Of a stretch of DNA of 64,000 nucleotides, positions 1-64,000 are shown one piece after another. Origin of the DNA: Actinotignum sanguinis (lineage in GTDB: Bacteria; Actinomycetota; Actinomycetes; Actinomycetales; Actinomycetaceae). The first letter of the stretch is position 1. The number at the start of each line of letters is the position of its first letter. The notes below the pieces were generated by a model. It saw only the letters and a list, made by a program, of their open reading frames with translations. It was not told the origin of the DNA and did not search any database. A program made the translations under genes and the position numbers. The DNA is taken from assembly GCF_003957255.1 (NCBI RefSeq), contig NZ_QDIE01000006.1, positions 1 to 64,000 of the forward strand, written 5' to 3'.

Positions 1-473
1 CTGCACATTCCACCGCAGGTGTCAAGGAAGCAAGCTTATTGAGGTACTCGAGCTCAATAAGGCTGACTTTTCGTTGCTATGGCAGGGCAAACCCCGGATA
101 TGAGACCCACTTTTTGTCTATTAACCCTGCAACAGCCTAAAGGGCACCTGGGGCCTACAGGAGACTTGGGGCCTATAGGAGGCCTATAGGACACTTGGTG
201 TTGGTTTCACCTCGACTTTCCGCACCGTACCACCACAAATCAGGACCCTAACTCGGCTTAAATGTAAGTGCCGAATCCGAAATGAAACAGGCGTATACCC
301 CACGGATGCCGGAGTCTGTCCGGGTGGTGAGACACGCGTCGTCGTCGCGCTTAAAGCAAAATCTCGCACAAAATGGCGAGTTTTCAGCGATTTCCGTCAC
401 ACGGGACTATTGTCCGAAGAAATGCTCTACGCCAGCTGATAAAAGTCTGAGTAAATTAAGTTATGCTTGACAC
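1..473. other. Left-edge stretch without a supported gene
   Basis: I see no convincing gene here. The short open frames on both strands lack ribosome binding sites and have no recognisable protein sequence. A 9-bp inverted repeat (CTTATTGAG / CTCAATAAG, 35-61) could be the end of a terminator for a gene outside the window, but no clean T-run follows. Short G/C-A-T direct repeats of CCTATAGGA type lie at about 170-190. The last bases, TATGCT at 462-467 six nucleotides before the ATG at 474, look like a -10 box for a leaderless transcript. Confidence 0.4.
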
Positions 474-725
474 ATGGAAAATCATCAAGATTTCAGTGGT
501 ATCCCCACTGACCTAGAGGAGCACAAGGTTGCCAGGTGGGCGTCGCTCCTCGCTAAAGCCACCTGGGTTGTCCTCGCGCTTGGACTCGTTATCGGGCTGG
601 TCTTCTGGGCCACGGCAAGCGGAAGTACCGGGCAGGATCTTGGCGTCCTGAGCTGGTGCATCACTTTTGCTGCTTCCATCGCCTTGATGTCCATCCGCCA
701 ATTCCTGCTGTCGGAAAGGAGGTAA
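474..725 (+). CDS. Small two-helix membrane protein, unknown function
   Basis: An 83-residue protein with two hydrophobic segments, at about residues 29-47 and 56-75, and a short charged N-terminus and tail (ending SERR). I do not recognise a family. No Shine-Dalgarno sequence precedes the ATG, but a -10-like TATGCT ends six bases upstream, so translation is probably leaderless. Its last codons (GGA AAG GAG G) contain the ribosome binding site of the next gene, which starts six bases after the stop, so the two are almost certainly one transcript and may form one membrane complex (inference). Confidence 0.6.
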   Translation: MENHQDFSGIPTDLEEHKVARWASLLAKATWVVLALGLVIGLVFWATASGSTGQDLGVLSWCITFAASIALMSIRQFLLSERR

Positions 726-731
726 CGGGCC

Positions 732-1421
732 ATGCTCATGCAAGGTATTACCTATAACACCACTATGGCGCTCGTTGCCGGTGCGATTATGGTGCTCGTG
801 GTTCTGTTCGCCCGCGTGGCTGCGAACCCGAATCATCGCACCCTCGCCGGGTGGGGTTGGACTTTCGTCGCTACTGGTGCCTTCCTGGGGATCACCGGTA
901 TTCACATGACCCTGACCTGGCCGCTGGCCCAGATCGACGGCGCTTTCTGCTGCTCCGTTGATAACATCACTTTCGGCGAGCCGGCCGCCTTCTACGGAAT
1001 TCTGACCTTCATCGCCGGTATTGCGATTCTGCGCGCTGAAAAGCTTGCGGACAAGGGTGTACGTCCCTTAGATCTGGTGGCCACGCTGCGTCCGCTTCTC
1101 TATGTGGCGGCTATTGGTGGCTTCGGGCTGGTTCTTTTCGGTATCGCGGGTATGCACTTCGGTATGTGGCGTCCGCCGGAAATTGAGCCGGTTGCGCGCC
1201 TCATGGCCGGATCGCTCATCGAGCCGCTGCTGGTCATGTTCCTGTACGTGGGTACCGGGGTTTCGGCGATCCTCTCCCCCTTCGTTCCTGATAGCAAGTG
1301 GGTGGCACGTATTGCCGCGATCCTGACCTGGGGCGTGGGTATGCTGTGGATCTTCCTGTCCTTTACGGTGTTCTACAGCCACGTGGGCTTCTTCCCGCAA
1401 CCGGACGGTTCCTATATCTAA
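732..1421 (+). CDS. DUF981 family integral membrane protein
   Basis: 229 residues with about six to seven predicted membrane helices, beginning near residues 10-28, 43-60, 86-100, 118-140, 155-178 and 188-212. The stretch around residues 55-95 (GIHMTLTWPL ... DNITFGEP) matches my memory of the DUF981 family, whose members are found mostly in actinobacteria and some archaea and have no established function. The start is fixed by AAAGGAGGT inside the end of the upstream gene. It forms a two-gene unit with that small membrane protein and is followed by a strong hairpin at 1469-1517. Nothing in the sequence indicates a substrate. Confidence 0.7.
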   Translation: MLMQGITYNTTMALVAGAIMVLVVLFARVAANPNHRTLAGWGWTFVATGAFLGITGIHMTLTWPLAQIDGAFCCSVDNITFGEPAAFYGILTFIAGIAILRAEKLADKGVRPLDLVATLRPLLYVAAIGGFGLVLFGIAGMHFGMWRPPEIEPVARLMAGSLIEPLLVMFLYVGTGVSAILSPFVPDSKWVARIAAILTWGVGMLWIFLSFTVFYSHVGFFPQPDGSYI

Positions 1422-1468
1422 ATAATCTCATCGTCACGCGGTAGTTTTTCACTGCTACCGCCAAGATA

Positions 1469-1517
1469 ATCCGCGGGGTTCGGTACTGCTCGTCACGAGT
1501 ATCCGGGCCCCGCGGAT
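1469..1517 (+). terminator. Hairpin after DUF981 gene
   Basis: ATCCGCGGGG (1469-1478) pairs perfectly with CCCCGCGGAT (1508-1517), and the interior can also pair (CTCG with CGAG). No clear T-run follows, so it could act as a terminator or an mRNA 3' end stabiliser for the two-gene unit upstream. Confidence 0.5.
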
Positions 1518-1552
1518 GTATATGTGATTGCTATTTCCAGACGTACTTAGGA

Positions 1553-1846
1553 TTACGGGCGCGTATTACCCTTCCTGCGGGGCGCGGATAGTGGGGCACG
1601 CTTTTGCGGAAAGTTCTGAGGCGGTGATTGCCGACATCTAGAACGGGTACGGAAGTCTGGCTCGAATACGTGCACAGGAATGTCACGGTCATGCGCGGGA
1701 TCAAGCACACCGTAGCCCTCCGAACCATAAACAACAAGAGCAGATGGTTGTTTTACCTCACAGATTTGCCGGATTTCTTCTTTGACGACTGTGCGATTTT
1801 GGCGGTCCTTAACGCAGCCATCCTTCGCTGACCATATAAGTTCCTC
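1553..1846 (-). pseudogene. Remnant of a DUF4417-like gene (C-terminal part)
   Basis: Reading the minus strand from about 1846 to a TAA at 1553-1555 gives an open frame of about 95 codons with no usable start. It contains CVKDRQNRTVVKEEIRQIC, then PSALVVYGSEGYGV and DIPVHVFEPDFRTR, which resembles the C-terminal half of DUF4417 proteins (known mainly from phage-like and mobile contexts). A perfect AGGAGG with an ATG lies at its upstream end but in another frame, giving only an eight-codon peptide. The N-terminal half is absent, so this is best read as a decayed gene. The family call is from memory and is moderate. Confidence 0.4.
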
Positions 1847-1907
1847 CTAAAATAGTTTCTTGCTGTCAGGTCATACTGGCAGTGTGATTCATGCAGCGGT
1901 ATTACTG

Positions 1908-2252
1908 CTATGGCAATGGTGGATAGACGACGATGTTAGTCGTGATGTCGATAATCTTCGCCGGAAAGTCCCGGTAATCAAGTGACAGGTATTGGTTGAG
2001 GCGTCTGGGGCCATCGTGCAAAATCTCTTGGATTTCAATATCAACAACAAAGAACTCATCGTACTCGGGATCATCCATCTCTATCCCGAGCTCTCCGGCA
2101 TTGTCGCTTCCGTAAGCCGTATCGAAAACACCGATGTATTCTTCACCATCAGCAAAAGCGATGTGGTAGCGCGCATTTTGATGATTCCAGTGGTATTCCT
2201 CCAGATGACCTGCCTGCGAGTGTTCTTCGGGATGATCAATTTTTGGACACAT
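1908..2252 (-). CDS. Putative immunity protein for the adjacent Ntox50-like toxin
   Basis: 114 residues, acidic, with no signal peptide or membrane segment. It contains a run of aromatic and acidic positions (YHWNHQNARYHIAF near the N-terminus; DDPEYDEFFVVDIEIQEIL in the middle; LDYRDFPAKIIDI near the end), as is common for small cytosolic immunity proteins. The start is set by GGGAGGAAT three bases before ATG at 2252; an open frame extends ten codons further upstream but without a binding site. The start lies inside the end of the toxin gene (17-bp overlap), so the two are translationally coupled. I do not recognise a named family; the immunity role is inferred from position, size and charge. 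Confidence 0.55.
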   Translation of the reverse strand: MCPKIDHPEEHSQAGHLEEYHWNHQNARYHIAFADGEEYIGVFDTAYGSDNAGELGIEMDDPEYDEFFVVDIEIQEILHDGPRRLNQYLSLDYRDFPAKIIDITTNIVVYPPLP

Positions 2253-2616
2253 GGTATTCCTCCCTTGGCGTAGCAGGAACAATATGAGCTCCCGTCTTTG
2301 AATAGTGAATATTTACCCACGTCGTCGGGACTGATCGCGTGGAATTGGGGGAGCGGTAGTTTCCTATAATCACTCCAAAATTAACGGTTTCCTTGTTCGA
2401 GGTTTTGCCGCGAAGAGTGCCCCTGCCAGCATGCCGGAGAACAAGTCTCTGGATCGTGAGAATATCGACTGTCACAGGTGAACGTGACGGATCGTATTCA
2501 GGCTGGCCGGGCATGTGCTTAGCCTGCCTGCCGAAATGAACTTCAGTGGTGAACCCGTAGATTTCGGGAAACTTGAGCTTGTGATAGGGAATGAGCTTGC
2601 TTCGCGGCTTACCCAT
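2236..2616 (-). CDS. Orphan polymorphic toxin domain, Ntox50-like
   Basis: 126 residues, basic, made up almost entirely of what I recognise as a Bacterial toxin 50 (Ntox50) domain: an early GRQAKHMPG with YDPSRSPV, a middle IQRLVLRHAGRGT, then VNFGVIIGNY and a C-terminal IHYSKTGAHIVPA. In this family the domain normally sits at the C-terminus of a large secreted or phage-associated protein; here no trafficking region precedes it, so it is a free-standing module. Nuclease (RNase-like) activity is predicted for the family but not shown by this sequence; the conserved Lys-His and His-Tyr-Ser-Lys positions are present. ATG at 2616 is preferred because GGGGGTG precedes it; a GTG two codons earlier has no site. 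Confidence 0.65.
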   Translation of the reverse strand: MGKPRSKLIPYHKLKFPEIYGFTTEVHFGRQAKHMPGQPEYDPSRSPVTVDILTIQRLVLRHAGRGTLRGKTSNKETVNFGVIIGNYRSPNSTRSVPTTWVNIHYSKTGAHIVPATPREEYHVSKN

Positions 2617-2849
2617 CCACACCCCCGATACAAGATCAGTACAACTTCATAAGAGAAGGCGTAGGTTTACAGAATGGTTTTTAAATAGTGTTCATAGCCA
2701 GCTTCTAGCTGGTCTATATGCCGCTCCTGGCGTCATCATTATGATACATTTGCGATTATACTTTTGACTAGCACACTGGGGTATAGTGCGTAATATCACA
2801 TGCTATTATACGGTGTACACACTTATTTCAATGGCGCACTAACACAGCA
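2617..2849. other. AT-rich spacer between toxin cassette and deo operon
   Basis: No gene is visible. The stretch is clearly richer in A and T than its flanks (for example 2670-2830) and presumably carries the promoter of the toxin/immunity pair; on the minus strand TATACT- and TATGAT-like hexamers occur but none has a convincing -35 partner. The base composition change supports the view that the cassette is an insertion between two chromosomal blocks. Confidence 0.35.
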
Positions 2850-2885
2850 GCGGCCAGGAGGCTCCCGAAAGAGCCCCCTGGCCGC
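2850..2885 (-). terminator. Terminator-like hairpin after the deoxyribose operon
   Basis: GCGGCCAGG and GGCTC (2850-2864) pair with GAGCC and CCTGGCCGC (2871-2885), closing a six-base loop. It lies 56 bases beyond the stop of the last gene of the minus-strand operon. There is no long U-run, so it may be a weak or factor-assisted terminator. Confidence 0.5.
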
Positions 2886-2940
2886 GATCTTCCCCGCGCT
2901 GGGAAGTAACCGAGTGCGGATCCATATCCCCTACCGCCGC

Positions 2941-3849
2941 TTAGCTTTGCAGGAGAGCGAATTCCTCCTTGCTGGCGTAGGAGGTTTGGGTGCCGCGTTT
3001 CGTTACCGAATCAGCAGCATACCGATTGGCCATCCGCAGGGAATACTCAATATCGCCGGTAGCTACCACATAATGCGAGAAACAGCCGATAAATGCATCG
3101 CCCGCACCGGTGGTATCCACCGCCTCCACCGGCGTTGCCGGCAGCAGCATATCCACGCCCTCGGCCACCCAGAGCACTCCCCTACCGCCGAGCGTCACAA
3201 TAACGTTGCGCATCCCCGCCTCCAGCAAGGTGTGCGCGGCGTTGCGAACATCCGGGATTGTTTCTACCGGCATCCCGGTGAGTAGCGATAGCTCACTTTC
3301 ATTAGGCGTGAAATAGGTGCAGGCTCGCACCCGGGACAGCAGCAAATCCGGTTGCGCCGGTGCCGGGTTCAGCAGCACGTCGATTCCGTGTTTCACCCCA
3401 AAATCAATAGCGTAATAGACCGTTTCCAACGGAATCTCCAATTGCAAGACGATAAGTTTGCATCTGGAAATCTCCGTTGCCGCGGCGTCAATATCCGCCG
3501 GAGTGAGCAAAGAATTAGCGCCCTGCACGATAATGATGGAATTTTGCGAATCCGGATTGACGAAAATAGGAGCCACCCCAGATGTTGCTGCGGTACGCAG
3601 CACATAGGTGGTATCAATCCCGTTGCGCTCGAAATTCGCAACCGTGTTATCAGCAAAAAGGTCATTTCCTACCCGGGTGACCATGCGTACGGCAGAACCG
3701 AGGCGTGCGGCCGCTACCGCTTGATTGGCTCCCTTCCCACCGCAGCCGAGGGCAAAATCGGGTGCTTCCACGGTTTCGCCATCGCGGGGCATGCGGTTGA
3801 TATAGGAAATAAGATCGACCATATTTGAGCCGATTACTGCGATATCCAT
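2941..3849 (-). CDS. deoK: Ribokinase-family sugar kinase, probable deoxyribokinase
   Basis: 302 residues, the usual length of ribokinases. It shows the PfkB signatures: an N-terminal GCGGKGANQAVAAARLG motif near residue 35-51 for substrate binding, the anion-hole/catalytic-base motif DTTGAGDAFIG near residues 243-253, and NPAPA around residue 161. It would phosphorylate ribose or 2-deoxyribose at the 5-hydroxyl in the cytosol. Sequence alone does not separate the two, but its operon partners (deoC, DeoX-like mutarotase, FucP-like permease, SorC/DeoR-type regulator) match the known deoQKPX deoxyribose cluster of Salmonella, so deoxyribokinase is favoured; rbsK is the alternative. Its ATG shares one base with the upstream stop (TAATG), giving translational coupling. 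Confidence 0.8.
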   Translation of the reverse strand: MDIAVIGSNMVDLISYINRMPRDGETVEAPDFALGCGGKGANQAVAAARLGSAVRMVTRVGNDLFADNTVANFERNGIDTTYVLRTAATSGVAPIFVNPDSQNSIIIVQGANSLLTPADIDAAATEISRCKLIVLQLEIPLETVYYAIDFGVKHGIDVLLNPAPAQPDLLLSRVRACTYFTPNESELSLLTGMPVETIPDVRNAAHTLLEAGMRNVIVTLGGRGVLWVAEGVDMLLPATPVEAVDTTGAGDAFIGCFSHYVVATGDIEYSLRMANRYAADSVTKRGTQTSYASKEEFALLQS

Positions 3850-4946
3850 TAGTGTGCCTCTTCTGCTGTGTCGTTCTTAGCGGTGCGCGAATCAGAAATA
3901 TCCTTACCGCATTCCCCCGTTTCCAGACCCGTATGGACCCGGAAACTGCGTGTGCCGCCTGGCTCCACCCAGATGAGAGTGCCGGCCTCCTTCGCGGCCA
4001 GGAAACCTTCGGGCCGGCTGGTCCCCGGAAGAACAAAAGCAGCCACCTGCTGGTCTAAAGTCCAGAGAATCCACCGGGTCGCCACGGGGAACTGCGCCGT
4101 CGAAAATTCCGTGAAGAAAGCGTGCCCCTCCGGGGACGCGAGCTCAAAACGTGCGCTCGTTCCGTAACGAGGCAGATCATCCGCAAAATACACGATTTCG
4201 GGATTGAAGTTTTCCGCGCCTTCCAAAGAATCTGCATCGATCTCACCGGCGATGATCCGCTGATTCAACTCGGTCCACTCCGGTGTGGGCGTCACGTGCG
4301 CCGGAATAGAGCGGCGTAACTGGAAACTGCCCGCGGGAAGCGATTGGCGCATCACGCCGCCGGGCACGAAGGCGTAATTCATATGGCACATGTACTGGAG
4401 TGGCATGGGTTGGCAAGGCGAAAGGTTCTCCACATCCATGCCGATAGTGAAAGTTGTGGCCCCAGCTCCCAGCGAAACCGTGGGCGTCGCCCGGTAGTGG
4501 TCACCAAATCCGCGTGCATATTCATAGCTGGATGCTAGCCGAATTGCGCCGTCGTTCCCGGAACCATCGATCTCCACCCAAGCCCGGTCCATAGCGGCGC
4601 AAGAAAACTCCCCGTGCAGGACGTGGCTATCGTCGGGGCTGGGACATCCGGCTGCGAGTAAGCCAGAATGGAAAGCGAAACAGCCGTAGGTGTCCGAGAT
4701 TTCGCGAGCTGGGCGCGGCTGAGTGAACATATTTTTCATGCGCAACGAGATACCGTCGAATTGGGCGTCCCAGATAATTCCACCCATAAAGGGAAGTACC
4801 TCAATATATCCACGCGAATTATGCACCGTGAGCGCAGCCACCCCCGAGGGATAGCGATGTGCAAGCACCCTAAATTCTGAAGATTCGGCAAGGCACCGCG
4901 GTGCTTCGGTGAACTGATCCTCACGCAGATTAATAGTGAACGTCAT
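3849..4946 (-). CDS. deoX: DeoX-like aldose 1-epimerase family protein (DUF4432 type)
   Basis: 365 residues with a galactose-mutarotase-like beta-sandwich composition. Recognisable points are GYIEVLPFMGGIIWDAQFDG near residue 46-65, the FHSGLLAAGCPSP segment near 93-105, HGEF near 111, LQYMCHMNYAF near 184-194, and a C-terminal acidic/glycine stretch WVEPGGTRSF. Relatives in deoxyribose operons (DeoX) are thought to be sugar mutarotases; activity has been little studied. It sits between the permease and the kinase genes, consistent with interconverting anomers of imported deoxyribose before phosphorylation (inference). RBS AAGGAGATC precedes the ATG. Its stop overlaps the kinase start by one base. 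Confidence 0.75.
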   Translation of the reverse strand: MTFTINLREDQFTEAPRCLAESSEFRVLAHRYPSGVAALTVHNSRGYIEVLPFMGGIIWDAQFDGISLRMKNMFTQPRPAREISDTYGCFAFHSGLLAAGCPSPDDSHVLHGEFSCAAMDRAWVEIDGSGNDGAIRLASSYEYARGFGDHYRATPTVSLGAGATTFTIGMDVENLSPCQPMPLQYMCHMNYAFVPGGVMRQSLPAGSFQLRRSIPAHVTPTPEWTELNQRIIAGEIDADSLEGAENFNPEIVYFADDLPRYGTSARFELASPEGHAFFTEFSTAQFPVATRWILWTLDQQVAAFVLPGTSRPEGFLAAKEAGTLIWVEPGGTRSFRVHTGLETGECGKDISDSRTAKNDTAEEAH

Positions 4947-5005
4947 AATGATCTCCTTTGTTCATAACAGTGACGTCTCAAAACAACACGACGAGCGGGA
5001 GGGCT

Positions 5006-6412
5006 CTAGGCGGCGATCCCGGCGCGATCCTTACGGTAAATAGAGAAGAAGTAGATGAGTACTGCCACGAAGCAGCACAGCGAGACAATAAATGAGGTCT
5101 GCATCGACCCCGTCTTATCGGAAACAAGCCCCTGAATAACAGGGATCACCGCACCGCCGATAATAGACATAACAATCACGGCCCCGCCGGTTTCTGTATG
5201 GCGCTTATCCTCAATTGCGTCGAGGGTACGCGAATAAATGGTGGCCCAGCACGGTCCGAATAGTCCCGAGGTTACGATGGCGGCGTAGACAGCCGTCATA
5301 TTCGGCACCAGTACCACGTAACTGAGGGCAGCCACCCCGGCCAGGGAATACAGTACGAGAACGAGATTTTCGTTCAGCTTCGTCATGAGGATATTCGCAA
5401 TGAATTTCCCGGTGAAGAAAGCCGCGAAGGCCCACACCATGTAATTACTTGCGGTGCGCTCATTAATCGAGGTGTCGAGCGTGAGTGCGAGGCGAATCGT
5501 GAAAGACCACACCGCCGTCTGCATACCCACGTAGAGGAATTGGGTGAGGATTCCGGTGCCGAAGCACTTATTGTGGACAAGATAGCGCAGTGTTTCACCG
5601 ATAGATGCCCGGGACTGGTGGTGCGCGGCGTTGAGCGGTTTACACGAGGGCAGCTGCGTGAGCGCCACCAGAATAAGTACGACGGCGAGCACCAGAATAA
5701 TGAACCTATAGGGCTGCAAAGTGCGTTGGAGCATCTCCTGCGCAAATTGGGTTTTCTCCAGGCCGCTGAGATCATCGAGCTGCTTGTGGAGCGCCTCCCC
5801 TTCGGTGAAAATAAGATATTTGCCGAGCAGAATTCCGAAAATGGAACCAAGCGGGTAGAAGGTTTGAGAAATATTCAGGCGCAGGGTGGCACTACGCCGC
5901 GGCCCGATCATCGTGGAATAGGTATTGCACGAGGTTTCCAGGAAAGAAAGCCCGGTAGCGATAGCGAAGAGCGCTGCCAGGAACACCGAGTACGTTGCCA
6001 TATGGGAGGCCGGGAAGAACATCGTGCAGCCGATGATATAGCAGCTCAGGCCCACCAAGATTCCGGTTTTATACGACCATTTCCGGATCACCCGCGAGGC
6101 GGGAATAGCCAGCAGGAAATACCCGCCATAGAAGGCTGATTGCACGAAAGCGGAGGCGAAATCCGAGAGTTCGAAAATTGATTTGAATTGGGTGATGAGA
6201 ACGTCGTTGAGGGAGGCAGCTGCTCCCCAGAGCGGGAAACAAATGGAAATGAGAATGTACTGAATAAGCGGGGTGCGATTTAGATACCCGTCATGCAGCT
6301 GGAGGGAAGGATCTTTAATAAGGCCGAAGCTAGTATTGGCAACTCCGGATTCTTCTTGGGGCGGTGTTATGACCGGCCGTGTTGGGGCGTCATTGCCCGC
6401 TTGTCCTGACAT
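5006..6412 (-). CDS. deoP: FucP-like MFS sugar permease, probable deoxyribose transporter
   Basis: 468 residues with about twelve membrane helices after a 48-residue soluble N-terminus. The first helix region (FPLWGAAASLNDVLITQFKSIF) and the following YGGYFLLAIPASRVIRKWSYKTG loop are typical of the fucose:proton symporter (FHS) branch of the major facilitator superfamily. A central loop of about 20 residues follows helix 6. In deoxyribose clusters this branch supplies DeoP, which imports the sugar with protons across the cytoplasmic membrane. The ATG at 6412 has AAGGAAT upstream. Fucose or another neutral sugar cannot be excluded from sequence alone, but deoC and the kinase next door favour deoxyribose. 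Confidence 0.78.
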   Translation of the reverse strand: MSGQAGNDAPTRPVITPPQEESGVANTSFGLIKDPSLQLHDGYLNRTPLIQYILISICFPLWGAAASLNDVLITQFKSIFELSDFASAFVQSAFYGGYFLLAIPASRVIRKWSYKTGILVGLSCYIIGCTMFFPASHMATYSVFLAALFAIATGLSFLETSCNTYSTMIGPRRSATLRLNISQTFYPLGSIFGILLGKYLIFTEGEALHKQLDDLSGLEKTQFAQEMLQRTLQPYRFIILVLAVVLILVALTQLPSCKPLNAAHHQSRASIGETLRYLVHNKCFGTGILTQFLYVGMQTAVWSFTIRLALTLDTSINERTASNYMVWAFAAFFTGKFIANILMTKLNENLVLVLYSLAGVAALSYVVLVPNMTAVYAAIVTSGLFGPCWATIYSRTLDAIEDKRHTETGGAVIVMSIIGGAVIPVIQGLVSDKTGSMQTSFIVSLCCFVAVLIYFFSIYRKDRAGIAA

Positions 6413-6537
6413 GAATATTCCTTACTTTTGTCAATACTCACCCGCGGGTGGTGGGCAGCGGCTCCTGTGCCACCCCACCTCCCGGACGGAGAATATTCTT
6501 TTATTTTTACTGGTACTTGTTCTGGTGCTTAGTGTGT
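6413..6537 (-). promoter_or_regulatory. deoC-deoP spacer with hairpin between two GAATATTC palindromes
   Basis: The 125-bp spacer holds an imperfect G/C-rich hairpin (about 6447-6479) flanked by two copies of the palindrome GAATATTC (6413-6420, directly at the deoP start, and 6491-6498). A run TTTTATTTTTAC lies beside the distal copy. This could be an mRNA processing or stabilising element that sets the ratio of aldolase to permease; no experimental support is available. Confidence 0.3.
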
Positions 6538-7215
6538 TTAGTGTTGTAATTCCGCGAGGATCTGGACTCCCGCGGAAGCTCCGATACGATTTGCGCCGGC
6601 TTCCACCATGGCGCGGAAATCAGCGGCGCTGCGGATTCCGCCGGCCGCTTTCACGCCCATGTGCTCCCCCACTGTTGCGCGCATGAGGGCGACGGCATGT
6701 TCCGTAGCCCCGCCGGAAGAAAACCCTGTTGAGGTTTTCACGAAATCTGCGCCGGCACGCTGGGCCGCCTGGCAGGCACGTACAATCTCGTCGTCACTCA
6801 GCAGGCAGATCTCAATAATGACTTTAACCAGAGCGCTTGGGTGCGCCGCACCTACGACGGCGGCGATATCAGCCTCCACATCTTCCCAGCGCCCATCGCG
6901 TGCGGCACCCAGGTCGATGACCATATCGACTTCGGTAGCTCCGTGCGCGATAGCGTCGCGAGTCTCGAAAGCTTTCGTTGCCGAGGTACTGGCACCCAAG
7001 GGGAAGCCAATAACGGTGCAGACCTTGACACCGCTACCCGCAAGCAGCGCCGCGCAAGTTTCCACCCACACCGGGTTAACGCATACCGATGCTGTTCTCA
7101 GGTTGCGGGCCTGGGCGCACAATTCTTCAATCTCGCTGCGGCGGGCATCGGCTCGCAAAAGAGTGTGGTCGATGAGCTGTGCGGGACGTGAATAATGATC
7201 GAGAGCGGGCATCAT
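6538..7215 (-). CDS. deoC: Deoxyribose-phosphate aldolase
   Basis: 225 residues, the normal length of the bacterial class I enzyme. It cleaves 2-deoxyribose-5-phosphate to glyceraldehyde-3-phosphate and acetaldehyde through a lysine Schiff base. Visible motifs: [12 protein letters not shown] at the N-terminus, VCVNPVWV near residue 45, [16 protein letters not shown] near 70-86, [10 protein letters not shown] near 95, [11 protein letters not shown] (proton-relay lysine and glutamate) near 127-137, FVKTSTGF with the Schiff-base lysine near 158, and [13 protein letters not shown] near 190. It is the first structural gene after the regulator and its operators, giving entry of deoxyribose carbon to glycolysis. 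Confidence 0.95.
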
Positions 7216-7298
7216 GACTCCTTTGTATGTTTCCCACCGTGATTCACGCTGATAGCGGGAAACTCCGAAACTGTAGCTTCCCCTAGCAGCCTCACGCT

Positions 7299-7345
7299 AC
7301 TGATATAACACCGTTCCCGGTGTTCACGAGTGAATCTAGACGAGA
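7299..7345 (-). promoter_or_regulatory. Candidate deo operator/promoter with inverted repeat
   Basis: A perfect inverted repeat AACACCG-TTCC-CGGTGTT lies at 7307-7324, about 90 bases upstream of deoC. On the minus strand it is followed immediately by TTATAT, which could serve as a -10 box, so a protein on this repeat would block RNA polymerase. Assignment to the adjacent SorC-type regulator is inference. Confidence 0.4.
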
Positions 7346-7454
7346 GAGCCACTGCGTGCCACGCGCTGCACCGCGCCCGTTCCGCTTATAAAATCGCACC
7401 AGCTCGCGGAAAAACCACCGCTGCGCCGGTGCGAGGCGGGCATATTGCCACCGA

Positions 7455-7480
7455 TGTTCGCGAACGGAACATTTGTTCCG
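7455..7480 (-). promoter_or_regulatory. Compound palindromic site, candidate SorC/DeoR-type operator
   Basis: Two palindromes abut: GTTCGCGAAC (7456-7465) and CGGAACA-TT-TGTTCCG (7465-7480). Read together they give four related half-sites (GTTCG, CGAAC, GGAACA, TGTTCC) in the 327-bp gap between the regulator stop and deoC. SorC-family regulators are tetramers that bind extended sites, which suits a four-half-site arrangement. The rest of this gap (7216-7542) holds no credible gene. Confidence 0.45.
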
Positions 7481-7542
7481 CGGCCGCGTATCCTTAGCCG
7501 CTCGGATTCCCGGGCACACGTTCACGGTTCAGACCGTGCGCC

Positions 7543-8517
7543 TCAGGCCATCATCGTCAAATCGCGCGCGGTTCCCACATCGGTGACCAGGCGCGATACG
7601 TATCCATTGGCCAGGGCCGCGTAAATAGCCTGGAGTTTATCCGGTCCCCCGGCAACCAGGATCTTTTGTTCTTTCTCACGCAGCTCCGGAAGGCTAATCC
7701 CGGTGGCCCGGTTATTGAGATCCGGGAGGCATACCCGGCCCTGCGCGGTAATGAAGTGGGTACAGATATCACCAACCGACGCGGTGAGCAGGCGCGTCAT
7801 ATCGGCATCTTCCAGGCGAAAACCCGCCAGATAAGCCAGATTCGAACGGGCATCGCCCACGGTATAGAGAACCACCCGGGTGCTGGCCCGCTGGGTCCGG
7901 GTAGCTCGTAAACGCGCCTTGACATCCGGATCCTCACGTTGCTGCGCAGTGAGAAAAGCCGGGAGCTGGAAATACACGGCCTGTCCACCGCAGGACGCAG
8001 CGATGCGTTCCATCACCATCGTTTCATCAATAGTGCGAACACATGCCCCAATACAGCACGTCAGTTGAATAATGGCAACGCCTTTGCGAGCAATACGGGG
8101 CATATGCCGGGAGACCGCTTCGGTGGTGCGGGACAGACAAATGCCGATAGCGTCGCCGTCGCGAATCTGTTCGCTGAGCACCTGCGCTCCCACGCGCCCG
8201 AGGGCCTCGCGCATATCTTCCGGCGCGGAACTGGGCGGACTAACCAGGCGCACATCCAGTAAATTGAACCGTTCGCTCAAACGCGCGCAGAGGAAGGCAT
8301 CATCTTCACGCGGATCATTGACGGTAATTCGCACAAAACCGCGCTTGCGTGCGTGACTGAGCAGCTTGGAAATCGTGGAGCGAGCCAGGTGCATGCGCTG
8401 GGCTACCTCATCCTGACTGAGTCCGGAGTAATACAGCTTTGCGGCGTCGAGCGCATCAATATCCCGCGCAGAAAGACCAGAATCCACAAGCACCACCTCG
8501 CCTCGGTACCGCACCAT
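7543..8517 (-). CDS. SorC/DeoR(Bacillus)-type transcriptional regulator of the deo operon
   Basis: 324 residues. The N-terminus carries a helix-turn-helix near residues 30-55 (LYYSGLSQDEVAQRMHLARSTISKLL), followed by a sugar-phosphate-binding SorC domain (about 70-320) with GICLSRTTEAVSRHM in the phosphate-binding position and a late GGPDKLQAIYAAL segment. This family senses phosphorylated sugars; in Bacillus subtilis its DeoR member responds to deoxyribose-5-phosphate. Placement directly ahead of deoC on the same strand, with palindromes in the gap, supports local control and probable repression relieved by deoxyribose-5-phosphate. The start is uncertain by up to nine codons, since two GTG codons near residue 8 lie behind an AGGCGAGG. 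Confidence 0.85.
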   Translation of the reverse strand: MVRYRGEVVLVDSGLSARDIDALDAAKLYYSGLSQDEVAQRMHLARSTISKLLSHARKRGFVRITVNDPREDDAFLCARLSERFNLLDVRLVSPPSSAPEDMREALGRVGAQVLSEQIRDGDAIGICLSRTTEAVSRHMPRIARKGVAIIQLTCCIGACVRTIDETMVMERIAASCGGQAVYFQLPAFLTAQQREDPDVKARLRATRTQRASTRVVLYTVGDARSNLAYLAGFRLEDADMTRLLTASVGDICTHFITAQGRVCLPDLNNRATGISLPELREKEQKILVAGGPDKLQAIYAALANGYVSRLVTDVGTARDLTMMA

Positions 8518-8721
8518 AGCTCACCACCGCTAGTGTAAGCGAGGCCGCCCGCGCACGTAACAACGCGGGTGCTGCGGCGTCGTTCCACCCGGGACCTGTG
8601 ATTACACCCGGGCGCGGGCTTAGCGTTAGGATGGAAAGCGGTATTGGCGGGGCACGCGCCACAGCTGTGCATCGGCCGATACCGTGACGGTGAGATCCCC
8701 AAGGAGAGGCGAGTAGATCTA

Positions 8722-11535
8722 GTGAGCCACGACCAAGATATTCAGCTCCACGACTCCGTTGACCGCACCACGGCCCGCTCCCCCGAAGATTTTGACGCCC
8801 CGCTGCGTGCGGTTGTGCGGCGCCTGAGCACGATGCTCGGCCAGGAAATCGCCCAGCAGCACGGGGAAGAAACCCTCGATCTTATTGAGAAAGTACGCGC
8901 GGCTGCACGTGACCTCGATTCGGAAACGGCGGCCTCGGAAGTGCAGCGCTCTCTGGATGATATGTCCACGGATACCGCCATTATTCTCACCCGCGCTTTC
9001 GCGGAATATTTCCTGCTGGCCAACGCCGCGGAGCAAACTTTCCGCATTAAGGTGATCGGTGATAAAGAACCGGCCGAATCGTGGGTGCCGCGTGCCATTT
9101 CGCGTATTTATGACGCGGTCGGGCTGGAAGGCTTGCAAAAAACTGTCGATTCGCTCGATATTCGCCTTGTTTTCACCGCTCACCCCACCGAAGCGCAGCG
9201 GCGCGCCGTGCTCACCAAGCTACGCCGCGTTTCGGAAATTGTGGAAACGGAAACGGAAGAAGGCAGCGAAGAACGCGCCCGCCAGGATCGCGAACTCGCC
9301 TCGGTGATGGAGAGCATCTGGCTCACGGACGAACTGCGCCGCGTGCAGCCCACTCCCCTGGACGAAGCCCGCAATGTCATGTGGTACCTGCGCAGCCTCT
9401 ACACGGATACTCTTCCCGATGTCATCACGGATTTCCGTGACGAATTGGAACGTTACGGCGCCCACCTTCCCGAAGATGCGGTTCCGATCCGTTTCGGATC
9501 CTGGATCGGCGGGGACCGGGACGGCAACCCGTACGTAACGGCGGACGTTACCGCGGATGTGCTGCGGTTGCAGTCCAGCACCGCCATCGACATTGCGGTG
9601 TGGTTCGTTAACCGCGCGATGCTCAGCTTGTCGATTTCCTCGCGTCTTTCGGGCGACGACGCCGCACTGCTAGCTTCCCTGGAAGAGGACTTCCGCTTCC
9701 CGGACCTTGTGGATGAGGATTCACGGGCGCTTTACGCCGAAGAACCCTACCGGCTCAAGCTCGGCGCGATTCGCTCCAAACTCAATAATACGAAGGAGCG
9801 CATCACCACCGGGGCGGAGCACATTCCCGGCCATGATTACGCCACCGGATCGGAAATTCAGGCAGAATTCCAGCTGCTGCGCGATGCGCTGCGCCGCCAC
9901 GGAGCCGAACGGGTAGCCGATGGCCTACTGGCTACCGCCCAGCAGATTATTCACGGGATGGGCCTGGGGCTAGTTATTTTGGATGTCCGCGAACATTCCG
10001 AGAAGCATTTTGAACTGCTCAACGAATTATTCAATCGCTTCGGTGGGCTGGATACGGATTACGCATCATTGAGCCGGGAAGAACGCACGGCGCTCCTGGG
10101 GCGGGAACTGGCCTCGGCTCGTCCGCTGGCACCGGCTCTCATTAACACCGATGATTCGCCGCTCACCGAGAGTTCACAAAAGACGTTCGAGGTGTTCCGG
10201 GCGATTCGCCAGGCCCACAAAATTTACGGGACCGATGCCATTACCACCTACCTGGTCTCTATGACCCACGGTCCCGATGACATCCTCTCCGTGGCGCTGC
10301 TGGCCCGCGAAGCTGGGATTATCGATCTGGAAAGCGCGGAGAAGCGCGCAGATCTGGGATTTGCTCCGCTATTGGAAGAAGTGCCGGAACTACGCCGGGC
10401 CGGGGAGATCCTCGATACCCTGCTTTCCGATCCTTCCTATCGGGAAATTGTGCGCTTGCGGGGTAACCGGCAGGAAGTAATGCTGGGCTATTCCGATTCC
10501 AATAAGGATGCGGGTGTGGTGACCTCCCAGTGGGAAATCCACCAGGCGCAGCGCCAGTTGCGCGACGTCGCCGCACGCCACGGCGTGACCCTGCGGCTCT
10601 TCCACGGCCGCGGTGGTTCCGTGGGGCGCGGGGGCGGGCCCACCTATGACGCGATTTTGTCTCAGCCCTACGGCGTTCTAGACGGGGAAATTAAGTTCAC
10701 CGAACAGGGCGAGGTTATTTCCGATAAGTACACGTTGCCGGCTCTGGCCCGGGAGAACCTCTCTCTCACCCTGGCCGCTGTCATGGAAGCCTCCGCGCTG
10801 CACCGAGAACCGCGTAATAGCAATGTGTCGCTGAGCCGCTATGACGAAGTCATGGACTTCCTCAGCGGGGCTGCCTACCAGCGCTATCGGGTTCTTGCTG
10901 ATGACCCGGATCTGCCCGAATACTTCGTCACCTCCACCCCGGTGGAATTGCTGGGTGATCTCAATATTGGATCGCGCCCCTCCAAGCGCACCACCTCAGA
11001 AAAGGGCTTGGATGGTCTGCGGGCTATTCCCTGGGTTTTCGGGTGGACCCAATCCCGCCAGATCGTTCCGGGGTGGTTCGGTGCTGGTTCCGGACTCCGC
11101 GCTGCCCGGGAAGCCGGGTACGGTGAGGACCTAAAGAAGATGGTGCGCGGCTGGCAGTTCTTCCGCACCACGATGTCCAATATCGAAATGACCCTTGCGA
11201 AAACTGATATGGATATTGCCGGGCATTACGTGCGCACGTTGGTGCCCGAGCGTCTCCACCATATCTACGCGGAGATTCGCGAAGAATACGAGCTGACAGT
11301 GCGCGAGCTCGAGGCGCTGCTGGCCGAAGATGACCTGCTCGATACCCAACCGGTTTTGCAGCGCACCTTGCGCATCCGCGATCAGTATCTCAAGCCGATC
11401 CATTACCTCCAGGTTGCCCTGCTGGCGCGGGTACGGGCCGATGCGGCTTCCGGTAAGGAACAGTCAGCCGATGAGCAGCGCGCTCTCCTCACTACTATTA
11501 ACGGTATTTCGGCCGGAATGAAGAATACCGGATAA
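8722..11535 (+). CDS. ppc: Phosphoenolpyruvate carboxylase
   Basis: 937 residues from GTG at 8722, close to the usual 880-970. It carboxylates phosphoenolpyruvate to oxaloacetate, the main anaplerotic step. Visible motifs are FTAHPTEAQRR near residue 150 with the catalytic histidine, GGDRDGNP near 262, the LFHGRGGSVGRGGGP loop near 626-640, QSRQIVPGWFG near 780, and the C-terminal AGMKNTG that matches the conserved family ending, so the protein is complete. AAGGAGAGG at 8701 is somewhat distant (about 13 bases) from the GTG; the frame is open 26 codons further upstream but without family-like sequence. It is transcribed divergently from the deo regulator and ends in a strong terminator. Confidence 0.95.
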   Translation: MSHDQDIQLHDSVDRTTARSPEDFDAPLRAVVRRLSTMLGQEIAQQHGEETLDLIEKVRAAARDLDSETAASEVQRSLDDMSTDTAIILTRAFAEYFLLANAAEQTFRIKVIGDKEPAESWVPRAISRIYDAVGLEGLQKTVDSLDIRLVFTAHPTEAQRRAVLTKLRRVSEIVETETEEGSEERARQDRELASVMESIWLTDELRRVQPTPLDEARNVMWYLRSLYTDTLPDVITDFRDELERYGAHLPEDAVPIRFGSWIGGDRDGNPYVTADVTADVLRLQSSTAIDIAVWFVNRAMLSLSISSRLSGDDAALLASLEEDFRFPDLVDEDSRALYAEEPYRLKLGAIRSKLNNTKERITTGAEHIPGHDYATGSEIQAEFQLLRDALRRHGAERVADGLLATAQQIIHGMGLGLVILDVREHSEKHFELLNELFNRFGGLDTDYASLSREERTALLGRELASARPLAPALINTDDSPLTESSQKTFEVFRAIRQAHKIYGTDAITTYLVSMTHGPDDILSVALLAREAGIIDLESAEKRADLGFAPLLEEVPELRRAGEILDTLLSDPSYREIVRLRGNRQEVMLGYSDSNKDAGVVTSQWEIHQAQRQLRDVAARHGVTLRLFHGRGGSVGRGGGPTYDAILSQPYGVLDGEIKFTEQGEVISDKYTLPALARENLSLTLAAVMEASALHREPRNSNVSLSRYDEVMDFLSGAAYQRYRVLADDPDLPEYFVTSTPVELLGDLNIGSRPSKRTTSEKGLDGLRAIPWVFGWTQSRQIVPGWFGAGSGLRAAREAGYGEDLKKMVRGWQFFRTTMSNIEMTLAKTDMDIAGHYVRTLVPERLHHIYAEIREEYELTVRELEALLAEDDLLDTQPVLQRTLRIRDQYLKPIHYLQVALLARVRADAASGKEQSADEQRALLTTINGISAGMKNTG

Positions 11536-11583
11536 GCGTTATGAGAACCGTATGAAGCGTGCGGCGAACTCACCGCGCGAGAT

Positions 11584-11632
11584 GAGGCTCAGTACCGGCA
11601 AAGGCGCCGGTGCTGAGCCTCATTTTTATTTT
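11584..11632 (+). terminator. Intrinsic terminator after ppc
   Basis: A 16-bp stem, GAGGCTCAGTACCGGC (11584-11599) with GCCGGTGCTGAGCCTC (11606-11621), closes on a six-base loop and is followed by ATTTTTATTTT. Confidence 0.9.
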
Positions 11633-11703
11633 CTGTGGCCTTTATTAAGCAAAACCCTGTGTTGTGGGCGGCACCGCACTTATTTTTACACTAAACTGAA
11701 ACC

Positions 11704-12321
11704 GTGGAACGAACATATGCAAGAAGAGTGGGTAGGAAGCAACGCTTCAACGCTGACGATGTTATTCGCGCAGCGAAGGAAGTTGGCGTCTATACCTTCA
11801 CCATGAGTGATATAGCAAACAAGATCGGTGTCGCTACGCCCGCGGTGTACCGCCTCTATGATGGCCGTCAGGACATTGTGGATGCGGTCGTTCGGCGTGC
11901 CGCCGATGAAACACCAATTGTGCAGGCGGGCACGGATTGGCACGAAGCCATCAACCAGGCGGATGCGAATCTGCGGCGCACCCTGGATGATTTCGAGGGG
12001 CTGGCTGAAGTACTCCTGTGCAACCCGAAATTGACGGTGCATTTTGCGCGTCAGCTCCAAGGTCTCTCCCGGGCCTTGGAAGATGGCGGTTTCTCGCATC
12101 AGAAAGCGGTGGCTTTCGCTTTTATGGCGAACGGACACACCATTATCAACTATGTTACGGAAATGGCTTTCCGTAACATCGATCTGGCGGGTCTGGAGCT
12201 GTTGGAGAAAACAGGGCCGGATCTTATCCCCTTCCTCAAGGATGCGGCGGAGGATCCCGCTGGCGCCCTGGACGGCTACAAAGCCGTTCTGCTGCGTTAC
12301 CTGGAGGAACGCGAGGACTAA
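11704..12321 (+). CDS. TetR-family transcriptional regulator
   Basis: 205 residues. The N-terminal DNA-binding domain (about 14-62) contains DVIRAAKEVGVYTFTMSDIA with the helix-turn-helix continuing IGVATPAVYRLYDGRQDI; the C-terminal half is helical and variable, as expected for a ligand-binding domain, and gives no ligand clue. The GTG at 11704 has no Shine-Dalgarno sequence, and TACACT a short distance upstream suggests a leaderless transcript. It stands alone between two terminators, facing the ABM-domain gene tail to tail, so its targets are unknown; autoregulation is likely for the family. Confidence 0.85.
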   Translation: MERTYARRVGRKQRFNADDVIRAAKEVGVYTFTMSDIANKIGVATPAVYRLYDGRQDIVDAVVRRAADETPIVQAGTDWHEAINQADANLRRTLDDFEGLAEVLLCNPKLTVHFARQLQGLSRALEDGGFSHQKAVAFAFMANGHTIINYVTEMAFRNIDLAGLELLEKTGPDLIPFLKDAAEDPAGALDGYKAVLLRYLEERED

Positions 12322-12389
12322 AACGCGGTTTCCTGCGGTAACGCGGGGTAGCAATGAGGCAGCTACCGCATCGCAAACAGTTATTAACC

Positions 12390-12419
12390 GGGCGGGTACC
12401 GAGAACACGGTACCCGCCC
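12390..12419. terminator. Bidirectional terminator between TetR and ABM genes
   Basis: Perfect 12-bp stem GGGCGGGTACCG / CGGTACCCGCCC around a six-base loop (AGAACA), placed between two convergent genes. Short T/A-rich stretches lie on both sides (TTATTAA and TTAGTTTG). Confidence 0.8.
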
Positions 12420-12434
12420 CTTAGTTTGCGCCCG

Positions 12435-13076
12435 CTACTGGGTGACGCTGGCCTGGATAACCGCGAAACTGCGCAGTTCTACATCCAAGCCCCGATTCTT
12501 AGGCTGGTCGGCGGTATTATGCGGGGCGCGCTCCCGGGCCTCGGCCCAGGCATCATAAGAATCCTGGGCATCCCAGCCGGTAACCACGTAGTACTCCTCC
12601 ACTCCGTTCACCGGCCGCCACAGCTGGAAGAAGGAGAAACCGGGTGCCGCATCCACGGCTGCCTTGCGGGCCGCGAAGCGTTGCTCGATAACTTTTTCCA
12701 TCCCGGGAAGGAACGATAGCGCCACGATAGAAACGAAAGACGCCGGCGGGGTGTTTCCGTGCTCAACTTCGGGAAGCTCGACTACCTCGAACTCGAGAAG
12801 CTGAGCCCCCAGGTCCGCATTGCCGGGCGCTTGCCGGGCCTCCTCCATCTTGCGCGGATGCGCGGCCGGGTCACTACGCCACGCGGTGAAATCCTCGTCG
12901 GATTCCCATTCGGTGACCACCAGGTAGCGGTCACTTCCTTCCAAGGGGCGCAGCAGCCGGAAAGAACGGAAACCGGGCCGCTGGTCCACCGCACCTTCGC
13001 GAGCCGCAAAACGAGCCTCGAAACGCTCGGCAGCGCCTTCCGGAACAGAAATAGCATTGATTTTAACGACGGTCAT
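12435..13076 (-). CDS. Tandem antibiotic-biosynthesis-monooxygenase (IsdG-like) protein
   Basis: 213 residues forming two ABM-type ferredoxin-like domains (about 1-100 and 110-210). The first domain has N7, W66 and H73 in the positions that form the Asn-Trp-His triad of IsdG/MhuD heme-degrading oxygenases, with GFRSFRLLRP and LVVTEWES between. The second domain repeats the pattern (GFSFFQLWRP, YVVTGWDAQ, Trp and His kept) but the Asn position is Val. IsdG proteins are homodimers, so this looks like a covalently fused dimer with one intact site. Heme degradation is plausible; a general ABM function is the alternative. GAAGGAG precedes the ATG. No heme transport genes are adjacent. Confidence 0.75.
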   Translation of the reverse strand: MTVVKINAISVPEGAAERFEARFAAREGAVDQRPGFRSFRLLRPLEGSDRYLVVTEWESDEDFTAWRSDPAAHPRKMEEARQAPGNADLGAQLLEFEVVELPEVEHGNTPPASFVSIVALSFLPGMEKVIEQRFAARKAAVDAAPGFSFFQLWRPVNGVEEYYVVTGWDAQDSYDAWAEARERAPHNTADQPKNRGLDVELRSFAVIQASVTQ

Positions 13077-13192
13077 GGAGGCTCCTTCACCTAAAACAAC
13101 GGGACGTGAACCATAGTAACTCTCTTCGCGCCCGTGCTCCGCATGGTGGAAACTTCACCCTCCACTCCCCCGGGAGTGCCACAATAGAGCCC

Positions 13193-13930
13193 ATGCCTTC
13201 CCACGTATCAGATGTGCGTTTTGGAGCACAGATGGCCGCGGGTGCGGGCCTGGGAATGATTCCTTTGGGCATGGCCTTCGGACTTCTCGTCATTCAGTAC
13301 GGCCAACCGTGGTGGCTCGCTCCCGCGCTGTCTTTCTTTATTTATTCCGGCTCGGCCGAGCTGCTCGCCGTCGCCCTCATCAGCGCCCAGGCCCCGGTCC
13401 TCACGATTCTTCTCACCATCTTCTTCGTGAACGTGCGCCACGTTTTCTACGCGTTTTCGTACCCCATCGCGCAGCTCCGGCATCCCCTCGCGCGCATGTA
13501 CTGCGTCTATTCGCTCACCGACGAAACTTACGCCATAACCACGTCGCATCCGGGCGTGTGGAACCAAGGCCGGCTCATCTCCCTCCAAGCCGTACTTCAG
13601 GCTTGCTGGGTGGGCGGCGGACTGCTGGGAGTGGCGATTGGTGGGCTCCTCCCCGGCCAGATTCGAGGCGTCAATTTTGCGCTCGTCGCCCTCTTCATTG
13701 TTCTCGCCCTGGATGCTTTCCACGCCCGCCGCGATATTCCCGGCGTGCTCGGTGCCGGCCTCGCGTTTCTCTTGGCGCAGCTGTGTGTGCCGAGCGCGCT
13801 CCTTCCGGTTGCGATGAGTTTCTTCGCGCTTTTCTTAGTGATGCGTTTCGTGGTGCGCACTCGTTTCAAGAAGAACGACGCCGCCGCTTATGACGGCGGC
13901 GCACATGGGGAGAATAGAGGTCTTTTATGA
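13193..13930 (+). CDS. azlC: AzlC-family branched-chain amino acid exporter, large subunit
   Basis: 245 residues from ATG at 13193, with about eight membrane helices. It contains the family pattern GMIPLGMAFGLLV near residues 20-33, SFFIYSGSAELLAVALISA near 47-65, the VNVRHVFYAFS motif near 82-92 and LTDETYAI near 109. With AzlD it exports valine, leucine or isoleucine (BrnFE in corynebacteria). The frame stays open 29 codons upstream, but that part is not family-like; I chose the ATG next to the first homologous residues, and the lack of a Shine-Dalgarno sequence hints at leaderless initiation. The stop overlaps the azlD start as ATGA. Confidence 0.88.
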   Translation: MPSHVSDVRFGAQMAAGAGLGMIPLGMAFGLLVIQYGQPWWLAPALSFFIYSGSAELLAVALISAQAPVLTILLTIFFVNVRHVFYAFSYPIAQLRHPLARMYCVYSLTDETYAITTSHPGVWNQGRLISLQAVLQACWVGGGLLGVAIGGLLPGQIRGVNFALVALFIVLALDAFHARRDIPGVLGAGLAFLLAQLCVPSALLPVAMSFFALFLVMRFVVRTRFKKNDAAAYDGGAHGENRGLL

Positions 13931-14247
13931 CCGCCTATCTCCTGGCCGTCCTGCTGGGTTCTTTGGCTCTCATGCTGTGCCTGCGCGGCGTTCCTTTCCT
14001 TATTCTTCACCCGCTGCGCCGTTCGCGCCTGGTGCGAGCGCTGTCAGTTTGGCTCCCGGTGGGGGTGCTGGTGATTTTGGCGCTGGCTATGGTCCGCAGC
14101 GAAGTGCTTCCCATATCTGCCGCATCGCTACTACGCGTGGGAGTGGCCAGTGCCGTCACGATCCTGGCCCACGAGCTTTCCGGGCGCCGCATGCTCGTCT
14201 CCCTGGCCGCCGGCACCCTCACCTACATCGGCTTGTTGGCGATCTAG
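13927..14247 (+). CDS. azlD: AzlD-family branched-chain amino acid exporter, small subunit
   Basis: 106 residues with about four membrane helices, the usual size for AzlD/BrnE. The segment LRGVPFLILHPLRRSRLVRALSVWLP near residues 22-47 is characteristic of the family. It overlaps azlC by four bases, so the two subunits are made in step and presumably assemble together in the cytoplasmic membrane. Confidence 0.88.
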   Translation: MTAYLLAVLLGSLALMLCLRGVPFLILHPLRRSRLVRALSVWLPVGVLVILALAMVRSEVLPISAASLLRVGVASAVTILAHELSGRRMLVSLAAGTLTYIGLLAI

Positions 14248-14307
14248 AATCTGGGGTGACGGCTTGTTTCCGCTGGAGGCGAGCAAAGACTGCTGAGGAG
14301 GATCCAG

Positions 14308-15636
14308 ATGTCTGAGGTGCGCAAACGCAGTTTCTTGCGCAGGCACCCCTACTTCGCGCAGCTTGCCCTCGCTTATCTCATTGCCGTTCCCGGACTCATT
14401 ATTTATTCGGCATGCACGGGGCAGATTAACCCACACGCTTCGTGGTGGGATGCTGAAGGGTTAGTTTTACTGTTATTCTTCCTTACGCTCCTGCCCTGGG
14501 TAACCACGTATCCGGTTATCCTCACCTGTTACCAGGTGATCACGCTCATCACGGCGATACGGGGCAAGCCGCTGTCGATCGTGGAGGCAGTGCATGATGT
14601 CTGGACTATATTCCTAGCGCTCAGCTTCCATGTGGCCGCTATCTCGATAAAACACAGCGTGGTCTTTTATGCCGATTGGCCGGAGCAGCTCGTCAATGAC
14701 CAGACGCATACGCCGATCCACACTGATTTTCAGCCATTTTTAGCGCTGCTGTGCCTGGTATGCGCGCTGGCTTTTCTTTACGTGCGGCTCAAGCCGCTGC
14801 ACGAGATTCCGCCGCTTCTCACGGTTCTCTGCTTCTCGTGCATCTATCTTGGTAACGCCATTGTTATTGTGTGGACTATCCAAACATTCCGGCCCGACGG
14901 ACCGGAGAGCCTCATCCTTTTACTACCGGTCACAGTGGTGATGCTGATATCCGCGAAAACAATCATTGCGAAAATCCACGAATTTCATACCCACACGTCC
15001 CAGGACGCCGAGGAAGCACGCGCGGACGGAGCAAGCGTACTCGCCTACCTGGAAAAGGTTTTGTCGCAAGCCAGAAACTGGCCGCTTCTCGCCCTGCTCG
15101 GTTTGATACCTGTATTGGGGATATTCCTCCTCATCACGGTGCTCTTCGGCCAGGAACCAGACGCTGCTATCAAAGCCTTTACGGAAACAAGTGACTGGAC
15201 GCTTTCCGAGCGGGTATCACCGCCCAACACTTTCTACGATGAGCACTATCTATGTACCGTGGCCGCCGGCGGGCACCCGGCCGTGGTCAAACCCGTCCGC
15301 GACGGGGTGCGCGGCGGGCATCGCATCACCGTGAATCGCCAGCTCCTTATCGCTAACGCTTTCGAACAGGTCCTGGAAGAAAAGACCCCGAGGCTGCATC
15401 GGGTGATCCGCAGATTCTATAATCGCTACGGTTTTCCGCTCTCGCGCCTCATTCGCACCCGTCTGGCAGCTGACATCGTGTGGATCGCCATGAAGCCTCT
15501 GGAATGGATATTCTTGGTCGTTATTTACCTCGTTGATGCCCGCCCGGAAGATCGGATCGCAATCCAATACACCGGGCGCCGCCGCGAGTATATCACCGGG
15601 CCAACTCACGCCGAATTCACCGCCCAGGTCAGCTAA
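14308..15636 (+). CDS. Polytopic membrane protein of unknown function (DUF6688-like)
   Basis: 442 residues with about eight membrane helices (starting near residues 18, 48, 66, 92, 145, 172, 198 and 252), followed by a soluble C-terminal part. That tail holds the distinctive stretch DEHYLCTVAAGGHPAVVKP near residue 311-329, then HRITVNRQLLIANAFEQVL and RRFYNRYGFPLS, which I associate with DUF6688 proteins; the family has no known function. GAGGAGGATCC precedes the ATG with good spacing. It starts 60 bases after azlD but a separate role is likely. It ends just before a very strong bidirectional hairpin. Confidence 0.6.
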   Translation: MSEVRKRSFLRRHPYFAQLALAYLIAVPGLIIYSACTGQINPHASWWDAEGLVLLLFFLTLLPWVTTYPVILTCYQVITLITAIRGKPLSIVEAVHDVWTIFLALSFHVAAISIKHSVVFYADWPEQLVNDQTHTPIHTDFQPFLALLCLVCALAFLYVRLKPLHEIPPLLTVLCFSCIYLGNAIVIVWTIQTFRPDGPESLILLLPVTVVMLISAKTIIAKIHEFHTHTSQDAEEARADGASVLAYLEKVLSQARNWPLLALLGLIPVLGIFLLITVLFGQEPDAAIKAFTETSDWTLSERVSPPNTFYDEHYLCTVAAGGHPAVVKPVRDGVRGGHRITVNRQLLIANAFEQVLEEKTPRLHRVIRRFYNRYGFPLSRLIRTRLAADIVWIAMKPLEWIFLVVIYLVDARPEDRIAIQYTGRRREYITGPTHAEFTAQVS

Positions 15637-15654
15637 GAAAAACGCGCCAACGCA

Positions 15655-15692
15655 GTGGGGAGCAGATCCGGATGCCCGGATCTGCTCCCCAC
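15655..15692. terminator. Bidirectional terminator, 17-bp perfect stem
   Basis: GTGGGGAGCAGATCCGG pairs with CCGGATCTGCTCCCCAC around a four-base loop (ATGC), between the convergent ends of the membrane protein gene and kdgK. Confidence 0.85.
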
Positions 15693-15732
15693 TCATTGCG
15701 CGGTGCGCACTAAGCGCACGGTGCGGATTTAT

Positions 15733-16839
15733 TTAGCGCTTGACACGCGCCGAGCCGCCGCGGGCGAGGTTCTCCACCTCGGCGCGGGTGGCCATGGTGG
15801 TATCACCCGGAGTGGTCATGGCGAGGGCGCCGTGTGCGGCCCCGAGTTCCACGGCCTTCTGGACGTCACCGTATTCCATGAGCCCGAAGATGAGCCCGGA
15901 AGCGAAGGAGTCTCCCCCGCCCACGCGGTCGAAGATCTCCAAGCCATCACGCTGGGTAGCTTGCACGAAGCCCTGGTCGCGCTTCCACGCCACCGCGCCC
16001 CAGTCGTTGATGGTTGCCGAACGCACCTGGCGCATCGTGGTACCGATGGCCTTGAAGTTCGGGAAGGTTTCCGCAGCCTTCTCAATCATCTTGTGGAAGG
16101 ACTCCACCTGGAGGTTATCGAGGTTTTCGTTGGCGCCTTCGATTTCCAGACCGAGGCAGGCGGTGAAGTCCTCTTCGTTACCGATCATGACATCCACGAA
16201 GGGTGCCAGGGACTTATTGACCTCCTGCGCGCGGGCCTTGCCCCCGTGCAGATTCCACAGGGAGGGACGGTAGTTGAGGTCATAGGATACGACAGTGCCG
16301 TATTCCTTGGCCTTCTTGATAACCGCCAGCGCAGTTTCCGAAGCCTGCTCCGAAAGGGCCGCGTAAATGCCCCCGGTGTGCAGCCAGCGCACTCCAAGTT
16401 CACCAAAGAGGTAATCGAGATCGATATCCTCCGGCTTGAGCTGCGAAATCGCAGTGTGAGCCCGGTCGGAACACCCGACCGCTCCCCGCACCCCGAAACC
16501 GCGTTCGGTGAAATTGAGTCCGTTACGAGCCGACTGGCCGATGCCGTCGTCGTCGACCCAATGAATGAAACGGGTGTCCAGGCCACCGGTGAGGATAAGA
16601 TCCTCGAGCAGCAGGCCCACTTCATTGCGCACCAGAGAGGTCAGGATCGCGCCGCGCTTCTGGAAAGCGCGCCGCAGGCCGCGAGCCACGTTGTATTCCC
16701 CGCCGCCTTCGGAGGCGGCGAACTGGCGCGTGGTGCGGATACGGCCGGCACCCGGATCCAGGCGAAGCATCACTTCACCCAGGGAGACAATATCGTAGGT
16801 GGTTTCCTCGGCGGATTTAATCGTCAGGGCGTCGCTCAC
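15733..16839 (-). CDS. kdgK: 2-keto-3-deoxygluconate kinase (PfkB family)
   Basis: 368 residues, slightly longer than typical. It begins with DIVSLGEVMLRLDPG and GGGEYNVARGLRR, keeps SYDLNYRPSLW near residue 195, and has the catalytic GGGDSFASG near residue 311 (family motif usually GAGDxF; here the second residue is Gly). It phosphorylates 2-keto-3-deoxygluconate to the 6-phosphate, the substrate of the aldolase encoded directly upstream. The GTG start overlaps the eda stop as GTGA. It is the last gene of the uxuB-uxuA-eda-kdgK operon and ends at the terminator at 15655-15692. Confidence 0.88.
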   Translation of the reverse strand: MSDALTIKSAEETTYDIVSLGEVMLRLDPGAGRIRTTRQFAASEGGGEYNVARGLRRAFQKRGAILTSLVRNEVGLLLEDLILTGGLDTRFIHWVDDDGIGQSARNGLNFTERGFGVRGAVGCSDRAHTAISQLKPEDIDLDYLFGELGVRWLHTGGIYAALSEQASETALAVIKKAKEYGTVVSYDLNYRPSLWNLHGGKARAQEVNKSLAPFVDVMIGNEEDFTACLGLEIEGANENLDNLQVESFHKMIEKAAETFPNFKAIGTTMRQVRSATINDWGAVAWKRDQGFVQATQRDGLEIFDRVGGGDSFASGLIFGLMEYGDVQKAVELGAAHGALAMTTPGDTTMATRAEVENLARGGSARVKR

Positions 16840-17483
16840 TTGCGAATCTCCTTAGCTAGATCGGATGCTTCTTGGGATAGGCGGGTGATCTCCGCGAAGT
16901 TCCCGGAGGAAATGAGATCGCGCTTGATCATCCACGAACCCGATACGGACAGGATTGCCGGATCGGAGAGCCATTCGGCCATATTCGCGAGCTTCACGCC
17001 GCCCGAGGGTACGAAGTAGGTATTCGGGAAGGGACCGCGCAGGGCCTTAACCATGGGCAGCCCGCCCGCTTCCCCACCGGGGAAGAACTTGACCGCGGTG
17101 GCACCGTATTCCAGAGCCATCATGATTTCCGTGGCGGTTTGCACGCCGGGAAGATACGGGATCTGGCGTTCGGCTGCAACGTCGGCCACACCGGCGCTCC
17201 AGCCCGGAGATACGAAGAACTTCGCGCCCAAGTCCGCGGCGGTTTCCGCTTGAGCCCGGGTAAGCACCGTTCCGGCACCAACCGTCATTCCCTCAACATC
17301 GCGCATTGCCTTAATGGCTTCCCCACCGGCAGCGGTACGGAACGTCACTTCGGCGCAGTGGATACCGCCGGACACCAGGGCGCGGGCGGCGTCGGGCGCC
17401 TGCGCGGCGTCGTCGATCACCACAACGGGAACAATGGGGTGGGTTTCCAGGAACGGACGAACATCTGGAAGTTGCTGAGACAC
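16836..17483 (-). CDS. eda: 2-keto-3-deoxy-6-phosphogluconate (KDPG/KHG) aldolase
   Basis: 215 residues from GTG at 17483, the common size for the family. It splits KDPG to pyruvate and glyceraldehyde-3-phosphate. Seen in order: PVVVIDDAAQAPDAARALVSGG near residues 19-40, EVTFRT with the catalytic glutamate near 45, VGAGTVLT near 68, KFFVSPG near 88, LPGVQTATE near 111, VKFFPGGEAGG with the Schiff-base lysine near 130, and VPSGGV near 155. The GTG shares a base with the uxuA stop (TAGTG); a longer frame runs into uxuA but is not needed. Coupled overlaps on both sides imply equal production. Confidence 0.92.
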   Translation of the reverse strand: MSQQLPDVRPFLETHPIVPVVVIDDAAQAPDAARALVSGGIHCAEVTFRTAAGGEAIKAMRDVEGMTVGAGTVLTRAQAETAADLGAKFFVSPGWSAGVADVAAERQIPYLPGVQTATEIMMALEYGATAVKFFPGGEAGGLPMVKALRGPFPNTYFVPSGGVKLANMAEWLSDPAILSVSGSWMIKRDLISSGNFAEITRLSQEASDLAKEIRK

Positions 17484-18565
17484 TACTTTGCCGCCTTCTT
17501 CATCTTGTCGATGCCGTCCCACAGCCCGAGGAGGTACTGGGTGCCCAGTGCCCGGTCATACAGCGGGTAACCGGGGCGGCCTTCTTCGCCCCAAATCATG
17601 CGGCCGTGATCGGGACGCACGTAAATATCGGGGCAGGTATCGTAAATCGCTTCCACCGCGGCCTGCATATCGAGGTCGCCATCCGCGGACCAGTGGGCCG
17701 CTTCCTTGAACGTCTTTTCGCCCAGGTACTTGACGTTACGCAGGTGGGAGGCGGCAATACGGCCGCGCTCGCCCACGTAGCGCAGGATCTCAGCGACGTT
17801 ATTGGACGGGTTGGAGCCAAGCGAGCCGATGCACACGCACAGAGAGTGCATCGGGGAATCATTGAGGGCCAGGATTTCCTTGATGTCATCCAGGCTCTTG
17901 TAAGCGCGCGGAATACCGAAGAGATCCCAAGCCGGATCGTCGGGATGGCAGGCCATCTTGATGCCGACCTTTTCACAGGTGGGGATGATGCCGTCCAGGA
18001 AGTACTTCCAGTTTTCGCGCAGCTTTTCCACCGTCATGTTCTGGTAGAGTGCCATGACTTCGTCCAGCTTAGCCAGGCGTTCGGGTTCCCACCCGGGCAG
18101 GGTCAGGCCGCCGGATTCTTCGGCTGTCTTATTGACGATATCCTGCGGGGTCATACCGTCGATCTCAGAGTGATCGTAGTACAGGCAGGTGGAGCCATCT
18201 TCGTTCACGTGAGCGAGCTCAGTGCGCAGCCAGTCAAAGACCGGCATGAAGTTGTACACAACTACCTTGACGCCGAATTCCGCGAGGTTTTCCAGCGTGG
18301 TGCAGTAGTTCTTGATGTATTCGTCACGGCTGGGCAGCCCGAGCTTGATGTCCTCGTGGACGTTCACGGATTCGATGATCTCGCATTCGAGCCCGGCTTC
18401 GTGAACCTGGTCAATAAGAACCTTAATTTCGTCCTTTTCCCAGTTCTCCCCGGCCGCCTTGTAGGACAGGGTGCCCATAATTCCGGACACGCCCGGAATC
18501 TGCTTGATGTACTGCAGCGGAATGGGGTCGTGACCTTCGCCGTACCAGCGGAATGTCATTTTCAT
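17483..18565 (-). CDS. uxuA: Mannonate dehydratase
   Basis: 360 residues, normal for UxuA. It dehydrates D-mannonate to 2-keto-3-deoxygluconate in a Mn/Fe-dependent reaction on a TIM barrel. Motifs: [13 protein letters not shown] at the N-terminus, [17 protein letters not shown] near 100-116, [17 protein letters not shown] near 202-218, [13 protein letters not shown] near 243-255, ASHLRNVK near 270 and [11 protein letters not shown] near 312-322, which supply metal ligands (His, Cys, Asp). Start and stop each overlap a neighbour by one base (TAATG, TAGTG). Confidence 0.95.
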
Positions 18566-20163
18566 TAGTTGATCTCCTCGTGAATAGTGGCACGCACAGC
18601 GCCGGGACCGGCAATGAGCTTGGTAAACAGGGCTTCGACCTTCTCCGCCAGCGGAGTGGTATACAGGTCGAGGCCGAAGATATTGGCATTGGACAGAATG
18701 GGCTTGAGCACGGCGTGAGCGTCAACGCTATCGCCGAGCTTAATTCCCTTGAGGTGCCCCTGGAGTTCCTCCAGCAGCGGATCGGATGACGGCGCGAATT
18801 CTTCGCCGTCGTCCGCGATGCCGAGCAGATACCGTGCCCACACCGCGAAAACGAGCGGGATCACGCGCAGCTTGTCCATATCCAGACCGCGGCGCTGGTA
18901 TTCCTGCAGCGTGACACCGAAACGAATCGGAATCTTCTGCGAGGTATCCATGGCGATACGGGCCGGATTGTCCGGCAGCGCGCTATTGGGGAAACGTTCC
19001 TCGAGCACTTCGCGCACGAAGTCCTTCGGATCGATAATTCCCGGATCGGTTACTACCGGCATCGCTTCATCATAGGCGAGGATATTGACCATCTTCGCCA
19101 AATCGGGATCGCGCATTTCCGAATCGATGGTCGGGAAGCGCATGACCGTACCGGACACTGCCAGTGCGGTGTGGAGCGGGTTGAGGCAGGTGGTGACCTT
19201 CATCCGCTCGAACTTATCGCAGGTTTCGCGATCGGTGATGTACACGCCGTAGTCCTCAAAGGGCGGGCGTTCGGCCGCGAACTTATCTTCGATAATGAGG
19301 TATTCGGTGGGTTCGGCATTGACGAACCCGGCGATCGGGGTGCGCCCGAGGTGGTCAATACCCATGTCGGTGAAGCCGAGACCGGTGAGGTATTCCGAAA
19401 CTTCTTCGGAGGGGCGCGGGGTGATCTTATCGATCACGGAAATTGGGAAAGCAACCTTGGTGTCATCGCTGACCCAGTCCAGGAAGTCCTGGCTGAGCGC
19501 GCCACGCTCCACCCACCCGCGGGCGATCTGCAGCACCGAATCGCGCAGCTTATCACCGTTGTGGGAGAAGTTATCCGCGGAGATGAAGTTAATGGGTGCG
19601 CCGCCCGCCTGGTAGCGATGTGCGAGGAGCCCGGCCAGCAGCGCCATGGTGTTCGCATGGTTAGCGTACGGATCGGAGGCGATATCCGCGCGGGTGGCTT
19701 CGGAAAGCTCACCCTGGGAATCCTGAATAACATAGCCCTTTTCGGTAATGGTGAGGGTTACCGTGGTCATCTCCGGCTTGGTGAAAATGGAGACGAGCCG
19801 ATCAAAATCGCCATCGCGGCGGGTGGCCAGGCCATCGGCCAGACCCGCGATAACGCGGGTATCGCGCTTGTCCCCGGAAAGAATGACGCCGAGGGTCAGC
19901 AGATCAAAAGCTTCGAGCTGTTTTTCCATTTCAGCGGGATCCATGGGAACCACACCGGTAATCGGCCAGTACTTGCCGTCCGCCAGCATGTCATCCGCGA
20001 TGCGGGCCAGGAAAATCCGGAAAATATTACCCGGGCCGATATGCACCCAGCGCGGGTTGGTGCGCGCACGTTCCTGCGTAGCGGCCACATCAAAAGCCGG
20101 AACTTGAATACCGGCTGCTTCGTAATCACTCGCGTGGGAGAGCGAGCTGAGATTGAGTTTCAT
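18565..20163 (-). CDS. uxuB: D-mannonate oxidoreductase (fructuronate reductase)
   Basis: 532 residues from ATG at 20163, chosen because AAAGGTG lies eight bases upstream; a frame of 61 more codons upstream crosses the regulatory region and is rejected. It belongs to the mannitol dehydrogenase superfamily: the N-terminal NAD-binding part has [15 protein letters not shown] near residues 41-55, [15 protein letters not shown] sits near 192-206, and the C-terminal part contains the family's [19 protein letters not shown] lysine/asparagine segment near 327-345. It interconverts fructuronate and mannonate. First gene of the hexuronate operon, under IclR-type control by context. Confidence 0.9.
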
Positions 20164-20352
20164 ATACATCACCTTTGATAGTTGGATCGGGACGGCTCCA
20201 CGTACGATCCACCGGCGGCCGCCCCGCAGGAGCACCAGCATGCGCCGCGTTCCTGCCGTGAGGTCACCCGGTGAGTGAACACCGCTCCCGATGCCACCAC
20301 CCAGTATTCCTTTATACGACGACGAACCGGCCGGGCACCCCCGCACCCGTAT

Positions 20353-20369
20353 GTTTCTTTACGTGAAAC
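20353..20369 (-). promoter_or_regulatory. Candidate IclR operator 1 (uxu leader)
   Basis: GTTTC-N7-GAAAC inverted repeat at 20353-20369, inside the presumed 5' leader of the uxu operon. It shares TTTC/GAAA arms with two further repeats in the same intergenic region. Confidence 0.4.
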
Positions 20370-20385
20370 GCCCGTTCGTACGTAT

Positions 20386-20406
20386 GAAATGATTGTACCT
20401 CATTTC
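20386..20406 (-). promoter_or_regulatory. Candidate uxu promoter -10 inside IclR operator 2
   Basis: GAAATGA-N7-TCATTTC inverted repeat. Read on the minus strand its spacer contains TACAAT (20392-20397), a good -10 hexamer for uxuB transcription, so binding here would directly block the promoter. The -35 is not obvious. Transcription from here would give a leader of about 220 bases. Confidence 0.5.
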
Positions 20407-20500
20407 CACTCCGGACGGCACCCCTTCGTAACGTGTGAAGTATTCGGATTCCGGGCCTTTTCTTATTCAACACTGACTGGCTGACGCACCCGCTTCGATG

Positions 20501-20529
20501 TTTCACATATTGAAATCGCGCGGTATAAT
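20501..20529 (+). promoter_or_regulatory. iclR promoter with overlapping operator 3
   Basis: TTTCAC (20501-20506), a 17-base spacer and a consensus TATAAT (20524-20529) precede the IclR gene. The inverted repeat TTTCA-CATAT-TGAAA (20501-20515) covers the -35 and part of the spacer, which predicts autorepression. The remaining bases of the 411-bp gap (20164-20574) show no gene. Confidence 0.65.
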
Positions 20530-20574
20530 TTTCCCGGCCTGCAGTTACACCCTCGTAGAGTAAAGGAGCTTGAG

Positions 20575-21375
20575 GTGTCCGGTACTTCCCCTGAGGAGCG
20601 CGCTCCGCTCTCCTCCATTGATCGCGCGTTGCTCGTTGTCGAGTTTTTAGCACGTCGCGGACCGGAAGGTGCCCCACTCTCCGATATTGCAGCCGCGGTA
20701 GAGTCAAATAAGGCCACCGTTCACCATACCCTGCGCTCGCTGCGCTACCGGAATTGGGTGGATCAGGATCCTGATAACGGCTACTACTTCCTCGGGGACG
20801 GCGTAGATCCGATTATTCGCTACACCACCCGCACCCAATTCGTGGTTGACCAACTCCACCCGGCTTTAGTGGCTATTTGCCACCGCTATAACGAGCTCGT
20901 GCACCTGGGTAAGCTCTCCGGCCAGGTGGTGACCTACCTGGATAAGGTAGAGCCGGATCGGCCCATCCGGGTGGTGTCCTTTATCGGGCGTAACGCCCCG
21001 GCGGTTACCACCGCTCTCGGGCGTGCTCTCCTGGGCGCGAATAACGTGACCGGCGCGGAAATCGACTGGTATCTGAGTGTTCCTACCGATAATCCGCCCA
21101 CCCGCGCCACCATCGAAGAGTGCATTGAGCACGTGCACCGCTACGGCTGGGGTATGGAAGTGGAAGAAAACGAGGCCGGGATCGCGTGCGTGGCGGTTCC
21201 TGTCGATCTGAAAAACGGCGAGCGGGTGGCGGTCTCCGTCACTGCGCCCGCCGAACGCCTGGGAGCGGCTACCCGCGAAGCGGTGGCATACGGTATCGCG
21301 GAGGAAATCACCGCTATTGCCGGTTCCACCGGCGTGAGTGTTCCGGAAGTGCTGCTACCGCGCTCTGCGCGCTAG
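20575..21375 (+). CDS. IclR-family regulator of the hexuronate operon
   Basis: 266 residues. An N-terminal winged helix (about 13-75: SIDRALLVVEFLAR, LSDIAAAVESNKATVHHTLRSL) is followed by the IclR effector domain (about 85-255) containing LVHLGKLSGQVVTYLDKVE, TALGRALLGAN and GIACVAVPV. KdgR-type members respond to 2-keto-3-deoxygluconate, a metabolite made by this operon, so that ligand is likely (inference). GTG at 20575 has AAAGGAG nine bases upstream. It is divergent from uxuB with TTTC/GAAA palindromes between them, the classic arrangement for control of its neighbour. Confidence 0.88.
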   Translation: MSGTSPEERAPLSSIDRALLVVEFLARRGPEGAPLSDIAAAVESNKATVHHTLRSLRYRNWVDQDPDNGYYFLGDGVDPIIRYTTRTQFVVDQLHPALVAICHRYNELVHLGKLSGQVVTYLDKVEPDRPIRVVSFIGRNAPAVTTALGRALLGANNVTGAEIDWYLSVPTDNPPTRATIEECIEHVHRYGWGMEVEENEAGIACVAVPVDLKNGERVAVSVTAPAERLGAATREAVAYGIAEEITAIAGSTGVSVPEVLLPRSAR

Positions 21376-21479
21376 CCGGAGCGCCGTGGGGAGGGACCGC
21401 GGTGGGAGGTTTCCTGCCGCGGCCCCTGCAAATAGTGGAAGTACGACGCCGCTGGCAGCTGCGCCGTCGTGCCACCCCG

Positions 21480-22949
21480 CTACTTCTTGCGCCGTTCGCG
21501 CACCCGAACCGAAATCTGGAGCGGGGAGCCTTCGAAACCGAAAGTATCCCGCAAGCGGTTCTCCAGGAAGCGTCGGTAACCGGCCTCGATAAAGCCGGTG
21601 GCGAAAAGCACGAAGCGCGGCGGCCGGGTGGATGCCTGGGTGCCGTACAGGATACGCGGCTGCTTGCCCCCGCGCACCGGATGCGGGTGCGCGGCCGCCA
21701 ATTCGCTGAGGAAAGCATTGAGTTTGCCGGTGGGAATACGCTGGTCCCAGGATCGCAGCGCGGTCGTCATGGCATTGGAGAGCCGGTTGGTATGCCACCC
21801 GGTTTTCGCCGAGAGATTGACGCGCGCGGCCCATTGGATCTGCACCAGCTCCCGCTCGAATTCGCGGTCAAGTTCGAAGCGGCGTTCCTCATCCACCTCG
21901 TCCCATTTATTGCACACAATCACCAGGGCACGCCCCGCATCAATGACCTGCTGAATCACGCGAATATCCTGCTCGGTGAGCGGCTCGGAAGCATCAATGA
22001 GGGCCAGGGCCAGCTCCGCTTCCGCCAGCGCACGCTGAGTGCGCAGATTCGCGTAATAATCCGCACCGCGAGTTTGGTGGACCCGCCGGCGAATCCCCGC
22101 GGTATCCACAAAAGTCCACGGGGTACCGTCCAGCTCAATGACTTCGTCAACCGGATCGCGAGTGGTGCCGGCAATATCACTCACCACGGCGCGGGTTTCC
22201 CCAGCTAACTGGTTGAGCAGGGATGACTTCCCTACATTCGGGCGCCCCACAATCGCGACCCGGCGCGGGCCACGGCGCGCGGGACGTGCCGGCACCTCAC
22301 GTTCGGCAGGAAGCGCGCCGATAACCACGTCAAGAAGATCGCCCGAACCGCGCCCGTGCAGCGCGGAAACGGGATACGGCTCCCCCAGTCCCAAGGACCA
22401 CAGGTAAGCAGCATCCGGTTCCTGCTGGGGCGAATCTACCTTATTGGCCGCCACAATCACGGGCTTGCGCGAACGCCGCAACACCCGCACCAGGGCTTCA
22501 TCGGTATCCGTCATGCCCACGGTGGCATCCACGACGAAGATCACAGCATCGGCCTGTTCAATAGCAATTTCGGCCTGCAGCGCGACGTCGCGATCCAGCC
22601 CTGCAACATCACGTTCCCATCCGCCGGTATCCATGAGGAGGAAACGGCGATCCGCCCACTCGGCTTCGTAAGAGACCCGGTCACGGGTCACGCCCGGAAC
22701 GTCCTGCACCACGGCCACTCGTTTGCCAACAATGCGATTCACCAGGGAGGACTTCCCCACATTCGGGCGCCCGATCACCGCTACCACGGGTAGTGCACGG
22801 TTCGCCGCCTGTTCCTCGGGTTCTGCACCGGCCAGGAGCGCCAGATCGGCCTCGTCCAGATCGTAGGCATCCAGACCGGCCCGGAGTACGCGTTCGGCGT
22901 CGTCCGGGGTGGTCCCCTCCGCGCTCATATCGCGGTATTCCTCAGTCAT
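21480..22949 (-). CDS. der: GTPase Der (EngA), ribosome assembly
   Basis: 489 residues. Two tandem GTPase domains are visible: the first with [10 protein letters not shown] near residue 60, DTGGWE and NKVD; the second with [10 protein letters not shown] near 237, DTAGIRRR and NKWD near 352; then the KH-like C-terminal domain ending RVRERRKK. Der is essential for 50S subunit maturation. An N-terminal extension of about 50 acidic residues, common in actinobacteria, precedes the first domain. ATG overlaps the cmk stop as ATGA, so it is the end of the scpA-to-der operon. Confidence 0.96.
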
Positions 22950-23665
22950 TCCTGTTCCTTTCGAGAGCCTTGTGCCAGCGCCCGCACCGCGGCCACCACG
23001 TCCGCAATACTCATCTGAGAAGAATCAATTGTAACGACTCCATCGCGATCTTCCAGGAAAGAGGCGACCGTCGAGTCCTGTGCATCCCGTTCGCTCACTT
23101 CCGCGCGGGTCGCGGCCAGGGCATCGGGCGCCGCGCTTCCGCGCACCTCGCGGGCTCGCCGTGCCAAACGGGTTGCTTCCGATGCGGTGAGAAGAATTTT
23201 TGTGGGAGCATCCGGGGCGACGACGCTAGTGATATCGCGCCCCTCCACCACAATGCGCGGGTGGGCCGCAATAATGGCCCGCTGCCGGGCAATGAGCTCG
23301 GCGCGTACATCCAGGTTCACGGCTACCTGAGAAACCACCCGGGACAGCTCCGGAGCGCGGATAGCGGAGGTGATATCTTCCCCTTCGCAGATCATCACCT
23401 GGTTATCAGGATCGAGCGGCATCTCGAGTTTCATTGCCCGCACCACGGCTGTCACGGCAGGCTGGTTGGTGAGTTCGACTCCGGCGCGCTGCGCGGCCCA
23501 CGCGGCTGCCCGGTACATTGCCCCGGTATCGAGATAGCACAGTCCTAGCTCCCGGGCGACCTGGCGGGAAACGGTCGATTTACCCGAGCCGGAGGGCCCG
23601 TCAATAGCGATGGGATAGCCCGCGGTTTCGGGGCGCGGGGCGCCTGCCGTGCTCATCTCACTCAT
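22946..23665 (-). CDS. cmk: Cytidylate kinase
   Basis: 239 residues from ATG at 23665. It phosphorylates CMP and dCMP with ATP. The P-loop [17 protein letters not shown] lies near residues 21-37, followed by [14 protein letters not shown] near 46-59; [15 protein letters not shown] and [17 protein letters not shown] follow. The start is chosen behind GAAGGAGGAGAG; a TTG five codons further up lies inside tyrA. It overlaps the end of tyrA by eight bases and the start of der by four. Confidence 0.95.
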
Positions 23666-24764
23666 GCTCTCCTCCTTCAATAAAAGCCTGCCACCGGCGC
23701 GCGGCGAGCGCCGCGGTGAGATCCCTGGCGGCGGCCGGCGCTACGGATAGCCGCGCCCGCCCTACTTTTTGGGCCACGGAATGTTCGAGCGAAAAATCTT
23801 CAATATTGACCCCGATCTCACCTACCTCGGTGAAGAGTCGGCCCAATTCACCCGGGCGGTCCGGAACCAGGACGGTTACTTCGGTATAGCGCTGGGGAGC
23901 TCCCCCGTGTTTGCCGGGAATACGCGCGACCCCACACCCACCTGCAGCCACCACCGCGGCAACTGCCCGGGCCAGCCCGGGAGCCTGCGCCGCCCCCGCG
24001 GCTTCTTCGAGCGCGGTTGCCAAATGCGCGGTGCGCTCGGCAATATCGCGGAGCACCGGAGCTACCGCCGCGCAATTACAGGCGATAATCGCCGTCCATA
24101 ATTGCGGATCCGAATGGGCCAGCCGAGTCATATCGCGTAAGCCTTGGCCTGCGAGGCTCAGCTCGGTAGCCGCGGCGTCGTTTAACGTACCCGCCAGCAG
24201 GGAGGACACCAGTTGCGGAACGTGACTGACAAGGGCGACGGCGCGGTCGTGCGCGCTTGCCTCCACCAGAATCGGCATGGCCCCGCAATCTAAAGCCAGG
24301 GTGCGCAAGCGCGCAATATCTTCCTCGCGGGTTTCCGGGCGCGGGCATATTACCCACGGGCGGCCCTCAAAAAGATCGGCGTCCGCGGCGATCGCCCCGG
24401 AACGTTCCCGGCCGGCCATGGGATGGCAGCCCACGTAGCGGGCTCGCTGGGGATGCGCCGCGAGACGATCTTCCACCGCGGCCTTGACGGAAGCAACATC
24501 GGTAACGAGCGCCGCCGGGAAGCGATCCAGGGCCGCGCTCACAACCTGCGCCGTGACATCCGGGGGAACCGCAACCACCACGAGGCTCGGCTCCCAGGCA
24601 TCTTCGGGCGGTTCCTCCCCCGCACCCAGATCACGGGCAAGGGCCGCCGCGAGCGGGGAAGCATCCTCCAGGTACACCGGGATATCGCGCAGCCGCAGCC
24701 GCAGCCCGAGGGAAGCGCCCAGCAACCCCGAACCGATAATAAGGACCGGACCGGCGTGCATCAC
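23658..24764 (-). CDS. tyrA: Prephenate dehydrogenase with C-terminal ACT domain
   Basis: 368 residues. It oxidises prephenate to 4-hydroxyphenylpyruvate for tyrosine synthesis. The N-terminal dinucleotide fold has IGSGLLGASLGLRLR near residues 10-24; DVASVKAAV and YVGCHPMAGRERSG carry the substrate-binding His and Arg; the last 75 residues (VTVLVPDRPGELGRLFTEVGEIGVNIEDF) are an ACT regulatory domain, typically for tyrosine feedback. The initiating codon is GTG at 24764 or the adjoining ATG at 24761; both overlap the rluB stop. Its presence in the rluB-cmk-der block is common in Actinomycetota. Confidence 0.92.
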   Translation of the reverse strand: MMHAGPVLIIGSGLLGASLGLRLRLRDIPVYLEDASPLAAALARDLGAGEEPPEDAWEPSLVVVAVPPDVTAQVVSAALDRFPAALVTDVASVKAAVEDRLAAHPQRARYVGCHPMAGRERSGAIAADADLFEGRPWVICPRPETREEDIARLRTLALDCGAMPILVEASAHDRAVALVSHVPQLVSSLLAGTLNDAAATELSLAGQGLRDMTRLAHSDPQLWTAIIACNCAAVAPVLRDIAERTAHLATALEEAAGAAQAPGLARAVAAVVAAGGCGVARIPGKHGGAPQRYTEVTVLVPDRPGELGRLFTEVGEIGVNIEDFSLEHSVAQKVGRARLSVAPAAARDLTAALAARRWQAFIEGGEHE

Positions 24765-25483
24765 ATCCCTACCGAATGCATGAGGGCCGAGAGCTCACTT
24801 CCCGCAATAACCCGGCTTTTCCCGGGTCGCAGCCTCCCGGCGTCAATAGTGGCGAAACGGGTGCGCACCAGTTCCATAACCGGGTGCCCCACTTCGTCCA
24901 TGATGCGGCGCACAATCCGATTGCGACCCGAATGTAAGGTGAGTTCGACGATGGAATTGCGCGGCTGCGATTCCCGCAGTACGAATTTATCCACCCGGAT
25001 GGGGCCGTCCTCCAGGGTGATGCCCTTTTCCAGCACCCGCGCGAGGCCCCGCGTCACCTGGCCTTCCACCCGCGCCACGTAGGTTTTCGGAACCTCATAG
25101 GAGGGGTGGGTGAGCCGGTGGGTGAGCTCGCCGTCGTTCGAGAGCAGAATCAGACCCTCGGTATCTTCGTCTAGGCGCCCAACGTGGTAGAGCCGTTGCT
25201 CGTATTTCTCCACGTACTGAGCGAGGCTCGGGCGGCCCATATCATCATCCATGGTGGATACAACCCCCGGCGGCTTATAAAGCGCGACGGTCAACAAATC
25301 GGGTTTCACCGCAATGGGCATGCCATCCACGTGGATGGTGTCACGCTCGGCATCCGCGCGTGTTCCCATTTCGGTAACGACGGCGCCGTTGACAGCCACC
25401 CGCCCCTCAGCAATGAGCGCTTCGCAGGCGCGCCGGGAGCCCACCCCCGCGTGGGCCAGGATCTTTTGCAAGCGTTCTCTCAT
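24761..25483 (-). CDS. rluB: 23S rRNA pseudouridine synthase, RluB/RsuA family
   Basis: 240 residues. An S4 RNA-binding domain at the N-terminus (ERLQKILAHAGVGSRRACEALIAEGRVAVNG) precedes the pseudouridine synthase core, where GRLDEDTEGLILLSNDGEL near residues 96-115 carries the catalytic aspartate and LTHPSYEVPKTYVA follows. RHGRNRIVRRIMDEVGHPV-like sequence lies near 195-210. Likely acts on 23S rRNA helix 90 region by family. Start ATG overlaps the scpB stop (ATGA). Confidence 0.93.
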   Translation of the reverse strand: MRERLQKILAHAGVGSRRACEALIAEGRVAVNGAVVTEMGTRADAERDTIHVDGMPIAVKPDLLTVALYKPPGVVSTMDDDMGRPSLAQYVEKYEQRLYHVGRLDEDTEGLILLSNDGELTHRLTHPSYEVPKTYVARVEGQVTRGLARVLEKGITLEDGPIRVDKFVLRESQPRNSIVELTLHSGRNRIVRRIMDEVGHPVMELVRTRFATIDAGRLRPGKSRVIAGSELSALMHSVGM

Positions 25484-26037
25484 CTTATTTCTCTTTCCAC
25501 ATCTTCAAGGTCGGTTGCTTCGGGCAGGTAGGGCGCCAGGGGCGGCAGGTCATCCAGGGAGTTCATGCCCATGGCTTCGAGGAAATACGGGGTGGTCGCA
25601 TACAGGACCGCACCGGTGGACGGCGTAGTGCCCGCTTCGGCAATGAGGCCGCGGGTTGCGAGCGTCCGCACAACTCCATCAACGTTCACACCGCGAATCG
25701 CCGCTATCTGCGCACGGGTAACAGGCTGCCGGTAGGCGATCACCGCCAGCGTTTCCAGAGCCGGCGTGGATAGTTTACCCGATTGCCCGCGGGTGACGTG
25801 GGCGAGAACAACGTCCGATACCAGCGGATTGGTGTAGAAACGCCACCCTCCCCCGGCCTCGCGCAGCTCGAATCCGCGCGGGCGCCCGTTGCGATATTCC
25901 CGCGCGAGATTTTCTAGCTCGGTGCGGGTCTCCGCTTCGCTCAGACCCACCGCTTCGGCAAGGGTGGCTAGGGGAACCGGGGTGGCCGCCACGAAAAGCA
26001 CCGCCTCGAGTGCGGTGGCGGGGCAAAGATCGGCCAC
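25480..26037 (-). CDS. scpB: Segregation and condensation protein B
   Basis: 185 residues, normal for ScpB, a kleisin-interacting subunit of the bacterial SMC condensin. Two winged-helix domains are visible: ALEAVLFVAATPVPLATLAEAV at the start, and STPALETLAVIAYRQPVTRAQIAAIRGVNVDGVVRTLATRGLI near residues 90-133, which is the family hallmark. Its end overlaps rluB. It begins 122 bases after scpA; that gap contains no gene. Confidence 0.95.
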   Translation of the reverse strand: MADLCPATALEAVLFVAATPVPLATLAEAVGLSEAETRTELENLAREYRNGRPRGFELREAGGGWRFYTNPLVSDVVLAHVTRGQSGKLSTPALETLAVIAYRQPVTRAQIAAIRGVNVDGVVRTLATRGLIAEAGTTPSTGAVLYATTPYFLEAMGMNSLDDLPPLAPYLPEATDLEDVEREIR

Positions 26038-26159
26038 AGATTCTCCTTTATTCCTCCGGATTCGGCGCGGCGCGCCGGCAATGCGAGCCTATAGGCCCAG
26101 TCTAGTCGCTGCGCGGCGCAGTGGCGCGCTTCCAGCAGGCACCGCGCGGCTTGGGTTTA

Positions 26160-26984
26160 TCACGCGCGCGGCTCCACTTCGCCGTATTCGGCGGCGATGT
26201 CGCCCGCCCCCGCCGCGCCGCGATCATCGTCCGGGGTGGGGCGCAGCACCAGCGCACCCAGGGGTTCATCTTGCTCGGCGGCAATCGCGCCTCGGCGCAG
26301 CAATTCCAAGACCGCCAAGAACCGGGCCACCACCATCTGCACCGAGGGGGCATCGGCGCAGAGCTGCGCGAAGGTAAAGGAATCCCCCGCCCGGAAACGT
26401 TCTTCCAGATAGGCCACCTGGCTAGCGACCGGAACAACCGGAGAGTGCAAATGTTGCAGCTGGACCACCGGTTCTGAAGTATCGCGGGTAAAAGCACGGG
26501 CCGCCAGGAGTGCCAGATCCATCACCCCGAGCGGAAGGCGAACTTCCGGTAGCGCCTTCGCGTACATCTCCTCGAGGGGAACATCGCGGCCCACCCGCCG
26601 CCCGGTTTCCGCCAGGCGCGCCCCGAAATCGCGAGCCACCTCTTTAAAAGCCCGGTATTGGAGCAGTTTGGCGAAGAGGAGATCGCGCTGTTCTAGGAGC
26701 TCCCAATCTTCTTCTTCGCTTTCGTGGCGCGGCAGCAAGCGCGCTAGTTTCATATCGAGGAGGGTGGCGGCCACCACCAAAAACTCTGAGGTGGTGGACA
26801 GATCGACCTCCGGCCGGGACCGAATCCAGGCGATGAACTCATCCGTCACTTCCGCCAGAGCGACCTCGGTAATATCCAAGTTTTTCTTGGAAATCATGCT
26901 AAGAAGCACCGAAAACGGCCCCGAATATACGTCGAGGTCAACGTCGAAATCGGAGGAGACGTCAAAGAGAGTGGTCACGCCCAC
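26160..26984 (-). CDS. scpA: Segregation and condensation protein A
   Basis: 274 residues. The N-terminal kleisin region DVDLDVYSGPFSVLLSMISKKNLDITEVALAEVTDEFI (in three stretches, residues 14-51) and FLVVAATLLDMKLARLLP near 69-86 are characteristic; the C-terminal winged helix has FTFAQLCADAPSVQMVVARFLAVLELLRRG near 220-250. It bridges the SMC heads with ScpB for chromosome segregation. It starts six bases after parA on the same strand. Confidence 0.94.
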   Translation of the reverse strand: MGVTTLFDVSSDFDVDLDVYSGPFSVLLSMISKKNLDITEVALAEVTDEFIAWIRSRPEVDLSTTSEFLVVAATLLDMKLARLLPRHESEEEDWELLEQRDLLFAKLLQYRAFKEVARDFGARLAETGRRVGRDVPLEEMYAKALPEVRLPLGVMDLALLAARAFTRDTSEPVVQLQHLHSPVVPVASQVAYLEERFRAGDSFTFAQLCADAPSVQMVVARFLAVLELLRRGAIAAEQDEPLGALVLRPTPDDDRGAAGAGDIAAEYGEVEPRA

Positions 26985-26990
26985 TCCTGT

Positions 26991-27839
26991 TTAGGCACTT
27001 TGGCCGCGGGCAATCACTTCGCGCGCCAACTTCCGATAGGCTACCGCACCCGGGTGCGAAGGTGCGTACTGGGTGATGGGTTCCCCGGCCACCGAGGCAT
27101 CGGGGAATTTCACGGTGCGGGAAATATACGTGTGGTAGACCTTATCTCCGAATCCTTCGTGCACCGAACGCATCACATCACGCGAATGAAGGGTACGCAT
27201 ATCCACCATGGTGAGAAGCACCCCGTCAATGGTGAGCCGCGGATTAAGGCGATCCTGAACCCGGCCAATCTGTTCGGTCAGCAGTGCTACCCCGCGCATA
27301 GCAAAATATTCTGCCTCCAGCGGGATAATAACGCCGTGCGCGGCGGTGAGCGCATTAACAGTGAGGAGACCCAAGGAAGGCTGGCAGTCAATAATAATGA
27401 CGTCATAGTCATCGAGAACCGGGCGCAGCACCCGGCTGAGAGCCTGCTCGCGCGCCACTTCGTTAATAAGCACAATTTCGGCAGCGGAGAGGTCAATATT
27501 AGCCGGAACTACATCCAGACCCTCGACTTTCGAATGCTGAATGATCCCCCGCACATCCGGTTTCGCGGCAATAAGTTCGTTATAAATAGTACGATCCAGC
27601 GCGCGAGCATTAATACCCAGACCGGCCGAGGCAGCGCCCTGCGGATCGAAATCCACAATGAGAACACGCCGGCCGTATCCGGCCAGCGCGGCGGCGAGGT
27701 TAATCGACGTCGTTGTTTTACCCACCCCACCCTTTTGGTTGGACATCGCAATAATGCGCGCCGGGCCGTGTTCCTGCAAGGGCTCCGGTTCGGGGAAATC
27801 CACGTTCTCAGTTTCAAAAAGCGCGTTCTGTTCGGTCAC
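26991..27839 (-). CDS. parA: ParA/Soj-family ATPase, chromosome partitioning
   Basis: 282 residues. A 28-residue N-terminal extension precedes the deviant Walker A motif SNQKGGVGKTTTSINLA near residues 32-48; IVDFDPQGAASAGLG near 60-74 and VIIIDCQPSLGLLTVNAL near 145-162 are the A' and B motifs. No parB is adjacent, as is usual for this second ParA copy beside scpAB in actinobacteria; the canonical parAB near oriC would lie outside the window. Hence a role with SMC/ScpAB or XerD in segregation is likely but not proven. Confidence 0.9.
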   Translation of the reverse strand: MTEQNALFETENVDFPEPEPLQEHGPARIIAMSNQKGGVGKTTTSINLAAALAGYGRRVLIVDFDPQGAASAGLGINARALDRTIYNELIAAKPDVRGIIQHSKVEGLDVVPANIDLSAAEIVLINEVAREQALSRVLRPVLDDYDVIIIDCQPSLGLLTVNALTAAHGVIIPLEAEYFAMRGVALLTEQIGRVQDRLNPRLTIDGVLLTMVDMRTLHSRDVMRSVHEGFGDKVYHTYISRTVKFPDASVAGEPITQYAPSHPGAVAYRKLAREVIARGQSA

Positions 27840-27925
27840 ATCTCTAGGGTACCTAAACTCGGAGGACTTGCGGTGCCATTTCTGGCGCTGAGCGTAGAAC
27901 GACGACGCCGCGCCTTCTCGCCTTT

Positions 27926-28849
27926 CTACTCACTGCGCAGCGCCCGCGGGTGCGAGGTGGCATACACCTCCTTGAGGACATCGCGGGAAACCTGGGTATA
28001 AATCTGGGTGGTGGTCACCGAGGAATGTCCGAGTAATTCCTGCACCACCCGCACATCCGCACCGCCCTGGAGAAGGTGGGTGGCAAAAGAATGCCGCAGC
28101 GAATGCGGAGAGACATGCGCGGTAATACCTGCCCGTTCGGCCGCCTGGCGAATAATGAGCCAGGCACTTTGGCGTGAGAGAGCCCGCCCGCGGGTATTGA
28201 GGAAGAGCTTGGCCACACCCTCCCCGCGCGCGGCGAGCTCCGGGCGGGCCCGGGTGGTGTAGGCATCCAGCGCCTCCAGGGCGTAGCTCCCCAGCGGCAC
28301 CACCCGTTCCTTACGGCCCTTACCGAAGAGCCGCACGGTGGAGGTATCCGTATCAATATCATCTGCCGTAAGCCCGAGGGCTTCGGAAATGCGTGCGCCG
28401 GTTCCATAAAGGACTTCCAGGAGGGCCCGGTCACGCAGGCCCAGGGGCGGCGGGATGGCGCCGGCCGCCTCAATCATGGCGGTTACTTCGGCGATAGTGA
28501 GAGCTTCGGGCAGGCGCGCGGGAAGTTTCGGGGGACGTACCCGGGTGGCGGGATTGGCCGCGGTGGCGCCGTCGTCGTACAAAAAAGTATGAAAAGCCCG
28601 CACCGCGGTCACGGCCCGCGCAATAGAAGCCGGGGCCATGCCGCGTAGCGTTTCCGAAAACGAAGCGACGTCCTCGTCACGTACGTCACCCGGGCTGGTG
28701 ACCCCGCGGGCCTCTAGATGCGCAAGATATTTACGCAAATCCCGCCGGTACGCCGCTACGGTATTGCGCGATAATGCACGTTCGACGCTGATATGGGCGA
28801 GGAACTGCGCGACCGCGCGTTGCAACTGCGGGGTACCGGGCTCAGCCAT
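27926..28849 (-). CDS. xerD: Tyrosine recombinase XerD
   Basis: 307 residues. An N-terminal SAM-like core-binding domain (FLAHISVERALSRNTVAAYRRDLRKYLAHL, two stretches) precedes the catalytic domain, which shows the arginine in GTGARISEALGL near residue 155, HSLRHSFATHLLQGG near 251-265, and LGHSSVTTTQIYTQV with the nucleophilic tyrosine near 286. With XerC it resolves chromosome dimers at dif. Its position next to parA-scpAB is the normal actinobacterial one, so it is not a mobile-element integrase. Confidence 0.94.
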   Translation of the reverse strand: MAEPGTPQLQRAVAQFLAHISVERALSRNTVAAYRRDLRKYLAHLEARGVTSPGDVRDEDVASFSETLRGMAPASIARAVTAVRAFHTFLYDDGATAANPATRVRPPKLPARLPEALTIAEVTAMIEAAGAIPPPLGLRDRALLEVLYGTGARISEALGLTADDIDTDTSTVRLFGKGRKERVVPLGSYALEALDAYTTRARPELAARGEGVAKLFLNTRGRALSRQSAWLIIRQAAERAGITAHVSPHSLRHSFATHLLQGGADVRVVQELLGHSSVTTTQIYTQVSRDVLKEVYATSHPRALRSE

Positions 28850-28989
28850 CTCTTCTCCTTCGCGGGTGCACGCTCACGCTCGCGCCCGGCGCGAACGCAG
28901 ATGCGCTTCGGGCGCGCGAAGCCCGCTCGACCAGTAGACTAGTGCGTGGCACATCTCATGTAACCACAACCTTACGTTAGGAGAATTCA

Positions 28990-31071
28990 ATGGCGAAGCT
29001 CGAATGGTCGCAGCTCGATCAGCGCGCCGTGGACACGACCCGGCTGCTAGCCGCGGATGCGGTGCAAAAAACCGGGAATGGGCATCCCGGAACGGCCATG
29101 TCCCTGGCTCCGGCGGCGTATTTGCTCTACCAGCGGGTCATGAACCACGATCCGGCGGATTCTGCGTGGGTGGGCCGTGACCGTTTCATTCTCTCGGCCG
29201 GGCATTCCTCCCTTACCCAATACAATCAGCTTTTGCTAGCCGGCTACGGCCTCGAACTCGATGATATTAAGGCGCTGCGTACCCTCCACTCCAAGACTCC
29301 CGGCCATCCCGAATACGGCTATACCAACGGTGTGGAGATGACCACCGGGCCGCTGGGGCAGGGCCTGGCCTCCGCGGTGGGATTCGCGATGGCCTCTCGG
29401 CGCGCCCACGGGCTTTTTGACCGGGATACCCCGCTCGGTGAGTCAGTATTCGACCATTTTGTGTACGTTATCGCCGGTGATGGCTGCCTCCAGGAAGGCG
29501 TGACCAGTGAAGCCTGCTCGCTGGCCGGCACCCAGGAGCTCGGAAATCTTATTCTCATTTACGATGACAACCGCATTTCCATTGAAGACAATACCTCCAT
29601 TGCTTTCAGTGAAGATGTGCTGGCCCGCTACGAAGCCTACGGATGGCACACCCAGCACGTGAATTGGATTAAGGAGGATGGTTCCTACCAGGAGGATGTC
29701 CAGGCGCTCTACGATGCGATTCTGGCTGCTCAGCAGGTGACCGATAAGCCCTCCATTATTAAGCTCTCCACCATTATTGCCTGGCCGGCGCCCACCAAGC
29801 AGAATACCGGTGCCTCGCACGGTTCTGCCCTGGGAGTGGAGGAAATTCGCGCCACCAAGGAAATCCTGGGCTTCGATCCGGATATTGACTTCCCGCTGGA
29901 AGACGACGTGCTCGCCCATACCCGCAAGAATGCGGCGGCGCGGGCGGCCGCGGCCCGTAAGGATTGGGATGCGCGTTTCGAAGCGTGGCGTGCTTCCCAT
30001 CCGGAAGAGGCCGCGCTGTACGATCGCATCCGCGCAAAGAAATTCCCCGAGGGTTGGGAAAAGAAGCTGCCGAGCTGGGAGCCGGATCCCAAGGGTATCG
30101 CCACCCGCGCGGCCTCCGGCGTGGTGCTCAATGCCCTCGCTCCGGTGCTGCCCGAATTGTGGGGCGGTTCGGCCGATCTGGCGGGGTCGAATAACACCAC
30201 GATGAAGGGGGAACCGTCCTTCCTGCCCGCGCATCGCTCTTCGACGATGTTCTCCGGTGATATTTACGGACGCACCCTCCACTTCGGTATCCGGGAATTC
30301 GCCATGGGCGCGATCATTAACGGAATTACCCTTGATGGGCTTACCCGTGCCTACGGCGGCACCTTCTTTGTGTTCTCCGATTACATGCGCGGTGCGGCCC
30401 GCCTCGCGGCCATTATGAATATCCCCTCGATTTTTGTATGGACGCATGATTCGGTGGGCGTGGGCGAGGACGGCCCCACCCACCAGCCCATTGAACACCT
30501 GTGGGCCTACCGCGCCATCCCGCGCCTCAATATTGTGCGGCCGGCTGATGCGAACGAAACCGCGGCCGCGTGGCGCGGGGCATTGGAGAAGGTCGACGGC
30601 GGGCCTACCGGCCTCATCCTTACCCGGCAGGGCGTGCCGGTTCTGGAAGGGACCTCCACCGAAGGCGTCCTCAAGGGCGGCTACGTGCTGGCAGACTCCC
30701 CCACCGGGACCGTTGACGTGCAGCTGCTGGCCACCGGTTCCGAAGTGCAGCTGGCAGTGGCCGCCCAGCAGAGCCTCGCGGAGCAGGGAGTGGGTGCACG
30801 CGTTATTTCGCTGCCCTGCCTGGAGTGGTTCGAAGCTCAGGACCAGGCCTACCGTGATGCGGTCATCCTCCCCAACGTCAAGGCACGAGTCTCGGTGGAA
30901 GCCGGTGCCACCTTCGGCTGGGCCGGCTACGTCGGGGATGCCGGGCGCAGCGTGGGTATCAATACCTACGGGGAGTCCGGGCCCGGTGGTGCACTCATGA
31001 AGGAATATGGGATGACCGCCGAGCATGTGGTCTCCGCCGCCCTCGAATCCATCGAAGCGGCGCGCGCCTAA
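28990..31071 (+). CDS. tkt: Transketolase
   Basis: 693 residues, standard length. It transfers two-carbon ketol units in the pentose phosphate pathway with thiamine diphosphate. Visible are GNGHPGTAMSLAP near residue 29-41, ILSAGHSSLTQY near 68-79, the ThDP-binding GDGCLQEGVTSEACSLAG near 159-176 with DDNRISIED, HPGWAG-like late segments, and FGIREFAMGAIINGI near 434-448. TTAGGAGAATTC sets the ATG. In many actinobacteria tal follows tkt; here the next gene is zwf. A terminator-like hairpin at 31129-31161 separates them. Confidence 0.96.
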   Translation: MAKLEWSQLDQRAVDTTRLLAADAVQKTGNGHPGTAMSLAPAAYLLYQRVMNHDPADSAWVGRDRFILSAGHSSLTQYNQLLLAGYGLELDDIKALRTLHSKTPGHPEYGYTNGVEMTTGPLGQGLASAVGFAMASRRAHGLFDRDTPLGESVFDHFVYVIAGDGCLQEGVTSEACSLAGTQELGNLILIYDDNRISIEDNTSIAFSEDVLARYEAYGWHTQHVNWIKEDGSYQEDVQALYDAILAAQQVTDKPSIIKLSTIIAWPAPTKQNTGASHGSALGVEEIRATKEILGFDPDIDFPLEDDVLAHTRKNAAARAAAARKDWDARFEAWRASHPEEAALYDRIRAKKFPEGWEKKLPSWEPDPKGIATRAASGVVLNALAPVLPELWGGSADLAGSNNTTMKGEPSFLPAHRSSTMFSGDIYGRTLHFGIREFAMGAIINGITLDGLTRAYGGTFFVFSDYMRGAARLAAIMNIPSIFVWTHDSVGVGEDGPTHQPIEHLWAYRAIPRLNIVRPADANETAAAWRGALEKVDGGPTGLILTRQGVPVLEGTSTEGVLKGGYVLADSPTGTVDVQLLATGSEVQLAVAAQQSLAEQGVGARVISLPCLEWFEAQDQAYRDAVILPNVKARVSVEAGATFGWAGYVGDAGRSVGINTYGESGPGGALMKEYGMTAEHVVSAALESIEAARA

Positions 31072-31128
31072 AACGCAGGCGCCTCGCCCGCTGGCAGTAG
31101 CGTCTTTTCGCGGGCGCATATCAGTGAC

Positions 31129-31161
31129 GGTCGCGCGGTCGGATGTCCCGGCCGCGCGACC
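31129..31161 (+). terminator. Terminator after tkt
   Basis: GGTCGCGCGG (31129-31138) pairs with CCGCGCGACC (31152-31161), followed by TTATTG. It lies 57 bases beyond the tkt stop. Confidence 0.65.
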
Positions 31162-31259
31162 TTATTGCCCCACAGCGGACTTTCGTTACGCTCGACGGCT
31201 CAAGCGTCTACCATAAGACAGGCGCATATTCTCGCCCTCTTTTTCACGACAGGAATTTT

Positions 31260-32780
31260 ATGGTTGCTCCTACTTCAGGTAATCCGCTCCGTGCCGTCAC
31301 CGACCGCCGCCTCCAGCGCGTGGCCGGCCCCTGCGGCATCGTTCTTTTTGGCATCACCGGTGACCTGGCGAACCGCAAAATTCTTCCCGCCCTCTACGAC
31401 CTCGCGAATCGGGGGCTGCTGCCGCCGTCGTTCTCCATCATCGGAGTGGCGCGCCGTCCCGTAGACGCGGCCCGCAGCGTCGAAGCGGCCATCCGTCAAG
31501 GCGCCCAAACCCCGGTTGTCTCCACCACTCTGGCCCAGATTCTTGACGGGTTGCGGATGGTCGAAGGCCAGTACAACGACCCGGAGCTCTATCGCGCTCT
31601 CGGGGCGACCATGGCGGATGTAGATGCCACCCGCGGTACCGGCGGTAATTTTGCTTTTTATCTTTCCATTCCGCCTAGCCTTTTCCCGGTGGTGACCCAG
31701 GGCCTCGCTACCGCGGGACTCAATCGCGGGGCGCCGGGCAGCTGGCGCCGCGTGGTTATCGAAAAACCGTTCGGGCACGATATGGCCTCCGCGCGCGAAC
31801 TCAATGCTTCGGTCAGCGGGGTATTCCCCCACGATTCGGTTTTCCGCATTGACCACTATCTCGGTAAAGAGACCGTGCAGAATATCCTCGCGCTGCGTTT
31901 CGCCAACGAACTGTATGAGCCGCTGTGGAATTCTTCCCACGTGGACCACGTGCAAATCACCATGGCGGAGGATATTGGGATTGGCTCGCGCGCCGGATAT
32001 TACGACGGTATCGGAGCCACTCGCGACGTGATTCAAAACCACCTGCTCCAGCTGCTGGCCCTCACCGCGATGGAGGAGCCGACCTCGTTCCACGCCGATG
32101 CCCTGCGCGCGGAAAAGGAGAAAGTCCTCGAGGCTACCCATCTGTTCGGGAGCCCGGCCGAAGCTTCGGTGCGGGCACAGTATTCGAACGGATGGCAGGG
32201 CGGCCAGTGGGTGCGCGGTTACCGGGAAGAGAACGGTATCCCGGCCGACTCCGTGACCGATACTTACGGGGCAATTGCCCTGGGAATTGAGACGCGGCGC
32301 TGGTCGGGAGTGCCTTTCTACCTGAGAACCGGTAAGCGACTCGGGCGGCGCGTGTCAGAAATTGCGGTGGTGTTCCGTAATCCGCCTTTCCTCCCCTTCC
32401 CAGATGTGGCCGGGCTAGGGCAAAACACCCTGGTTATCCGGGTGCAACCCAATGAAGGCATCACCTTTAAATTTGGTTCCAAGGTGCCCGGCTCGGAAAT
32501 GCGGCTGCGTGACGTCACTATGGACTTCGCCTACGGTCACGCTTTTACCGAGTACACCCCGGAAGCTTATGAACGTCTCATTCTTGACGTGCTTTTGGGA
32601 GATCCGCCGCTCTTCCCGCAAACCCGGGAAGTTGAAGAGTCCTGGCGGATTATCGACCAGGTGGAAAACTATTGGGCTGCCCACCCGGAGTCCCTGGAAA
32701 CGTACGCGCCTGGGTCCTGGGGCCCGGCCGGTGCCGATGCCATGCTTGCCGCCCACGGCCATGCCTGGCGCCGCCCCTAG
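31260..32780 (+). CDS. zwf: Glucose-6-phosphate dehydrogenase
   Basis: 506 residues from ATG at 31260 (AGGA 7 bases upstream); the frame is open 39 codons further but crosses the terminator region. It oxidises glucose-6-phosphate to 6-phosphogluconolactone. The cofactor-binding LFGITGDLANRKILPALYDLA lies near residues 29-49 in two parts, EKPFGHD near 168, and the active-site RIDHYLGKETVQN near 195-207 with the catalytic histidine. Followed after 41 bases by opcA, whose product is needed for its activity in actinobacteria. Confidence 0.96.
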   Translation: MVAPTSGNPLRAVTDRRLQRVAGPCGIVLFGITGDLANRKILPALYDLANRGLLPPSFSIIGVARRPVDAARSVEAAIRQGAQTPVVSTTLAQILDGLRMVEGQYNDPELYRALGATMADVDATRGTGGNFAFYLSIPPSLFPVVTQGLATAGLNRGAPGSWRRVVIEKPFGHDMASARELNASVSGVFPHDSVFRIDHYLGKETVQNILALRFANELYEPLWNSSHVDHVQITMAEDIGIGSRAGYYDGIGATRDVIQNHLLQLLALTAMEEPTSFHADALRAEKEKVLEATHLFGSPAEASVRAQYSNGWQGGQWVRGYREENGIPADSVTDTYGAIALGIETRRWSGVPFYLRTGKRLGRRVSEIAVVFRNPPFLPFPDVAGLGQNTLVIRVQPNEGITFKFGSKVPGSEMRLRDVTMDFAYGHAFTEYTPEAYERLILDVLLGDPPLFPQTREVEESWRIIDQVENYWAAHPESLETYAPGSWGPAGADAMLAAHGHAWRRP

Positions 32781-32821
32781 CCGCACCTGTTCCGTGCCTG
32801 ACAAAGATCCGAGGAAACTTC

Positions 32822-33763
32822 ATGATTAACCATATTGCCGATACCACGTCTGCCCAGGTGGGCCAGCAGCTTGATCAATTGCGCGGAACTTCTGGGGTAG
32901 GAGCCCTCGGGAGGGTCCTCACGCTCATTATCGTGGCGCATACCGAGGGTGGGGTGCGTGATGCGCTTGAGGCCGCAGCTGGAGCGTCCCGCGCGCACCC
33001 TTCCCGGATTATCGCGGTGCTGCCGGTGGCTGGCGAAACCGCGCGTCTCGATGCGGAAATCCGTACCGGATCGGAAGCCGGCGCTTCCGAGATCGTTATT
33101 TTGCGCGCGCACGGGGGCGCCGCGGAGAACGTGGATACCTTGGTCACTCCACTGCTGCTCCCCGATACCCCGGTGGTGACGTGGTGGATTCAAAATATGC
33201 CGGAAAACCCCGCGGCTACCGCGGCGGGGCGCATCGCGCAGCGCCGTATTACTACCACCCGCACCGCAGATCACCCAGCCCTGGCCCTTCAGCACCTTTC
33301 CGCTAATTATGTTCCCGGGGATACTGATCTGGGCTGGGCCGGCACTACCCTGTGGCGCAATTACATCGCCTCCATGGTGGACGAATTCCCGAGCCGAATC
33401 GTTACCGGCGCGAAGGTGTGGGGGCGCCCGCACCGCTCCTCGCTTTTCTTACTCGCCGCGTGGCTGCGCCTGCGCCTAGACGTTCCGGTGGAGATAGAGC
33501 CGCAGGAGGGCGCTCCGATTACCGGCGTGGAACTATTCTTGGACGACGGCGCAGCTCTCAGCCTGCATCGCACCCCGGGCAATGACCACGGCATCATGCT
33601 CCGCCCGGGTCGAGCTCCCCAGGAGGTTGCTTTGCCGGTGCGCAGCCTGGAAGCGATGCTCATTGAGGATCTGCGCGATCTCAATCCCGATACCGCCTAC
33701 GGTGATGTTTTAACCAGGGGACTCCCCCTACTGGATTATTCTCCCGCGGATGTGGACGTCTAG
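32822..33763 (+). CDS. opcA: OpcA, glucose-6-phosphate dehydrogenase assembly protein
   Basis: 313 residues from ATG at 32822 with GAGGAAAC upstream. Recognisable family segments are LTLIIVAH near residue 34, RAHPSRIIAVLP near 58-69, TLVTPLLLPDTPVVTWWI near 105-122, and FTDLGWAG-like DTDLGWAGTTLWRNYIASMVDEFP near 165-188. OpcA binds and activates G6PDH in cyanobacteria and actinobacteria. A longer frame begins inside zwf but its first 50 residues are low-complexity and not part of the family. The usual next gene, 6-phosphogluconolactonase (pgl), is absent: a terminator follows. Confidence 0.93.
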   Translation: MINHIADTTSAQVGQQLDQLRGTSGVGALGRVLTLIIVAHTEGGVRDALEAAAGASRAHPSRIIAVLPVAGETARLDAEIRTGSEAGASEIVILRAHGGAAENVDTLVTPLLLPDTPVVTWWIQNMPENPAATAAGRIAQRRITTTRTADHPALALQHLSANYVPGDTDLGWAGTTLWRNYIASMVDEFPSRIVTGAKVWGRPHRSSLFLLAAWLRLRLDVPVEIEPQEGAPITGVELFLDDGAALSLHRTPGNDHGIMLRPGRAPQEVALPVRSLEAMLIEDLRDLNPDTAYGDVLTRGLPLLDYSPADVDV

Positions 33764-33802
33764 AAAGCCCGGATGTAGCGTCTAGAAGAGGGCATGCGAA
33801 AC

Positions 33803-33836
33803 GGGGCCGGTACGTGCATACGCACGTACCGGCCCC
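33803..33836. terminator. Bidirectional terminator between opcA and secG
   Basis: GGGGCCGGTACGTGC pairs perfectly with GCACGTACCGGCCCC around ATAC, placed between two convergent transcripts. Confidence 0.85.
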
Positions 33837-33858
33837 GCCGCTTCTTGACTATCTAGTT

Positions 33859-34104
33859 CTAGACGCCCACCTTGACGATGAGGCCGATGAGGATAATAGA
33901 AATTCCCCAGATGAGGGCCAGCACCACGGTGATGCGGTTGAGGTTGCGTTCGGCTACCCCGGAAGAACGCATAGACGTGGAAATACCACCACCGAACATA
34001 TCGGAAATTCCGCCACCCTTGCCTTTATGCAGCAAGATGGAAAGCGTGAGGAAGATGCTGGTGATGAGCATAAGCACTTCGCAGGTAATGAGCAAAGCTT
34101 TCAT
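33859..34104 (-). CDS. secG: Preprotein translocase subunit SecG
   Basis: 81 residues with two membrane helices (about 5-23 and 58-77) and the conserved loop LLHKGKGGGISDMFGGG near residues 24-40. It is part of SecYEG in the cytoplasmic membrane. CTGGAAATG provides a weak ribosome site (AAAGGACTGGAA). It has its own promoter region, since a terminator lies between it and tpiA. Confidence 0.95.
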   Translation of the reverse strand: MKALLITCEVLMLITSIFLTLSILLHKGKGGGISDMFGGGISTSMRSSGVAERNLNRITVVLALIWGISIILIGLIVKVGV

Positions 34105-34194
34105 TTCCAGTCCTTTCGAATGCTTCGTGCACCCGGAGAGTAATAGAGTCCTTGGTTAGTGTACCTGCTGATGCCGGCCTGCGGGAAATAAAAC

Positions 34195-34224
34195 GTGCGG
34201 GGTGGGAAGAATCCCACCCCGCAC
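34195..34224 (-). terminator. Intrinsic terminator after tpiA
   Basis: 13-bp stem GTGCGGGGTGGGA / TCCCACCCCGCAC with a four-base loop. On the minus strand it is followed by TTTTATTT, so it is a true intrinsic terminator of the gap-pgk-tpiA transcript. Confidence 0.92.
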
Positions 34225-34276
34225 GCGAGGGCCAGGGCGATAGTCCTTGGGTGATCGCCCTTAACCGTTATCGTTC

Positions 34277-35053
34277 TTAGCCGCGGAACATCACGATCTT
34301 CGCGAATTCCTCCGCCTTGAGACTGGCGCCGCCCACAAGGGCACCGTCAACATCAGGCTGGGCCATGATCTCCTGGACGTTAGCAGCCTTGACCGATCCG
34401 CCGTACTGGATGCGAACCGCAGCAGCCGCTTCCGCACCGAAGTTTTCCTCGATGCGAGCCCGGATCGCGCCGCAGACTTCCTGGGCGTCTTCCGGGGTGG
34501 CCACTTCGCCGGTGCCAATAGCCCAGATGGGTTCGTAGGCGATAACAAGCTTGGCTACATCGGCAGCCTGGAAATCGGCGAAGAGTTCGTCGATCTGGGA
34601 AACGACGTACTCGACATGCCGGCCTTCCTTACGCACCTCGAGTTCTTCACCGCAGCAGACGATAGGCGTCATGCCGGCGCTAAGAACCTTGTGTGCCTTC
34701 TTGCCGATGAGTTCATTGCTTTCGCCGTGGTAAGCGCGCCGCTCCGAATGACCCACGATGACGTAGCTGCACCCGAGCTTGGAGAGCATCGAGGTGGAGA
34801 TTTCACCGGTGTAGGCGCCTTCGTCATGCACGGAGACGTCCTGGGCACCGTAGGCGATGTGCAGCTCATCTGATTCGCACAGGGTCTGGATGGACCGCAG
34901 ATCGGTGTAGGGGGCGAAAACCGCCACATCTACATCACCGTAGGTGAAACCTGCATCATCCAGGGTCCACGCGACTTTTTGCACAAGGTGGGTAGCCTCG
35001 AGATGATCCATATTCATCTTCCAGTTACCCGCCATCAGGGGGGTGCGTGCCAT
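34277..35053 (-). CDS. tpiA: Triosephosphate isomerase
   Basis: 258 residues. It interconverts dihydroxyacetone phosphate and glyceraldehyde-3-phosphate. Seen: [10 protein letters not shown] near residue 8 (catalytic Asn/Lys), [14 protein letters not shown] near 100-113 (catalytic His), [14 protein letters not shown] near 172-185 (catalytic Glu and flexible loop), and [12 protein letters not shown] near 213-224. ATG overlaps the pgk stop by one base (TAATG). Confidence 0.97.
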
Positions 35054-36243
35054 TAATCCTCCAGAACAGCGATACCGGGCAGGGTCTTACCCTCGAGGAA
35101 TTCGAGGGAAGCGCCACCGCCGGTGGAAATATGGTTGAACTTCTCTTCGTCGAAACCGAGGATGCGCACGGCAGCCGCGGAGTCACCGCCACCAACGATG
35201 GTGAAGCCTTCAGCATCCTGCATGGCCTGGGCTACGCCCTTCGTGCCCTCAGCGAAGGCCGGGAACTCGAAGACGCCCATGGGGCCGTTCCAGACGATAG
35301 TCTTCGAAGAGGCGATCTTCTCAGCGTATTCGGATACGGTTTCCGGCCCGATGTCCAGGCCCATGCCGTTGGCGGGCATATCAGAAGCGGAAACAATTTC
35401 GGATTCCGCGTCCTTATCAAACTTATCGGCGACGACAACGTCGACCGGCAGGAGCAGCTCCACACCCTTATTGGACGCGGTTTCGAGGTATTCGCGAGCC
35501 TTGTCGATCTGGTCATCTTCGCACAGCGAGGAGCCGATCTCATAGCCCTTTGCGCGCAGGAAGGTGAAGGCCATACCGCCACCGATGAGGAGAACATCAG
35601 CCTTATCCAGGAGGTTCTCAATCACGCCGATCTTATCGGAAACCTTGGAGCCACCGAGCACCACGGTGTAGGGACGTTCCGGATTCGCGGTGGCCTTGGA
35701 CAGCGAATTAATTTCCTTGGCAACGAGTTCACCGGCAGCCGAAGGCAGCAGCTTCGCAATATCGTAAACCGAGGCCTGCTTGCGGTGGACAACACCGAAA
35801 CCATCGGAAACGAAGACATCTGCCAGCGCGGCGTATTCCTTCGCGAGAGCTTCGCGGTCAGCATCGACCTTGGAGTCTTCGCGCTTGTCATAGCGCACGT
35901 TCTGAAGCAGCACGATGTCGCCGTCATTCAGCGCGTCAATCTTGGCCTTGGCATCCGGACCCACGGTATCTTCCGCGAGGGGAACCTCACGGCCGAGAAG
36001 TTCGCCGAGGCGCTTGGCTACCGGAGCCAGGGAGAATTCCGGCTTCGGCTCACCCTTCGGGCGGCCCAGATGCGCGGAAACGATAACCTTCGCCTTGGCG
36101 TCGAGAAGCCGCTTGATGGTGGGCAGCGCGGCGCGGATACGGCCGTCATCGGTAATGCGATCCCCGTCCAGCGGAACGTTGAAATCGGAACGAACAAAAA
36201 CCTTCTTGCCGGTGAGGTCACCGAGCGATTCAATAGTCCTCAT
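35053..36243 (-). CDS. pgk: Phosphoglycerate kinase
   Basis: 396 residues. It transfers phosphate from 1,3-bisphosphoglycerate to [22 protein letters not shown] near residue 15-33, [20 protein letters not shown] near 56-75, NVRYDKRED near 115, [18 protein letters not shown] near 195-212 and GGGDSAAAV near 349 are all present. Placed between gap and tpiA; the hairpin at 36263-36296 precedes it. Confidence 0.97.
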
Positions 36244-36262
36244 ATTTTTCCTTTCGCGTAGG

Positions 36263-36296
36263 GAAGCCCGTGCGCGCTAGCGCACGCACGGGCTTC
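36263..36296 (-). terminator. Hairpin between gap and pgk
   Basis: GAAGCCCGTGCG (36263-36274) pairs with CGCACGGGCTTC (36285-36296). No U-run follows on the minus strand, so read-through is expected; it more likely protects or attenuates the mRNA, giving more gap than pgk message. Confidence 0.5.
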
Positions 36297-36318
36297 ACAT
36301 CAGCTCATCGCTTGATCT

Positions 36319-37329
<1,011 letters not shown>

Positions 37330-37420
37330 TTATCCTCCTCACGCGCCAGCTAGCGCGTTTCCAACTCGACTTCTTGTCTTTGAGAAGTCCGTCCGAGAAC
37401 TTCTCTCGGAACCACTGACT

Positions 37421-37450
37421 ATTCTACCGGTCACGTTCGGCTGGGGCTAA
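37421..37450 (-). promoter_or_regulatory. Probable gap promoter
   Basis: On the minus strand TTAGCC (37450-37445), an 18-base spacer and TAGAAT (37426-37421) lie about 95 bases upstream of the gap start. The leader that follows contains a pairing stretch GAGAAGTTCTC. Regulator unknown. The rest of the 245-bp whiA-gap gap has no gene. Confidence 0.5.
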
Positions 37451-37571
37451 TGCCAGTGGGAAGGAGCTTGCGAACTTTGGCACAGAGCGAAACTCGACAG
37501 CGGCATAACACGCCCTTAGTCCCATTTTTGATTGTTATTTTTTTCGACGACGGCGAACGCGCTACCGCGCG

Positions 37572-38558
37572 TTAGGACATTGCCCCGTGCCCCGCCGCCC
37601 GCACCGCGGCCATAGTGTCAGGAATGCCCAGTTCCTTGGCCCGCTTATCCGCCATAGAATTCAAGCGACGCAGCCGCCCGGCCACTGCATCCTTGGTGGC
37701 GCGCGGCGTGAGCTGCTCCCCGAGCAAGTTGAGGGAATCTTCCGGGTGAGCGATGCGGGCCTCACCGGCCGCCCGCAAATTCTCCGGTACATCCGTGCCG
37801 AGAATTTCAAAAGCGCGCTTGACCCGGATCACCGCGATGACAGCGGCATCGGCACTGCGGCGCATATTTGCGTCGTCGAAATTAGCAAGCCGGTTAACCG
37901 TGCCGTGTACTTCCCGTTCCACGCGTAGCTCTTCCCAGCGCAGCACAGCATCATTGGCACCCATCCGGGTGAGCATATCGGAGATAGCTTCTCCCCCGCG
38001 GATGTCGATACGGTGGGCCCCGCGTGATTCGCGCACCCGGTAGGGAATATCGAGGCGTCGGGCCAGCCCTCCCAGGGCATAGGCAGCCTCCAAGCGCGGG
38101 CAAATAATCTCAAGGGAAGCATTGCGCCCGGGTTCCATGAGGGTGCCGCGCGCGAGGAAAGCTCCGCGCCAGGCCGCGCCCGCATCGGCTTTTGAGCCAC
38201 CGACCACCGCGGGAGGTAGCCCCCGTACCGGCCGCCCGTGCGCATCCAGGAGACCGAGTTTCACCGCAATGCGTTCGGTATTCTCCGAAGAGCGCACAAG
38301 GAAACGTTGCCCCTGGCGCATCTGCGAGGAAACCGAAAGAAGTTCCGGCTCCACGGAGAAAAGCTGGCGTACCAACTCCCACAGGCGTTGCGCGCTCGGC
38401 CGGTGGCCCACCTCGGCCACCAGTTCCAGGGTACGCGAACGCACGGCCAATCCCCCGCCGTACCGGAACATCGCGGTGAGTTCAGCCAGTGCGGCGGAAA
38501 GCGAAGCCGGCGTAACGGTGGCTAGTTCATCTTTCACCGTACGGGTTAACGCGGACAC
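37572..38558 (-). CDS. whiA: WhiA-family DNA-binding protein
   Basis: 328 residues. The protein has the two-part WhiA layout: an N-terminal LAGLIDADG-like homing-endonuclease-derived fold (about 1-220; AWRGAFLARGTLMEP near 128-142) without nuclease residues, and a C-terminal helix-turn-helix segment (RIAHPEDSLNLLGEQLTP, AVAGRLRRLNSMADKRA). In sporulating actinomycetes WhiA controls cell division genes; in other bacteria it affects division and chromosome segregation. GTG at 38558 has GAAGGGGAG upstream. It follows yvcK and rapZ, as in nearly all Gram-positives. Confidence 0.95.
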   Translation of the reverse strand: MSALTRTVKDELATVTPASLSAALAELTAMFRYGGGLAVRSRTLELVAEVGHRPSAQRLWELVRQLFSVEPELLSVSSQMRQGQRFLVRSSENTERIAVKLGLLDAHGRPVRGLPPAVVGGSKADAGAAWRGAFLARGTLMEPGRNASLEIICPRLEAAYALGGLARRLDIPYRVRESRGAHRIDIRGGEAISDMLTRMGANDAVLRWEELRVEREVHGTVNRLANFDDANMRRSADAAVIAVIRVKRAFEILGTDVPENLRAAGEARIAHPEDSLNLLGEQLTPRATKDAVAGRLRRLNSMADKRAKELGIPDTMAAVRAAGHGAMS

Positions 38559-38642
38559 GACTCCCCTTCCTTCTATGGTGGGACCGCTACTCAGCAGGGA
38601 ATATCCCGGTTGTGGATTCTTCCGTGCGCGGGAATTCCCGGT

Positions 38643-39599
38643 TTAGGAATCTCCTATGACGCCTTCGAAGGCATCCCGATAGGCAGCGGCCAAACGTAGC
38701 GCATCGTGACGTGCGCGATTATCGCCCATTCTAACCTGTCGCAGCATGAGCGTGGCCCCGATGCCTTCGGCTTCCGCTGCGACTTCACCGATATCATCCA
38801 CGCTGCGCGGATCGGCCACCACCACGTCAATACGCAGATCCGGGGCATGGCGAGCGAAAGAACGAATATGGTCCGCGGCGCTCATCCCCCATGTTTCACG
38901 CTCATTACGAAGATTGAGGGCAAGAACCCGGCGGGCCGGGGAACGCACGAGGGCCGCGTGTAAATCCGGAACCATGAGGTGGGGAATAACAGAGGTGTAC
39001 CAGGATCCCGGTCCAAAAACGATCCAATCGGCCTCGTCAATAGCGGCAACCGCTTCGGGTTGTGCGGGAGGATTCTCTGGAATAAGGCTGACGTGTTCCA
39101 CTTTTCCGCGGGCCGTTGCCACCGCCACCTGCCCGCGGTAGAGCTGGGGGCCCTCTTCTTCGTCAATGACCCGTGCCTCAATCTCCAGGGGAATAGGAGA
39201 CATGGGCAGCACGCGGCCGTCAATGCGCAGCAGCTGCCCCACCCAGTCAAGACCGGAAACTGTGCTTCCCAATTGCTCCCACATGGAAACAATGAGGAGA
39301 TTACCCATGGCGTGCCCGTTGAGGGGACCTTCGGAAGAGAAACGGTATTGAAGAACGTCGCGCCAGGTCTGGCCCCATTCGCCGTCGTCACACAGCGCGG
39401 AAAGGGCCATGCGCAAATCTCCGGGTGGAATCACGTTGAATTCATTACGCAAGCGCCCCGAGGAACCGCCGTCGTCCGCAACAGTAACCACGGCGGTGAT
39501 ATTTTGGGTGATGAGCCGCAAGGCCGAAAGCGAAGCGTAGAGGCCGTGGCCGCCCCCGAGGGCGACGACTCGCGGGCCGCGACTACCGCGCCCGCCCAT
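38643..39599 (-). CDS. yvcK: YvcK/GlmR-type UDP-sugar-binding regulator (CofD-like fold)
   Basis: 318 residues. It opens with VVALGGGHGLYASLSALR, has VVTVADDGGSSGRLRNEF near residue 37-54, GHAMGNLLIVSM near 96-107, and DWIVFGPGSWYTSVIPHL near 194-211, all typical of the YvcK branch of the CofD-like family. These proteins bind UDP-sugars and control peptidoglycan precursor supply and growth on gluconeogenic carbon. The ATG shares one base with the rapZ stop (TAATG). Confidence 0.94.
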   Translation of the reverse strand: MGGRGSRGPRVVALGGGHGLYASLSALRLITQNITAVVTVADDGGSSGRLRNEFNVIPPGDLRMALSALCDDGEWGQTWRDVLQYRFSSEGPLNGHAMGNLLIVSMWEQLGSTVSGLDWVGQLLRIDGRVLPMSPIPLEIEARVIDEEEGPQLYRGQVAVATARGKVEHVSLIPENPPAQPEAVAAIDEADWIVFGPGSWYTSVIPHLMVPDLHAALVRSPARRVLALNLRNERETWGMSAADHIRSFARHAPDLRIDVVVADPRSVDDIGEVAAEAEGIGATLMLRQVRMGDNRARHDALRLAAAYRDAFEGVIGDS

Positions 39600-40546
39600 T
39601 ATTCACGCCCCAAATCACGGTGAATTGTGCGTACCGAGTGCCCGGCGGCGCGTAGCGCTTCGGATACCGCTTCCGCGATAGCGACCGACCGGTGTTTTCC
39701 GCCGGTGCAGCCAATCGCGATCGTGGTGAAAGGTTTGAGTTCGCGGGCGTAGCCGGCCAGGATGGTGTGGATGAGGTGAGAGTACTCCCGCACGAAAGCC
39801 TCGGCACCCTCCTGCTCCAGTACGAAATGGGCCACGGGCTCATCGTGGCCGCTCAGATGGCGCAGCTCGGTAATCCAGTAGGGATTGGGCAGGAAGCGCA
39901 CATCGGCCACATTATCGGCATCCAGGGGCAGTCCGTATTTGAAACCGAAGGACATGACCGTCACCCGGGTCGCTTCTGTTCCCGAAGTTTCCCCCACGAG
40001 GTGACGAATTTTACGGGAAAGATCGTGAACGGACAGCCGCGAAGTATCGATAACGGAATCAGCACGATTGCGCAGATCCGCCAGGAGTTTGCGTTCCGCG
40101 GTGATGCCGTCGAAAAGCCGACCGTGGCCCTGGAGCGGGTGGGGCCGGCGCACGCTTTCATAGCGACGCACCAGGGAAGCATCATCGGCATCGAGGAAAA
40201 TAATGCGATAGTTAATACCGCTCGCGGTGAGATCCGCAAGAACTTCCAGGAGCTCAGCGAAGAATTCCCGGGAGCGCACGTCCACCACCGCGGCCATGCG
40301 GGTCACTTTTCCATTACCGGAGAGCAGCCCCGCCAAGGCGCTGAGCATGCGCGGCGGGAGATTATCCACCACGTACCAACCCAGATCTTCCAGGGTGGCA
40401 GCCGCGCGGGATCTGCCCGCCCCGGACATTCCCGTGACAATAATGATTTCCGGAACGTCGGCCGGTGCCAGCTCAGCTGTACAATCGGCTGCCGGAACAA
40501 CGGCGGGGATACGGGACGTATCGTTAATGTCGCGGGTGTCACTCAT
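39599..40546 (-). CDS. rapZ: RapZ-like nucleotide-binding RNase adapter (YvcJ family)
   Basis: 315 residues from ATG at 40546. The N-terminal P-loop reads TGMSGAGRSRAA, with Arg where the Walker A lysine is in proteobacterial RapZ; this Arg form is usual in actinobacteria. YVVDNLPPRML near residue 58-68, VDVRSREFF, LDADDASLVRRYESVRRPHPL near 120-140, and the C-terminal CTGGKHRSVAIAE near 281-293 (the conserved glucosamine-phosphate-binding domain) follow. In E. coli it guides RNase E to GlmZ; the actinobacterial role is less clear. A TTG six codons upstream lacks a better site. Confidence 0.93.
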   Translation of the reverse strand: MSDTRDINDTSRIPAVVPAADCTAELAPADVPEIIIVTGMSGAGRSRAAATLEDLGWYVVDNLPPRMLSALAGLLSGNGKVTRMAAVVDVRSREFFAELLEVLADLTASGINYRIIFLDADDASLVRRYESVRRPHPLQGHGRLFDGITAERKLLADLRNRADSVIDTSRLSVHDLSRKIRHLVGETSGTEATRVTVMSFGFKYGLPLDADNVADVRFLPNPYWITELRHLSGHDEPVAHFVLEQEGAEAFVREYSHLIHTILAGYARELKPFTTIAIGCTGGKHRSVAIAEAVSEALRAAGHSVRTIHRDLGRE

Positions 40547-40575
40547 ATCTCCATCATGCCACAAAGACCCGCGAG

Positions 40576-42573
40576 CTACTCCTCCCCCAGCGCTTTTTTA
40601 ATCGCCGCGGCGAGCACCGGGCCAATGCCCGGAACTTCCGTGAGTTCATCGAGGCTAGCCTCCCGGATCCGTTTAACCGAGCCGAGAGCACTCAGTAGTT
40701 TCTTTTGCTTAGCCGGCCCCAGCCCCGGAATGGCATCAAGTGCGGAGCGAGTCATCGCCTGACCCCGTTTCTTGCGGTGGAAAGTAATGGCGAAGCGATG
40801 CGATTCATCGCGGAGCTGCTGGAGGAGGCGCAACGCCGGTGAGGTGCGCGGGAAGATAACCGGGAATTCCTCGCCTGGGATCCACACTTCTTCCAGACGT
40901 TTTGCCAGGCCCACCACCCGCACATCGGCACCCAGCTCATCGACCACCCGCTGGGCGGCGTTGACCTGGGGCAGCCCGCCGTCCACTACGAGGAGGTCGG
41001 GGCGGTAGGCAAAACGGCGCGGGGCAGCGGTGGCGGTATGCGCGGCGCCCTCATCTTCCACTCCCCCGGCATCGGCGGCGTGCGCTGCGGCGTCGTTCAA
41101 ACGGCGCAGCCTCCGGCGCAACACTTCATCCATCGCGGCGGTATCATCCCGAGCACCCTGCCCCTCCGGCCCGCGCACGATGAAATGCCGGTAATCGGAG
41201 GTTTTCTTGAGGCCGTCCTCGAATACCACCATCGATCCGACCTGCTGGTGGCCCTGGGTATGGGAAATATCGTAGCCTTCGATGCGCAGCGGAGCGCGGT
41301 CTAAATCCAACCCGATGCGCAGCTCTTCCAGGGCTTGGGAACGCACCGTAATATCGGCGGCGCGCGCCAGCTTATTGCGGTCAAAAGCCTGTTTCGCATT
41401 CGCGTGTACGGTATCGGCCAGCTGGGCTTTCGGCCCGCGCTGGGGGCGCTTGAGGTGGACCGGACCGCCGCGGCGTTCGGCAAGCCAGCGCTCCAGCCCC
41501 GCGCGATCCGAAGGGAAAACCGGTACCCAGATCTCCCCCGGGATGGCCCCGGGTGGCACGTGGTCACGATCATCCACGGAGGTTCCGGCGCGCACGGTGC
41601 GATCCCCCTGGGTACCGACTCCACGGTAAGCGTCGTATTCGGGATTTCCGTAAATATGGAGGAGTAGGGCGTTGATAATATCGGCTGGTTCGGTGCCTTC
41701 TGTTTCCGTTACCCAGCCGCGCTGCCCGCGGATTCTTCCGCCCCGCACATAAAAAATCTGGACCGAGGCATCAATTTCATCGGATTCCAAGCCGATAATA
41801 TCGGCGTTAAGATTCGAATCGAACACCACAACATTACGCTCGGTGGCGGTGGTCATCGCCGTGATTTCATCGCGTAGTTTCGCGGCACGTTCAAAATCTT
41901 CGACCGCTGCCGCTTTTTTCATGTCCGCGGTGCGGGCACGAATAAAATCACTGCCATCTGATTCCATGAATTTTACGAATTCTTCGGCGACGGCGCGATT
42001 CTCCGCGGCACTCACCAGCCCGGCACAGGCACCGTTACACAGCCCAATATGGGTATTGAAACACGGTTTGCCGGTGCGCTGCCCCCGCCGGAATTCCGCA
42101 TCGGAACACGAACGCATGGTAAAAACGGGCAGCAGAGCATCGAGCACTTTTCGGATCGCCCACACCTTCGTATACGGCCCGAAGTACACGGTGCCTTTGC
42201 GGTGTTTTTCCCGGGTGATATAGGCCCGCGGAAACTCCTCCCCCAGCGATACCGCCAGGTAAGGGTAGGACTTATTGTCCCGAAACATAACATTGAAGGG
42301 CGGTTCAAATTCCTTAATCCAGGAATATTCCAGGGTGAGGGCCTCAATTTCGCTCCCCACCACCACCCACACCACATTGGTAGCGGTATGCACCATGGTG
42401 CGGATACGCGGGATGAGGCGTTCGGGCGGCTGAAAATAGTTCTGGAGTCGGTTGCGCAGATTCTTCGCTTTCCCGACGTAAAGGATGCGCCCTTCCTCGT
42501 CCACAAAGCGGTAGACACCCGGGTCCGTAGGGATAGACGACGGCGCCGGGCGATAGCTGCGTGGATCAGCCAC
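40576..42573 (-). CDS. uvrC: UvrABC system protein C
   Basis: 665 residues. Dual-incision nuclease of nucleotide excision repair. GIY-YIG domain at the N-terminus (DPGVYRFVDEEGRILYVGKA, residues 18-37), Cys-containing region near 160, UvrB-interacting UVR motif near 205-240, RNase H-like endonuclease domain (about 400-560: EGYDISHTQG, RPDLLVVDGGLPQVNAA, VVGLAKRLEEVW), and two helix-hairpin-helix motifs at the end (LDAIPGLGPAKQKKLL, LTEVPGIGPVLAAAI). It lies six bases after uvrA on the same strand. Confidence 0.97.
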   Translation of the reverse strand: MADPRSYRPAPSSIPTDPGVYRFVDEEGRILYVGKAKNLRNRLQNYFQPPERLIPRIRTMVHTATNVVWVVVGSEIEALTLEYSWIKEFEPPFNVMFRDNKSYPYLAVSLGEEFPRAYITREKHRKGTVYFGPYTKVWAIRKVLDALLPVFTMRSCSDAEFRRGQRTGKPCFNTHIGLCNGACAGLVSAAENRAVAEEFVKFMESDGSDFIRARTADMKKAAAVEDFERAAKLRDEITAMTTATERNVVVFDSNLNADIIGLESDEIDASVQIFYVRGGRIRGQRGWVTETEGTEPADIINALLLHIYGNPEYDAYRGVGTQGDRTVRAGTSVDDRDHVPPGAIPGEIWVPVFPSDRAGLERWLAERRGGPVHLKRPQRGPKAQLADTVHANAKQAFDRNKLARAADITVRSQALEELRIGLDLDRAPLRIEGYDISHTQGHQQVGSMVVFEDGLKKTSDYRHFIVRGPEGQGARDDTAAMDEVLRRRLRRLNDAAAHAADAGGVEDEGAAHTATAAPRRFAYRPDLLVVDGGLPQVNAAQRVVDELGADVRVVGLAKRLEEVWIPGEEFPVIFPRTSPALRLLQQLRDESHRFAITFHRKKRGQAMTRSALDAIPGLGPAKQKKLLSALGSVKRIREASLDELTEVPGIGPVLAAAIKKALGEE

Positions 42574-42579
42574 GGCTCG

Positions 42580-45423
42580 TCACCTCCCCTTCTCCTCCAG
42601 GAGCGGACGGAGGAACTGCCCGGTATAGGATTCTTGCACCGCGGCGATCTGTTCCGGAGTTCCGGTGGCGACGACGGTGCCCCCGCCGGCGCCTCCTTCC
42701 GGCCCCATGTCAATAACCCAATCCGCACATTTAATGACATCGAGATTGTGTTCGATAACAATAACGGTATTGCCTTTATCCACGAGAGATTGCAGTACCA
42801 GCAGAAGCTTGCGAATATCCTCAAAATGCAGGCCCGTGGTGGGCTCATCCAGGATATAAACCGTGCGGCCGCTGGAGCGCCGGTGCAGTTCCGAAGCGAG
42901 TTTCACGCGCTGCGCTTCCCCGCCGGAGAGCGTGGTAGCCGATTGCCCCAAACGTACGTAGCCGAGACCCACCCGTTCCAACGTGGTGAGATAGCGGGTG
43001 ATATTCGTGATGGGATCAAAGAATTCCGCAGCTTCGTGAATGGTCATATTAAGAACTTCGGAAACATTCTTCCCGCGGTACTTCACTTCCAGGGTTTCCC
43101 GGTTGTACCGGGTACCGTGGCAGACCTCGCAGGGAACATACACGTCGGGAAGGAAGTTCATCTCAATTTTCACGGTGCCATCGCCCTTGCAAGCTTCGCA
43201 GCGCCCGCCTTTAACGTTAAAGGAGAAGCGGCCCGGCCCGTAACCGCGCACCTTCGCCTCCTGGGTTTGGGCGAAGAGCTGGCGCACTTTATCCCAGACC
43301 CCGGTGTAGGTGGCCGGATTCGAGCGCGGGGTGCGCCCAATCGGCGACTGATCCACGTGCACAACCTTATCCAGGTCCGCGGCCCCGGTGACGTCGCGGT
43401 GCCGCCCGGGCACGGTATGGGCACCGTTAAGCTGATTGGCCAAGGAGCGGTACAGAATCTGATTGACGAGGGTAGATTTCCCGGAACCGGAAACCCCGGT
43501 CACCGCGATAAAGGTGGAAAGAGGGAAGGACACCTCCACGTTTTTAAGGTTATTTTCCCGTGCGCCCCGCACCGTGATGTTCCGCTCCGGATCAACGGGG
43601 CGGCGCTGCTGCGGCGTCGTAATACTGCGTTTTCCGGAAAGGTAAGCACCGGTCACGGACTCTTCGCAAGCGCTGAGACCCGCAACATCCCCGGCGTAGA
43701 CAACGTGCCCACCAAATTCTCCGGCACCCGGGCCGATATCGATAACGTAATCGGCGGTGCGGATTGTTTCTTCATCGTGTTCGACGACGATAAGGGTATT
43801 CCCCAGATCGCGGAGTTTGACAAGAGTGCCGATGAGTTTTTCATTATCGCGCTGGTGCAGGCCGATGGAGGGCTCGTCTAGAACATAGAGCACACCCACG
43901 AGCCCGGAACCAATCTGGGTGGCCAGGCGAATCCGCTGGGCTTCGCCACCCGAAAGCGTGGAAGCCCCGCGCGCGAGGGTGAGATACGACAGCCCCACAT
44001 CCACGAGGAAACCCATCCGCGCCTGGATTTCACGCAATACCTGCGCGGCGATCTGGGCCTGGCGGGCATCGAGTTCCACCGAGTCAAGAAAAGCTTTGGC
44101 ATCATCGATGGCCAGGGAACACAGCTCGAAAATATTGAGGTTTCCGATGCGTACGGCCAGCACATCCGGCTTGAGGCGCGCGCCGTGGCAGGCCGAGCAG
44201 GCAATCTCCCGCATATAGCCTTCGTAGCGTTCCTTCGACCAGCTGGATTCAGTTTCCCCGTGCTTACGTTTCACGTAGCCGAGGACTCCCTCGAATCCGG
44301 TGGCATAGGTTTTTTCCCGCCCCCAGCGGTTACGGTACTTGACGGTGACCTTGTAATTATTCCCTTCCAGCAGGGCCTTGCGCGCCTTCTTGGGCAGATC
44401 CTGCCAGGGAGTATCCACATCGAAACCGAGTTCTTCCCCCAGGGCTTCCATCTGGCGAGTGAAGAAATCCTGGTGGCCGGTCCACGGAGCAATCGCGCCT
44501 TCGCGCAGGGTTTTTTCCGGATGCGGCACCACGAGATCCGGATCCACTTCGAGGGTGGATCCCAGCCCGTCGCAAGCCGGGCAGGCCCCGTAGGGAGCGT
44601 TAAAAGAAAAGGTGCGCGGTTCGATTTCTTCCAGGGCGAGGGCGTGCCCATTCGGACAGGAGCGATGTTCGGAAAAACGCCGCGTGCGTTCGTCACCTGC
44701 CGCCGCGTCCACGAATTCCACCACCATGAGCCCGGAAGAAAGCCCGAGCGCCTGCTCCACCGAATCGGTAAGACGGCTGCTGATACCTTCGCGCACCACG
44801 AGGCGATCAACGACGACGTCGATATTGTGGCGCAGCTTCTTATCGAGGCTGGGCGGGTTATCCAAGCGGATATCTTCACTATCCACCCGAGCGCGGGTGT
44901 AGCCGGCCTGGGCGAGATCGGTGAAAACATCAGCGTATTCGCCCTTGCGGTCACGCACGACCGGGGCGAGAATCTGGAAACGGGTGCCTTCCGGGTAGGT
45001 GAGGAGCGTATCCACGATTTGCTGGGCGCTTTGAGCGGTGATTTTCGCCCCGCATTCCGGGCAGTACTGCACCCCGGCGCGCGCGTAGAGCAAACGTAGA
45101 TAATCATAAACTTCCGTGACCGTGCCCACCGTGGAGCGCGGATTACGGTTGGTGGATTTCTGATCGATGGAGACCGCCGGGGAAAGCCCCTCAATAAGAT
45201 CCACATCCGGTTTATCCATCTGACCGAGGAACATACGGGCATAGGAGCTCAACGACTCCACGTAGCGGCGTTGCCCCTCGGCAAAAATGGTGTCAAAAGC
45301 CAGGGAGGATTTACCCGAGCCCGAGAGCCCGGTAAACACAACGAGTTGATCGCGGGGAATATCCACCGTGATATTACGGAGGTTATTTTCCCGTGCGCCC
45401 TGAACATGGATAACATCACTCAC
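42580..45423 (-). CDS. uvrA: UvrABC system protein A
   Basis: 947 residues from GTG at 45423 ([15 protein letters not shown]), matching the normal UvrA start; 134 further upstream codons are open but are the complement of the neighbouring transporter gene. Two ABC-type ATPase modules: Walker [13 protein letters not shown] near residue 32 and [12 protein letters not shown] near 640, signature motifs [12 protein letters not shown] and [12 protein letters not shown], and zinc-finger cysteines ([24 protein letters not shown] with CEVCHGTR). It recognises damaged DNA and loads UvrB. Confidence 0.97.
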
Positions 45424-45495
45424 CCGGCCAAGCTTACACGGTTGAACACAGGTTCGATAACCGGATGGTGCAATGTTCACGCTAGGCTGGTTCCC

Positions 45496-46518
45496 ATGGC
45501 AACTAACCGAGCACACAATCGCGGGAATGACCGAGAGCATAAGGGAATCCACCGGGGCGGCCGTCTCCTCCGCTACCGGCCCGATCCCCTGGTAGCCGGA
45601 ATTATCCTGGCGATGATCGCCGGGCTGCTGATCCCGGCACCCAGTGCCCTGCGGGCGCATCTGGGAACCGTCTCGGACCTCGCGGTTGCCTGCGTATTCC
45701 TGGTCTACGGGATGCGGCTGCGCACCCGGGATGTACTGGCCGGGCTGCGCAATATTAAACTGCAGGGCCTGGTGTTCCTGTGCACCTACCTGATTTTTCC
45801 GCTGCTCGGTTTCGCCCTGGGCCACCTGGTTGCGCCGATCTTAGGGCCAGCTTTTGCCCTCGGGTTCCTCTACCTGGCACTGCTCCCCTCCACTATCCAG
45901 TCCTCGGTGACGATGGTCTCCATCGCCCGCGGAAATGTTGCCGCTGCCGTCACCTCCGCTACGGTCTCCAATATCGCGGGAATTTTCCTCACCCCGCTGC
46001 TCGTCCTACTTTTCCTGCACGTGGAGGGCGCTTCGGCCGGATCCATTAATTCGGTCCTCCTCAAGCTGCTCCTCCCCTTTATTATTGGGCAGTGCCTCCA
46101 GCCCTGGGTCGGCACGTGGTTCCGCGCTCACCCGCGCCTGGTGCGTACCGTGGATAACACCTCCATTATCCTCATCGTGCTCTCCTCCGTGCTCAATGCC
46201 ACCGCGGAAGGCGCCTGGGTCGGGGTCACGCTCTGGACGATCCTCGGCCTCCTTGCCCTGTGCTGTGTGCTACTGGCAGCAATGCTATGCGTGACCTGGT
46301 GGCTAGGAGGCTTGGCGCGGATGAGTCTGGAAGACCGCATCGTGGTGCTCATGTGCGGTTCGAAGAAATCATTGGCAACGGGGCTCCCGATGGCCAAGGC
46401 ACTGTTTTCCCCGGCCACGGTTGCCCCGTTGTCCGTCCCGGTGGTTATTTTCCACCAGTTACAAATTTTTGTGTGCGCGATTCTGGCGCGCCGCCTGGCG
46501 CGGCGCCTCGCAGATTAG
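45496..46518 (+). CDS. Bile acid:sodium symporter (SBF)-like membrane transporter
   Basis: 340 residues from ATG at 45496, with about ten membrane helices. [13 protein letters not shown] near residue 75, [40 protein letters not shown] (in two stretches, near 135-174) and [19 protein letters not shown] near 285-303 are characteristic of the YfeH/SBF-like branch (bile acid:Na+ symporter superfamily). Substrate unknown; animal relatives carry bile salts but bacterial members often carry other organic anions. Upstream TAGGCT lies seven bases before the ATG, suggesting leaderless translation. It is divergent from uvrA. Confidence 0.85.
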
Positions 46519-46528
46519 CGCGTTGTGC

Positions 46529-47584
46529 TTAGCGGGCGCTGTTGCCAGTTGCGCCGTCGTCATCGTTCTTCTCTTTACGCGCAAGGGACCGCGAGCGGAG
46601 CAGGGACGCCACCACCGTCACCACGATAATGACAACGATAACAAGCAGTGAGCTCAGCGGCGTGAACTCGAAGAAGCCTGCGGCGATATCGTAATGGTGC
46701 AGAGCCTCGAAAATGAGTTTGAAACCGATGAAGGCGAGGATAGCTGCCAGACCGAAGTGCAGGTACACGAGGCGCTCCAGCAGCCCATCCACCAGGAAGA
46801 ACATCTGCCGCAAGCCCATGAGGGCGAAGGCATTAGCCGCGAAAATAATGAAGGGCTCGGTAGTGAAACCGAAGGAAGCCGGGATGGAATCCAGGGCGAA
46901 CATAAGATCAATCCCGCCGATGGCAATAATGCATAGCAGCAGCGGGGTGATATAGTGTTTGCCCTCGCGCTTCACGATGTAGTGATCGCCGTGGTAATCC
47001 TCGGCCACCGGGAGGGTACGGCGCGCCAGGCGCACGAAGAAATTATCGGCTTCCTCGCCCGTCGGCTCGCTATTCGAGAGACCTTCTTTGACCTGGGAGA
47101 ACGCGGTCCACAGCAGGAATGCACCGAAGAGGAAGAAAGACCAGGCCAGGGATTCCACAATGACTTTACCCAGCAGAATAAAGAGGAAACGCAGGCACAG
47201 CGCGATAACAATGCCCCAGAACAGCACTTTCTGCTGGAGGGCACGGGGCACCGCGAAGGAACCCATAATAATGATGAAGACGAAGATATTATCGACGGAG
47301 AGCGAATACTCCACGCCCCAGACGCTGAAGAATTGCAATCCGAAGGTATCCCCGTGGCGCCACCACAGGTATCCGCCCAGGCAAACGGCCAGGAAAATGT
47401 AGAAGAGCAGGAAACCTGCCGATTCTTTCATGCTGGGTTCATGCGGTTTACGCACGTGGGATAGCAGATCAAAGGCAAAAATACCGATAACAACGACGAA
47501 TAGCAGAATCCACTCGGCCATATGGACCGACATCTGCTCGGGTGTGCTCGTAAGCGGGAGCAAACCCGTGGCATATGAAAGCAT
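46529..47584 (-). CDS. terC: TerC-family integral membrane protein, probable metal (Mn2+) exporter
   Basis: 351 residues with about nine membrane helices. Typical TerC features: the acidic-residue motif VEYSLSVDNIFVFIIIMG near residues 71-88 and IGGIDLMFALDSIPASFGFT near 212-231, whose aspartates are thought to bind metal. The tail ends in a charged stretch RSRSLARKEKNDDDG. Members such as Alx and YceF protect against manganese or act on exported metalloenzymes. The presence of a yybP-ykoY riboswitch directly upstream gives a strong manganese connection here. ATG at 47584 is preceded by GGAGGG, which the riboswitch can hide. Confidence 0.92.
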   Translation of the reverse strand: MLSYATGLLPLTSTPEQMSVHMAEWILLFVVVIGIFAFDLLSHVRKPHEPSMKESAGFLLFYIFLAVCLGGYLWWRHGDTFGLQFFSVWGVEYSLSVDNIFVFIIIMGSFAVPRALQQKVLFWGIVIALCLRFLFILLGKVIVESLAWSFFLFGAFLLWTAFSQVKEGLSNSEPTGEEADNFFVRLARRTLPVAEDYHGDHYIVKREGKHYITPLLLCIIAIGGIDLMFALDSIPASFGFTTEPFIIFAANAFALMGLRQMFFLVDGLLERLVYLHFGLAAILAFIGFKLIFEALHHYDIAAGFFEFTPLSSLLVIVVIIVVTVVASLLRSRSLARKEKNDDDGATGNSAR

Positions 47585-47590
47585 GCAATA

Positions 47591-47722
47591 CCCTCCGGAT
47601 GGAATGACCGGAGGTCTCTTCCCACCCGCCGCGCGCCTAGCTGCGGCAGGTCTCCGATCCGGACGACCCGGGTGGGTCTCGTGTTGACGAATCGGTGGTT
47701 GACGGGAATACTCCCCTCCACG
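47591..47722 (-). promoter_or_regulatory. yybP-ykoY (Mn2+) riboswitch ahead of terC
   Basis: Minus-strand leader of terC carries GGGGAGTA (47716-47709), then CGTCAACACG and, near its 3' end, GAGACCTCCGG (47618-47608), the sequence marks of the yybP-ykoY manganese-sensing aptamer. The 3' part ACCTCCGG (47615-47608) can pair with CCGGAGGG (47598-47591), which contains the terC Shine-Dalgarno. So in one state the ribosome site is sequestered, and Mn2+ binding, which engages GAGACC in the aptamer, would release it: a translational ON switch. No U-run is present, so transcriptional termination is unlikely. Family assignment rests on motif and gene context; folding has not been computed. Confidence 0.85.
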
Positions 47723-47753
47723 AGTGCACACTTTACACGATGGAAAGCACCGC

Positions 47754-47778
47754 CGAGCCGCATTTCATGCGCGGCTCG
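47754..47778 (-). terminator. Hairpin in uvrB-terC gap
   Basis: CGAGCCGC (47754-47761) pairs with GCGGCTCG (47771-47778) around a nine-base loop (ATTTCATGC). It lies between the uvrB stop and the riboswitch, both on the minus strand. Few U residues follow, so efficiency is uncertain. Confidence 0.35.
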
Positions 47779-47844
47779 CGTGCCGAGCGGAGGCGCCTGC
47801 GGGTGCTAGCGCGGGGGCTCAGGCGCGTTTCCCGCGCGGGCATT

Positions 47845-49923
47845 TTACTTTTGCGCCTGCTGGGAATGCCACAACTCGCTTTTTAGGTCTTTGATTTCAT
47901 CGCGGTAACGCGCCGCGAGCTCAAATTGGAGCTGTTCGGCGGCCGCGTGCATCTGCGCGGTGAGCTCGGTGATGAGCTCACGCAGCTCTTTCCCGCCCTG
48001 CGCGCGGGCAATTTCCGCTTCCGAGGCCCGCGCCTGGGCATGCGCGGGCTCTTGGCGATACCCGCCGGCGAGCAGTTGCTCGGTATCCACATCTTCCCGG
48101 GCGAGCATATCGGTCACGTCCGCAATCCGTTTGCGCAGCGGTTGCGGATCGATCCCGTGCTCGCGGTTGTAGGCAAGCTGCTTCTCCCGGCGTCGATTCG
48201 TTTCATCAATAGCCTGCTGCATATTGGGGGTAATGCTATCTCCGTACATATGCACTTCCCCGGAGACGTTACGGGCCGCGCGCCCGATGGTCTGGATAAG
48301 TGAGGTGGTGGAACGCAAAAAGCCCTGCTTATCAGCATCGAGGATGGCCACGAGGGAAACTTCGGGAAGATCCAGTCCCTCACGCAGCAGGTTAATACCC
48401 ACGAGCACATCGAATTTGCCGAGGCGCAATTCCCGCAGCAGCTCCACGCGGCGCAGGGTATCCACATCCGAATGCAGATACTCCACCCGCACCCCGCGAT
48501 CCGCCAGGTACGCGGTAAGATCTTCAGCCATTTTCTTCGTGAGAGTAGTGACGAGCACTCGCTCATCACGTTCGGCCCGCACCCGCACTTCCTCGAGGAG
48601 GTCATCGATTTGACCTTCGGTGGGCTTGACTTTAATAAGCGGATCCACCAAACCGGTGGGTCGAATAATTTGTTCGACGACGCCGTCCGCTTGCTCAAGT
48701 TCATATTTGCCAGGTGTCGCGGATAGGTACACGGTCTGGCCGATGCGATCAAGGAATTCCTCCCATTTGAGAGGGCGGTTATCCATGGCGGAAGGCAGCC
48801 GGAAGCCGTACTCCACGAGGGTGCGTTTACGTGACATATCTCCCTCGTACATGGCCCCAATTTGGGGCACCGTCACGTGGGATTCATCAAGGATAAGGAG
48901 GAAATCATCGGGGAAGTAATCGAGGAGCGTATTGGGGGCGGTACCCGGCCCGCGCCCGTCAATATGCCGCGAATAGTTCTCAATACCGGAGGTTGTTCCA
49001 ATATTGCGCATCATCTCAATGTCATAACTGGTGCGCATTTCCAGGCGCTGCGCCTCAAGGAGCTTGTTATGCGCACGCAGATATTCGAGGCGTTCGGCTA
49101 GTTCTTCCTCAATGGAACGGATAGCGCGTTCCATCCGCTCGGGCCCGGCCACGTAATGGGAGGCCGGGAACACATGCGCGGTATCGGTGCGTTGAATAAC
49201 ATTCCCGGTGAGCGGGTGGAGCAGCGAGATCCCGTCAATCTCATCACCGAAGAATTCAATGCGGATAGCCAATTCTTCATACACCGGGATGATTTCCACG
49301 GTATCGCCCCGCACCCGGAAAGTGCCGCGCGTAAAGGCAATATCGTTGCGGGTGTATTGCATGGAGACGAAGGTGCGCAGCAGCTCGTCGCGATCCAGGT
49401 GCTGACCCACGTGGAGTTGCACCATACGATCAACATATTCCTGCGGGGTACCCAGGCCGTAAATGCAGGACACGGAGGCCACTACCACGGTATCCCGCCG
49501 GGTGAGGAGCGAATTGGTGGCCGAGTGGCGCAGGCGCTCTACCTCATCGTTAATGGAGGAATCTTTTTCGATAAAGGTATCGGTTTGAGGAACGTAGGCT
49601 TCCGGCTGGTAGTAATCGTAATAGGAGACGAAGTATTCCACCGCGTTATTCGGCATAAGCTCACGGAATTCCGCTGCCATTTGCGCGGCCAGGGTTTTAT
49701 TCGGCTCCATAATAAGCGTGGGGCGCTGTACCTGTTCAATGAGCCAGGCGGTGGTGGCCGATTTTCCGGTGCCGGTGGCTCCCAGCAGCACCACGTCTTT
49801 TTCACCGTCGTTAATACGGCGAGTGAGTTCGGTAATCGCGGCGGGCTGATCTCCCGAAGGGCGGTACTCGGAAATAACCTCGAAAGGCTTATCGCTGCGC
49901 ACAATCTCAGAATCAAGAGCCAT
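47845..49923 (-). CDS. uvrB: UvrABC system protein B
   Basis: 692 residues. DNA-damage-verifying helicase of excision repair. Walker [15 protein letters not shown] near residue 48, the beta-hairpin [14 protein letters not shown] near 103-116, [19 protein letters not shown], the DEAD-like [15 protein letters not shown] near 349-363, motif [12 protein letters not shown] near 546, and a C-terminal UVR domain ([32 protein letters not shown], two stretches) for UvrC binding. It is not adjacent to uvrA and is transcribed separately, upstream of terC. Confidence 0.97.
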
Positions 49924-49968
49924 AGTGGCGAGCTTACTAGCCTCGCCCGGCTCGCGGTACGAAATACG

Positions 49969-50022
49969 CCAGCGGCCGGACAGGTACCCGAGGTTATGGT
50001 CGAGTTGCTGTCCGGCCGCTGG
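49969..50022 (-). terminator. Hairpin after hexose-6-phosphate epimerase gene
   Basis: CCAGCGGCCGGACAG (49969-49983) pairs perfectly over 15 bp with CTGTCCGGCCGCTGG (50008-50022); the 24-base loop is long. Lies between the epimerase stop and uvrB. Confidence 0.55.
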
Positions 50023-50077
50023 GCGCCGTCGTTATCCCACGTATTGAGCGTGGCGAGAACCGGCGTTGAGCTACAAA

Positions 50078-50953
50078 CTAGCCGAGGTGCTCCACGGTGG
50101 CGTGCAGGGTGAGCGTGGCGCTCTCCCCCGGGGCAAGCTGCGGGGCGCCTTCGCGCACTCGAGTTGCTTCCACGCACACAAAATGCTTCCAGGCATCATC
50201 GGGCATATCCGCATTCGCGGCCGAGCCCTTTGTACCCGGGTTCCACACCACCGATTTATCGGATTCTTCCGAGCGCAGGGTGATCTTGCGGTGTCCGCCC
50301 GCGTCCACGAGCACGATATCGCCCGCGAAGGGGTAGAAACGATCAACGGTCTGGCCTGCGAGTTCCTCAAAGGGGCCGGCCGGGAGCTGCGCGTTATCGG
50401 CAAGGCGATCAATACCGCCTTCCTCGATGCCTTCAATACGAAGGGCCTGCGCATCCACCGCCCAGTAGGCGTGGAGGGCCAGCTCCGGGGTGATCGTTTC
50501 GGTGCCGGTATTGGTGGCGTTCAGCCGCACCCAAAAATCGCTGCCCAGGTGCACGGTGTAGCTGAGCTGGAGAGAATCACCTAGCTCACCGCCCAGGGCA
50601 CTGCCCGCGAGGGTGAAGTTCGCCTCCACCGCGGTGGCATCGCCGCTCACGGATTCGAGGGTCCAGTCCTGGACACGAGCCCAGCCGTGCAGGCCGTTAT
50701 CCGAAGGCCCGAACCACGGGGCTACCACCGGGATACCGCCCCGGATAGGAGTGCCCTGCGTGAGGCCGGATAGCTCGCTCATGTAGAGGACGTCCTCGAA
50801 GCCAGCCGGTTTCCAGGAAGCAACGTGGGCGCCGTAGGGGAAAACGATACCGGATACGGTATCGGTGTTAATCTCCAGCGCGCTCAGGTCCCCACGGGTG
50901 ACGAGGCTGACGCCGGCGATAGCTTGCTCGGCAAAGGGAATGCTCTGCGTCAT
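50078..50953 (-). CDS. D-hexose-6-phosphate mutarotase (YeaD-like, aldose 1-epimerase family)
   Basis: 291 residues. Family marks: a central PIRGGIPVVAPWFGPSDNGLHGWARVQDW stretch (in two parts, residues 68-96) with the catalytic histidine, LALHAYWAVDAQALRIEGIE near 152-171, FYPFAGDIVLVDAGG near 205-219, VVWNPGTKGSAANADMPDDAW near 234-254 and HFVCVEATRV near 256-265. YeaD enzymes interconvert anomers of glucose-6-phosphate and similar sugars in the cytosol, which feeds zwf. ATG at 50953 has CAAGGAGTAC upstream. It follows the gluconate permease gene by 74 bases, possibly in one transcript. Confidence 0.85.
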   Translation of the reverse strand: MTQSIPFAEQAIAGVSLVTRGDLSALEINTDTVSGIVFPYGAHVASWKPAGFEDVLYMSELSGLTQGTPIRGGIPVVAPWFGPSDNGLHGWARVQDWTLESVSGDATAVEANFTLAGSALGGELGDSLQLSYTVHLGSDFWVRLNATNTGTETITPELALHAYWAVDAQALRIEGIEEGGIDRLADNAQLPAGPFEELAGQTVDRFYPFAGDIVLVDAGGHRKITLRSEESDKSVVWNPGTKGSAANADMPDDAWKHFVCVEATRVREGAPQLAPGESATLTLHATVEHLG

Positions 50954-51027
50954 GTGTACTCCTTGATTTTCTTTATGTGTGCGATGCGGGCGACCATACC
51001 GGCCGCCCGCACCCGCCTACTCATGCT

Positions 51028-52374
51028 CTAGCCGAAGAACGGCGAGAGGCACATTACGTACGCCAGCGAAACCAGCGAACCGGAGGCGAGCAGGCCGCCC
51101 CACGTCTTCAGAGTGTCCTTGATGGACAGATCGAAGTATTCCTTGAAGAGCCAGAAGGAGGCGTCATTAATGTGGGTCATGAAGTTGGAGCCCGCGGCGG
51201 TGGCGAGCACGAGCAGCGTGGGATCCACGCCCGCCTGCATGACGCCGGTGGCCGGGTCGATAACAGCCGCACCGATAATGGACGCGGCGGTCATGGCGGA
51301 CACCACGCCCTGGCCGGTGGCCAGACGGATAAGAACCGTAATGAACCAGGCCATGATGTACGGCGATACCGCGCCCGCGCTCATGAAGCCACCGATGTAA
51401 TCGCCAATGCCGGAGTCAATAACAACCTGCTTGAAGGCGCCACCGGCACCGATAATCATGACAACGCCGGCGATAATCGACACGGCCTTATTGAACTTGT
51501 CCATAACCCATTCGCCCTTGTGCCCGCGCTGAATACCGAAGAGCAACATGGCGAGCACCAGCGCCACGGACATGGCAACCGGGGAGGAACCAAAGAAGTT
51601 GAGCCACTGGCCCAGCGTGGATTCTTTATCCACCCAAATATTGGCGATGGTCACGGAGATCATGATGATGGCCGGGCTGAGCGGCACGATGAGGGAAACG
51701 AAGAAGGACGGCGGATTGACCGCGGCTTCCTTATCATCCGCATCGCCGGACATGAACTTCGGCACCGGGCGTTCGAGGTTACCGAGCACCTTGGGAAGTA
51801 GCACGCCACCCACGATCACCCAGAGGATCGCCATGGGAATACCGAGGAGGTAAACCATGCCGGCGTCCGCGTGATACTGGTCAATGAGCGCCACCGGGCC
51901 GGGCTGCGGCGGGAAGATGGAGTGAGCAACCGTGGTGGCACATACGGCGGGAATAGCCAGGCGCAGCCACGGAACCTTCGCTTCTTGAGCAATGGAAATA
52001 ACGAGCGGAGCGATCATCAAGAAGGCGACTTCGTAGAACATCGCCAGGCCGAAAATAAGACCGATAATGATGACCGCGATACGCACGAAGCGCAGTCCGA
52101 ACCGGCGGATGAGCCCCGATGCCAGCACGTGAGACGCACCGGAGTCCACCATGAGGCGGCCGATAACTGCACCGAAAACAACGATAATGGCGAGCGAACC
52201 CAGCGTAGAACCAAAACCGGTGGTGACGGTCTTGAGGGTTTCCATCGGGCCCATGCCATTGCACAGTGCCACCACAACGGCGGCGAGCAAGAGTGCAAGC
52301 ATCGAATTCACCTTGAAAACGATGTTGAGCACCAGCATCAACGCAATGCCCACGAGCAGCCAAACAATTGGCAT
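51028..52374 (-). CDS. gntP: GntP-family gluconate permease
   Basis: 448 residues with 12 or more membrane helices. Family patterns: [17 protein letters not shown] near residue 26-42, [28 protein letters not shown] near 53-80 (split), [21 protein letters not shown] near 151-171, and [19 protein letters not shown] near 395-413. It imports gluconate or related sugar acids with protons. GAGAGGTT lies upstream of the ATG. No gluconate kinase is in this window; phosphorylation must be encoded elsewhere, or the real substrate is another acid such as mannonate or a hexuronate, which would fit the uxu operon. A possible operator lies 73 bases upstream. Confidence 0.9.
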
Positions 52375-52446
52375 AGCTTTTTAACCTCTCAATTTTTAGG
52401 CCCCATCGCCGCGCATCGTTGCTTCGTGGCGACGAGACGTACCATA

Positions 52447-52468
52447 TAGCGAAACGGTCATTTCACTA
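52447..52468 (-). promoter_or_regulatory. Candidate operator upstream of gntP
   Basis: TAG-C-GAAA-N6-TTTC-A-CTA inverted repeat. Its GAAA/TTTC arms and the string TCATTTC are shared with the candidate IclR operators of the uxu region (20386-20406), so the same regulator may act here; a GntR-type regulator is the alternative. Confidence 0.4.
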
Positions 52469-52547
52469 TTTGTAAATGGTACTCCCTCTTACGCTGAGAG
52501 TAAACACGGAACGGGTCACGTTTTTACTTGCTTTTACCTTGAGTTTT

Positions 52548-53228
52548 CTACGACGACGCCGGCGCCTGCGGCGCCACCAGCCAGCGATCCGAGCACTCGG
52601 CAACGAGCTTTTCCAGCTCCTCACGTGTTCCTGCATTATGAATCCAGATATGAGCGAGGGCCCTGCGGGCCTCATCATCAGCCTGGGTGCGCATCCTGGC
52701 CCGTGCATCCGCTTCGCTCATTCCCCGGCCCCGCAGGTGCTCCAGGCGCTTTTCTTCCGGTGCGGAGACGATTATCACGCAATCGACCTCGCGATCACCG
52801 CGAGTTTCTACCAGGAGGGGTACATCGTAGACGGCCAGCTGGTCCGGGTGTGCGCTAGCGAGGATCTCCCGAGCCCGCGCGATAATAGCCGGATGGGTGA
52901 GGACTTCGAGCCGGTGGCGGGCCGCCGGGTTGGAGAAGATATGCGCGGCGAGGGCGGCGCGGTTGAGAGCGCCGTCGTCGTTTAAAATACCCGAACCGAA
53001 AGCGGTGGCGAGTTGCGCGAGGACTGGACTAGCCGGGGCTGTGACCTCCCGAGCAAGTGCGTCCGCGTCGGCAATAAGCGCGCCGCGCTCACGCAGCACG
53101 CGAGTAACCGTGGATTTGCCGGCGCCGATTCCACCGGAGACGGCCACCCGCAGGGCACGCCCGCTGGGATAGGAGAAGGTGCGTAGCTGCTGTGCGCTGG
53201 CTCCGCCAACTCTTAATTCTTTCACCAT
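52548..53228 (-). CDS. coaE: Dephospho-CoA kinase
   Basis: 226 residues. It phosphorylates the 3'-hydroxyl of dephospho-CoA, the last step of coenzyme A synthesis. P-loop VAVSGGIGAGKSTVTRVL near residue 28-45, LIADADALAREV near 51-62, DVPLLVETRGDREVDCVIIVSAPEE (in two parts, 133-157) and RGMSEADARARMRTQA near 167-182 are standard. Compared with E. coli it has about 26 extra N-terminal residues, so a later start is possible; no better site is seen. It follows rpsA behind a strong terminator, as in most actinobacteria. Confidence 0.94.
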   Translation of the reverse strand: MVKELRVGGASAQQLRTFSYPSGRALRVAVSGGIGAGKSTVTRVLRERGALIADADALAREVTAPASPVLAQLATAFGSGILNDDGALNRAALAAHIFSNPAARHRLEVLTHPAIIARAREILASAHPDQLAVYDVPLLVETRGDREVDCVIIVSAPEEKRLEHLRGRGMSEADARARMRTQADDEARRALAHIWIHNAGTREELEKLVAECSDRWLVAPQAPASS

Positions 53229-53259
53229 CCCAGCTTAACAATGCGTCCCGCGGAAAGAA

Positions 53260-53301
53260 AACGCCGCCGGCGCTCCCCCGAAGAGGCACGCCGGCGGCGT
53301 T
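53260..53301 (-). terminator. Intrinsic terminator after rpsA
   Basis: AACGCCGCCGGCG pairs over 13 bp with CGCCGGCGGCGTT; on the minus strand TTTTCTTT follows, which fits an intrinsic terminator. The loop is 16 bases. Confidence 0.88.
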
Positions 53302-53330
53302 AATAGGTGCTACCAGCGGTAGCGTATGCC

Positions 53331-54815
53331 TTAGTTGTTGGTCAGCTTCTCGCGCAGGGCCGCGAGAGCTTCATCCGCATCCGAGTCGAGCGAGCCGCTC
53401 GGTTCGGAAGTGGAGCTGTAGCTGGCCGGGATATCCGCGGCCGGTTCAGCGGCGGCAGCAGCCTGGGCACCGGCAGCAGCATCGGCTTCAAGCGCGGCAG
53501 CAACCTGGGCCTTGTGCGCTTCCCAACGAGCCTGGGCCTGGGCGTATTCGTTCTCCCACGCCTCGCGCTGCGCTTCGTAACCTTCGAGCCATTCGTTCGA
53601 TTCGGGATCGAAGCCTTCGGGGTACTTGTAATTGCCGTTTTCGTCGTAATCAGCGGCCATGCCGTAGAGCGAAGGATCGAAGTCCTGGGAGTTCGGATCC
53701 ACGCCTTCGTTGGCCTGCTTGAGGGAAAGCGAAATACGACGGCGATCCAGATCGATATCGATGACCTTGACGAAGACGTCGTCGCCCACCTTGACAACCT
53801 CTTCCGGGGTGTCGATGTGGCGCGAAGCCAGTTCGGAGATGTGGACGAGGCCTTCGATGCCGTCCTCCACGCGCACGAAAGCGCCGAAGGGAACGAGCTT
53901 GGTCACGCGACCCGGAACGATCTGGCCGATCGCGTGGGTGCGAGCGAAGGACTGCCAGGGATCTTCCTGGGTGGCCTTGAGGGAGAGCGAAACACGCTCG
54001 CGGTCCATATCAACATCGAGAACTTCCACGGTGACGGGCTGGCCGACTTCGACAACCTCGGACGGGTGGTCGATGTGCTTCCAGGAAAGTTCGGAAACGT
54101 GGACGAGGCCGTCCACACCGCCGAGGTCCACAAAGGCACCGAAGTTGACAATGGAGGACACGAAGCCTTCGCGCACCTGGCCCTTCTGGAGCTGGTGCAG
54201 GAATTCGCCACGAGCCTGGGACTGGGATGCTTCCAGCCACGCGCGGCGGGAAAGAACCACGTTATTGCGGTTCTTATCGAGTTCGATGATCTTCGCCTCA
54301 AGCTCGCGGCCGATGTAGGGCTGCAGATCGCGCACGCGGCGCATTTCAACGAGCGAAGCAGGAAGGAAGCCGCGCAGTCCGATATCAACAATCAGACCGC
54401 CCTTGACGACTTCAATGACAGTGCCGGTAACGACGCCATCAGCTTCCTTGACCTTCTCGATTTCAGCCCAGGCGCGTTCGTACTGCGCGCGCTTCTTCGA
54501 GAGGAGGAGGCGGCCTTCCTTGTCTTCCTTCTGGAGGACGAGGGCTTCTACCTGGTCGCCAATTTCGACGACATCATCAGGGTTGACATCGTGCTTGATC
54601 GAAAGTTCCTTGGAGGGAATAACACCCTCGGTTTTGTAGCCAATGTCGAGCAACACTTCGTCATGGTCGACCTTGACAACGGTTCCTTCGACGAGGTCAC
54701 CATCGTTAAAGTACTTGATCGTCTTATCGACGGCGGCAATAAGTTCTTCCTCGGAGCCGATATCGTTGACGGCAATCTCGGGGAGAGTCGAAGACTCGGG
54801 GGTGGTATTAGTCAT
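53331..54815 (-). CDS. rpsA: 30S ribosomal protein S1
   Basis: 494 residues from ATG at 54815. Four S1 OB-fold repeats, at about residues 40-110 (VEGTVVKVDHDEVLLDIGYKTEG), 127-192 (VTGTVIEVVKGGLIVDIGLRG), 212-281 (REGFVSSIVNFGAFVDLGG) and 297-367 (VPGRVTKLVPFGAFVRVEDG), followed by an acidic, alanine-rich tail of about 120 residues ending ALREKLTNN. It helps mRNA recruitment to the 30S subunit. The four-repeat plus tail layout is typical of actinobacteria. A longer frame begins 31 codons upstream but the family start is TNTTPESS. A terminator separates it from coaE. Confidence 0.97.
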   Translation of the reverse strand: MTNTTPESSTLPEIAVNDIGSEEELIAAVDKTIKYFNDGDLVEGTVVKVDHDEVLLDIGYKTEGVIPSKELSIKHDVNPDDVVEIGDQVEALVLQKEDKEGRLLLSKKRAQYERAWAEIEKVKEADGVVTGTVIEVVKGGLIVDIGLRGFLPASLVEMRRVRDLQPYIGRELEAKIIELDKNRNNVVLSRRAWLEASQSQARGEFLHQLQKGQVREGFVSSIVNFGAFVDLGGVDGLVHVSELSWKHIDHPSEVVEVGQPVTVEVLDVDMDRERVSLSLKATQEDPWQSFARTHAIGQIVPGRVTKLVPFGAFVRVEDGIEGLVHISELASRHIDTPEEVVKVGDDVFVKVIDIDLDRRRISLSLKQANEGVDPNSQDFDPSLYGMAADYDENGNYKYPEGFDPESNEWLEGYEAQREAWENEYAQAQARWEAHKAQVAAALEADAAAGAQAAAAAEPAADIPASYSSTSEPSGSLDSDADEALAALREKLTNN

Positions 54816-55008
54816 TAACTGATAACTTCCGGACACTATTGTGAATATTTGCTTGGGACCGATGGATATCGGCCAGTGTGGCGGGTGCTCACACCAGTTC
54901 TCCATACTACGCGGAAAAGCCTAGCTCATGCAAGGCATCCGGGTCCTGAAGCTACCGAGTGTGAGCGCCCCGATCTAGTGCACGGCTAGGTGCGCATTTA
55001 ATGCGCGT

Positions 55009-57687
55009 CTAGTGCGCGGCCTCGCGCCAATTTGGACCGTACCCCACCCCCACCGACAGAGGCACCCGCAGCTGTGCTGCCCCGGCCATTTTTCGGCGCA
55101 CGATTTCCTCCGCTGCTTCGTGCTCACCGGGCGCCACTTCCAGCACAAGTTCGTCGTGGACTTGGAGGAGGACTCGGCTGCGCAACCCCGCCTCGCGCAG
55201 CGCTTCCACCACGGCCACCATCGCGATCTTGATGATATCCGCCGCGCTGCCCTGGATGGGAGCATTGAGAGCCATGCGTTCGGAGGCCTCGCGCAGCTGC
55301 CTGTTCGTGGAGCGTAGCTCGGGAAGATAGCGCCGCCGCCCCAGCAGCGTTTGGGTGTATCCATCTTGGCGGGCTTTCGCCACGAGGGAATCGAGGTAAT
55401 CGCGTACGTTCCCAAAGCGCGCGAAGTAGGCGTCCATGAGTTCTTGAGCATCATGGGCTGAAATATGGAGCTGACGGGAAAGCCCGTAAGCAGAGAGCCC
55501 GTAGGCCAGCCCGTAACTCATCGCTTTAATACGGGAACGTTGTTCGCTACTTACTTCGCTTTCGGGGATCCCGAAGACGAGGGATGCTACCGAGGAATGC
55601 AGGTCTTCGCCCTCGTTGAAGGCGGTGATCAGCGCTTCATCGCCGGAAAGCGAGGCCATGATCCGCATTTCGATCTGCGAGTAATCCGCGGTCATCAGCG
55701 CCGCGTAGCCCTCGGAAGGAATAAAAGCAGAGCGGATCTGGAGACCTTCGGCCGTGCGCGCGTGAATATTTTGAAGATTCGGGTCGGTAGAGGAAAGCCG
55801 CCCGGTGGCAGCTACCGCCTGCTGGTAGGTAGTGTGGATTTTTCCGTCCGCCCGGGTATTACGCTGCAAGCCCTCAACGGATTGCCGCAATTTAATGGCA
55901 TCGCGGTGCTCGAGGAGCGCCCCGAGGAATTGCGTTCCGGCCACGGCTTTATCATCCTCGCGGGGGGCGATGCGCACCGCAAGATCGGCCAGCGCTTCCG
56001 CATTCGTGGTGTACCCAGATTTGGTTTTCCGGGTCGTAGGCAAGCCGAGTTCCTCGAAAAGCACCCCCTGTAATTGCTTAGGGCTGGAAAGATTGACTTC
56101 GTGGCCGATGGCATCATAAGCGAGCCGGGCCGCGGCTTCCACGCGCCCATCGAAATCTTTTCGCAGTTTTTCGAGGTAAGGAGAATCCACGGCAATGCCG
56201 GTGTCCTCCATCTGCGCGAGCGTACGAGCCACGTCCATTTCCAGGTCGAGCAGGGCACCATCCTCGCCGCGCGCGTTCAATTCCCCGAGCAACTTATCGG
56301 AGAGCGGGCCGAGGAGTGCGGCGCGCTCGGCCAAAGGATCGGCCTGTCCGTCCAGCCCGGGCAGCACTCCCCCGTCCCCCAAATCAACGCCGAGGTGCCG
56401 CAGAGCAAGATCGCCAAGGTCATAACTGCGCTGATCGGGATAGAGAAGATAGGCGCACAGCACGGTATCACGTACGACGCCGCGCAATTCGACGCCCTGC
56501 CCCCGCACCCGATGCCAGGCTTCTTTGGCGCCGTGCACCACTTTCGGGGCATCAGATTCCAGCCAGGCACGCACCTGGGCGGTATCGTCGTCGTTCATAG
56601 TGTGAGTATCGAGCAGGAGTGCGGCCGTTGCCGTTCCAATCGCCAGTGCCTCCACGCTCCCCGCACCCGGACTAGCCGGGCCCGCCAGTTCAAGCCCGTA
56701 CACCGGCGCATCGGAGTGCCGGGCGAGCCATTCGCGTACCCCGGACGTGGTGATCTCCAGGCCGGCGAGGCTAAAACCGGCGCTCGCATCGGTTTCGGTG
56801 GTTCCGTCACGTGCCGGTAATTCTGCCAGGACGCGCCCGCGTAGAGTGTCAAAATCAAGAGTGTCAAAAAGCTCGTGTAACGCTTCTCGTTCCACTCCGC
56901 GCGGGCGGAATTCCTCAAGGTTCTCTCCGATAGGAAGGTCACGCACGAGGGTATTGAGGGAGCGATTCTGGCGAACCTGATCCAGGTGCTCGCGCAAAGA
57001 GGTACCAACTTTTCCGCCGATATCATCCGCACGGCTGAGAATGGTATCGAGGTCACCGTAGGTGGCCAGCCATTTCGCCGCGGTTTTCGGGCCGACCCCG
57101 GGGACTCCGGGAATATTATCGGCGCCCTCTCCCACGAGTGCAGCCAGGTCAGCATAGCGTTCGGGGCGCACCCCGGTTTTCTTTTCGATGCCGGCCGGGT
57201 CTAGAGCCTGCATGGCCGAACGCGGCATGGGATAGAGCACGGTGGTGTGCTCGTCAACGAGCTGGTAAGAGTCTTTGTCACCGGAGGCGATATAGACATC
57301 CGCTCCCTCTTCTACCGCGCGACGCGAGAGAGTGGCGATAATATCGTCGGCTTCGTAGTCCTCATAGGTAAGCCAGGTAATGCCGCAGACATCAAGGACG
57401 TTTTTAATAACATCGATTTGCCCGGCGAATTCTACCGGTGTGGGGGCCCGGCCTCCCTTATAGTCCGGATAGACGCGGGTGCGGAATGTTCCTCCCGGCA
57501 GGTCAAAGGCCACGGCGATGTAATCGGGGTGGTAATCACCAATGATTTTGAGAAGGGTGGAGAGGAAACCGTAAACCGCATTGGTGTACTGCCCGCGATC
57601 GGTGAGGAAATTCTCTGCCCGCAGGGCATAGAAGGCGCGGAACGCCATGGAATGGCCGTCAACAAGAAGGAATTTTTTTTCACTCAC
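55009..57687 (-). CDS. polA: DNA polymerase I
   Basis: 892 residues from GTG at 57687. The 5'-nuclease domain (about 1-300: LLVDGHSMAFRAFYAL, DYEADDIIATL, VPGVGPKTAAKWL) is complete. The central region keeps the 3'-5' exonuclease fold but not its catalytic acids: the position of the DTE motif reads YGLELAG, so no proofreading is expected. The polymerase domain (about 480-892) is intact: LSSTDPNLQNIHART, TADYSQIEMRIMASLSGDE, MSYGLAYGLSAYGLSRQL and LLQVHDELVLEVAP. An eight-A run near the start encodes Lys-Lys. Confidence 0.96.
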   Translation of the reverse strand: MSEKKFLLVDGHSMAFRAFYALRAENFLTDRGQYTNAVYGFLSTLLKIIGDYHPDYIAVAFDLPGGTFRTRVYPDYKGGRAPTPVEFAGQIDVIKNVLDVCGITWLTYEDYEADDIIATLSRRAVEEGADVYIASGDKDSYQLVDEHTTVLYPMPRSAMQALDPAGIEKKTGVRPERYADLAALVGEGADNIPGVPGVGPKTAAKWLATYGDLDTILSRADDIGGKVGTSLREHLDQVRQNRSLNTLVRDLPIGENLEEFRPRGVEREALHELFDTLDFDTLRGRVLAELPARDGTTETDASAGFSLAGLEITTSGVREWLARHSDAPVYGLELAGPASPGAGSVEALAIGTATAALLLDTHTMNDDDTAQVRAWLESDAPKVVHGAKEAWHRVRGQGVELRGVVRDTVLCAYLLYPDQRSYDLGDLALRHLGVDLGDGGVLPGLDGQADPLAERAALLGPLSDKLLGELNARGEDGALLDLEMDVARTLAQMEDTGIAVDSPYLEKLRKDFDGRVEAAARLAYDAIGHEVNLSSPKQLQGVLFEELGLPTTRKTKSGYTTNAEALADLAVRIAPREDDKAVAGTQFLGALLEHRDAIKLRQSVEGLQRNTRADGKIHTTYQQAVAATGRLSSTDPNLQNIHARTAEGLQIRSAFIPSEGYAALMTADYSQIEMRIMASLSGDEALITAFNEGEDLHSSVASLVFGIPESEVSSEQRSRIKAMSYGLAYGLSAYGLSRQLHISAHDAQELMDAYFARFGNVRDYLDSLVAKARQDGYTQTLLGRRRYLPELRSTNRQLREASERMALNAPIQGSAADIIKIAMVAVVEALREAGLRSRVLLQVHDELVLEVAPGEHEAAEEIVRRKMAGAAQLRVPLSVGVGYGPNWREAAH

Positions 57688-57713
57688 CCCTCTAGCCTAC
57701 GCGAGATAGCAAG

Positions 57714-57745
57714 CAGGCGCCCACCGGAGTTCCGGTGAGCGCCTG
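57714..57745 (-). terminator. Hairpin between polA and the ANTAR regulator gene
   Basis: CAGGCGC-C-CACCGGA (57714-57728) pairs with TCCGGTG-A-GCGCCTG (57731-57745), loop GT. It follows the regulator stop and precedes polA, both on the minus strand; a short pyrimidine-rich stretch follows. Confidence 0.6.
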
Positions 57746-57804
57746 GCTGCACGAGTATGGGATGATCAGCGCGAGCTCAGCCGCGCCATGCGTGCACCTG
57801 GTGG

Positions 57805-58422
57805 CTAATTACGCCCGCCTACCTGTTCAATCACAGCATCGGCCACTTCGCGCATGGTAAGGCGCCGATCCATCGAGGTCTTTTGAATCCAGCGGAAAGC
57901 TTCCGGTTCGGTCAAGCCCATCTGCGACTCCAGCAAGCCCTTAGCCCGATCCACCCGCTTGCGGGTTTCAAATTGTTCGGCCATGGTGGACACTTCGTTT
58001 TCGAGCGCTTCGATTTCCTGATTACGCGAGACCGCGATTTCTACCGCGGGAATGAGATCAGCGGGCGTGGACGGCTTGACCACATAGGCCATCGCTCCGG
58101 CGTCCCGTGCGCGCTCCACCAGGTCACGCTGCGAGTAGGCGGTGAGCATGACGATGGCCACGCGGTGTTCTTCCAGAATGCGATCCGCTGCGGTAATGCC
58201 GTCCATCCCCGGCATCTTCACATCCATGACAACAAGATCCGGTTCGAGTTCACCGGCTAGTTCAATAGCGGATTCGCCATCGCCAGCTTCCCCGACAACC
58301 TCATACCCGGCATCTTCCAGTGTTTCAACGATATCGAGGCGAATGAGAGTTTCATCTTCAACGACAAGAACCCGAATAGCTTCTTTGTTCTCCGCGGATT
58401 GCGCCGCTGCGTCCTTGGCCAT
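57805..58422 (-). CDS. pdtaR: PdtaR-like ANTAR response regulator
   Basis: 205 residues from ATG at 58422. N-terminal receiver domain (about 15-130: VLVVEDETLIRLDIVETL, phosphoacceptor in LVVMDVKMPGMDG, MLTAYSQRDL, YVVKP) and a C-terminal ANTAR RNA-binding domain (about 145-200: RKRVDRAKGLLESQMGLTEPEAFRWIQKTSMDRRLTMREVA in two stretches). With a PdtaS-type histidine kinase (not in this window) it would bind hairpin pairs in target mRNAs to prevent termination. GAAGGGG ahead of two adjacent ATGs favours 58422 (or 58425). The track start at 58536 would add a poorly conserved leader. Confidence 0.9.
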   Translation of the reverse strand: MAKDAAAQSAENKEAIRVLVVEDETLIRLDIVETLEDAGYEVVGEAGDGESAIELAGELEPDLVVMDVKMPGMDGITAADRILEEHRVAIVMLTAYSQRDLVERARDAGAMAYVVKPSTPADLIPAVEIAVSRNQEIEALENEVSTMAEQFETRKRVDRAKGLLESQMGLTEPEAFRWIQKTSMDRRLTMREVADAVIEQVGGRN

Positions 58423-58631
58423 CATGACCCCTTCGACCGGCATGCCGGATAGATTGAACCAATGTACTGCGTGCGATGTTGCACCTGCATCCACACTGAA
58501 GTGTTCTCTGACCTTTGAGAGAATGATGACCGGCAACGGGATTCACGCGCCCCTTACCATACTGGGACTGCGCGGTGCAGAGCAAACACCGGGACAGAGA
58601 TTCCCAGCGAACTTCAAGGTTATCGCCGCGG

Positions 58632-58713
58632 TGCTCCCGGAGGGACTCGAACCCTCACGCCTTGCGGCGCTGCATTTTGAGTGCAGTGTGTCTACCAATT
58701 CCACCACAGGAGC
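58632..58713 (-). tRNA. tRNA-Leu (anticodon CAA)
   Basis: Minus strand folds into a cloverleaf: acceptor GCTCCTG / CGGGAGC, anticodon stem CTGCA / TGCAG with a CTCAAAA loop, so the anticodon is CAA; a long variable arm (CGCCGCAAGGCG) marks it as a class II leucine tRNA; the T-arm has GGGTTCGAGTCCC. The discriminator is A. The CCA end is not encoded (ACCG follows), so it is added after transcription. Decodes UUG. Confidence 0.95.
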
Positions 58714-58839
58714 TTACGCGTGTGCTGACATTACCAGCGGGATCACCAGGATCACCGCGGGTGATTGTGCAAACGCAGAGAATATTTCACCATACCCGCC
58801 ACCAAATTTCAAATGAGGTGACGCAGAAAGCTGGAATGG

Positions 58840-58880
58840 GAGCGGGTGCCCGCCCGACCTATGCCGGCAGGCACCCGCTC
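58840..58880 (-). terminator. Hairpin after pyk
   Basis: GAGCGGGTGCC (58840-58850) pairs over 11 bp with GGCACCCGCTC (58870-58880) between the pyk stop and the tRNA gene. The loop of 19 bases also has pairing potential. Confidence 0.6.
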
Positions 58881-58932
58881 GCCTTTCCTATGCTAGCCGC
58901 GCATCCGGCACGCCTAGCGCAGTTCGCGAGTT

Positions 58933-60363
58933 TTAGGCAACGCCCGTTTCTTCACCGATCTTGTGAACACGCAGGGTGTTGGTGGATCCGGCTACGCCCG
59001 AAGGCATCCCGGCCACGATCACCACGCGGTCACCGACCTGGGCGCGGCCCAGTTCAAGAAGGCGGTCTTCTACCTGCTGCACCATCTCATCCGTGGTGGC
59101 AGCGGAGTGATCCACCGTGTAGGTTTCGCTACCCCACAGCACGGCGAGCTGATTGCGCACCTTCTCTGAGGGAGTGAAGTTGATAATGGGCAGGCGGGAA
59201 CGGTTGCGGGCCACGCGGCGGGCGGTATGCCCGGTTTCCGTAAAGACCACAACGGCCTTGACGCCCAGCGCTTCACCGATGTCCAGCGCGGAGCGGGTGA
59301 GAACGCCGTTGCGGGTGCGATGCAGGGAAGAGAGCTGCGGGATCTGCTCCAGGCCGTGTTCCTCCGTGTAGGAAACGATAGAGGCCATGGTCCGCACACA
59401 TTCGATCGGGTAGAGACCCACCGAGGTTTCCCCGGAAAGCATAACGGCATCCGCACCATCCAAAATGGCGTTGGCGCAGTCAGAGGCCTCAGCGCGGGTA
59501 GGCCGCGGGTTCTGGATCATGGATTCGAGAACCTGGGTGGCGAGAATAACCGGCTTGGCGCGCTTGCGGGCCAGCGAAATGGCTTCCTTCTGCACCAGCG
59601 GAACCTGCTCGAGAGGCAGTTCCACGCCGAGGTCACCGCGGGCGACCATAATGCCGTCGAAGGCCTGGACAATATCATCCAGGTTGGCAACCGCCTGCGG
59701 CTTTTCGATCTTGGCGATAACGGGGAGGCGAATACCCTCTTCGTCCATGATGCGGTGGACATCGTCAATATCCTTGGCATCACGCACGAAGGAAAGTGCG
59801 ATGAGATCCGCGCCGTAGTTGAGGCCCCAACGCAGGTCCTCTTCGTCCTTTTCGGACATGGCAGGAACGGACACCGCCACGCCGGGAAGATTAATACCCT
59901 TGTTATTGGAAACAGGGCCGGGGACCTCCACGCGGGTGACCACGTCAGTGCCGTCCACAACTTCCACAACGCGCACGGAAACCTTGCCGTCGTCAATCAA
60001 GAGCACATCACCGGGGTTGCAATCGCCCGCCAAGCCCTTGAAGGTGGTGGAGCAAATATCCTTCGTGCCGGGGATATCGCGGGTGGTAATGGTGAAGGTA
60101 TCGCCCACGTTCAGCTGGACCGGACCTTCGGCAAAACGGCCGAGGCGGATCTTCGGGCCTTGCAAGTCAACGAGTACCGCAACCGGGGTACCCAGTTCCT
60201 TCGCGGCGGCGCGCACATTATCAATGCGCTTTTCGTGTTCTTCATGCGAACCGTGGGAGGCGTTAATACGCGCCACGTTCATGCCGGCTTTAACAAGTTC
60301 AAGGATTTGATCGTAGGTATCCGTAGCCGGACCCAACGTACACACAATTCTAGCTCTACGCAT
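58933..60363 (-). CDS. pyk: Pyruvate kinase
   Basis: 476 residues from ATG at 60363 (TAGGAAAC upstream), the family start RRARIVCTLGPA; a 15-residue longer frame lacks a site. It makes pyruvate and ATP from phosphoenolpyruvate and ADP, the reaction competing with ppc. Motifs: ARINASHGSHEEH near residues 32-44, PKIRLGRFAEG near 74-84, DLIALSFVRDAKDIDD near 183-198, VIAKIEKPQAVANLD near 210-224, MVARGDLGVELPLEQVP near 234-250 and ATQVLESMI near 268. Confidence 0.97.
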   Translation of the reverse strand: MRRARIVCTLGPATDTYDQILELVKAGMNVARINASHGSHEEHEKRIDNVRAAAKELGTPVAVLVDLQGPKIRLGRFAEGPVQLNVGDTFTITTRDIPGTKDICSTTFKGLAGDCNPGDVLLIDDGKVSVRVVEVVDGTDVVTRVEVPGPVSNNKGINLPGVAVSVPAMSEKDEEDLRWGLNYGADLIALSFVRDAKDIDDVHRIMDEEGIRLPVIAKIEKPQAVANLDDIVQAFDGIMVARGDLGVELPLEQVPLVQKEAISLARKRAKPVILATQVLESMIQNPRPTRAEASDCANAILDGADAVMLSGETSVGLYPIECVRTMASIVSYTEEHGLEQIPQLSSLHRTRNGVLTRSALDIGEALGVKAVVVFTETGHTARRVARNRSRLPIINFTPSEKVRNQLAVLWGSETYTVDHSAATTDEMVQQVEDRLLELGRAQVGDRVVIVAGMPSGVAGSTNTLRVHKIGEETGVA

Positions 60364-60493
60364 GTTTCCTATCTTACCCGAGCGCCCTGTTTCCCCATCG
60401 GGACTCAAGGCACTCGTCCTGGTAAATATGCACCGTTATAAGCCCCGCTAGCGGAGCTCATCTTTACGCTAGCGCACGGCTCGCGCAGCGGCG

Positions 60494-61516
60494 TCACCCG
60501 TTCACTGAGCGGTTACCCACGCCCTCGTCGGATTCGCTTGCCACGGCAGCAGCATCACTATCGCGTGCGGCCCCGGGAGTCTCCATTTTTTCGGGCACGA
60601 CGGCGGCCGCGCCGGCAGCGGCGGCGTCGTTCTGCGACATGCCAGTTCCCTCAGTTTCCGGCTCGGGGCGGGCCCGCAACCACACGTGATCGCGAGAAGA
60701 ATCACGCAGGTAGGCGCGTCGCAGGATAAAGAGCGCGATGATCCCGCCGAGCAAAACGAGAAGCGATGTCCAAACATTGAGACGCAGACCAGCAACGAGG
60801 TGTGCCGGGTCGATACGCAGGTTTTCAATCCACACTCTGCCGAGAGTGTAAGCGATAACATATGCGGCAAAAAGCTGCCCGGCCACGAGGTGGAAGCGTT
60901 TTTCCAGGAGAAGGAGTACGACGGCGCCACCTAGGCACCACAGGGATTCATAGAGGAAGGTGGGGTGGAAGAGCTGGTCGGGTGGGAAACCGGCCGGGCG
61001 GTGTGCGGCGTCGACTTCCAAACCCCACGGTAGTGCGGTGGGGCCGCCAAAAAGTTCTTGGTTGAAGTAGTTACCCAGGCGGCCGATGGCCTGGGCGATG
61101 AGAAGCCCCGGGGCAAGAGCATCCGCGAAAGGCAGGAGCCGGGCGCCGTTGCGGCGGCACCCGATCCAGGCACCTACGCCGCCCAGCGCAACTGCACCCC
61201 AGATGCCCAGGCCGCCGCCGCGCAGGTCAAAGACTCGCCACGGATCACGGCCTGGGCCGAAATACAGCTGGTAATCAGTGATCACGTGGTAGAGCCGCCC
61301 GCCGATAATCCCGAAAATAACCGCCCATAGCGCGATGGAAAGCGTGACGTCGCGGGTCGCGCCCTTCGCAACGTAGCGCCGTTCCGTCAGGGCATACGCG
61401 ACGATAATCCCGATGACAATAGCAATCGCGTAGAACTTGATAGAGAGGGAAAATGCGGAGGTCTCGAAAAGCACCCATTCGGAGTGCTCGGGAGCCGGAA
61501 TAGCTGTTGGTATCAT
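60494..61516 (-). CDS. lgt: Prolipoprotein diacylglyceryl transferase
   Basis: 340 residues. Seven membrane helices; the Lgt signatures GGRLYHVITD near residue 73-82 and the catalytic signature GRLGNYFNQELFGGPTALPWG near 145-165 (His/Arg/Asn set) are present, with HPTFLYESLW near 185-194 and RVWIENLRID near 229. After about 285 residues the protein has an added acidic, alanine-rich tail, longer than in E. coli but common in actinobacteria. It attaches diacylglycerol to the lipobox cysteine of lipoproteins such as the FKBP lipoprotein encoded nearby. ATG overlaps the upstream trpC-like stop as ATGA. Confidence 0.95.
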   Translation of the reverse strand: MIPTAIPAPEHSEWVLFETSAFSLSIKFYAIAIVIGIIVAYALTERRYVAKGATRDVTLSIALWAVIFGIIGGRLYHVITDYQLYFGPGRDPWRVFDLRGGGLGIWGAVALGGVGAWIGCRRNGARLLPFADALAPGLLIAQAIGRLGNYFNQELFGGPTALPWGLEVDAAHRPAGFPPDQLFHPTFLYESLWCLGGAVVLLLLEKRFHLVAGQLFAAYVIAYTLGRVWIENLRIDPAHLVAGLRLNVWTSLLVLLGGIIALFILRRAYLRDSSRDHVWLRARPEPETEGTGMSQNDAAAAGAAAVVPEKMETPGAARDSDAAAVASESDEGVGNRSVNG

Positions 61517-62409
61517 CGTGTCCCTTCTTGTGCGGGGGCATGGGGCGGATGCCCGAGCCCGGGTGCCTGGGCGGTATCTTCGGTCACGCCAACGGCATGG
61601 TCGCTCACGTGCGCGATGCGTTCGGCCATGAGCAGCGCGGCCGGATGCCGCCCCGCGGTTGCCATGCGAGCCACAAGCCCGACCGGATCATCGGTTTCGA
61701 GGAGGGCCCGCCCTACGATAACGCACCCCGCGCCGTGCCGCGCCGCGGTGAAAACATCTCGGGGACTACGCACCCCGCGTCGCACCACCCGTACGCAGGT
61801 GTAGGGCAACTGCTCGAAAAGTTGCGGATAATCTGTGACGGAACGCGAATCTGCGACGACGACGCGCGCCGCGCAGCCAATCGCGCGAGTTATGTCACTT
61901 TCGGATTCCACTTCCAGGCAGGGTTCCATGCCGAGGGATCGCGCGCGTTCCACCAGTGCCTCGAGTTCCACATCGGAGAGGATGCGCGGGGTAAGCGACA
62001 CAGCATCCGCGCCCGCCGCGCGCGCCCGCAAAAGCTGCACGGCGGAGACAGTGACATCGCGGTAGAGAAGCGGGCCCACTCCGATGGCGCGGGCGCGGCG
62101 CAGCGCCGGCAGGCCAAGCCCTCCGGGGATAACCGGTGCGGTCACGGAGATAGCAGCCGCTCCCCCGCCGCTCAATGCTTCCGTAAAGGCTTCGATATAT
62201 TCCGGGGCGGGGGCAGGGTTTCCGTCCAGGCTGCGGATTTCCCCGATGACACCGATGGGACGCTGCGGACTGGGCGTGAGCGCACGGTAGAACTCGCGCG
62301 GTGCAGGAGCTGCCTGGACGGCGCGCCGCAGCGCATCGCGCTCCTGGTCCGGGACCTGCCGAGCGGCGGCCCGCACCCGCTGTGCTACCTCATCAATAAA
62401 CCATGCCAC
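61513..62409 (-). CDS. Indole-3-glycerol-phosphate synthase-like protein with degenerate active site
   Basis: 298 residues from GTG at 62409 (GGGAGGCACA upstream), same TIM-barrel pattern as TrpC: VIGEIRSLDGNPAP, LLYRDVTVSAVQLLRARAAGAD, EVESESDITRAIG, VVVADSRS, RRGVRSPRDV and AGCVIVGRALLETDDP. Compared with the classical enzyme (residues E51, K53, K110, E159, N180, E210, S211), the glutamates E51 and E159 remain but both catalytic lysines are Arg, the Asn is Asp, and Glu/Ser before the last phosphate site are Arg/Arg. Indole-glycerol-phosphate synthesis is therefore unlikely. A 40-residue C-terminal extension follows. Location next to lgt is the normal trp-operon position in actinobacteria, but trpA and trpB are missing, so it is a retained or repurposed relic. 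Confidence 0.7.
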   Translation of the reverse strand: MAWFIDEVAQRVRAAARQVPDQERDALRRAVQAAPAPREFYRALTPSPQRPIGVIGEIRSLDGNPAPAPEYIEAFTEALSGGGAAAISVTAPVIPGGLGLPALRRARAIGVGPLLYRDVTVSAVQLLRARAAGADAVSLTPRILSDVELEALVERARSLGMEPCLEVESESDITRAIGCAARVVVADSRSVTDYPQLFEQLPYTCVRVVRRGVRSPRDVFTAARHGAGCVIVGRALLETDDPVGLVARMATAGRHPAALLMAERIAHVSDHAVGVTEDTAQAPGLGHPPHAPAQEGTR

Positions 62410-62508
62410 TGTGCCTCCCGCTCTCGGTGAGCTTCGCTCCGCGTGCCGGTTATGACATAGAGTACCCGCACGGGATGACAAAAAATGACGCAGGAATAGG
62501 CGGGAGCA

Positions 62509-63102
62509 ATGAAAGATGGTGCGGACGGCCTGGATCTCCTTGCAGCCCTGGTGATTCGCGGGAACGGTAGACGGATCTACGCCATTGACGGACGCAGCGG
62601 GGCGGGGAAAACCCAGCTATCGCGGGCCCTCGCGGCGCGACTACGGGAGAGCGGGCTGGCGGTCGAGATTCTTGAGGTGGAACGTTTCGTACCCGGATGG
62701 GACGGCTTGGCCCGTGGCGTGGAGCGGGTAGCCCGGGAGATTCTGGGGCCTTTTCTGAGTGGGGAAAGCGTGCGGGTGACACCATGGAATTGGTATATGA
62801 GCTGCTACGATGCTCCGGTAACGGTGCCGGCTGATCAGCTCACCGAGGTGCTGCTGCTGGAAGGTTGCGGGGCGGCTTCCGCTGCCTGTGCCCCGCTATG
62901 CACGGCCACAATCTGGATGGAATGTGAGGATTCTCTCCGGCTGGCTCGGGTGCGGGAGCGCGAGGGTGATCCGAGTGGCTGGTGGGATATGTGGGCCGCT
63001 CAGGAGCGTGCGTTGCTCACAACAAGAGATGCCCCGGCCCTGGCACACGCGGTGGTGCGCTGGGATGCGGGACAGTTACATGTGCAGATACGCGGCTCTT
63101 AG
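62509..63102 (+). CDS. P-loop kinase-like protein, unknown substrate
   Basis: 197 residues. Walker A YAIDGRSGAGKTQLSRALAARL near residues 25-46 and the following EVERFVPGWDGLARGVERVAREI pattern, with WNWY near 92 and LLLEGCG near 114-120, resemble uridine kinase-like P-loop NTPases of actinobacteria. LRLARVREREGDPSGWW near 148-164 would be the lid region. I cannot assign a substrate. It has no signal peptide. Its stop overlaps the end of the convergent FKBP gene (TTAG), so the two run tail to tail. Confidence 0.7.
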   Translation: MKDGADGLDLLAALVIRGNGRRIYAIDGRSGAGKTQLSRALAARLRESGLAVEILEVERFVPGWDGLARGVERVAREILGPFLSGESVRVTPWNWYMSCYDAPVTVPADQLTEVLLLEGCGAASAACAPLCTATIWMECEDSLRLARVREREGDPSGWWDMWAAQERALLTTRDAPALAHAVVRWDAGQLHVQIRGS

Positions 63103-63983
63103 GCAGCCCCGGCACGAATCTGGGTGAGGGCCCGGCCCGTGGCCAAAATATCAACAATGGCAACGAGGTCGGTATCTCCGCGGGCTTGGCTGGCTGGAAT
63201 AAGAATCATGACACGCGAACCTACCCGCTGATCAACCAAACCTTTGCGCATTCCATCCATGAGATCGCCCATCGCCGCGCGCACCGGCCCCGATGTCCAG
63301 CTGGAATCAACCGTTTGCCCATTCGGATCCACAAGGAAGTAGTTGAGCACAAGTTCGTCCGAGGCGGCTACCTGCTCACCGCGCCCGAGCACGAGCGGCA
63401 CCACCGCGAATTCCGGAATGGGCCCGCCACCCCCGGTCAGCACGGGTGCCACTCCTTCGCCGCTTGCTAGCCCCGGCATTCCGGCCGGCGGCGTGACCGG
63501 TGGAGGCGCTGACTCCCCGCGTGCATTTGTGTAGAGAATATCGACAATGACGATTTCTATCGCACCGGGATCTCCGGCAACTAATTCTTCTCGCTGGATG
63601 AGCAGGCGGCTGCCTTCCCGCTGCCCGCTGATGTAGGGGGCAAGCTCCCCCACTCCGGCTTGGCTCACGGTGGCGAGGGTGATCCCGCCGGTGGCAAAGC
63701 CTTCAACCGGAGCTTCGGTACGCGAGTCGAAGGAGGTAATGCGGGCGAGGACCGGGCTGCCTTCGGCCAGTTCCACCCCGTCTCCCGGGATGAGGACATC
63801 CTGGCGCACTCCGTCAACATGGAGATTTCCACTCACGGAGATGGTCACGGGAGCTCCGAAAGCACCTGTAACATCCACGCTTCCGGGGGTGCCGGGCTCG
63901 CGGTGGCCGCTACAGCCCGCTAGCGCGGTAGCGGCCACCGCTAGGCCCGCCAAGATAGCTCGGTATCGCACGGGGTAGTTCAC
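63099..63983 (-). CDS. Lipoprotein with two FKBP-type peptidyl-prolyl isomerase domains
   Basis: 294 residues. N-terminal signal peptide with lipobox ALAGC (Cys near residue 23), then a first FKBP-like domain (about 40-150: GNLHVDGVRQDVLIPGDGVELAEG...) and a proline/glycine linker and a second domain (about 185-290) with NGQTVDSSWTSGPV, GDLMDGMRKGLVDQRVGSRVMILIP and VAIVDIL, the FKBP pattern. The protein should be anchored outside the membrane after Lgt processing and assist folding there. Several aromatic active-site positions of FKBP are not obvious, so isomerase activity is not assured. GTG at 63983 has GAGGAGATC upstream. Confidence 0.8.
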   Translation of the reverse strand: MNYPVRYRAILAGLAVAATALAGCSGHREPGTPGSVDVTGAFGAPVTISVSGNLHVDGVRQDVLIPGDGVELAEGSPVLARITSFDSRTEAPVEGFATGGITLATVSQAGVGELAPYISGQREGSRLLIQREELVAGDPGAIEIVIVDILYTNARGESAPPPVTPPAGMPGLASGEGVAPVLTGGGGPIPEFAVVPLVLGRGEQVAASDELVLNYFLVDPNGQTVDSSWTSGPVRAAMGDLMDGMRKGLVDQRVGSRVMILIPASQARGDTDLVAIVDILATGRALTQIRAGAA

Positions 63984-64000
63984 GCGGTGATCTCCTCGAT

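Follow-up and report, generated by a model that had tools for sequence, protein, structure and literature searches.

Gene organization at the TrpCx locus

The window, which is the whole stretch of DNA analysed (64,000 nucleotides), carries on its minus strand a TrpC-like gene, here called TrpCx, that is followed by lgt, and the two form a gene pair whose position and neighbours are given in Table 1. The TrpCx and lgt reading frames share the four nucleotides ATGA, an overlap that is identical in all five Actinotignum genomes having TrpCx and confirms the coupling to lgt described in the earlier note. In addition, lgt has its own purine-rich AAGGGA directly upstream. A promoter scan was uninformative, a sigma-70-type site not being found.

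Table 1. Positions of TrpCx, its neighbouring genes, and the TrpCx codons discussed in the text.
Feature	Positions	Strand	Basis
pyk, pyruvate kinase, conserved downstream neighbour	58933..60408	minus	named from sequence; tblastn synteny across family
lgt, prolipoprotein diacylglyceryl transferase, paired with TrpCx as the second gene	60494..61516	minus	PF01790, 206 bits
TrpCx, TrpC-like gene, 298 aa	61513..62409	minus	GTG start at 62409, TGA stop at 61513
ATGA overlap (4 nt), TrpCx stop and lgt start at 61516	61513..61516	minus	sequence
Arg234 (phosphate-loop S/E234 replaced)	61708..61710	minus	alignments
Arg210-Arg211 (E210-S211 replaced)	61777..61782	minus	alignments
Asp187 (N180 replaced)	61849..61851	minus	alignments
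Glu166 (= E159), retained	61912..61914	minus	alignments
Arg117 (catalytic K110 replaced)	62059..62061	minus	alignments
Arg59 (catalytic K53 replaced)	62233..62235	minus	alignments
Glu57 (= E51), retained	62239..62241	minus	alignments
GGGAGG, Shine-Dalgarno-like, ahead of the TrpCx GTG	62414..62419	minus	sequence
Uridine-kinase-like gene (udk), divergent neighbour	62509..63102	plus	named from sequence; synteny
FKBP-like lipoprotein, conserved upstream of the ancestral trpCBA-lgt cluster	63099..63983	minus	named from sequence; synteny

Profile comparison, proposed in the earlier note as a check, places TrpCx within the indole-3-glycerol phosphate synthase (IGPS) domain family and outside the TrpC equivalogs. 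The score against Pfam PF00218 is 81.1 bits, above the gathering cut-off of 27 and extending along the domain, whereas the best score against the NCBIfam TrpC equivalogs is 111.4 bits for a cut-off of 329, and every one of these equivalog cut-offs is missed by more than 100 bits. The closest solved structures are Mycobacterium tuberculosis TrpC entries (3qja, 3t44), which have the same fold and align over their full length at ∼29–31% identity. An AlphaFold model built from four sequences is of low confidence (pLDDT 60), and a Foldseek search with this low-confidence model ranks M. tuberculosis TrpC 3qja first. TrpCx is predicted to fold as a soluble (beta/alpha)8 barrel.

Replacement of catalytic and pocket residues

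Catalytic positions were identified by alignment to M. tuberculosis TrpC and to 49 TrpCs from genomes of the family having the full pathway, and are numbered according to Sulfolobus solfataricus IGPS. Five of the seven are replaced in TrpCx (K53R, K110R, N180D, E210R, and S211R), exactly the changes read in the earlier note, namely Arg at both catalytic lysines, Asp for Asn, and Arg-Arg for Glu-Ser. The accompanying statement that nearly all catalytic residues are replaced is too strong, as E51, E159, and also R182 are kept in common with M. tuberculosis TrpC. Other retained residues are D111 (D118 in TrpCx, where R182 is R189), G212, and G233. TrpCx differs from IGPS further in that the S-P-S phosphate loop is rewritten: at the phosphate site S56 is D62 in the TrpCx of the window (S56D/G overall), and S/E234 is R234. 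Arginine is found at positions 59, 117, 189, 210, 211, and 234 of the catalytic face, invariantly among TrpCx proteins, while the glycines of the phosphate cup, Gly212 and Gly233, are preserved.

Both K53 and K110 are Arg in all five Actinotignum genomes carrying TrpCx. The protein contains no lysine among its 298 residues, the lowest count of the 48 large non-overlapping ORFs of the window, and its gene has a GC content of 68% compared with 60% for the window; K53R and K110R are thus in part an effect of composition, although the loss of lysine does not explain N180D, E210R, S211R, or S/E234R. The possibility raised in the earlier note that the lysines are conserved at other positions is ruled out in a protein without lysine. 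The matching region in two congeners has one lysine.

In the IGPS mechanism the lysines perform acid/base catalysis, K110 being the essential general acid, and the Asn and the Glu-Ser pair shape the active site. TrpCx is predicted to be unable to close the indole ring because all of these residues are gone. That it nevertheless makes indole-3-glycerol phosphate, or catalyzes an Amadori-type ring closure using Arg for Lys and the two retained glutamates, is highly improbable. Retention of E51, E159, D111, and R182 and the conservative nature of a Lys to Arg exchange would favour such residual chemistry, but the essential K110 is replaced, E210 and S211 are now bulky arginines, the S-P-S loop is rewritten, and a normal TrpC is present in the genome. 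Moreover, of the 39 signature columns (those at least 97% conserved in the 49 full-pathway TrpCs) only 17–19 are retained in TrpCx compared with 38–39 in individual full-pathway copies.

The true trpC and its operon

An intact TrpC (259 bits) is encoded on contig C33 within a trpD-trpC-trpB-trpA operon, and a TrpE-type gene lies on contig C4. The search for a true trpC elsewhere, suggested in the earlier note, was therefore successful, and the idea that the genome lacks one is ruled out. Likewise, trpB and trpA are indeed missing at the TrpCx locus, as had been noted, but not from the genome, since both are present with the intact trpC on C33. Second TrpCs are rare in a class-wide survey, in which 3 of 216 genomes have two matches.

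The scattered clade of the operon TrpC copies leads us to infer that they were gained by horizontal transfer. Between G000 and G003 the trpDCBA operons (L080 and L084) differ with dS of 0.28–0.38, whereas dS at the window locus (compared with L089) is 0.03–0.08, a contrast that suggests that the operon may have recombined within Actinotignum. In another Actinotignum genome (G004, locus L085) the trp operon appears rearranged, the order being partial trpD, partial trpC, trpD, trpB, trpA, trpB, trpA.

Selection within Actinotignum

TrpCx is kept with the same catalytic replacements in four of the five other Actinotignum genomes. Values of omega were calculated by the Nei-Gojobori method among the five genomes, for which dS ranges from 0.03 to 0.79. 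For TrpCx omega is 0.09–0.16, and neither stops nor frameshifts occur in any of the five, which rules out a decaying pseudogene and upholds the earlier suggestion that selection maintains the open frame. Among the pairs examined by region, omega of the barrel is 0.05–0.12 and the C-terminal 48 residues are relaxed (0.28–0.33). Comparison values are 0.05–0.20 for lgt, 0.08–0.18 for the operon trpC, and about 0.02 or less for pyk. The altered catalytic positions are invariant in the protein across the five genomes, with synonymous variation at several of their codons.

In the sixth Actinotignum genome, G005, TrpCx is absent, and no trace of it could be detected between lgt and udk. This loss indicates that the gene is not essential; TrpCx is thus constrained yet dispensable.

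Origin of TrpCx

Synteny determined by tblastn gives the usual gene order in most genera of the family as FKBP-(udk)-trpC-trpB-trpA-lgt-pyk-RR-polA, and TrpCx sits in the native trpC slot of this arrangement, between FKBP/udk and lgt-pyk-RR-polA. On the evidence of gene order TrpCx is most aptly regarded as the native copy from an ancestral FKBP-(his)-trpC-trpB-trpA-lgt-pyk cluster that lost trpBA, and not as a fresh paralogue. The term paralogue used in the earlier note is accordingly reversed by synteny, the copy in the operon being the other one.

The alternative that TrpCx is a diverged duplicate of the Actinotignum operon trpC, inserted upstream of lgt, is very unlikely. In the tree the operon TrpCs form a separate clade (support 98) with TrpCx of Actinotignum outside it on a very long stem of 3.3 changes per site. 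This length speaks for the duplicate, as does an AU test in which a clade joining the operon copies and TrpCx is not rejected (p = 0.249); displacement of a native copy is therefore argued here from synteny. A duplicate would, however, have had to arrive exactly in the slot that is native across the family, and BLAST puts TrpCx nearer to lgt-linked TrpCs than to those of the operon: its best matches outside Actinotignum are TrpCs from other genera, an lgt-linked copy among them reaching 38% and 117 bits, compared with 56 bits for the operon TrpCs of Actinotignum. A joint clade of Actinotignum and the genus g4 is also not rejected (p = 0.456), and the two may have lost their residues together or separately.

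lgt-linked TrpC in other genera

About eight other genera likewise have an orphan trpC next to lgt, and the signature residues are lost to graded extents. The trpBA genes are gone from the locus and trpC is still beside lgt in Actinotignum, in genera g4, g6, g12, and g20, and in parts of g11, g23, g27, and g32, with close spacing of trpC and lgt in most orphan lineages. Among the lgt-linked copies, those of g4 have K110N/H, N180D, and S211G; K110T, E210A, and S211A occur in two g23 genomes, E210Q in two, and E210A in one g11 genome. In g12 and g20 the catalytic residues are intact and the S-P-S loop is changed.

The g12 copies, from six genomes (L040, L077, and L122–L125), retain K, E, K, E, N, E, and S and have R182Q. 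A profile search of these genomes gave no TrpA, TrpD, or TrpE matches and no TrpB above the cut-off, although a TrpB-like protein scores about 140 bits. PF04715 misses genes even in genomes with a trp operon, so that a missing match to it means little by itself, and the absences of TrpA and TrpD are the firm ones. The omega of g12 TrpC is 0.02–0.06, tighter than for lgt of the same genomes, and an lgt-linked TrpC can thus be constrained without a complete tryptophan pathway.

The main rival to a new role for TrpCx is that it is kept only as a leader of lgt: a relic without protein function, retained because it delivers promoter and ribosomes to lgt through the ATGA, in which deletions and stops are selected against and the amino acid sequence is free to drift. 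The promoter-proximal position of TrpCx, the ATGA found in five genomes, and the short distance from trpC to lgt in the majority of orphan lineages are in accord with this explanation, as is the finding that the only genes lost are trpB and trpA, those between trpC and lgt. It is nonetheless unlikely, given the strong selection against amino acid change in the barrel, the constraint on g12 TrpC exceeding that on lgt, the AAGGGA that lgt possesses itself, and the retention of lgt without TrpCx in G005. The amino acid constraint in particular speaks against a leader function being all that maintains the gene.

As a separate observation, six genomes (G053, G076, G093, G079, G108, and G031) have TrpB above the cut-off but lack TrpA and have no TrpD above the cut-off, as would be anticipated if external indole is scavenged.

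Proposed role and relation to known systems

The explanation that we regard as probable is that the native trpC, displaced by the trpDCBA operon, lost IGPS catalysis and is kept beside lgt for another role. The operon would have taken over tryptophan synthesis and freed the native copy from IGPS catalysis, and the freed copy would have been retained for that other role in a two-gene operon, in which it is promoter-proximal and lgt comes second. With Gly212 and Gly233 kept and invariant pocket arginines added, the arginine-rich pocket would most likely bind an anionic, probably phosphorylated, small molecule; TrpCx may be a non-catalytic binding protein or an enzyme of another reaction. A broader proposal, put forward tentatively, is that the lgt-linked TrpC of Actinomycetaceae has a tryptophan-independent role, which may keep the gene in lineages that lost the pathway, where the pocket is altered (for example R182Q in g12), and which in Actinotignum, with its second TrpC, may have led to a new family whose ligand pocket is lined with arginines.

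Within one bacterial family these genes form a natural series: working TrpC, orphan TrpC whose pocket is altered, and a TrpC that lacks most of its catalytic residues yet is still selected. The series makes functional change of a retained biosynthetic enzyme directly testable. It also cautions against reading tryptophan synthesis from an annotated trpC in these genomes.

The series complements work on PriA in the same family, where loss of neighbouring trp and his genes remodelled the retained enzyme into SubTrpF and SubHisA2 forms (eLife 2017 e22679, PMC5404923). PriA resembles TrpCx as a barrel enzyme of the same bacterial family and the same pathways that outlasted its neighbours and was remodelled once they were lost; however, PriA still performs part of its original chemistry and its evolution is one of relaxation, whereas TrpCx has lost most of the catalytic set and stays under constraint. 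SubHisA of Corynebacterium, which is described as having arisen after a whole trp operon was acquired by horizontal transfer (PMC5404923), is likewise a native barrel enzyme that a second trp operon set free and that shows drastic active-site changes, although it is still a HisA. The main text of PMC5404923 makes no mention of trpC, and a search of open-licence papers found none describing an orphan TrpC beside lgt. In Actinotignum each genome has a single HisA/HisF-family match of low score, 125–173 bits (in G000, C11:65602-66297), consistent with loss of histidine synthesis and retention of a PriA-like enzyme.
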